Below, one piece after another: positions 1-28,957 of a stretch of DNA of 28,957 nt. The translations under genes and the position numbers were made by a program. Every line of letters begins with the position of its first letter. The stretch's first letter is position 1. This DNA comes from a virus: IMG/VR virus record IMGVR_UViG_3300042936_000216, positions 1 to 28,957 of that record; one strand, 5' to 3'. The notes under the pieces are model-generated. The model was not told the DNA's origin and ran no database searches. It saw only the letters and a program-made list of their open reading frames with translations.

Positions 1-411
1 AAGATTTAGTCCATTGATATCAGTAATGTTCTGTGTAGTGCTGATACTAGATACTTTTAAGTAGCCTTGACCTGCAATGTTTCTTTTTGGAGTATAGCTA
101 ACAAGATTGGCAAGCTTAATAACACTGTCTCTGCGTTCGGCAGTATCAATAAAGTTTTCACGAGCATTCAAGTCGCCGCGGAATGCAAGACCCTGACCCA
201 TGAATGCAATAACATCAAGCAGCGCAATGAATTCGCTTGATTCAGTGTAGTCATTGAAAGTTTCAGGATAATATACACGAAGGTAATCGATGAAACTCTT
301 GCGTAGAGTTTCATAATCATAACTTCTAAAGTCGGCTTCACGGAACGTCTGGTATATAGTTTTCCAGTCGTTGAGACCAAACAATGCAGATTGTCTTGAA
401 CTTGTTGCCAT
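1..411 (-). CDS. 6: Baseplate wedge protein gp6, N-terminal part (truncated by window edge)
   Basis: The frame opens with ATG at 411 and stays open for 137 codons to the left edge, so only the N-terminus is visible. It begins MATSSRQSALFGLNDWKTIY and then reads SSEFIALLDVIAFMGQGLAFR followed within a few residues by LNARENFIDTAERRDSVIKL. The pattern of an LLD-x-AF-GQ-LA-R segment followed by ARENF-TAERRDSV is characteristic of T4 gp6, the protein that forms the ring of the baseplate wedge. It is the last visible gene of the leftward baseplate operon, 50 bases after gp25, and has its own late-promoter-like element in that gap. In T4-like phages gp25 and gp6 are neighbours and contact each other in the wedge, which fits. 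The identification rests on motif recognition and context. Confidence 0.93.
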   Translation of the reverse strand, partial: MATSSRQSALFGLNDWKTIYQTFREADFRSYDYETLRKSFIDYLRVYYPETFNDYTESSEFIALLDVIAFMGQGLAFRGDLNARENFIDTAERRDSVIKLANLVSYTPKRNIAGQGYLKVSSISTTQNITDINGLNL

Positions 412-431
412 AGATTAATACTCTTTTCATG

Positions 432-440
432 TATTTATCA
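432..440 (-). promoter_or_regulatory. Putative T4-type late promoter upstream of gp6
   Basis: On the minus strand the gap between gp25 and gp6 reads TGATAAATA. This matches the T4 late -10 element TATAAATA at all but its first position. It lies about 21 bases upstream of the gp6 start codon, a suitable distance for a short leader. It would give gp6 and the genes beyond it extra late transcription. The element is short, so chance is possible, but the same core precedes other virion genes in the window. Confidence 0.55.
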
Positions 441-461
441 TTAGGAAAAGAGCAGGTTTTG

Positions 462-911
462 TTAAATGAATGTAGCTGTATTAGTTGCGCTATTAAAAAA
501 TACGCTGATCAGTTCTGGTTGATTGAATGGGTTAATTGCAAGCTCAACTTCTAATAAGATACCATTTTCTTTAGGAAATGCTTTAACTGAATTAAGAATG
601 ATTCTAGGGTCTTGCGCTGCAACTCTAAAGATTTCATTTTCTAACTGGAATTGCACATCTGAAGTGTTTGGTTCAAATATGAAGCTCCAAACTTTAGTTC
701 CGAAGCCCGGCTGTCCTACTTTACTACCTAAAGGAATATTAAGAGCATTTAAGAAATCTTGTGTCACTAACTGGGTATCAGTTAATCTATATTTCTTTCC
801 CCAAACAATAGGTTGACGAATGCCGCCCACGCCGTTATCGATTCCACCTACTGCATTAGTAGTTCTTGGCTTACAAGCGTCTTTAGTACTAAACCCTACA
901 TACTGTGCCAT
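462..911 (-). CDS. 25: Baseplate wedge / sheath-initiator protein gp25
   Basis: A 149-residue protein of the gpW/gp25 family, close in size to T4 gp25 (about 132 residues). The central signature is visible: a DFLNALNIPLGSKVG stretch, then QPGFGTKVWSFIFEP, the conserved region holding the turn by which gp25-family proteins are recognised. In T4 the protein sits on the inner baseplate and nucleates sheath polymerisation. Despite the older name 'lysozyme-like' it is considered structural. The start ATG at 911 follows the gp5 stop by 10 bases, and the stop region itself supplies an AAGGA ribosome-binding site, so translation is likely coupled to gp5. The N-terminal 40 residues, rich in Gly, Asn and Thr, look like a flexible arm that contacts neighbouring wedge proteins. 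Confidence 0.94.
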   Translation of the reverse strand: MAQYVGFSTKDACKPRTTNAVGGIDNGVGGIRQPIVWGKKYRLTDTQLVTQDFLNALNIPLGSKVGQPGFGTKVWSFIFEPNTSDVQFQLENEIFRVAAQDPRIILNSVKAFPKENGILLEVELAINPFNQPELISVFFNSATNTATFI

Positions 912-921
912 TAGTTATTCC

Positions 922-3900
922 TTATCCATTTCCTGAAGGGCCTATAATACCCGCAATTGTATTATTCAACTCTGCTTTACTTGTATTTATTTTTGTTTGT
1001 ATACCTTCAATTGCAGTTGCACCAGAGCCAGTAACTGAAGATAACGCTGTTTTAGCAGTAGCCGTTATTTGTGTAGCACTAGAGGTCACTGTATTCACTG
1101 AATTAGTAACTGTCTTGATAGTTGAATTCACTGAGGAAACAGTAGATGATACAGATGTCGCTGCTTTAGTTAAGGAAGTCAGTGAACCACCGAGTGAAGA
1201 CGCTCCTCTAGATATTCCTGATACTGCACCAGTCAATGAACCTGTTAACTCAGATAGGCCAGATGTTAGACTTGATGCTGCATTAGCGATTCCACTAGCA
1301 GTCTCTCCGGCACCGGCAAGAAGGTCACCGGCAACATTATTAATATTATCTAAATTAATGATGTCATCTAAAAGTTTAGCGTATTCAGGATCAGTTGTTG
1401 CCTTATCAAATTCAGCAAGTGCTTTTTCAATTGCAGGATCTCCTGCAGGGAGATTTAGTTCTGCTTCATTATATGCTTTTGATTTTTCAAAAATCTTTTT
1501 ATCAAATTCAGCAAGTTTATCTTGAAGCTGCTGATATTTTTTACCAACATCAAGTAGTTTCTGTGCTTGATCCTTAACATCCTGAGTAATTTCACCCAGT
1601 AGATTTGGTGTCGGGATTTTGGGATTGCCAAGAACAGATTTAATTTGCGAAGTGATTGAGCCTCTATCGGTAGTATTAAATCCTACAGCAGGAAGCTTGA
1701 TGGCAGCAGCACCGCCGGCACTAAGTGCTGACACCGATGATGCTAGTTCTGCTGCTGCCCCGGCTGGCAAGCCCTTAGATACAAGTGCAGTTAGATTATC
1801 TAATTGCCCTCCGATATCATTTGCAAGTTTTTCCGCACTTTGTAGTCCGCTCATTACTGATGTCTGTGCATCCTTAATAAGCCCAGTAAGACTGCCTGCA
1901 CCCGGAATGCTGTTTACTGCCCCGGTTGCTTTGTCGAGTACCGAGGATACCGACTTAATGCCACCTGCTAAATTACTAATACCAGATGCTACTTGAGATG
2001 ACACTGCGGCAGACGCACCTTTAGCAACAGTTGATGCGGCAGTAGATAATGCAGCCGTGCCGCCTGCTGCTAGAGCTGGACCCGCGCCAGCAAGACTACT
2101 TACATTATCAATTGCCCCAGTAATCTTATTAGCAGTGCTAGTAATAGATGTTGCGGCAGTAGATACGGAGTTTAGGGTATTAGCAAATGATCCAACTGAT
2201 CCACTAATTTTATTAGTTAATTGTCCAAGTGAACCGTTAACTGCTGAGACGGCTCCACTGACGCCAGCAACAGTATTTTGCATTGAACTTGTAATCGAAC
2301 TTAACGAAGATGTAGTTGACTTGATTGAACCGGTTAATGACGATACTGCGCCTAATGCACCGGATACAGATGCGGTCGCAGTGTTTACAGTGTTGGATAT
2401 ACTTTTCGCATTATCAGCTAGAGTACTTAATGAGCCTCCGACATTTTTAAGAGCGGCTGATGCACCACTTAATGCGCCGGTTACGCCGCCTATTGCATTA
2501 GTTAGCTGACCGGCTGCCTTACCAACACTTGATAGCCCCTCAGTGAGACCCTTAGAAGCCGAAGTCAATGTTGCGCTAAGCTGCGAAAGTTGTCCTGCCT
2601 CAGCTTGTGCTTTAGCTGCTGCTTCTTTAGCAATCGCAGTAAGATTCTGCGGTACACCGGGCTTGAATGCCTTGAATGAATCCTTAATTGAGTTGAACGC
2701 ATTAGTAGCAATGCCTTTTGCTGCGTCTTGAATTCCAGTAAGACCAGCAGGTCCGCCTGCATTCTTCATGGCGTTCAACGCACTTGAGAGTCCTCCCAAT
2801 CCACCTAACTTATCAGCGAGTCCTGCTGCTGCTGTTCCAGCACCGATTGCCTTAAGTGCATTTGTTGCGCCGCCTACAGCACCTGCTATCTTGTTAGCAG
2901 TATTGATAGCTCCAGACACTTGATTCAATGCACCAGATACTTGATTCAATGCTTGACCTGCGGCTGAACCCACTAGTCCACTGACTGCGCCTGATACGCT
3001 GGTTAGTGTGCTGCTTGCTTTTCCTGCAACTTGAGAGATTGCAGCAATAGTTTCTTTTGGTCCTACTGTAGCTGCGGCAGTGACTAATCCGGTTGTAGTA
3101 CCCGAAGATTCATTTCCGGTTAGTACACCACTGTTAGTGAGAAGTGTTTGTGCTTTCTGCATTGTAGTCGCCATTCCTTGCGCTTGTGCAGAAGTATTTT
3201 TTACGAATGATGTAAGATTCTCAGCACCCGGGATAGCAGTGAACAATGATGATGGCAATGCCTTATCAATGATAGATGTCGCAGCGTTTAGTCCAGTTGC
3301 AGTCACCTTAATGATGTCATTTGCTTGCGTAGCGATACCATTAATCAACGTAGATGCACCTGGCTTGAGTACTCCAGCTTGCTCCATTTGCTTTGGCGTC
3401 ATTGCAAATGAACCTACAGCTACCGTTGCAGATTCGGAAGACGATGTTTTAGTTGTTGTTGTTACTCCGTTAGCTGTGGTAGTAGTGGTTGATGAAGAAG
3501 ATGTTACTGAAGTAGTCACCCCGGATGCTGAAACAACCGCAGCACCTTGGGTAGTTGCTGCCGCAGCAGGTCCTTGTGCAGCCGTAGTAGCAACACTTGC
3601 AATTGCAGCATTCGTTGGTCCAGGCCCCATTGCTTTCGAAACTGATGGAGTAGTAGCTGGCACTGATGCTGCTGTCGCAATAGCTGGTGGAGAAGCGTTA
3701 GTTGCTGCTGCCGTAGTTGTTTGTTCTACCGCCGCAGAAGGTGCTGCCGGAAGTGAATCACTTGCGTTAAGAGTAGTCTTGACATCAACCCCTTGACCTG
3801 CGTTTGACCATGGTGCGTGTGCCGGAGCACGAGACGCAATAGTTAATAGTTTTGCTGGCGCTGCAATGAAACCTTTTTCTTCATCAAACAATGTATCAGT

Positions 3901-5190
3901 CTGTGCAACAATAGGAATTACAGGAACATCCTGTGGAGTAGTGCCTGGACCACCTGAGTTAAGATTTACTTTGCTACCGTTGACATATGCAATCCCGCCA
4001 GCAACCAACGAAGCTTCGCCGCCTGCTTGAAGCGCAACCGCACCGCCGGCTTTTCCTAAGAAATTCCCAATAGAAAATGCTTGAATATCTTTACCGGATC
4101 GAATCTTAGTATCTTCTTCTGAGTTAGTTTGAATGTTTTTACCCTGAAGATTTAGATTCTCCATAGCGTGAATGTTAATGTTTTGGTCAGCGTGAAGATT
4201 TAAATCTCCCTGTGTTCTAATGTTAACTGAGTTAGTAGAGTACATATCAATTGTACCCTCTTTACCCAACTCAATATATGATTGTCCATTTGAGTGAAGA
4301 ATCATCAATGTTTGACCATCATCGCTCATTAAGATTTGATGACCTAATGCTGTACGAATACGAATTAACTGGTCACGCCCGATAACGTCACCGTCATCCA
4401 TAACGAAACTGTGTCCACCTCTACGAGCAATGATTTTTAATTGGTCCGGCTTAGCGTCTTTTAGATTCTTTGCAAGACTAGCATCATCATAGCCGCCCTC
4501 GTAGATAGGTCTACCGGGAGTAGATACGCCCCAGCCCACTCGGCTAGCTGGTTCACGACTTGCACTTGAACTGATAGGGCCACGAATAGGATCACGAATA
4601 ATTCCCTGTTGGCTCATGATACTTGCTGTGTAGCTATGAACTGGTCTTGCTGTGTCTAGATATTTGTTACTATCTGCTACACTTTTATCATTAGTATTGA
4701 TGTTCGTGACAGGCAATCTAGTTGCGCCGCCGTAGCTATTTGCTTCACCTGCGTTAGTAACGATGTTGTCACTTGAACCAATTGCCGGCACCATCTGTAG
4801 TGCATCCGCTTCTGGAATACAGCCAATATAGAAACCATAGTTAGGGTCACCATTGACAAATATACAAAGTACTTTTGTTCCGATATCGGGAGGGGCATGC
4901 CATTCACCGTAACTGCTTGGATTTGCAGTATAGTCACCTAGACCAGTTTGACCTGCTGTGGGTTTAACCATACCAAAGAAATTACTAAGATAGCTTACGG
5001 TGACCCAACCGCCAGAATCATCTGAGTTAGTAGGAATACTTTTATCAGATAACAATACTTTAATTCGACCGGAGCGAGTAGGATCAATATTGTCCTTAAC
5101 AATACCAATTACCGGGGCTGTCTTATTCCCGCCGGTACCGCCGCCTTTTGTGTCTGCTTTACTTTGTGTTTTAATTGTATCTGTTGGCAT
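922..5190 (-). CDS. 5: Baseplate central spike gp5 with OB domain, beta-helix and giant low-complexity tail; no lysozyme domain
   Basis: A 1422-residue protein, much longer than T4 gp5 (575 residues). Residues about 25-135 form the gp5 OB-fold domain (IGIVKDNIDPTRSGRIKVLL, later GTKVLCIFVNGDPNYGFYIG). Residues about 250-410 show the short alternating repeats of the gp5 beta-helix needle (GTIDMYSTNSVNIRTQGDLN, then LHADQNINIHAMENLNLQGK). The 115 residues between them are too few for a T4-type lysozyme domain and show no catalytic motif, so the spike probably does not degrade murein. From about residue 450 to the end the protein is dominated by Ala, Ser, Thr, Gly and Val with quasi-heptad repeats. 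A charged, helix-prone segment interrupts it at about 1190-1285 (KKYQQLQDKLAEFDKKI). The gene follows the hub protein gene by 18 bases and precedes gp25 by 10, consistent with a baseplate operon. The function of the long tail is unknown; a fibrous extension of the tail tip or an assembly scaffold are guesses. Confidence 0.93.
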   Translation of the reverse strand: MPTDTIKTQSKADTKGGGTGGNKTAPVIGIVKDNIDPTRSGRIKVLLSDKSIPTNSDDSGGWVTVSYLSNFFGMVKPTAGQTGLGDYTANPSSYGEWHAPPDIGTKVLCIFVNGDPNYGFYIGCIPEADALQMVPAIGSSDNIVTNAGEANSYGGATRLPVTNINTNDKSVADSNKYLDTARPVHSYTASIMSQQGIIRDPIRGPISSSASREPASRVGWGVSTPGRPIYEGGYDDASLAKNLKDAKPDQLKIIARRGGHSFVMDDGDVIGRDQLIRIRTALGHQILMSDDGQTLMILHSNGQSYIELGKEGTIDMYSTNSVNIRTQGDLNLHADQNINIHAMENLNLQGKNIQTNSEEDTKIRSGKDIQAFSIGNFLGKAGGAVALQAGGEASLVAGGIAYVNGSKVNLNSGGPGTTPQDVPVIPIVAQTDTLFDEEKGFIAAPAKLLTIASRAPAHAPWSNAGQGVDVKTTLNASDSLPAAPSAAVEQTTTAAATNASPPAIATAASVPATTPSVSKAMGPGPTNAAIASVATTAAQGPAAAATTQGAAVVSASGVTTSVTSSSSTTTTTANGVTTTTKTSSSESATVAVGSFAMTPKQMEQAGVLKPGASTLINGIATQANDIIKVTATGLNAATSIIDKALPSSLFTAIPGAENLTSFVKNTSAQAQGMATTMQKAQTLLTNSGVLTGNESSGTTTGLVTAAATVGPKETIAAISQVAGKASSTLTSVSGAVSGLVGSAAGQALNQVSGALNQVSGAINTANKIAGAVGGATNALKAIGAGTAAAGLADKLGGLGGLSSALNAMKNAGGPAGLTGIQDAAKGIATNAFNSIKDSFKAFKPGVPQNLTAIAKEAAAKAQAEAGQLSQLSATLTSASKGLTEGLSSVGKAAGQLTNAIGGVTGALSGASAALKNVGGSLSTLADNAKSISNTVNTATASVSGALGAVSSLTGSIKSTTSSLSSITSSMQNTVAGVSGAVSAVNGSLGQLTNKISGSVGSFANTLNSVSTAATSITSTANKITGAIDNVSSLAGAGPALAAGGTAALSTAASTVAKGASAAVSSQVASGISNLAGGIKSVSSVLDKATGAVNSIPGAGSLTGLIKDAQTSVMSGLQSAEKLANDIGGQLDNLTALVSKGLPAGAAAELASSVSALSAGGAAAIKLPAVGFNTTDRGSITSQIKSVLGNPKIPTPNLLGEITQDVKDQAQKLLDVGKKYQQLQDKLAEFDKKIFEKSKAYNEAELNLPAGDPAIEKALAEFDKATTDPEYAKLLDDIINLDNINNVAGDLLAGAGETASGIANAASSLTSGLSELTGSLTGAVSGISRGASSLGGSLTSLTKAATSVSSTVSSVNSTIKTVTNSVNTVTSSATQITATAKTALSSVTGSGATAIEGIQTKINTSKAELNNTIAGIIGPSGNG
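2912..2953 (-). repeat. 21-bp tandem duplication encoding LNQVSGA twice
   Basis: Two adjacent 21-base copies differing at one position (CCAGACACTTGATTCAATGC and CCAGATACTTGATTCAATGC on the plus strand, each plus one base) encode consecutive LNQVSGA heptads in the low-complexity part of gp5. This is direct evidence that the long tail grows by in-frame unit duplication. Many other more diverged heptads surround it. Confidence 0.85.
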
Positions 5191-5208
5191 ATCTAGCTCT
5201 CATGAATA

Positions 5209-8200
5209 TTAAATTGTTCCTATGAACGGTGGAGGGGTAATTGGGGATGTCAGTAAAGTTGTTCTAATTCCACTAGTGTTAGCGAAAATATTAGTAGTTT
5301 CTCTACCTGCATCAGTAAGTGAGGCATTAAGAAATCTATTAGTAGTTATCGGTCCAGTTGCGTCATCATCCACCACTATTCCTAAATTAGTTGGAACACC
5401 GCGAGTTGCAGTCACTACAATAATGTCTGATGCAGGTAGTGCAGTACTAGCAGAAATAATTGATTTATTAGTAGACAATTTTGTTGAAGGGTCAGTTTTT
5501 AATCCAGAATCAGCATTCGTTGCATTACTTGCAGAAGTAGAATTTCCGGTCGCAGTTTTTGTTCCTGCGGCAGGGGCTGTTCCAGCAGGCTGAGTACTAT
5601 TGTTTGCTGCCGGCTCTCTGCCTTCTCCTTGAGTAGGCTTAGCTGATTCGGCAAAAGTATTAATTCTACAATCTAGTGTTTGCTTGAATGAGCCGCCGGA
5701 AAATTGACTAGTCACTTTTAGTACTTGATAGCTAATACCCTTAACTAATTCTGCAACGTCTTTCGGATAGTCCCAAAATAGAATACTTTCGTTGATAGAT
5801 AATGTGCCTGGCGCGCCGGTTATTCCGCCTGTTGATGGATCCGGTGCAGTGCTACTTACAGCATCGGAGCTATAATCCACCGCTTCTTTAAAATCTATTT
5901 CAACAAATACTTGACCGCCATTTGGGTTAATAGTAAATCCATCAGCACCATAAAACTTTTTGTATAGTTGTTCTTCAGAATAACCCGAGTCTGTCATAAT
6001 AAAATCTGGATCGCCGAGTATTTGTATTTTAGCTTCCGCCTGACTTGCCGGATCAAATAACGAAGTAATATAGCTATTCTGTGCAGCTTTACCTGCGCCG
6101 CCGACCTTACCCTCTGTAGATTGCTCTGATGCTTTACCCGGAGTAACTGGAGTGTCTGCAGGCGTACCTTTTTGCCCATTGCCGGATTCGCCAGTAGAAG
6201 TACCATCAGTGGAAGGGTTCTCAGTATCAGAGGTTGAGTTCCCGTCTTGCGGTGCTACTGCTACAGTGAAATATGCATTGTTTAATTCTTGAACATAAGA
6301 AATGACTTCGCTGTTTTGTCCGGTATACCAGTAGTTGTATCGTTTGTGTGGTCCATAATATTTTGAAGTGACATTGGCGTATGCACTATCAATGATTGGA
6401 GTTTCATATACCTGTATAATATAGGTAATATCATATACCCAATCGTTTGTGTCTGTATTCCATCTTGCATTTTCTAGTTGAGAACTGCAATTGTACCATT
6501 TCAAAACTTTTTTAGTGGATTGGTCTATTTGATTCATTTTACTCTTGTCTTTAGGAGGCTCTAATGAAGTCGTGTAGACTGTTTTTAATCCTTGTTCTAA
6601 AAATTGACTTTGCGTAATGATTGTACTGATTGCCGCTGGAATAGGGGTTGGATTAGGTGATCCTGATATAGTTATAGTTGTTTTTGTATTGTCAGGGGTT
6701 TGACTTTTAGTTGCAGTTTTGTCATTTGTATCTGCTGTTTTTTTGGCGCCAGACCCGGCCCACTTAAATTTATCTAAGTCAGCAGGAGAAACAATCTTAG
6801 ACTTGCCGATTACAGTTGCGGCTTCACCTAAGAATTTTACCTTGTATGTATTGTACAATTCCGGATTCTTTTTGCTACCCTTGTGCAAGTCTTTTTGACG
6901 CTTATTTAATTCATCCATTAATTTATTGATTGCAGTTTCTACGTCACTTGCTTCGATATTGATGTTAGTATCAACTTGACCGCGTTTAATACCAAACGCT
7001 TCTGCCGGCGCCAGCGAAGCCGCAGAAATATTATACGTTACTGCTTTACCATCAATTTTAAACTTCATATCAGTAAGAATAATATCATAGTATCTTTGGA
7101 ATACTGCGCCATTGCCAGGCGCAGTTGGGTCTAGAGTATTGCTGTCAAACATCTCTGTTCCCTTCATCAAGTTACCTACATCATCATATCCGTAAAAACG
7201 AATACCTAAAATAAAGAATTGTTTTGTGGGGTTTTTTGGAAGGTAGATGCTTTTACCATTTTTTGCTAATCCAGCTTCTAACGCTTGTTGAGCTTTTCTT
7301 AAGTTACTGACAAAAGAAAAACCATATGGTTCGGTAATAGTGAACTTAATTGATGTGGTATTAGTATCGCCTTCGCCTGCTTTACCGCTAGTGATGGTAT
7401 CAAAAGACAAATTATCAATTGAGTAATCGAATCCAAAGCCTGGCGCACGTAACTCGTCTTGATTATTAATGCCGCCGGATTGTGCAATCAAATATGCGCC
7501 GCCATTATCTTCCCCAGCTAGCTGACTAAATGCGTTAATGTCTTTTCTGCCGGACTGGATAAATGCATCGTAAGCATCTGGAGTAATCATATACAGGCTT
7601 AGCTGATAGTTATAGCTAGAAAAATATCCTAGTGGATTCTTGAGTCGTTTGCCGGGTGGCTGTGTTTTACTTGCCTGTGTTCTTAGCGCAGGTCCAGTAG
7701 ACTGAGCCTCAGGAGAAGAGTTGTTTGGTTGAGTAGGGCTATTTGGTGCCGGTGTATTAGTTCCAGTAGCACTACCTGCAGGGGTCGAGGATGGAGCACC
7801 AGTTGACCCGGCCGGATTAGCTTGTTTAGCACCACTGTCATCACTTGCTGCGCCAGTTAAGGGAGCTTTAGTGGCTGTACCTGTCGATGTTGTTGGTGCT
7901 GCGTTTGATGTCACTACCGCAGCATTTGCTGTCGGAGACGGCGGGGGAGGGGGCGCTGGAGGTGGTGACGGGGGAGGAGAGGGAGGCGGAGTTCCTCGTG
8001 CTTTCGTTAGTGTGTCTGCGCCGCTTATTTGTAATGATCTTATTACCGCATCCAAACCTGCCAGCTTAGCCTTGTTTCCTTCAATTAGATTAAGTATACC
8101 ACTCATTCTCTTTTGGGCATCTGCCTTCTGTTCAGGAGTAGACTGTGGATTATCAAAAATTGCCTTTTGTGTAGCGTATAGCTTATTATCGCTGGCTATA

Positions 8201-8412
8201 TCTTGCTGAGTGCGGGCAATTTCTGCATTAACGCCCTTAACCGATTCCCCGATTGCTTCTGATGAACTGATAAAGCTTGGTACCCCGTTGCCATCGATGA
8301 AATCTAAATCTCCTCTGGGGCCCAAAACCTTGATTGATGCTGTACCATTGCCTATATCACCCGTATATATAATTTTAAATCCGTTTATGATATTAGTTGT
8401 TATGGTTGACAT
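5209..8412 (-). CDS. Large baseplate hub-type structural protein with polyproline linker
   Basis: 1067 residues. The start ATG at 8412 lies one base after the gp53 stop. Residues about 1-140 are a mixed N-terminal domain with a helical EIARTQQDIASDNKLYATQK segment. Residues about 141-161 are almost pure proline with scattered serine, followed by about 100 residues of Ser/Thr/Pro/Ala/Gly linker. Residues about 265-560 and 600-720 look like globular beta-rich virion domains (NPLGYFSSYNYQLSLYMITP; GNGAVFQRYYDIILTDMKF). The C-terminal third has a YQVLKVTSQFSGGSFKQTLD segment, a pattern I associate with phage baseplate hub proteins of the gp27/gpD type. In T4 the hub protein gp27 binds gp5 directly, and this gene lies immediately upstream of gp5 while no other gp27 candidate is visible. 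The hub role is therefore an inference from position and one C-terminal motif. That it is a virion protein is more secure. Confidence 0.6.
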   Translation of the reverse strand: MSTITTNIINGFKIIYTGDIGNGTASIKVLGPRGDLDFIDGNGVPSFISSSEAIGESVKGVNAEIARTQQDIASDNKLYATQKAIFDNPQSTPEQKADAQKRMSGILNLIEGNKAKLAGLDAVIRSLQISGADTLTKARGTPPPSPPPSPPPAPPPPPSPTANAAVVTSNAAPTTSTGTATKAPLTGAASDDSGAKQANPAGSTGAPSSTPAGSATGTNTPAPNSPTQPNNSSPEAQSTGPALRTQASKTQPPGKRLKNPLGYFSSYNYQLSLYMITPDAYDAFIQSGRKDINAFSQLAGEDNGGAYLIAQSGGINNQDELRAPGFGFDYSIDNLSFDTITSGKAGEGDTNTTSIKFTITEPYGFSFVSNLRKAQQALEAGLAKNGKSIYLPKNPTKQFFILGIRFYGYDDVGNLMKGTEMFDSNTLDPTAPGNGAVFQRYYDIILTDMKFKIDGKAVTYNISAASLAPAEAFGIKRGQVDTNINIEASDVETAINKLMDELNKRQKDLHKGSKKNPELYNTYKVKFLGEAATVIGKSKIVSPADLDKFKWAGSGAKKTADTNDKTATKSQTPDNTKTTITISGSPNPTPIPAAISTIITQSQFLEQGLKTVYTTSLEPPKDKSKMNQIDQSTKKVLKWYNCSSQLENARWNTDTNDWVYDITYIIQVYETPIIDSAYANVTSKYYGPHKRYNYWYTGQNSEVISYVQELNNAYFTVAVAPQDGNSTSDTENPSTDGTSTGESGNGQKGTPADTPVTPGKASEQSTEGKVGGAGKAAQNSYITSLFDPASQAEAKIQILGDPDFIMTDSGYSEEQLYKKFYGADGFTINPNGGQVFVEIDFKEAVDYSSDAVSSTAPDPSTGGITGAPGTLSINESILFWDYPKDVAELVKGISYQVLKVTSQFSGGSFKQTLDCRINTFAESAKPTQGEGREPAANNSTQPAGTAPAAGTKTATGNSTSASNATNADSGLKTDPSTKLSTNKSIISASTALPASDIIVVTATRGVPTNLGIVVDDDATGPITTNRFLNASLTDAGRETTNIFANTSGIRTTLLTSPITPPPFIGTI
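7943..7986 (+). other. G-rich tract encoding the polyproline segment; G-quadruplex potential
   Basis: The plus strand, which is the template strand for the leftward hub gene, has four runs of three or more G at 7943-7947, 7949-7953, 7970-7974 and 7981-7983, with extra GG doublets between. This fits the pattern of an intramolecular G-quadruplex. On the mRNA side the same bases encode consecutive prolines, which normally need EF-P for efficient translation. Confidence 0.6.
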
Positions 8413-8413
8413 T

Positions 8414-8728
8414 TTATAGACCCAATGCGGTATTCAACGCTGTTTGAGTAGGTACATAAATTCCAACCCCTGCTTTAAAATCAAAGTAAGGATCAGGTCC
8501 TAATCTATTAGGATTTCGTGCAGCAAATACCCACCATAGTTTAGGGTCGTTGTACAAGTCGAATGCTAGAAGGTCAGGACGATACTGATAAGTTTCAGGC
8601 AGCACCATATACACATCACTAGGATTTTGTGGTATAGGACGAGATACCATTACATCTAAAAACTTATTTTCTACTACATTAGTATTAAGGTATGGACTAG
8701 ATGGTCCGTATAAACTTTGATTTGACAT
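8414..8728 (-). CDS. 53: Baseplate wedge protein gp53-like
   Basis: About 104 residues from the ATG at 8728. It carries the gp53 pattern: a YQYRPDLLAFDLYNDPKLWW segment leading into VFAARNPNRLGPDPYFDF and a C-terminal GVGIYVPTQ, i.e. a LysM-like small domain ending in a 'KAG-x-x-I-(Y/F)-(V/I)-P' strand. gp53 locks adjacent wedges together around the hub in T4. The ATG overlaps the stop of the upstream gene as TAATG and is preceded by GGAGGT eight bases upstream, so I prefer it to the GTG two codons earlier (8734). The arrangement implies translational coupling. Flanking genes are baseplate proteins, in keeping with the assignment. It is shorter than T4 gp53 (196 residues), so this may be a minimal version. 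Confidence 0.82.
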   Translation of the reverse strand: MSNQSLYGPSSPYLNTNVVENKFLDVMVSRPIPQNPSDVYMVLPETYQYRPDLLAFDLYNDPKLWWVFAARNPNRLGPDPYFDFKAGVGIYVPTQTALNTALGL

Positions 8729-10332
8729 TACCACATACCTCCGCCTGGAACTCTAGTGCCATTGAGTAATACACCGGATGCATAATCACGTAGGCTAAAT
8801 CTATTCGATACTGCATTTCTGCTCATTATCGGTACACAATTGATAGTCATCTGAATTCTAGTAGGGACCCACGTAACTGTATCGTTTCCGGGACTAGTGC
8901 TAAAATTAGGTCCAGGACCTTTCCCGCCTTTCCCTACACCGGTACCGGCTAACCTAGTGTCACTAGCAGTATATTTTGATGGTCTCGGAGTACCTGCTGG
9001 ACTTGCGCTTGTTGTCTTAATGTAGTCTACGTCATCCGGTAGAGTGTAAGAAAATCCTTGGATTGCTAAAGGATGTGCTGCGAACTGATATCCACCCATA
9101 CCAAACATGTAGCATAGGGGAGGTGGAGTTCCGTTTTTAGGATTATCATCTTGTCCATAAAACATCTTAGTCATAGAACGGAAGAAGTGAATTACTGCAA
9201 GTAAGTAATTTGCTTCATAATCATCTTGTGCAGTAAAAGCACAAGAAAGTGAAACCGAATCTACACCACTTCCGGAGTATTGAAATATTTTATAGTTACT
9301 ATGTACTAGGTTAGTTTGTTCATAACTAGCTGCGTAGTTTACAGAAATAGAAGGGGTGTACGGGAAGATTACCCCATCGGTCTCTAAGAGTGGCTTTAAA
9401 ATACCAGGGTCTGGTTTTGCGTTGTACAAGTATTCACTGTCGGGTGCCAATGATAGGCGAACGCGCCAATCTTCTTTAGCAGCAAAGTTTGCTTGGTCTT
9501 GTGCAGTTGCTTCACCCTGTGCTTCAAGGAGTGCTGCTTCGACACTAGCCTGTCCTTCGGCGCCAAGCGCGGCGAGTTCCGCCTCATTAATTGCTGGGAC
9601 AGCTAGTGGCTCATCTGTGATAGTTAGTGAAGGGTCACCATTTGTAACTGCGATGGGTTCAGCACGTCCTGATATTGGATCTACGTCAGCAGTAATAGCA
9701 ATAGGGTCTGGCTTAGTTTTAAGTATAGAAGTAGGAGTAGTGGTGGTGGTAGTAGTTGCAACTGCCGCGTTACCGGGGTTATTTGATCCTGGAACACTGG
9801 TAGCGGAAACTGTTGTGGTGTTCACTGGAGTTGTACCGGCTTTTTGTGCGGCTAGTTGAGTGTTGGCTTCGTTAATTTGTGTTTTAAGTTGTGCTTCTTG
9901 ATCGACCAAGATTCTAAATTGTGCATCCGCTGGTGTAAACCTCGCTAATGCTTGTTCATATCGAGCGGTGAACGAACTGATTATACCAGGATAACCCGCA
10001 GTTTCTTTATCATAAATGGCTTCTTGCCTTCTAAATTCAGCCAACGCTTTTTCCCAAGCAGCCTTCTTTGCGGGGTTAGTGGGGTCTTTTTCATATGCTT
10101 CTTGTAACGGAAGTATTTCTACATATACAGGATTAGGTCTAAATTTTACTAGTGCTTCTTGATAGAATCTTTTCTGATTGGCTAATGCGATTTTTATGTC
10201 ATCTAAGTTTTTTTTGGCAAAGCGGGCTTCAGAGCCAACAGTATTAATTTGTCTTTGGTTTTCGGCAAAGGCGGCTTGAGCGGTACTTAATACCGAATTC
10301 CAATCTTTGGTTACGTTGTTTACAGTAGCCAT
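8728..10332 (-). CDS. Baseplate / tail-tube-end structural protein (gp48/gp54-like role tentative)
   Basis: 534 residues, first gene of the leftward baseplate operon. Residues about 1-170 are rich in Ala, Gln, Glu and Lys and look helical or coiled-coil (NQRQINTVGSEARFAKKNLD). Residues 170-280 are a Thr/Ala/Pro-rich linker. Residues about 310-534 form a beta-rich domain: FPYTPSISVNYAASYEQTNL, then SVSLSCAFTAQDDYEANYLL, HFFRSMTKMFYG, and a FSYTLPDDVDYIKT strand. It closes with TWVPTRIQMTINCVPIMSRN and RFSLRDYASG. The C-terminal part resembles tube-fold proteins at the baseplate-tube junction, and by operon position a role like T4 gp48 or gp54 is plausible. I do not recognise it firmly. The start ATG at 10332 has AGAGGG eight to nine bases upstream. 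Confidence 0.55.
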   Translation of the reverse strand: MATVNNVTKDWNSVLSTAQAAFAENQRQINTVGSEARFAKKNLDDIKIALANQKRFYQEALVKFRPNPVYVEILPLQEAYEKDPTNPAKKAAWEKALAEFRRQEAIYDKETAGYPGIISSFTARYEQALARFTPADAQFRILVDQEAQLKTQINEANTQLAAQKAGTTPVNTTTVSATSVPGSNNPGNAAVATTTTTTTPTSILKTKPDPIAITADVDPISGRAEPIAVTNGDPSLTITDEPLAVPAINEAELAALGAEGQASVEAALLEAQGEATAQDQANFAAKEDWRVRLSLAPDSEYLYNAKPDPGILKPLLETDGVIFPYTPSISVNYAASYEQTNLVHSNYKIFQYSGSGVDSVSLSCAFTAQDDYEANYLLAVIHFFRSMTKMFYGQDDNPKNGTPPPLCYMFGMGGYQFAAHPLAIQGFSYTLPDDVDYIKTTSASPAGTPRPSKYTASDTRLAGTGVGKGGKGPGPNFSTSPGNDTVTWVPTRIQMTINCVPIMSRNAVSNRFSLRDYASGVLLNGTRVPGGGMW

Positions 10333-10343
10333 ACTTTCCCTCT

Positions 10344-10366
10344 GATAAATAGCAATAGTATTTATC
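10344..10366. promoter_or_regulatory. Inverted pair of late-promoter elements between divergent operons
   Basis: GATAAATA occurs on the plus strand at 10344-10351 and on the minus strand at 10359-10366, separated by seven bases. The minus-strand copy lies 27 bases upstream of the first baseplate gene and is well placed to drive the leftward operon late in infection. The plus-strand copy could give late transcription toward gp55, about 105 bases away. The match to the T4 late -10 element TATAAATA is seven of eight in each. Confidence 0.6.
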
Positions 10367-10399
10367 GCAGCAAAAAACCGCTAAATTTACCCTAAACTG

Positions 10400-10428
10400 T
10401 TGCATTTATGCAACGGTATGCGTATAAT
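10400..10428 (+). promoter_or_regulatory. Sigma-70-like promoter for gp55, with palindrome over the -35 box
   Basis: TTGCAT at 10400-10405 and a perfect TATAAT at 10423-10428 are separated by exactly 17 bases. This predicts a start near 10435, about 20 bases before the gp55 ATG, leaving room for the AGGAAC ribosome-binding site at 10442. The -35 box lies inside a perfect inverted repeat, GTTGCATTTATGCAAC (10399-10414), which could be an operator or just a dyad. Host polymerase could thus make gp55 before late transcription begins. Confidence 0.72.
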
Positions 10429-10455
10429 GTAATCTAAGAATAGGAACTCACATTA

Positions 10456-11364
10456 ATGTTACCTGCAGTAAAAAAGCCAAAAAAAGTTAACTACCTAAAC
10501 AACAAAGACATTCTAAAAGAAATTCACTCAAGTAAAAATTCATATTGCTCTTTCGTAGACCCGGAGTATCATCGTTATGACTTGATTATTGACAAGCCGG
10601 ACAGCGATATCACCACTTCCTTGACGTATGCCGGTAAGCCAGCTCAAATCAAAGCTGCTAAAGAAGTTAGAGCCGCAAGATTGTCAGTAGAGGCTGGGGA
10701 AAAGATTGACCCAAAGACTATAGCGACTACAGATTTAATTTTCAGAGTCATGACTTGGGATCACGTTCCGGTAGCACAGAAGCAACCTAGAAAAACAGTA
10801 AAGAAGAAGACCGCTAAGGACATCTTCGTGTTTGTTGATGATGAAGACGGTGATGATTTTTCAGATTTAGAAGACAAGGCACTCAAAGCAGAAGTCGAAG
10901 ACATGGTTCATGTCAAAGTAAACTTTCCGCCATTCCAACACTACAAACTAGATGACACCGGCTCTTGGGTTTGTGTTGGTAAGAGTCACTGGGAAGGTGG
11001 TATGGAGAATGGATTCTTCAATAAGGATCATGGCAATCTCACTAACAAGTTAGCACGTATGTACATGATGCTATGTGAGAAGTATGCAATGAAGTTTAAC
11101 TGGCGCGGATATACCTACAATGATGAAATGAAGGCTAGTGCAATCTTACAGCTAACTTACGTAGGGCTAAGATTCAACGAAGCAAAAAGTGCCAACCCAT
11201 TCGCTTACTACACCGCTGCTATCACTAATAGCTTCTGCCGTGTATTGAATACTGAGAAGCGCAATCAAAACATCCGCGACGATATTTTAGAAATGAATGG
11301 TCTAAACCCAAGCTTTAGTCGCCAAATGAGCGGCAAACCGATAGGTCAAGGGCTTAAGCAATAA
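10456..11364 (+). CDS. 55: Late-transcription sigma factor gp55 with long N-terminal extension
   Basis: 302 residues against 185 for T4 gp55. Residues about 190-290 carry the sigma region-2-like core: NLTNKLARMYMMLCEKYAMK, ASAILQLTYVGLRFNEAKSA, then NPFAYYTAAITNSFCRVLNT and EKRNQNIRDDIL. In T4 this protein replaces sigma-70 on host RNA polymerase and recognises TATAAATA late promoters with help from gp33 and the sliding clamp. Matching elements precede virion genes in this window. The first 190 residues have no counterpart in T4 gp55. They include a conserved-looking KPAQIKAAKEVRAARLSVEA stretch, a basic PRKTVKKKTAKD segment and a strongly acidic VDDEDGDDFSDLED segment. Whether this extension is a fused partner such as a co-activator domain is unknown. 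It is the first gene of the rightward replication/transcription block. Confidence 0.9.
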   Translation: MLPAVKKPKKVNYLNNKDILKEIHSSKNSYCSFVDPEYHRYDLIIDKPDSDITTSLTYAGKPAQIKAAKEVRAARLSVEAGEKIDPKTIATTDLIFRVMTWDHVPVAQKQPRKTVKKKTAKDIFVFVDDEDGDDFSDLEDKALKAEVEDMVHVKVNFPPFQHYKLDDTGSWVCVGKSHWEGGMENGFFNKDHGNLTNKLARMYMMLCEKYAMKFNWRGYTYNDEMKASAILQLTYVGLRFNEAKSANPFAYYTAAITNSFCRVLNTEKRNQNIRDDILEMNGLNPSFSRQMSGKPIGQGLKQ

Positions 11365-11378
11365 GGTAACCAGTTTCG

Positions 11379-11407
11379 TTGCTTTTCTTTAACAAAGGCG
11401 CTATATT
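11379..11407 (+). promoter_or_regulatory. Possible sigma-70-like promoter just upstream of gp47
   Basis: TTGCTT at 11379-11384 and TATATT at 11402-11407 are 17 bases apart. Transcription starting seven bases after the -10 would begin at about the A of the gp47 start codon (11414). No Shine-Dalgarno sequence is within normal distance of that codon. The -35 match is weak (three of six), so this is tentative. Confidence 0.35.
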
Positions 11408-11413
11408 GATACA

Positions 11414-12430
11414 ATGAACAATCTATTCAAGAAGGCTGCCGTCTTCACCGATATTCACTTTGGCTTAAAATCAAACAGCTTGCAACACAATCAAGACTGT
11501 TTGGATTTTGTCGATTGGTTTATCTTAAAGGCAAAAGAAGAAGGCTGTGAAACTTGCTTGTTCTTAGGTGATTGGAATCACCATAGAGCAAGTATTAACA
11601 TTCACACACTACAGTACGGCTTACGTGCGTTAGAAAAGATGAACAATGCTTTCGAGAAGGTATACTTCATCCCCGGCAATCACGATCTTTATTATCGTGA
11701 CCGGCGTGATGTTCACAGTGTTGAATGGGCTAATCATTTACCTAATGTGGTAATCGTTAACGATTGGTTTAACGAAGGAAATGTAGTCATTGCACCATGG
11801 CTTGTCGGCGATGACTACAAGAAGTTGGCGAAGATGAAGGGTAAGTATTTGTTTGCTCACCTCGAACTTCCCAACTTCTACATGAATGCAATGGTTCAGA
11901 TGCCCGATCACGGCGAACTCAATGACAATGACGTTACTGGATTCGAAAAGGTATTCAGCGGTCACTTCCACAAGAGACAAGCTAGAGGCAACATCTGGTA
12001 CATCGGTAATGCTTTCCCGCACAACTACGCAGATGCAGGTGATGACGCTCGTGGTATGATGATTCTCGAATGGGATGAAGAACCTGAGTTTCATGCATGG
12101 CCTAATCAGCCCAAATTCAGAGTATACAAGCTCAGCGATATACTTGATAACCCAGAGGGCTTGCTACTTCCTAAGTCTTATGTTAGAGTGCATCTTGATA
12201 TTGATATTTCGTATGAAGAAGCAAACTTCATTCGTGAAACAATGATACCAAAACATGAGCTAAGAGAAATGACACTTATTCCGATGAAACTAGAAGGGGT
12301 TGGCCAAGACATGGCTCCCGGCGAACTAAAGTTTGAAAGTGTTGACCAAATCGTCATCGACCAAATCACTTCAATTGAAAGTGATTTCTATGATAACAAA
12401 ATGTTGTTAGAGATTTACCGTAACCTATGA
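11414..12430 (+). CDS. 47: Recombination endonuclease subunit gp47 (SbcD/Mre11-type phosphoesterase)
   Basis: 338 residues, the same size class as T4 gp47 (339). Metallophosphoesterase motifs appear in order: FTDIHFG (Asp13, His15), LFLGDWNHHR (Asp53), IPGNHD (Asn89, His90, Asp91), a LFAHLELPN motif, and FSGHFHKRQ. These supply the two-metal centre of the Mre11/SbcD nuclease. With gp46 it makes the complex that processes DNA ends for the recombination-dependent replication and host-DNA-derived recycling typical of T4-like phages. It overlaps the gp46 start by four bases (ATGA), the usual sign of coupled synthesis of a fixed-stoichiometry complex. No good ribosome-binding site precedes its own ATG. 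Confidence 0.96.
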   Translation: MNNLFKKAAVFTDIHFGLKSNSLQHNQDCLDFVDWFILKAKEEGCETCLFLGDWNHHRASINIHTLQYGLRALEKMNNAFEKVYFIPGNHDLYYRDRRDVHSVEWANHLPNVVIVNDWFNEGNVVIAPWLVGDDYKKLAKMKGKYLFAHLELPNFYMNAMVQMPDHGELNDNDVTGFEKVFSGHFHKRQARGNIWYIGNAFPHNYADAGDDARGMMILEWDEEPEFHAWPNQPKFRVYKLSDILDNPEGLLLPKSYVRVHLDIDISYEEANFIRETMIPKHELREMTLIPMKLEGVGQDMAPGELKFESVDQIVIDQITSIESDFYDNKMLLEIYRNL

Positions 12431-14505
12431 GTATTGTATTAAAGAATATCACACTACGCAACTTTCTTAGTATTGGCGCAGTAACACAAGCAGTTAACTT
12501 TGACAGCAAAGAACTAACACTCATTCTAGGTGAAAACTTAGACTTAGGTGGTGATGGTGCTAGAAATGGCACCGGTAAGACAACTCTTATTCAGGGTCTT
12601 ACCTATGTGCTGTACGGGAATCCTATCAATCAGATTCGCAAGGACAACCTAATCAATCGCACGAACGGCAAGGGTATGATGGTTACTCTTGAATATAGTT
12701 CGGGTGGAGTTGAGTATAAGATTGAGCGTGGTCGCAGACCAAATGTTCTCAAGTTCTATATCAACGGCGAAGAACAGAAAGACGATACAGCAGATAGTGC
12801 CCAAGGGGAGAACAAAGATACGCAAAGAGAAGTTGAGCGTACTCTGGGTATGACTGCGGACATGTTCAAGCACATTGTTGCATTGAACACCTATTCTGCT
12901 CCTTTCTTGTCGTTGCCTAGCGGTGACCAGCGCAAAATCATTGAACAGTTGCTTGGTATCACTTTGCTTAGTGAGAAAGCTGACCTAATCAAAGAAAAGA
13001 TTCGCATTAACAAAGACTCTATCCAGCAGGAAGAGTTTAAAGTTAAAGCAATTGAAGAAGCTAACAAGCGTGTTCAAGAACAGATTGATAGTTTAAAGCG
13101 CCGTCAAGTTCTTTGGCAGAAGCAGCATGACGAAGCACTTAACAAGCTTATTGCCGACTACGATGAACTTAGCAAGATTGATATTGAAGTTGAACTAAAA
13201 GCCCATAAAGACTTATCAATCTACAATGACCTAAAGAAGAAACAAGAACAGTATGAAGCTATTCTTGCCCGTCAGATTTCTTGGAAGCAGAAGCGTGACA
13301 GTGATGTTGCGGCATTCCAGTCTCAGTACGACACATTAAGTCATGTTGACATTACATCTGAATTGCAATCACACTATGATATTAAGGTCTATGAGGCTAA
13401 CAAGCTAGAACTTGCAAACATAAACAAGACTATCATAACTCTTGAATCTTCGTTGAAGAAGGATCAAGCACTTGTTACTAAGCTTCAGGAAGAAATCAAG
13501 ACGCTTGAAGAAAACAAGTGCTATGCTTGTGGTCAAGACTTCCATGACGAAAATCATTCCTCAGTAATTAGCAACAAGCGTGACTTGTTAACTATTTCTG
13601 AGGGTGAGCTTGCCCAAACCCAAAACGATTTAGAAAAAAATAAAAATTCTATTTTCGTTTTGGGCGAGAAGCCAACTACGCACTACAAGACTGAGGCAGA
13701 AGCAATCAAGCATAGTTCTGAACTTGAAAGATTGCAGCAACAGATTGAAGCGAAGAAGAACGAAGACGATCCTTATGCTGACCAGTTAGTTGACGGAGGT
13801 GTACTGCTCCCAATAATGCCAGTGACAATCTATGACACTGAGGCAGAAGCAGTTGAGCATAAGACTATTGTTGCTAATCTTGAGAAGTCAATTGCTACTA
13901 AGGCAGAAGAAACTGATCCATACGGTGAACAAATTATTGATATGGAAAAGCAGGCTCTACAAGAAATCAGCTTTGATAAGATTAACGAACTGACTAAACT
14001 AGGTGAGCATTACAAGTTCCTACAAGACTTGCTCACAAGTAAAGACTCATTTGTTCGTAAGAAGATCATCGATCAGAACTTAAGTTATCTGAATAGTAGG
14101 TTGACGAACTATCTCGACAAGATTGGTTTGCCGCACACTGTAGTATTCAAGAATGACTTGTCGGTTGAAATTACTGAACTTGGTCGTGAGTTAGACTTTG
14201 ATAACTTATCACGAGGTGAGCGGAACCGGCTAATACTTGGTCTTTCATTTGCGTTTAGAGACGTTTGGGAAAACCTGTACTATCCTATCAACACTATCTT
14301 CATCGATGAGTTGATTGATAGTGGTATGGATACAGTCGGAGTTGAGAACAGCATGGCTATTCTCAAAGACATGTCACGTAGACGTAACAAATCTATTTGG
14401 CTTGTATCTCACCGAGAAGAACTAGCTGGTCGAGTCCCACAAGTGTTGAAGGTTGTGAAAGAAAATGGGTTCACAAGTTACAATACAACGACAGATATCG
14501 AATAA
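12427..14505 (+). CDS. 46: Recombination endonuclease subunit gp46 (SbcC/Rad50-type ATPase)
   Basis: 692 residues, longer than T4 gp46 (560). The Walker A motif GARNGTGKTT is at residues 44-53. A long coiled coil with many Glu, Lys and Gln residues follows, with a zinc-hook CYACGQ near residues 365-368 at its apex. The ABC signature LSRGERNRLILGL is near 593, Walker B TIFIDEL near 624, and the H-loop LVSHREE near 660. This is the SMC-like ATPase that forms a DNA-end-processing complex with gp47. The longer coiled-coil arms explain the size difference. All catalytic elements are present, so the protein should be active. Confidence 0.96.
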   Translation: MSIVLKNITLRNFLSIGAVTQAVNFDSKELTLILGENLDLGGDGARNGTGKTTLIQGLTYVLYGNPINQIRKDNLINRTNGKGMMVTLEYSSGGVEYKIERGRRPNVLKFYINGEEQKDDTADSAQGENKDTQREVERTLGMTADMFKHIVALNTYSAPFLSLPSGDQRKIIEQLLGITLLSEKADLIKEKIRINKDSIQQEEFKVKAIEEANKRVQEQIDSLKRRQVLWQKQHDEALNKLIADYDELSKIDIEVELKAHKDLSIYNDLKKKQEQYEAILARQISWKQKRDSDVAAFQSQYDTLSHVDITSELQSHYDIKVYEANKLELANINKTIITLESSLKKDQALVTKLQEEIKTLEENKCYACGQDFHDENHSSVISNKRDLLTISEGELAQTQNDLEKNKNSIFVLGEKPTTHYKTEAEAIKHSSELERLQQQIEAKKNEDDPYADQLVDGGVLLPIMPVTIYDTEAEAVEHKTIVANLEKSIATKAEETDPYGEQIIDMEKQALQEISFDKINELTKLGEHYKFLQDLLTSKDSFVRKKIIDQNLSYLNSRLTNYLDKIGLPHTVVFKNDLSVEITELGRELDFDNLSRGERNRLILGLSFAFRDVWENLYYPINTIFIDELIDSGMDTVGVENSMAILKDMSRRRNKSIWLVSHREELAGRVPQVLKVVKENGFTSYNTTTDIE

Positions 14506-14544
14506 AAAAAATTACAGACACCGCACAGAAAGATAAGTTATAGT

Positions 14545-15108
14545 ATGCCCTCACCCAGTAAGAACAAAGGATCAAGCTTCGAAAGAGAAGTCGCAAAATT
14601 CATGAGCGACCTATACGGAGAGAGCTTCATTCGTGCTCCTGGCTCAGGCGCATACATTGGTGGCAAGAATCAATCTCGCACACAGGTTCTGCACGAGGGA
14701 CAAATTCGCTCGTTCAAGGGAGATATTGTTCCCGGTCAAAGCTTTCCAAAGTTTAATGCAGAATGTAAGAGTTATGCAGACTTTCCATTTCATCAACTAT
14801 TTGCAGGTGAGTGTAAAGTTCTAGATGGTTGGATTGAGCAGATGATGGACGTTGAAGACGAGGGTGACTTAAACATTCTATTCATGAAGTTTAACCGTAA
14901 AGGAAAATTCGTTGTAGTACAGACTAAATTGACTTGGGTAACCGATCAATTCATGTATTACACATCTAAGAAACACGGAGATTGGCTCATTTTAGATTTT
15001 GACCTATTTTTTAAACACAACAAAGACTTAGTTAAGGCATATTCAGGTACCACACCAAGCTCATCTACAGACACCAAGTCAGATAGCACTTTAACAATCA
15101 ACACCTAG
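14545..15108 (+). CDS. Putative PD-(D/E)xK nuclease, Holliday-junction-resolvase-like
   Basis: 187 residues, 39 bases downstream of gp46 in the same direction. The N-terminus reads GSSFEREVAKFMSDLYG then FIRAPGSGAYIGG, followed by a FKGDIVPGQSF strand and FNAECKSYADFPF. The order Glu (FERE), Gly-Asp (KGDIV) and Glu-x-Lys (AECK) is that of PD-(D/E)xK nucleases, and the 'RAPGSGA' segment resembles archaeal Hjc-type resolvases. It could resolve recombination junctions, a job done in T4 by the unrelated gp49, which is not visible here; a more general repair or packaging nuclease is also possible. The last 20 residues are Ser/Thr/Asp-rich and probably disordered. The family assignment is by motif only. 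Confidence 0.65.
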   Translation: MPSPSKNKGSSFEREVAKFMSDLYGESFIRAPGSGAYIGGKNQSRTQVLHEGQIRSFKGDIVPGQSFPKFNAECKSYADFPFHQLFAGECKVLDGWIEQMMDVEDEGDLNILFMKFNRKGKFVVVQTKLTWVTDQFMYYTSKKHGDWLILDFDLFFKHNKDLVKAYSGTTPSSSTDTKSDSTLTINT

Positions 15109-15120
15109 TTTTCTAAAAAA

Positions 15121-15570
15121 CACAGAACCCTACATTGATATGTTCGTAAGAACCTCCTTGAGGCCGCACCACTGCTGTATGCGTCTAGATCTGGAGTATG
15201 CGTGACCGTGAGGTCATGGAATACCGATAGGGCTCTCGTTAGGTAGGCGAACCCTAAATGAGTCTGTGATATACTTTGTCTTGAAGTCACAGAACATGCG
15301 TTGCAGAGACGGAAGTCTCACTACAGTCCCAGAAAACTTTACAGGGCAACCGGTAGCGATTAACAGCGATACGAGCTAGTTAGTCGGGGAATAGACAACA
15401 CAGGATGACGGGCCATGGCAATGTCCAAGTCTTGGTAGTGCCTCTCAGGAGCACTACCATGGCTTCTAAACCGGCAATGTATATTCCTTATAAGATAAAC
15501 TGATTACTGTTAAAAACGCTATACCGAAACGAACGAAGTGAGTAAGGTATAAGTTGTTCGAAGAACAACT
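15121..15570 (+). ncRNA. Candidate large structured non-coding RNA
   Basis: No convincing protein frame exists between 15109 and 15623. G+C is about 49% over 15121-15480 by my count, above the roughly 40% of nearby genes. Helices, all perfectly paired: 15142-15145/15150-15153 (GUAA loop); 15203-15207/15212-15216 (GUGA loop); 15228-15232/15252-15256; 15263-15269/15287-15293; 15306-15310/15315-15319 (GGAA loop); 15433-15441/15451-15459 (9 bp); 15552-15559/15563-15570 (8 bp). A long-range helix pairs 15354-15366 with 15507-15521: 5 bp plus 7 bp around a 1-versus-3 base internal loop. The three GNRA tetraloops exist only if the plus strand is the RNA. Exact ends are unknown. It resembles in kind the large ornate phage RNAs such as GOLLD and ROOL, but I cannot show membership. 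It lies after the nuclease gene and before convergent tail genes. Confidence 0.6.
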
Positions 15571-15588
15571 CCCAGAGTGAATATGGAA

Positions 15589-15615
15589 ATAGAGAGAAAT
15601 TATCTTTCTCTCTAT
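15589..15615. terminator. Strong hairpin between convergent units, probable bidirectional terminator
   Basis: ATAGAGAGAAA (15589-15599) pairs perfectly with TTTCTCTCTAT (15605-15615) around a five-base loop, an 11-bp stem directly beyond the stop codon of the leftward 74-residue gene. Neither side has a long U tract (leftward reading continues TTCC), so efficiency is uncertain. Its position between the candidate RNA and the leftward tail genes fits a terminator or an RNA 3' end. Confidence 0.55.
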
Positions 15616-15623
15616 AACCATTC

Positions 15624-15848
15624 TTAGAAATACGGCAGTTGGGATTTCTTTGTGATGTCAATATGTTCTTCTATAAGACTATTGATATGCTCACGTTCTT
15701 CTGAGGACATGTTAAGGACATCTTCGTATGACGCGCCGCCCCTCATATGCCAGGACAATGAAAGGGCGCTACGTTTTATCCCCGAAACATCTTTTTCGTA
15801 TGTTTCAATGAGCTTCTTGACCTCTTCGGGTGAGGATTTAAGAAGCAT
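15624..15848 (-). CDS. Small tail/baseplate assembly protein, probably also made as a frameshift extension of the gp26-like protein
   Basis: 74 codons: MLLKSSPEEVKKLIETYEKD leading to SLSWHMRGGASYEDVLNMSS, then EEREHINSLIEEHIDITKKS and a C-terminal QLPYF. The 'LSWHMRGG-x-SYEDVL-x-MS-x-EERE' core is typical of small tail-assembly chaperone frames that accompany tape-measure genes. By position it could be the gp51 counterpart. Its ATG overlaps the upstream stop as TAATG, allowing termination-reinitiation. It is also in the -1 frame relative to the upstream gene immediately after a slippery heptamer (see 15854-15860). So it may be expressed alone, as a fusion, or both. No Shine-Dalgarno sequence is evident before its ATG. 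Assignment of T4 number is uncertain. Confidence 0.7.
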   Translation of the reverse strand: MLLKSSPEEVKKLIETYEKDVSGIKRSALSLSWHMRGGASYEDVLNMSSEEREHINSLIEEHIDITKKSQLPYF

Positions 15849-16675
15849 TATTCGAAAAAATCAGTAGGGTTCAGTGTAATTGATTGTTCGTATTGATGAC
15901 TGCAACTTGCACAAGTAAAAGTCATTGGTTTGATTTCACTCTGCTCTCTAATTTTAGAGCTATAGTCTCTGATTTGAATATAGAGATTTCTATCACAGTG
16001 TTGCAAGAAGTCAAGAATATAGTCAAGTTCAGTTACTGGAATGCTAGGGGTCTTGATGTGAACAATAGACTTACTCAGAAGTACCATTGTTAAGTTTGTA
16101 ATTCTAGCAAGAGCCTCTTGCATTGCCTTAGACTTTTGATCTTCGTCAGTCATATTCTCAAGTGAAGCAAACATTCTCTGTAAGTCAAATTGTTCGATTG
16201 ACGCTTGATTGACTTCTTTGAAAGAAAGCGGTCTAAACTTGATAGAAAGATCGCCTACTTCAAGTTCAGTATCAAAGTCTGGATTAGTTAGTCCGGCTAA
16301 GATTCCACCGAGTACAATCTTAAAGGTAGAGACATCTTCGCACTTAGGACACTGTGATTCAACATCCATTTCACCTGACGGTGAAGATGCTGCTTTAATA
16401 GCAACTAATAGTGCATCAAGGTCTACGTTTGTTACTGCCCAAGGGTCTTTGATGTTTGGTACGCAGCTTCTAATTAGTTCTACTACCGCAGTACCATTAA
16501 AAAGGGCGTCAGGTGTTCTTGCTGTAATCTCATCGATTGCAGTCATAGGATAGATTGGTAATTCACCATTGTCAGGTAAGTCCAATGCACCTTCAGGATA
16601 TCCGGCACCGCCTGATGGGAGCTTCATGTATACAGAAGGTCTTCTGAAATACTGTTTTAGTGGGTTATTTTCCAT
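15848..16675 (-). CDS. 26: Baseplate hub / tail-assembly protein gp26-like with split CxxC zinc motif
   Basis: 275 residues; T4 gp26 has 208. The N-terminal region contains a YMKLPSGGAGYPEGALDLP segment and IYPMTAIDEITARTPDALFN, followed by CVPNIKDPWAVTNVDLDALL. This is the pattern I know from T4-type gp26 baseplate hub proteins in marine myoviruses. CPKC (109-112) and CASC (255-258) form two cysteine pairs that probably bind one zinc ion and close the domain. The start ATG at 16675 has GAGGACC seven bases upstream. The gene ends GAT TTT TTC GAA TAA, with a slippery heptamer two codons before the stop. It is transcribed divergently from the tape-measure-like genes, sharing a palindromic promoter region, so production of chaperone and tape measure may be coordinated. 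Confidence 0.72.
   Translation of the reverse strand: MENNPLKQYFRRPSVYMKLPSGGAGYPEGALDLPDNGELPIYPMTAIDEITARTPDALFNGTAVVELIRSCVPNIKDPWAVTNVDLDALLVAIKAASSPSGEMDVESQCPKCEDVSTFKIVLGGILAGLTNPDFDTELEVGDLSIKFRPLSFKEVNQASIEQFDLQRMFASLENMTDEDQKSKAMQEALARITNLTMVLLSKSIVHIKTPSIPVTELDYILDFLQHCDRNLYIQIRDYSSKIREQSEIKPMTFTCASCSHQYEQSITLNPTDFFE
15854..15860 (-). promoter_or_regulatory. Slippery heptamer T-TTT-TTC for probable programmed -1 frameshift
   Basis: In the zero frame of the gp26-like gene the codons are GAT TTT TTC GAA TAA, so the heptamer T TTT TTC has the canonical X XXY YYZ phasing. A -1 slip continues as CGA ATA ATG CTT, entering the frame of the 74-codon gene without a stop and giving a fusion of about 350 residues. 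I see no obvious strong downstream stimulatory hairpin. Confidence 0.6.
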
Positions 16676-16711
16676 ATATGGTCCTCATAAAAATAGGGTA
16701 AAATTTTAACG

Positions 16712-16726
16712 CTAAATATTATTTAG
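16712..16726. promoter_or_regulatory. Palindromic bidirectional late promoter
   Basis: CTAAATATTATTTAG is a perfect 15-base palindrome made of two CTAAATA elements facing opposite ways around one T. It is 37 bases upstream of the leftward gp26-like start and 39 bases upstream of the rightward tape-measure-like start. Each half contains the TAAATA core of T4 late promoters, so a single site could drive both operons. Confidence 0.65.
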
Positions 16727-16764
16727 TGACATAAAAATGTCCCAAAATATTTTGGAAACTTGGA

Positions 16765-19700
16765 ATGGATGTAGGATTAATTCAACAGATTAACGATCAG
16801 TTGAGAGAAATGAATGATCTACTGGGACGACAAGCAGCCGCTATGTCAGCAACCATTGAAGCTACAAGAAACGCTACTGAAGCTACTAACAAACAAAAAT
16901 ATTCAAATAACAGCACAAACTCAGCCCAACAGAGTGCAGGAACACAATATTCTGCTCAAACTAAGCTATCTGAAATGTCAAGGGCGGCGGCTGATAAAAC
17001 TGCGGATGCTAACAGTAAATTTTCATCTGCACTTGAGCAAGGTAAATCTGCATTCGTAGGATTAGCAGGCGCACTGCTTGATACAACCCCGGGACTTTCA
17101 AAATATACTAATAGCGTGGAAACAGCAACAGGTGCTGTTACTAGCGTAGTATCTGTATTTGGTCCTTTAGGAGCAGTAGCTGGATTCCTTTTAAAAGGAC
17201 TATCACTTGTAATCGGGGAAGCATTTAAGTATAGCGATGCTTTAGTTGACGCATACGATTCTGTTTCTAAATCCGGTGCAGGCATCGGAACTAGTGCTGA
17301 AGAACTTGTAAAATTAGGTCACGCTGCCCGATTATCTTCTGGTACTTTACCGTATCTAACAAAAAATATTGACGCTTTAGGTAGTGATATTCGTGCATTG
17401 GGTACGACTAGTTCCGGCGGGGTAGAAGCATTCTCTAAAGTAATCGCCGTTGGGGAAAATCAACTCAAAGGTTATCGCAATTTAGGATTCACACAAGAAG
17501 AACTTATTGAGTCTCAGGCAAATTATCTTAAACTACAAGCATCGGCAGGGGCTGACCTAAAGAAAAGTCCGGAGCAATTACAGAAAGCATCACTACTATA
17601 CATTGATGAATTAAATGCATTTGCTGAAGTTACTGGCATTAGTAAGAAAAAACAAGAAGATGCACTAGCACAAGCTATGGCGCAGGAAAATTTCAATGCT
17701 TACATTAACAAGCTTGAAAGTGATAAGGCTGCTGCCGCTGCCCGGGGTGACAAAGAAGAAGAAGCTAGAATCCAAGGTGTGATTCAAGCTAAACAAAATC
17801 TAGCGAAATACGCACAATCAAACTTTAGTGCAGCAAAAGCACAGGCAGTACTAGAGGGTATTGCTACTGATGGTAATACCATCATGACTGAAAATACTGC
17901 AAAGTTGAAACAGTCTGGTATTAATATTGAACAAATCAATGCTAATGCTAACAAAGGTATTGATCAAACTGGCGAACTCGCTGGTCAAAGCGCCCAAAGT
18001 GCTGAGAACTTTAAAAAGAATTTCGGTGAGCTGGGTTATGCTGCCGGTAAAGAATCTAGAAATCTACAAGATACATTCTTCCAAGACAACGGTACTCGTA
18101 TGGCCGCAGCCAGAGACGCAGACTTAAAGGGTGAAGACAGACAAAAAATATTCGACAAGAGAATGGCGAATGCCCGTGCAGCAGCCGAAGCTAAGAAAAA
18201 TGAGAACAGCGGAATCGTAGCAAAGAAGGCAGCAATAGAAGCACAAGAACGTGCTGCAAGAATTGCGTTTGACGGTTTAATGGGTCCGCTATCAGACCAG
18301 TTAAACGGATTATTGTTAAAAGTTCTCCCTTACATAACAAATCTTATACAACTGGTATCAGACAATTTTGGTTTAATAACAACCGCTGCTAAAGGATTAG
18401 CGATTGTATTTGCGGGCTTAGGCGCAGTCGCAGTAGCAGGAAAAGTCATAGGATCACTGAGGTCATTTGGAAGTAAAGTAAGCGGGCTGTTCGGCAAGAA
18501 AACAGGAGCACCTGGGTCTAAAGGCAACCCCATGCACGTAGCTTTCGATGAAAGTTCAGGCGATTTGGGAGGACTTACAGGTGGAAACAAAAGCCCATCT
18601 GATGGTGGAAAAGGCGGCGGCAAAAGCGGTGGCACTGCAAGTGCATTAAAACTTGCTGCAAAATCTGCGCCGCAGATACTATTGGGTGCAGCTACCTTGG
18701 GCGCAGCAATGGTAGAAATAGCCGCAGGTTTAGCAGCAGCAGTTTGGTTAACGGGTGCAGCACTTCCTAAATTTGCTAAAGGTCTAAAAGCATTTGAAAA
18801 GCTCGACGGAGCTAATCTAAAGAATGTTGGCATCGGTGTAGCGGGGCTCGGCGTCGGCATACTAGGACTGGGAGCAGGCGGAATTGCGAATGCAATTGGA
18901 AATCTAGTAAACTACTTCACCGGTGATAAAGACCCACTTACCCAATCAGTAGAAATGCTAGAGAAGTTGCAGAAAATACCTCTTGATAGAAAAAGAGTAG
19001 AGGACAACGGAGCAGCATTGATTGCATTTGCTAAAGCAATGGCTGCTGTAGCTGGGTTAGGTGCAGTAAGCGGAATCGGTAATGCGATTAAAGGATTATA
19101 TGACGGTATCGCTAACTGGGCCGATGCTACATCAGTCTTTGATGACTTTGTAGAATTTTCTCAACTAGACATCGACGCAAAGAAAACAAAAAATAACTCT
19201 ATTGCATTTAAGTACTTCTCAGAAGCAATGGCAAGTTATGAAGGATTAGGTAGTCCGATAGGAGCGATAGCAGAATCACTAGTTCAAGCTACTAACTCAT
19301 TCTTTAACACTAAGCCTCCGTTAGAACAGTTTGTATACTTTTCACACTTAGACATCAACAAGAAAAAGACTAAAAACAACGCACAATCTTTTACACTGTT
19401 CTCAGAGGCAATGGCATCATATAGAGGCGGTCAAGGTTTATTAAGTGCAGTAAGCACTGTTGCCGGTGCCGGGTTAAACAAACTGTTTGGACAAGATAGT
19501 GCTGTCGATAGCTTCTACAATTTTTCTAAGAAGGATTTTGGTAAAAATGCAGAGTCAAATGCTAGAGCATTTTTAGATTTCTCTAAAGCGATGAATATTT
19601 TGAGCGGCGGTCAAACAAGCACTATGTCGCAAATCGCTACCGGAGCAGCAGCAGTTGGTGCCGGGATTGTTGGTGCAGTAGGCGGTGCGGCGTCAGCCGT

Positions 19701-20550
19701 CTGGAAAGGAATCAAGGGAGGATTCACTAGCGCCGCAGACTTTATTGGCAAATTTGAAGGCTTTAGTGGTAAAGCTTATATGTTCCCTGGAGAAAAATTG
19801 TATACAATTGGCTTTGGACACGTTATTCAACCTAACGAAATTAAAGCAGGAAGACTACCAACCGGCGTACCGATTTCTGGAAACTTAGGAAAAGATACAG
19901 TAATAACGAAAGACCAAGCAACTACATTGTTACAACACGATCTTCCTAAATATGAACAACCTGCTGCCTCGGCTGTGGGTTCAGGCTGGTCATCCATGTC
20001 TGCTCCGCAAAAGGCAGCCTTTACATCGTATGCATATAATGCAGGACCTGGGGGAGTTAATAAATTTGTTAGAAATAATAAAATCCCAGAACTTGCACAA
20101 CAAAAAGATTGGGGTGCGATTTCTACCGCTTTTAGAGAGCGCGGCGTAAAAACAGGCTCAGGTAAATTCTTACAAGGTCTAGCAAATCGCCGCAATGCAG
20201 AGTCACAATTAATGATGCAAGCAAGAGCTGGCGGTATGTTTAAAGGTCCAACCGGCGGTTACCCTATCGAGTTGCACGGTACTGAATTAGTAATTCCGGT
20301 TACTCCGGATTCGATTTTATCCAAGCTAGCTGAGGGAACAGTTGACTCATCAAAGATGACTGATAAAATTTTAGATACAGTTACCGGCATGTTAAATGGA
20401 GATTCCCCTGCTACCGAGGTTGATCAGTTCTTAGAATTAGATAATCAAATGAAAGGAATGCTTATTAGTAAAATCAATAAGATGCTAGATGTATTAGACG
20501 ATAAACAAAGTACTTCTAAAAAGGTGTTTAGAAGCAAAGTAGCAAGTTAA
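16765..20550 (+). CDS. Tape-measure-like tail protein with C-terminal GH24 lysozyme domain (paralogue 1)
   Basis: 1261 residues. The N-terminus (QQINDQLREMNDLL) is coiled-coil-like. Residues about 60-500 are helical and Ala/Gln/Lys-rich. Hydrophobic Gly/Ala segments near 535-565, 635-665 and 690-720 resemble the membrane-active stretches of tape measures. Four degenerate repeats of about 61-70 residues lie at about 720-950, with the core FS-x-LDI-x-x-KKTKNN-x-x-x-F-x-x-FSEAMASY. Residues about 990-1155 form a lysozyme-type domain: FEGF with candidate catalytic Glu998, then YTIGFGH with Thr1014. The Asp expected nine or ten residues after Glu is replaced by Phe/Pro. The tail then reads GGMFKGPTGGYPIELHGTE, a motif common near the end of tape-measure proteins. 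T4 gp29 is only 590 residues. The role would be setting tail length and opening the murein during DNA entry. Downstream is a full-length paralogue. Confidence 0.8.
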   Translation: MDVGLIQQINDQLREMNDLLGRQAAAMSATIEATRNATEATNKQKYSNNSTNSAQQSAGTQYSAQTKLSEMSRAAADKTADANSKFSSALEQGKSAFVGLAGALLDTTPGLSKYTNSVETATGAVTSVVSVFGPLGAVAGFLLKGLSLVIGEAFKYSDALVDAYDSVSKSGAGIGTSAEELVKLGHAARLSSGTLPYLTKNIDALGSDIRALGTTSSGGVEAFSKVIAVGENQLKGYRNLGFTQEELIESQANYLKLQASAGADLKKSPEQLQKASLLYIDELNAFAEVTGISKKKQEDALAQAMAQENFNAYINKLESDKAAAAARGDKEEEARIQGVIQAKQNLAKYAQSNFSAAKAQAVLEGIATDGNTIMTENTAKLKQSGINIEQINANANKGIDQTGELAGQSAQSAENFKKNFGELGYAAGKESRNLQDTFFQDNGTRMAAARDADLKGEDRQKIFDKRMANARAAAEAKKNENSGIVAKKAAIEAQERAARIAFDGLMGPLSDQLNGLLLKVLPYITNLIQLVSDNFGLITTAAKGLAIVFAGLGAVAVAGKVIGSLRSFGSKVSGLFGKKTGAPGSKGNPMHVAFDESSGDLGGLTGGNKSPSDGGKGGGKSGGTASALKLAAKSAPQILLGAATLGAAMVEIAAGLAAAVWLTGAALPKFAKGLKAFEKLDGANLKNVGIGVAGLGVGILGLGAGGIANAIGNLVNYFTGDKDPLTQSVEMLEKLQKIPLDRKRVEDNGAALIAFAKAMAAVAGLGAVSGIGNAIKGLYDGIANWADATSVFDDFVEFSQLDIDAKKTKNNSIAFKYFSEAMASYEGLGSPIGAIAESLVQATNSFFNTKPPLEQFVYFSHLDINKKKTKNNAQSFTLFSEAMASYRGGQGLLSAVSTVAGAGLNKLFGQDSAVDSFYNFSKKDFGKNAESNARAFLDFSKAMNILSGGQTSTMSQIATGAAAVGAGIVGAVGGAASAVWKGIKGGFTSAADFIGKFEGFSGKAYMFPGEKLYTIGFGHVIQPNEIKAGRLPTGVPISGNLGKDTVITKDQATTLLQHDLPKYEQPAASAVGSGWSSMSAPQKAAFTSYAYNAGPGGVNKFVRNNKIPELAQQKDWGAISTAFRERGVKTGSGKFLQGLANRRNAESQLMMQARAGGMFKGPTGGYPIELHGTELVIPVTPDSILSKLAEGTVDSSKMTDKILDTVTGMLNGDSPATEVDQFLELDNQMKGMLISKINKMLDVLDDKQSTSKKVFRSKVAS

Positions 20551-20556
20551 TATCTA

Positions 20557-20563
20557 CTAAATA
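20557..20563 (+). promoter_or_regulatory. Putative late promoter between the two tape-measure paralogues
   Basis: CTAAATA lies in the 34-base gap between the paralogues, 22 bases before the second ATG. It is the same element as at 16712 and 24382, which suggests each large tail gene has its own late start in addition to read-through. Confidence 0.5.
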
Positions 20564-20584
20564 TTAAGTCATATGGAATAATAA

Positions 20585-23500
20585 ATGGATCCGGAATTAC
20601 AACAACAGATTAATGACCAATTGAATGAGATGTCTGAATTACTCAGACAGCAAAATTCCTATATGGCTAATCAAGTTAAGATGATGAATTCAGTTTCCGC
20701 ATCAATGACTAATCAGGCAACTGCTGCAAATAGCTCAGCTAAAGCCGGTAAAGACGCGGCAACTGCTACTGGAAATTCTACAAAGCTTTCTGAAATAACA
20801 TCTAACGCTAACAAATTACAAGTCGAAGCAATGAATCGATTGTCCTCGTCATTTGAGACTGGTAAAAAATCACTACTTGGCTTTACTCAAGCAATGCTTG
20901 ACGTTACTCCGGGTATGGCAAAGTATTCAGAGAGCATCAAGGGAGGAATTGATTCTGTAGGTAATTTTGCTGCTGGATTTGGTCCGTTGGGCGCAGCTTC
21001 ATCGGGATTACTTAAAGTATTCTCGCAGTTAGTAACTGCATCTTTTAATTATGTCGATGCTATTGTTAAGGGCTACGATGATGTAGCTAAACTGGGCGGC
21101 GGTATAGGAACTACCGCAGAAGAAATTGCGCAGTTAGGGCAGCAAGCAGGACTCTCGTCTGGTACTCTAGAAATTTTTACAAAAAATGCCGGAAGTCTTG
21201 GTAGTAACATTAGGGCTTTAGGGGCCACTACATCGGATGGCGTTAAAAACTTCGGCAAATTCATTGCTGTCGGAGATCAAACTTTACAGCAATATAGAAA
21301 ATTAGGATACTCACAAGAACAATTAGTAGAAGCACAGACCAAATACCTAGACCTACAAGCTAAGTCAGGTGCTGACTTAAGACGTAGCCCGGAACAACTA
21401 CAGAAAGCTTCGTTGAAATACCTTGACAGTTTGAATGTTTTAGCTGAACTTACTGGTAACAGTGTTGAAGAACAACAGGCAGCACTTGATGCAGTATTAG
21501 CACAAGAAAACTTTAATGCCTACATTTTCAACATGGAACAAGAAAAGGCTAAAGCACTTAAAGAAGGCAATACTGCTGAAGCAGCACGTATCGAAAAAGT
21601 CATTGAAGCCAAGACTAATATGGCAAAGTTTGCTCAAGCAAACTTAGATGCTGAATCTGCAACTGCGGTTATGGAAAGTATCGCCACTAACGGAAAAACA
21701 ATTTATACTGAAAACAATGCAAAATTGTTGATGAACGGTATTAAAATTGATGAGATGAATGATCAGACTAACCAAGGTATAGATCAGACTGCTAGGTTAG
21801 CCGGTGAAAATGCTAAAGCAGTTGAACGATTCCAAAAGAACTTTGGAGAAATGGGTTATGCTGCTGGTAAGTCCTCACGAGAACTACAAGAAACATTTGG
21901 GATAGGCAATAAAGCTCGTGCAGCCGCAGCAAAGTTTTCTGATTTGAAAACTGAAGAAGGTCAAAAGCAATGGTATAAAGAAAAAGCCCAACTTGAAGCA
22001 GAGCAAGAAGCCAAAAAAAATGAAACAGCTGGTGTAGTAGCGCAGCGCGCCGCAGTTGAATCAAATGAACGTGCCGCCAGACTTGCATTTGACCAGTTAC
22101 TGAAACAGATGTCAGATATGCTAATGAATTTAGCATTAAAAATTATGCCCCATATCGTTACTGCTATCTCTTTTGTATCTAACAACTTTGATAAGATTGT
22201 TTCAGTGTCTAAGGGATTAGCAATTGCTATGGGTGCATTGGCAGCTGCCGCAGCCGTCGGTAAGATAGTTAATGTTTTCCGCGGATTAGGAGATTCAGTT
22301 AAAGGACTATTTGGTAAAAAAGAAGGTCCTGCAGGAAGTAGCTCAGACAATCCCATGTACGTTAAAACTGCTGGCGCCGCCGGAGCATTAGGTGATTTAG
22401 TCGGCGACAGTAGCGGCGGAGGCAAGGGCGGCGGCGGAGGTAAGGGCGACGGCGCAATGGATAAGTTATCCTCAGCGTCATCTGCTGGTGGTAAATCTAG
22501 CGGCTTCTTAATGAGTGTAGTTCGAGCATTAGCATATGCAGGTCGTGCTGCACAATATATCGTACTTGGTGCAGGCGCAGTTGGCGCAGCCATTGCTCTG
22601 GTCGGCGCAGGCATAGCTGGCGCAACTTGGATTATAGGAGGAGCATTACCTAACTTAGCTAAAGGTCTCAAATCTTTTGACAAACTAGATGGTCCTAATC
22701 TGAAACAAGTTGGTATAGGTATGGCAGGACTAGGTGCTGGCATACTTGCAATGGGCGCAGGCAAAGTTGCGGGTGCTGTTGGCAACCTAATAAACTTCTT
22801 TGTAGATGGCGAAGACCCTATCGAAAAGGTGTCATCGCAGGTATTCAAACTACAAGAATTAGACATCGATAAGAAGAAGGTTGAAAATAATTCTGCGGCT
22901 CTAGTAGCGTTTTCTAAAGCAATGGCTTCTGCATCAGCAATAGGCGCAGCTGGTTCTATTGCAGGAGTTGCATCGGCAATGGCTGACGGTGTGTCATCAT
23001 TCTTCTCGGATAAACCCCCTTTCCAAGACTTCGTTGACTTTTCACACTTAAACATCAATGCAAAGAAAACAAAAAATAATGCTGTAGCTTTCAAGTACTT
23101 CTCAGAAGCAATGGCAAGTTATGAAGGATTAGCAAGTCCAATCGGCGCGATTGGTACTGCTCTTGCCGAAGCAGCAGCTAAATTCTTTGGAGTAAAACCT
23201 CCGTTAGGACAGTTTGTAAGTTTCTCTCACCTTAATATTGACGCCAAGAAAACAAGCAGCAACGCTAAAGCATTTATTTCATTTGCTAATGCAATGGCTG
23301 AATACAAGGGCGGACCAGGTTTACTCGATACTGTAAGTTCATTAATCGGTAAAGGATTCAATGCATTATTCGATCAAGACGGTCCGGTTGAAGCATTTGC
23401 TAAATTCGCTGCTAAAGACTTTGGTCCTAAAGCAAAAGATAATGCAGAAGCATTTAAAAAATATGCCGAAGCCTCTGGCATGCTCAGCGGAAACTCCACC

Positions 23501-24379
23501 AGCGGAAGCTCCCCCAGCGGAAGCTCCCCCAGCGGAAGCTCCCCCAGCGGATTTAGTGGTGCAGTCCAATCAGGGTTAGAAACTGGCGCAGCAGTGGGAG
23601 CTGGAGCAGTGGGTCTAGTAGGCGGGGCAATTGCTGGCGGTGCAGGGCTAGTCTATAATGCAGTTGATTGGGCCAAAGCAAGAATAACAGGCAAGCCCAC
23701 AGATGTTCTTAATTTTACTGCAAGATCCGGCAGCTATGCAAACTTCACGGCATTAGATCCAGATATGCAAAAAGCAGTAATTATGGCAGCAACAGATTAT
23801 AAAAAAGCCACCGGACGAAAGATGCAAATGAACAGTGGTCGCCGAGCAGTTGCTGACCAAGAAAGACTTTGGGCTGAAACAGTAAGACTCGGGACACCGG
23901 GTAAAGGTCCACAGGGAATGTTAGTTGGTAAACCACCTAGACTAGGTGGAAATCCTCCGCACTTGAGAGGTAATGCTATTGACTTGCAAGAAGCTAAAAG
24001 TGACCCATCACGTGCCTTGCCTATTCTTGCGAGATATGGATTAAAACAAACTTACGGTAAAAAAGATGCAGTTCACGTGGACTTAATGAGGGCACGAGAC
24101 GGCGGCTTGTTTGACGGTCCTGGTAAAAGCTATCCTTCTGCGATGAAGATGATGTCTTCATTGGATACTGAATCTATCGTTATGAAGCTAGCTAAAACAC
24201 CCGCAAGTGCAGCAAAGAATGATAAGAAAAAGGATGCACCGGATAAAAATGTTGCAGCAATCTATTCACAGAATAGCCAGCTTACCTTTGAAATCTCGAA
24301 AAAGTTAGATCAGGTCATTGACGCATTAGAAAACGACAACTCAGTGCAGAACAAGATATTAAAACATTCTAGGGCATAA
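20585..24379 (+). CDS. Tape-measure-like tail protein with C-terminal M15 zinc-peptidase domain (paralogue 2)
   Basis: 1264 residues, colinear with the preceding protein from the N-terminus (QQQINDQLNEMSELL) through the hydrophobic segments and four repeats (about 743-965; e.g. FVDFSHLNINAKKTKNN and AFKYFSEAMASYEGL). The paralogues then diverge. After a Ser/Gly/Pro minisatellite linker (about 967-989), residues about 1039-1170 form an M15 (VanY / L-alanyl-D-glutamate peptidase-type) domain. It has a SGRR motif, zinc ligands His1126 and Asp1133 in HLRGNAID, and His1164 in VHVDL, all intact. Similarity to paralogue 1 resumes weakly at GG-x-F-x-GP and in the closing coiled coil (SKKLDQVIDALEND). 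The predicted role is peptide-crosslink cleavage by a tail-resident protein, complementing the glycan-cutting partner. Whether both proteins reside in one tail tube is not shown by sequence. Confidence 0.8.
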   Translation: MDPELQQQINDQLNEMSELLRQQNSYMANQVKMMNSVSASMTNQATAANSSAKAGKDAATATGNSTKLSEITSNANKLQVEAMNRLSSSFETGKKSLLGFTQAMLDVTPGMAKYSESIKGGIDSVGNFAAGFGPLGAASSGLLKVFSQLVTASFNYVDAIVKGYDDVAKLGGGIGTTAEEIAQLGQQAGLSSGTLEIFTKNAGSLGSNIRALGATTSDGVKNFGKFIAVGDQTLQQYRKLGYSQEQLVEAQTKYLDLQAKSGADLRRSPEQLQKASLKYLDSLNVLAELTGNSVEEQQAALDAVLAQENFNAYIFNMEQEKAKALKEGNTAEAARIEKVIEAKTNMAKFAQANLDAESATAVMESIATNGKTIYTENNAKLLMNGIKIDEMNDQTNQGIDQTARLAGENAKAVERFQKNFGEMGYAAGKSSRELQETFGIGNKARAAAAKFSDLKTEEGQKQWYKEKAQLEAEQEAKKNETAGVVAQRAAVESNERAARLAFDQLLKQMSDMLMNLALKIMPHIVTAISFVSNNFDKIVSVSKGLAIAMGALAAAAAVGKIVNVFRGLGDSVKGLFGKKEGPAGSSSDNPMYVKTAGAAGALGDLVGDSSGGGKGGGGGKGDGAMDKLSSASSAGGKSSGFLMSVVRALAYAGRAAQYIVLGAGAVGAAIALVGAGIAGATWIIGGALPNLAKGLKSFDKLDGPNLKQVGIGMAGLGAGILAMGAGKVAGAVGNLINFFVDGEDPIEKVSSQVFKLQELDIDKKKVENNSAALVAFSKAMASASAIGAAGSIAGVASAMADGVSSFFSDKPPFQDFVDFSHLNINAKKTKNNAVAFKYFSEAMASYEGLASPIGAIGTALAEAAAKFFGVKPPLGQFVSFSHLNIDAKKTSSNAKAFISFANAMAEYKGGPGLLDTVSSLIGKGFNALFDQDGPVEAFAKFAAKDFGPKAKDNAEAFKKYAEASGMLSGNSTSGSSPSGSSPSGSSPSGFSGAVQSGLETGAAVGAGAVGLVGGAIAGGAGLVYNAVDWAKARITGKPTDVLNFTARSGSYANFTALDPDMQKAVIMAATDYKKATGRKMQMNSGRRAVADQERLWAETVRLGTPGKGPQGMLVGKPPRLGGNPPHLRGNAIDLQEAKSDPSRALPILARYGLKQTYGKKDAVHVDLMRARDGGLFDGPGKSYPSAMKMMSSLDTESIVMKLAKTPASAAKNDKKKDAPDKNVAAIYSQNSQLTFEISKKLDQVIDALENDNSVQNKILKHSRA
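23486..23550 (+). repeat. 15-bp minisatellite encoding SGSSP repeats
   Basis: Four tandem 15-base units (the first AGCGGAAACTCCACC, the next three identical AGCGGAAGCTCCCCC) plus a five-base partial unit encode SGNST-SGSSP-SGSSP-SGSSP-SG. The array lies exactly between the tape-measure repeats and the peptidase domain. Perfect unit identity suggests recent expansion. Each unit adds five residues without changing frame. Confidence 0.95.
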
Positions 24380-24381
24380 CA

Positions 24382-24388
24382 CTAAATA
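24382..24388 (+). promoter_or_regulatory. Putative late promoter upstream of portal gene
   Basis: CTAAATA lies immediately after the stop of the second tape-measure paralogue, 22 bases before the portal ATG and upstream of its GAGAG ribosome-binding site. The spacing matches that at 20557. Confidence 0.55.
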
Positions 24389-24409
24389 CTAGACTGAGAG
24401 AATTACCAA

Positions 24410-26197
24410 ATGTCATATAAAAAGAAGTTTTTGAACAAGAGCGGGATGTCAAGCCCTATCTCCGGCATGAACAGCAACGCTGGTGCTTGGAACGGCCAAG
24501 ATGGATCAATGTCAGGTGGTTATAGCAACACTGACTTTGGGTACAAGAATTACATGTCGAGACTTCCGGAAGTCTATACTGGTCACCCTAACAGAATTGA
24601 GCGTTACAACCAATATGAAATGATGGATGTTGATGCTGAAATCAACGCTTGTTTAGACATCATTGCGGAATTCTCTACTCAGCGCAACGAACATAATAAG
24701 ACACCATTCAGCTTTGAATTCAAAGATGATCCTACTCCCCACGAAGTAGACTTGCTAACTAAGCAATTGCAGCAGTGGTGTAAACTAAACGAGTTTGATG
24801 TTCGTATGTTTAAGATTTTCCGCAACGTAGTTAAGTATGGCGACCAAGCATTCGTTCGTGATCCAGAAAACTTCAAGTTATACTGGATTGACATGGTTAA
24901 GGTTATTAAAGTAATCGTTAACGAAAGTGAAGGCAAGAAGCCGGAACAGTATGTCATCAAAGACATCAACATTAACTTGCAGAATCTTAGTGTTGCACAA
25001 AAGACTAACACTGACTTTGCTGCTAACCCAGCAACAGGTCTTGGCGGCACGGGCGGCGGCAGTCAAGGCGGCGGCTATACAACCCCCGCAATGCCTTATA
25101 ACACTACGGGTTCACGATTCACATTAGGACAGAGTGAAGCAGCAGTAGATGCAAAGCATATCGTTCACTTGTCATTGACTGAGGGTCTTGACAGATTCTG
25201 GCCTTTCGGTCAGTCGATTCTTGAGAACATCTTTAAGGTCTACAAGCAGAAAGAACTACTAGAAGACGCTGTTCTTATCTATCGTGTACAACGTGCTCCT
25301 GAACGTAGAATGTTCAAGATTGACGTTGGTAACATGCCAAGTCATATGGCTATGGCATTCGTTGAGCGTGTTAAGAACGAAATTCACCAGCGCAGAATCC
25401 CTTCATTGTACGGCGGCTCTAGTGTAGTGGACGCTACATACAATCCACTCTCAATGAACGAAGACTACTTCTTCCCTGTAACAGCAGAAGGTCGAGGTTC
25501 ATCAGTTGAAGTTCTTCCTGGTGGACAGAACTTAGGCGAAATCGATGACTTGAAATACTTCAACAATCGTCTTGCTCGTGGTCTTCGTGTACCGTCATCA
25601 TATCTTCCAACTGGACCAGATGACAATACTACTCCATTGAGTGACGGTCGAGTCGGTACTGCAATGATTCAGGAATTCAGATTCAACCAGTATTGCGAAC
25701 GTCTACAGAACTACATGGCTATGAAACTTGATGAAGAATTCAAGTTGTTCTTGCGCTGGAGAGGTTTTAATATTGATACTCAAATGTTTAGTATCATGTT
25801 TAATCCTCCTCAAAACTTTGCTGCATACCGTCAAAGTGAACTAGACAATGCTAGAGTAAGTACCTTCACTGCTATGGAGACTCTCCCTTATATCTCAAAA
25901 CGTTTTGCACTCGAAAGATTCTTAGGATTGACCGAAGAAGAAATCAAGCGCAATGAAATGCTTTGGGAAGAAGAAAACAAAGAAGAAGTGCCGATGGACC
26001 CATCTGGTTCAGACCTACGTAATATCGGCATTAGCTCTGGTGATTTCCAATCTGACATTGACACTGCGGATGAAATTGAATCATCTGAAGAAACACCTGC
26101 TGAAGGTCCGGATGTTGCAGGGCCAGTTGATAGTGCAGGCGGAGAAGCTGTGCCAGGCGGAGCAGCAGGGCCGGTAGGCGGCGGTATGCAAATCTAA
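24410..26197 (+). CDS. 20: Portal vertex protein gp20
   Basis: 595 residues; T4 gp20 has 524. Typical T4-portal segments are clear: YEMMDVDAEINACLDIIAEF, MFKIFRNVVKYGDQAFVRDP, RVQRAPERRMFKIDVGNMPS and LPGGQNLGEIDDLKYFNNRL. Twelve copies form the ring through which DNA enters and leaves the capsid, and the portal initiates prohead assembly. A Gly-rich insertion (GLGGTGGGSQGGG) near residue 210 and an acidic, Gly/Ala/Pro-rich C-terminal tail beyond about 540 account for the extra length. It is followed by prohead core, protease and scaffold genes in the same order as in T4. Confidence 0.97.
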   Translation: MSYKKKFLNKSGMSSPISGMNSNAGAWNGQDGSMSGGYSNTDFGYKNYMSRLPEVYTGHPNRIERYNQYEMMDVDAEINACLDIIAEFSTQRNEHNKTPFSFEFKDDPTPHEVDLLTKQLQQWCKLNEFDVRMFKIFRNVVKYGDQAFVRDPENFKLYWIDMVKVIKVIVNESEGKKPEQYVIKDININLQNLSVAQKTNTDFAANPATGLGGTGGGSQGGGYTTPAMPYNTTGSRFTLGQSEAAVDAKHIVHLSLTEGLDRFWPFGQSILENIFKVYKQKELLEDAVLIYRVQRAPERRMFKIDVGNMPSHMAMAFVERVKNEIHQRRIPSLYGGSSVVDATYNPLSMNEDYFFPVTAEGRGSSVEVLPGGQNLGEIDDLKYFNNRLARGLRVPSSYLPTGPDDNTTPLSDGRVGTAMIQEFRFNQYCERLQNYMAMKLDEEFKLFLRWRGFNIDTQMFSIMFNPPQNFAAYRQSELDNARVSTFTAMETLPYISKRFALERFLGLTEEEIKRNEMLWEEENKEEVPMDPSGSDLRNIGISSGDFQSDIDTADEIESSEETPAEGPDVAGPVDSAGGEAVPGGAAGPVGGGMQI

Positions 26198-26202
26198 ATT
26201 AA

Positions 26203-26400
26203 ATGAAAGACTTTCTAAAGTTTCTTTTAATTTGGATTTCTCAGAATTTAGCTATTCCGTTTTGGATGGTGGGTCATGTTCACTTAAGCATGAATATGAA
26301 TATCTATCAAGACTTGCATATACTATTAGCATCACTTGGGATGAATATTATTGTAGCCATTGGATTTTGGATAGACTACAAATCACAAAAAGATAAATAA
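26203..26400 (+). CDS. Small predicted two-helix membrane protein, function unknown
   Basis: 65 residues starting five bases after the portal stop. Two hydrophobic stretches are visible (FLKFLLIWISQNLAIPFWMV and ILLASLGMNIIVAIGFWI) with a charged, lysine-rich end (DYKSQKDK). No ribosome-binding site of note precedes the ATG, so expression probably depends on translation of gp20. I do not recognise the family. It could be a small inner-membrane factor for prohead initiation, which occurs at the membrane in T4, but that is only suggested by position. Confidence 0.55.
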   Translation: MKDFLKFLLIWISQNLAIPFWMVGHVHLSMNMNIYQDLHILLASLGMNIIVAIGFWIDYKSQKDK

Positions 26401-26404
26401 AAAT

Positions 26405-26635
26405 ATGCAACTGTTTGAAATGTTCGACGCACCAATTAATGGTCTACAAGATGTCAATGATGACAACAGCAAGCCGGTGTGGAGAACATCCCGCAAAACT
26501 AAACTGACTCTTGCGCAAATTAGAAAATTACGTAGAATGATTGATGTGCGCAATTACGAGAAGCAGATTTATCTAGGTAAAGTTCGTAATCAATACGGGG
26601 CTAAACCAGAAGCAGAAGCCGGCGCTGCCGCTTAA
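26405..26635 (+). CDS. Small basic protein in the prohead operon, possibly a core protein
   Basis: 76 residues beginning MQLFEMFDAPINGLQDVNDD. The middle is strongly basic (KPVWRTSRKTKLTLAQIRKL, then RRMIDVRNYEKQIYLGKVRN) and the end is Ala/Glu-rich. In T4 two small prohead core proteins, gp67 and gp68, lie between gp20 and gp21, so this gene occupies a core-protein position. Sequence alone does not let me assign it to either. It starts four bases after the preceding gene and has no clear Shine-Dalgarno sequence. Confidence 0.65.
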   Translation: MQLFEMFDAPINGLQDVNDDNSKPVWRTSRKTKLTLAQIRKLRRMIDVRNYEKQIYLGKVRNQYGAKPEAEAGAAA

Positions 26636-26660
26636 TTACTATAGTAATATAAAAAACTCA

Positions 26661-26687
26661 AAAAAGTAGTACTTATTGAGTACTTTT
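26661..26687 (+). terminator. Possible rho-independent terminator after the portal gene cluster
   Basis: AGTACT (26668-26673) pairs with AGTACT (26679-26684) around the loop TATTG. The stem follows an A-rich run (26661-26665) and ends in a short T run (26684-26687). The stem is short and AT-containing, so it is probably leaky or partial. The 107-base gap here is the largest in the capsid operon. Confidence 0.4.
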
Positions 26688-26742
26688 CCTGACTACGGCA
26701 TAAGTAATTTCACAAAGCCATTTCTATTCAGGAGAAAATCTA

Positions 26743-27585
26743 ATGGACATTAAGAAATTTGAAAAGTTAATTGACCTCGTAATCAATGAGGACAACGAAA
26801 GAGCTAACGAGCTATTCCACGAAATTTGTGTTGAAAAATCCCGTGAAATCTTTGAGTCAATCTTGGCCGAAGATGACATGGACATGGAAGACGATTCACT
26901 TGAAGAAGGTGATGAAGGTGACATGGGCGGCCAAGTAGGTGATCTACTTGATGAAATTAACGCAGAAGAACAAGGCATGACCGAAGACGAAGAAGAAGAT
27001 ATCGACTTTGGTGATGAAGAAGTAGAATTCGGAAGCGACGAAGACGGCGAAGACCTAGAAGGCGGCGATGAAGTTGAAGATGCTGTAATCCGCATCGAAG
27101 ACAAGCTAGACCAGTTGATGGCTGAATTTGAAGACATCATGGGCGGCGGCGCAGACGCAGGCGATGACATGGACTTCGGAGGCGACATGGACGGCGACGA
27201 AATGGACTTCGACGGCGAAGAAGACGAAGAAGCAATGATGGAAGCTGTTCAGCTTAAGAAAGTTTCTGTAACTCATGGCGACAATGGCGTACAGACAAGA
27301 AGCCCGAGCCTACAGAACTCAGGTCAGGCTGGCATGGACAGCAACCCAGTAAAGTTCAGCGGTCACGATGAAGCAGTTCCTACTGCTCCTAAGGCTCCAA
27401 GCAATTTCTACTCAAAGGGTGAAACATCTGTAAAGGGTGCAGGCAACTTCAAGAATGCTCCTGGTAAGGATAACTTCAAGGACAAGGGCGAAGCAGCTCC
27501 TAAGCCAAAGCACGGTGACGATGGTGCACACACCAGAAGCCCAGTTGCTGAATCACGTAGACCAGCACGTAGACCAATTCGCTAA
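26743..27585 (+). CDS. Very acidic prohead core-type protein
   Basis: 280 residues with AGGAG ribosome-binding site at 26730-26734. Residues 1-45 are a normal-looking helical domain (KFEKLIDLVINEDNERANEL). Residues about 45-165 are extremely acidic, with long runs of Asp, Glu and Gly. The C-terminal 110 residues switch to Lys/Arg/Pro/Ser-rich, with a repeated motif, HGDNGVQTRSP near residue 178 and HGDDGAHTRSP near residue 260. It ends RRPARRPIR. The acidic composition and position just before the protease suggest a functional counterpart of T4 gp67, an acidic core protein of 80 residues that is processed by gp21. The great length and the basic tail are unlike gp67, so homology is not claimed. 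Confidence 0.65.
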   Translation: MDIKKFEKLIDLVINEDNERANELFHEICVEKSREIFESILAEDDMDMEDDSLEEGDEGDMGGQVGDLLDEINAEEQGMTEDEEEDIDFGDEEVEFGSDEDGEDLEGGDEVEDAVIRIEDKLDQLMAEFEDIMGGGADAGDDMDFGGDMDGDEMDFDGEEDEEAMMEAVQLKKVSVTHGDNGVQTRSPSLQNSGQAGMDSNPVKFSGHDEAVPTAPKAPSNFYSKGETSVKGAGNFKNAPGKDNFKDKGEAAPKPKHGDDGAHTRSPVAESRRPARRPIR

Positions 27586-27600
27586 GGGAATCTGAGAGAA

Positions 27601-28239
27601 ATGGCTTTGTATCTCAGAGAAAATCTAACGTTCGACCGCGCAGGCATGGTGGTCGAATCTATTCGTGAAGAGGGCGCCGATTTTAAGACCCTCTATATGA
27701 AGGGGATTTTCATTCAGGGCGGGGTAAAAAACGCAAATGAGCGTGTTTACCCCGTCAATGAAATTGAAACTGCGGTAGATACTCTAAACAAGCAAATCTC
27801 AGAAGGCTACTCCGTTCTCGGTGAAGTCGACCATCCCGATGATCTTAAAATCAATTTAGACCGTGTATCACACATGATTACAAGCATGTGGATGGACGGG
27901 GCCAACGGTTTTGGCAAACTAAAAATTCTTCCTACTCCAATGGGTCAACTAGTAAGAACTATGTTGGAGTCAGGAGTAAAGCTAGGTGTATCCAGTCGTG
28001 GATCAGGTAATGTAAACGATATGGATGGTAAAGTCAGTGATTTTGAAATCATCACTGTTGATATCGTCGCCCAACCTAGCGCACCGAACGCATATCCCAA
28101 AGCAATTTATGAAAGTCTCATGAACATGAAGCACGGACATAAAATGTTAGAGATTGCTAAGGAAGTACAGGGTGACAAAAAAGTACAACGATTCCTTGGT
28201 GAGGAAGTAAAGCGTCTCATCAATGAACTTAAATTATAA
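27601..28239 (+). CDS. 21: Prohead maturation protease gp21
   Basis: 212 residues, like T4 gp21. The catalytic pattern of this serine protease family is visible: His78 in LGEVDHP, Ser131/Ser132 in LGVSSRGSG, and acidic residues in the following DFEIITVDIVAQPSAP segment. It cleaves scaffold, core and capsid proteins after prohead assembly, usually after a Glu in an (I/L)-x-E context. GAGAG before the ATG serves as ribosome-binding site, and the gene lies 15 bases after the acidic core protein and directly before scaffold gp22, as in T4. Confidence 0.96.
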   Translation: MALYLRENLTFDRAGMVVESIREEGADFKTLYMKGIFIQGGVKNANERVYPVNEIETAVDTLNKQISEGYSVLGEVDHPDDLKINLDRVSHMITSMWMDGANGFGKLKILPTPMGQLVRTMLESGVKLGVSSRGSGNVNDMDGKVSDFEIITVDIVAQPSAPNAYPKAIYESLMNMKHGHKMLEIAKEVQGDKKVQRFLGEEVKRLINELKL

Positions 28240-28253
28240 AGGAATCTAAAAAA

Positions 28254-28957
28254 ATGTTAGATGCTATCAAGCCATTACTTGAAAGTGGTCTCATCAACGA
28301 AGATATCGGGCAGCAGTTAAATGAAGCCTGGGAAGTTAAGTTGAATGAAGCTCGTCAGCAAGTACGTGCAGAACTCCATGAGGAATTTGCACAACGTTAT
28401 GAACATGATCGTAGCGTGATGGTTGAAGCCCTTGACAAGATGATGGCTGAAAATCTCTCAGACGAAATTCGTGAATTTGTAGACGAGAGAAAAGCGATGA
28501 ACGAAGACCGTGTTCAAGCGAAGCTTAAGCTTCGTGAAAATGCAGCTAAGTTCAACGACTTTATGGTCACTAAGTTAGCCGAAGAAATCCGTGAATTACG
28601 TTCAGATCGTAAGGTACAGATGGAAAATCAGCAGAAGCTAGAGCAATTCGTTGTTCACGCCCTATCAAGAGAAATTAAAGAATTCGCAACAGATAGACAA
28701 GCAGTAGTTGAAGCTAAGGTTAAGTTGGTTGCAGAAGGTCGTAAGCAGCTTGAAGCACTCAAAGCAAAATTCATTGCTGAAAGTGCCAAGAAGCTTAGCT
28801 CAGCAGTCGCAGGTCAACTTAAGGGTGAACTATCACAGCTTAAAGAAGATATCAAGATTGCAAGACAAAATAACTTTGGACGTAAGATTTTCGAAAGCTT
28901 TGCAAGTGAATTCTCTGTAACTTATCTAAATGATAAAGCAGAAACTCGCAAGGTAAT
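28254..28957 (+). CDS. 22: Prohead scaffold protein gp22 (C-terminus cut by window edge)
   Basis: Open from ATG at 28254, with AAGGA ten bases upstream, to the right edge, 234 codons. T4 gp22 has 269, so most of the gene is present. It starts MLDAIKPLLESGLINEDIGQ, continues as an almost wholly charged alpha-helical protein (e.g. AKLKLRENAAKFNDFMVTKL), and contains the strong gp22 signature LKEDIKIARQNNFGRKIFES. It forms the inner core around which the major capsid protein assembles and is degraded by gp21. The major capsid protein gp23 would be expected next, beyond the window. Confidence 0.93.
   Translation, partial: MLDAIKPLLESGLINEDIGQQLNEAWEVKLNEARQQVRAELHEEFAQRYEHDRSVMVEALDKMMAENLSDEIREFVDERKAMNEDRVQAKLKLRENAAKFNDFMVTKLAEEIRELRSDRKVQMENQQKLEQFVVHALSREIKEFATDRQAVVEAKVKLVAEGRKQLEALKAKFIAESAKKLSSAVAGQLKGELSQLKEDIKIARQNNFGRKIFESFASEFSVTYLNDKAETRKV

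Follow-up and report, generated by a model that had tools for sequence, protein, structure and literature searches.

The 28,957-nucleotide viral stretch analysed here (the window; IMG/VR record IMGVR_UViG_3300042936_000216) carries two adjacent paralogous genes of a tape-measure-like family, which share one frame and bear different cell wall-cutting domains near their C-termini. In related loci, tandem copies recur with complementary enzyme classes, the enzyme cassettes are replaced between close relatives, and the N- and C-terminal halves of the proteins have followed different histories. The two proteins are probably tape measures that have long held separate roles, and the same tail most likely contains both.

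Layout of the gene pair and its enzyme domains

The features of the window considered below are as follows.
922..5190, minus strand: gp5-like hub/spike protein, 1422 aa, OB domain, no lysozyme domain detected (profile search)
15848..16675, minus strand: gp26-like baseplate hub gene, divergent neighbour (phrog_150, E 4e-13)
16765..20550, plus strand: first paralogue, glycan role, 1261 aa, ATG start (ORF list; role from repeats and tail)
17032..18444, plus strand: N half of first paralogue, about residues 90-560, all-alpha, tracking clade and not role (AlphaFold, segment identities)
18937..19614, plus strand: four helical repeats of first paralogue, about residues 725-950, role-specific (BLASTP, AlphaFold, segment identities)
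19750..20202, plus strand: GH24 lysozyme-type cassette, residues 996-1146, Asp position apparently replaced (Pfam PF00959, E 1.6e-16)
20212..20547, plus strand: C-terminal tail of first paralogue, motif GG.F.GP..GYP.ELHGTELVIP (BLASTP, motif comparison)
20585..24379, plus strand: second paralogue, peptide role, 1264 aa, ATG start (ORF list, BLASTP)
22820..23497, plus strand: four helical repeats of second paralogue (BLASTP)
23486..23554, plus strand: Ser/Gly/Pro repeat linker of second paralogue, where L005 homology breaks (DNA alignment)
23551..24091, plus strand: exchangeable cassette of second paralogue, M15-type HLRGNAID...VHVDL here and Amidase_2 in L005 (PHROG, alignment)
24092..24376, plus strand: C-terminal tail of second paralogue, LHGTE motif degraded (DNA alignment, motif comparison)
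24410..26197, plus strand: portal, gp20 (phrog_213, E 2e-107)
Further neighbours include a prohead protease, a late sigma factor, a gp46/47-like SbcCD and a RusA-like protein.

The second paralogue begins 34 nt past the end of the first. A preliminary description of this DNA had called the two genes tandem paralogues, colinear to about residue 950, and had suggested a pairwise alignment as a check. BLASTP aligns residues 1-946 of the first protein with residues 1-967 of the second (475/967 identities, 49%, E 0.0), a similarity that lies far above chance and is not caused by low complexity. The four internal repeats that had been noted are present in both genes ahead of the enzymes; in the first protein the helix unit reads F..FS.L.I..KKTKNN..AF..FS.AM.SY.G. 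A second match lies beyond both enzymes (24%, 119 aa, E 3e-7), and because these segments also align, the enzyme domains are inserts in a common frame, which together with the 49% identity bears out the tandem paralogy. The AlphaFold body model of the first paralogue is all-alpha (mean pLDDT 61.6, reaching about 85-93 across much of residues 180-490) and displays helices corresponding to the four repeats.

The pairing of a glycosidase with a peptidase, also proposed earlier, was recovered as GH24 plus an M15-type domain, with the same class split in relatives. Aligned to T4 gp5 lysozyme (PDB), the first paralogue possesses the catalytic Glu and Thr, and its catalytic Asp position is non-acidic YMFPGEKLYTIGFGH; the GH24 domains of relatives retain the Asp (YKDSLGLWTVGVGH). 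By family the domain thus appears GH24-like, with an apparently incomplete Glu-Asp-Thr triad, and its activity is uncertain because the Asp position is not acidic. The reading of the second enzyme as an M15 zinc peptidase held for the zinc motifs, which are intact and whose ligands are invariant across four aligned homologues (signature HxxGxAxD...H), but less so for the Pfam profile PF02557, which matched at only E 0.72, under the cut-off, and at E 0.0003-0.2 in relatives, all below cut-off. A PHROG match to family 2649 (endolysin) was obtained at E 1.4e-5. The AlphaFold model of the M15 end had a pLDDT of 45.6 and was left out of the fold search, and a comparison of this end with PDB sequences returned no match.

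In T4, the hub operon containing gp29 is divergent from gp26, and the tail lysozyme resides on gp5. In the window, by contrast, a lysozyme-type domain is located on a tape-measure-like protein and is absent from the gp5-like protein, in agreement with the earlier observation that gp5 lacks this domain in the same phage. The gp5 of Atu_ph07, unlike that of the window, does match a lysozyme profile.

Probable tape-measure identity of the slot protein

The identification of both paralogues as tape measures is well, though indirectly, supported by PHROG and Foldseek matches, synteny and length. They are long, mainly helical proteins encoded in a tail cluster, in the slot between the gp26-like gene and the portal. 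PHROG tape-measure families match single-copy homologues of the pair (E 9e-40 in related locus L096, 2e-14 in L087 and about 1e-6 in Erwinia phage pEa_SNUABM_47), and Foldseek searches with the body model retrieved annotated tape measures and the syntenic Atu_ph07 protein, at low TM-scores. In addition, the GG.F.GP..GYP.ELHGTE motif recurs near the end of the tape measure of Salicola phage CGphi29.

Synteny extends to named jumbo T4-like phages, whose portals are about 50% identical to that of the window (PA5oct, Atu_ph07, XaC1, Erwinia Eneladusvirus and Phosso). In PA5oct, Atu_ph07, XaC1, Phosso and pEa_SNUABM_47, the gp26 - X - gp20 slot holds one protein of 709-845 aa, which shares N-terminal profile homology with the window proteins (97%, E 1e-11) but is single-copy and shorter; a Pfam scan of three of these proteins found no enzyme domain. 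Direct DNA and protein searches of named phages with both window proteins yielded no relative beyond a short endolysin match. In pEa_SNUABM_47 the annotation of the slot protein reads tape measure, and for the PA5oct homologue it records detection by MS.

It is fairly unlikely that the two proteins are instead other internal tail components or ejected enzyme carriers, with the true tape measure encoded elsewhere. Such a reading would fit the lack of detectable homology to T4 gp29 (hhalign probability under 1%), which places the window proteins outside the gp29 family as far as this comparison reaches, the absence of significant matches between the body model and PDB folds, and the fact that most related annotations merely read 'structural' or 'hypothetical'. 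However, the tape-measure PHROG and Foldseek matches speak against it, as does protein length, which in the single-gene phages roughly suits their tails of 133-136 nm (845 aa/136 nm, 798/136 and 709/133). The Atu_ph07 gene that is annotated 'tape measure' encodes 205 aa, too short for a 136 nm tail, and the inspected part of the PA5oct genome contained no better candidate. If the slot proteins are tape measures, as we favour, the family profile may help to locate the missing tape measure in jumbo phage lineages with no tape measure recognised (PMC12619734).

Copy number, enzyme classes and cassette exchange in relatives

Scans with both proteins and with the neighbouring gp26-like gene identified >100 related loci, most of them with one family gene at the gp26-like - X - portal slot. 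Multiple copies occur in a group of T4-like, mostly aquatic viruses of bacteria. The tandem arrangement, for which a search of related phage genomes had been suggested, is not unique to the window: the slot holds two copies in at least 10 distinct loci and three copies in two, nearly all of these multi-copy loci being metagenome contigs. With WIN denoting the window's own locus and L-numbers the related loci, two copies are found in WIN, L005, L007, L009/L010, L014/L015, L016, L017, L018, L026, L029, L030 and L046, and three in L024 and L025. The enzymes are given below, where the L017 M15, L025 NPGN and L029 labels derive from PHROG matches or motifs read by eye and not from Pfam.
WIN: GH24, then M15
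L005: GH24, then Amidase_2
L009: GH73, then M15
L014: M15, then GH24
L016: Amidase_2, then lysozyme-like
L017: M15, then SLT
L018 and L030: M15, then GH24
L024: M15, none, lysozyme-like
L025: M15, none, NPGN lysozyme-like
L026: M15, then GH19, plus an M15-like stretch spotted by eye
L029: none, then lysozyme-like (one recognisable enzyme)
L046: SLT, then M23

Glycan cutting is combined with peptide or amide cutting in all multi-copy loci in which both enzymes are readable (11/11), while the enzyme families vary. A permutation for class complementarity gave 0.003, or 0.01-0.02 after near copies were thinned, among loci that are not fully independent. In certain single-copy relatives, one chain bears both classes (L051, L057, L062, L069 and L087, and with weaker matches L034). 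The HG[TS]E motif is retained by the glycan copies without exception (13/13) but has been lost from 12/15 of the others, and in the loci checked the tandem copies lie near each other or overlap by one base. Nearly equal length is seen in the window pair (1261 and 1264 residues) but is no strict rule, and the idea that it keeps a single tail length is weakly supported: in other pairs, the stretch ahead of the repeats is longer in one copy than in the other by as much as 113 residues, with a median difference of 21 inside a genome and 38 between genomes.

Cassette exchange, likewise anticipated in the preliminary description, is directly visible between close relatives. L005 matches the second window gene at 99.4% DNA identity over 2967 nt, up to position 23550; there, in the Ser/Gly linker, homology is lost and an amidase stands in place of M15, and homology resumes at 24092 (84.6%, then 90% into the portal). 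The break marks a site of recombination or, possibly, a chimera made in assembly at the linker; under either reading, there is a closely related strain that has a different cassette. A search for further copies of this amidase cassette found it in L005 alone. The concern about a chimera is offset by L024 and L025, whose DNA is about 87-94% identical and in which the cassettes of the first and third genes differ cleanly, with both flanks conserved. The enzymes are therefore modules that swap between close relatives in the segment between linker and tail, and this natural exchange marks where enzymes are replaced in a tape-measure-like family.

Mosaic histories and division of roles

The proteins are mosaics, in which residues ~90-560 follow the phage clade, whereas the repeats and tail follow the role across clades, the switch lying near residue 560-600. 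In the N half (residues 100-330), copies from the same genome are 53-54% identical, compared with about 23-34% between clades (66% for the middle versus the last copy of L024), and segment identities reveal no role signal. For the repeats and the tail, by contrast, copies of the same role from different clades are generally more alike than copies of different roles. Between clades 2 and 3, for example, identities are 0.57/0.56 for the same role versus 0.38 for different roles in the repeats, and 0.58/0.64 versus 0.26 in the tail; the signal is weaker outside these clades and absent for the extra first copy of triplets. Within the triplets, the middle copy, which lacks an enzyme, is a relative of the peptide-role copies, and the first is the extra one.

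Phylogenetic analyses point the same way. The tail tree separates glycan from non-glycan copies by one change (0/500 shuffles), with a weak splitting branch (51/19), and in the repeats tree glycan copies likewise group by role on a branch that is also weak. In AU tests, whose p values are nominal because the groups were defined with the first trees already in view, grouping by role across clades 2+3 is rejected for the N half (p 1.4e-5), grouping by clade for the tail (p 4e-33) and a clade-1 grouping for the repeats (p 5e-4). The mosaic can be read in two ways, as one ancient duplication with gene conversion of the N halves or as several duplications with transfer of the C halves, and both readings entail two stable roles.

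It seems very unlikely that the genes were duplicated recently and independently, with enzymes lost incidentally and the copies left largely redundant. In the N-terminal tree, the multi-copy loci do fall into four separate, supported clades interspersed with single-copy loci, and since some single-copy relatives bear both enzyme classes, complementary loss could yield pairs. Nevertheless, role-specific C halves recur across those clades, the classes are complementary in every readable locus, and long open frames have been maintained at about 50% divergence. Four independent duplications, as a firm claim from the N-terminal tree, were rejected, since that tree is at odds with those of the repeats and the tail. 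The mosaic structure with its role-specific C halves argues for two long-lived, distinct roles and against redundant or interchangeable copies.

Two complete, co-oriented genes on the same frame, with swappable cassettes suggestive of adaptation to host walls, would also suit alternative use, in which each virion contains one tape measure and two kinds of particle differ in their wall-cutting enzymes. This is quite unlikely: interchangeable copies should each retain all functions without specialising, and the loci showed no inversion or other kind of switch. Joint use is favoured by the constancy of roles in repeats and tail across clades, the complementarity of classes, the loss of HG[TS]E solely in non-glycan copies, and the close or overlapping genes.

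Under joint use, both paralogues would be built into the same tail, their N halves staying alike within a phage because they may occupy equivalent places in one assembly. The C halves would differ, one chain bearing a glycan-cutting and the other a peptide- or amide-cutting enzyme, so that, judging from domain identity, both types of peptidoglycan bond could be cut together at injection. Each enzyme would represent a cassette, bounded by a flexible linker on one side and a conserved tail on the other, that is replaced through recombination, with the class tied to each role maintained despite such exchange. The fuller proposal of a hetero-oligomeric tape measure, with ancient fixed roles, N halves under concerted evolution, C halves carrying complementary exchangeable enzymes and a three-chain version in some phages, stands at about even chances in our estimate. 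Against the joint mechanism we count the differing pre-repeat lengths, the apparently replaced Asp of the window GH24 domain and the one recognisable enzyme of L029. If the proposal is true, a mixed oligomer could set both tail length and wall penetration, and the conserved complementary pair makes tape-measure stoichiometry testable.

To our knowledge, tape measures have been treated as one protein per phage, in identical copies, and a search of the open-access literature found no report of tandem or enzyme-complementary tape-measure paralogues. Hydrolase-bearing tape measures are already known; the mosaic history of the paralogues is new here. For example, the tape measure of mycobacteriophage TM4 carries a peptidoglycan hydrolase motif (PMC1796659). 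Tape measures of this type resemble the window proteins in that respect but occur once per phage, whereas the loci described here have two or three copies in tandem that split the enzyme classes between them. In diffocin, glycan- and peptide-cutting domains are likewise delivered together, on one hub polypeptide (PMC10996793), while here they are distributed over two tape-measure paralogues; its separate full-length tape measure is a homotrimer (PMC10996793), which we count against a mixed tape measure. A scan of GTDB genomes for hosts returned two short, uninformative MAG contigs.

Relatives and a possible counterpart of the probable tape-measure paralogues

L107:1942-7593, two large genes of Synechococcus phage S-CAM1 annotated 'hypothetical' (1036 and 839 aa), following gp26
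L117:5751-9905, single-copy relative
L055:4154-7664 and L103:3465-6973, tape-measure-family gene, apparently in 2 or 3 ORFs

The two S-CAM1 genes possibly represent a parallel pair in cyanophages. Both contain the motif GG..GP..LHG[TD]E, and their products have a common segment of weak similarity (29% over 100 aa). A GH73 match (E 1.3e-5) was detected in the second gene (839 aa), and an M15-like stretch was recognized, by eye only, in the first (1036 aa). The single-copy L117 gene scores highly for the family and encodes a GH24 domain; the helical repeats of its product cluster with those of the peptide-role copies, which typically carry a peptide- or amide-cutting enzyme. In L055 and L103, the family gene appears to be broken into these ORFs.

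Tape-measure candidates and gp5-like hub proteins

L111:14510-15127, gp701 of the jumbo phage Atu_ph07, annotated 'tail length tape measure protein' (205 aa)
L111:11705-14302, gp5 hub protein of Atu_ph07
Window 922-5190, gp5-like protein (1422 aa)

A tail of 136 nm calls for a longer protein than the annotated gp701; gp197 (845 aa), which adjoins the portal gene, is the better tape-measure candidate in Atu_ph07. The gp5 hub protein of this phage matches the lysozyme-like profile phrog_90 and has an HtrA-like serine protease domain at its C-terminal end. The window gp5-like protein has a long, coiled-coil-like C-terminal part and is approximately three times as long as its PA5oct counterpart (477 aa).

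Neighbors of the portal gene

Window 26743-27585, ORF of 280 aa, located between the portal and prohead protease genes
L062:1166-5974, portal gene and extra ORF

The 280-aa ORF had no match in PHROG. In L062, an unrelated 574-aa ORF separates the tape measure from the portal gene (1020 aa), within which lies an intein-like insert terminating in ...HTFAIDAGIFVKN|S.
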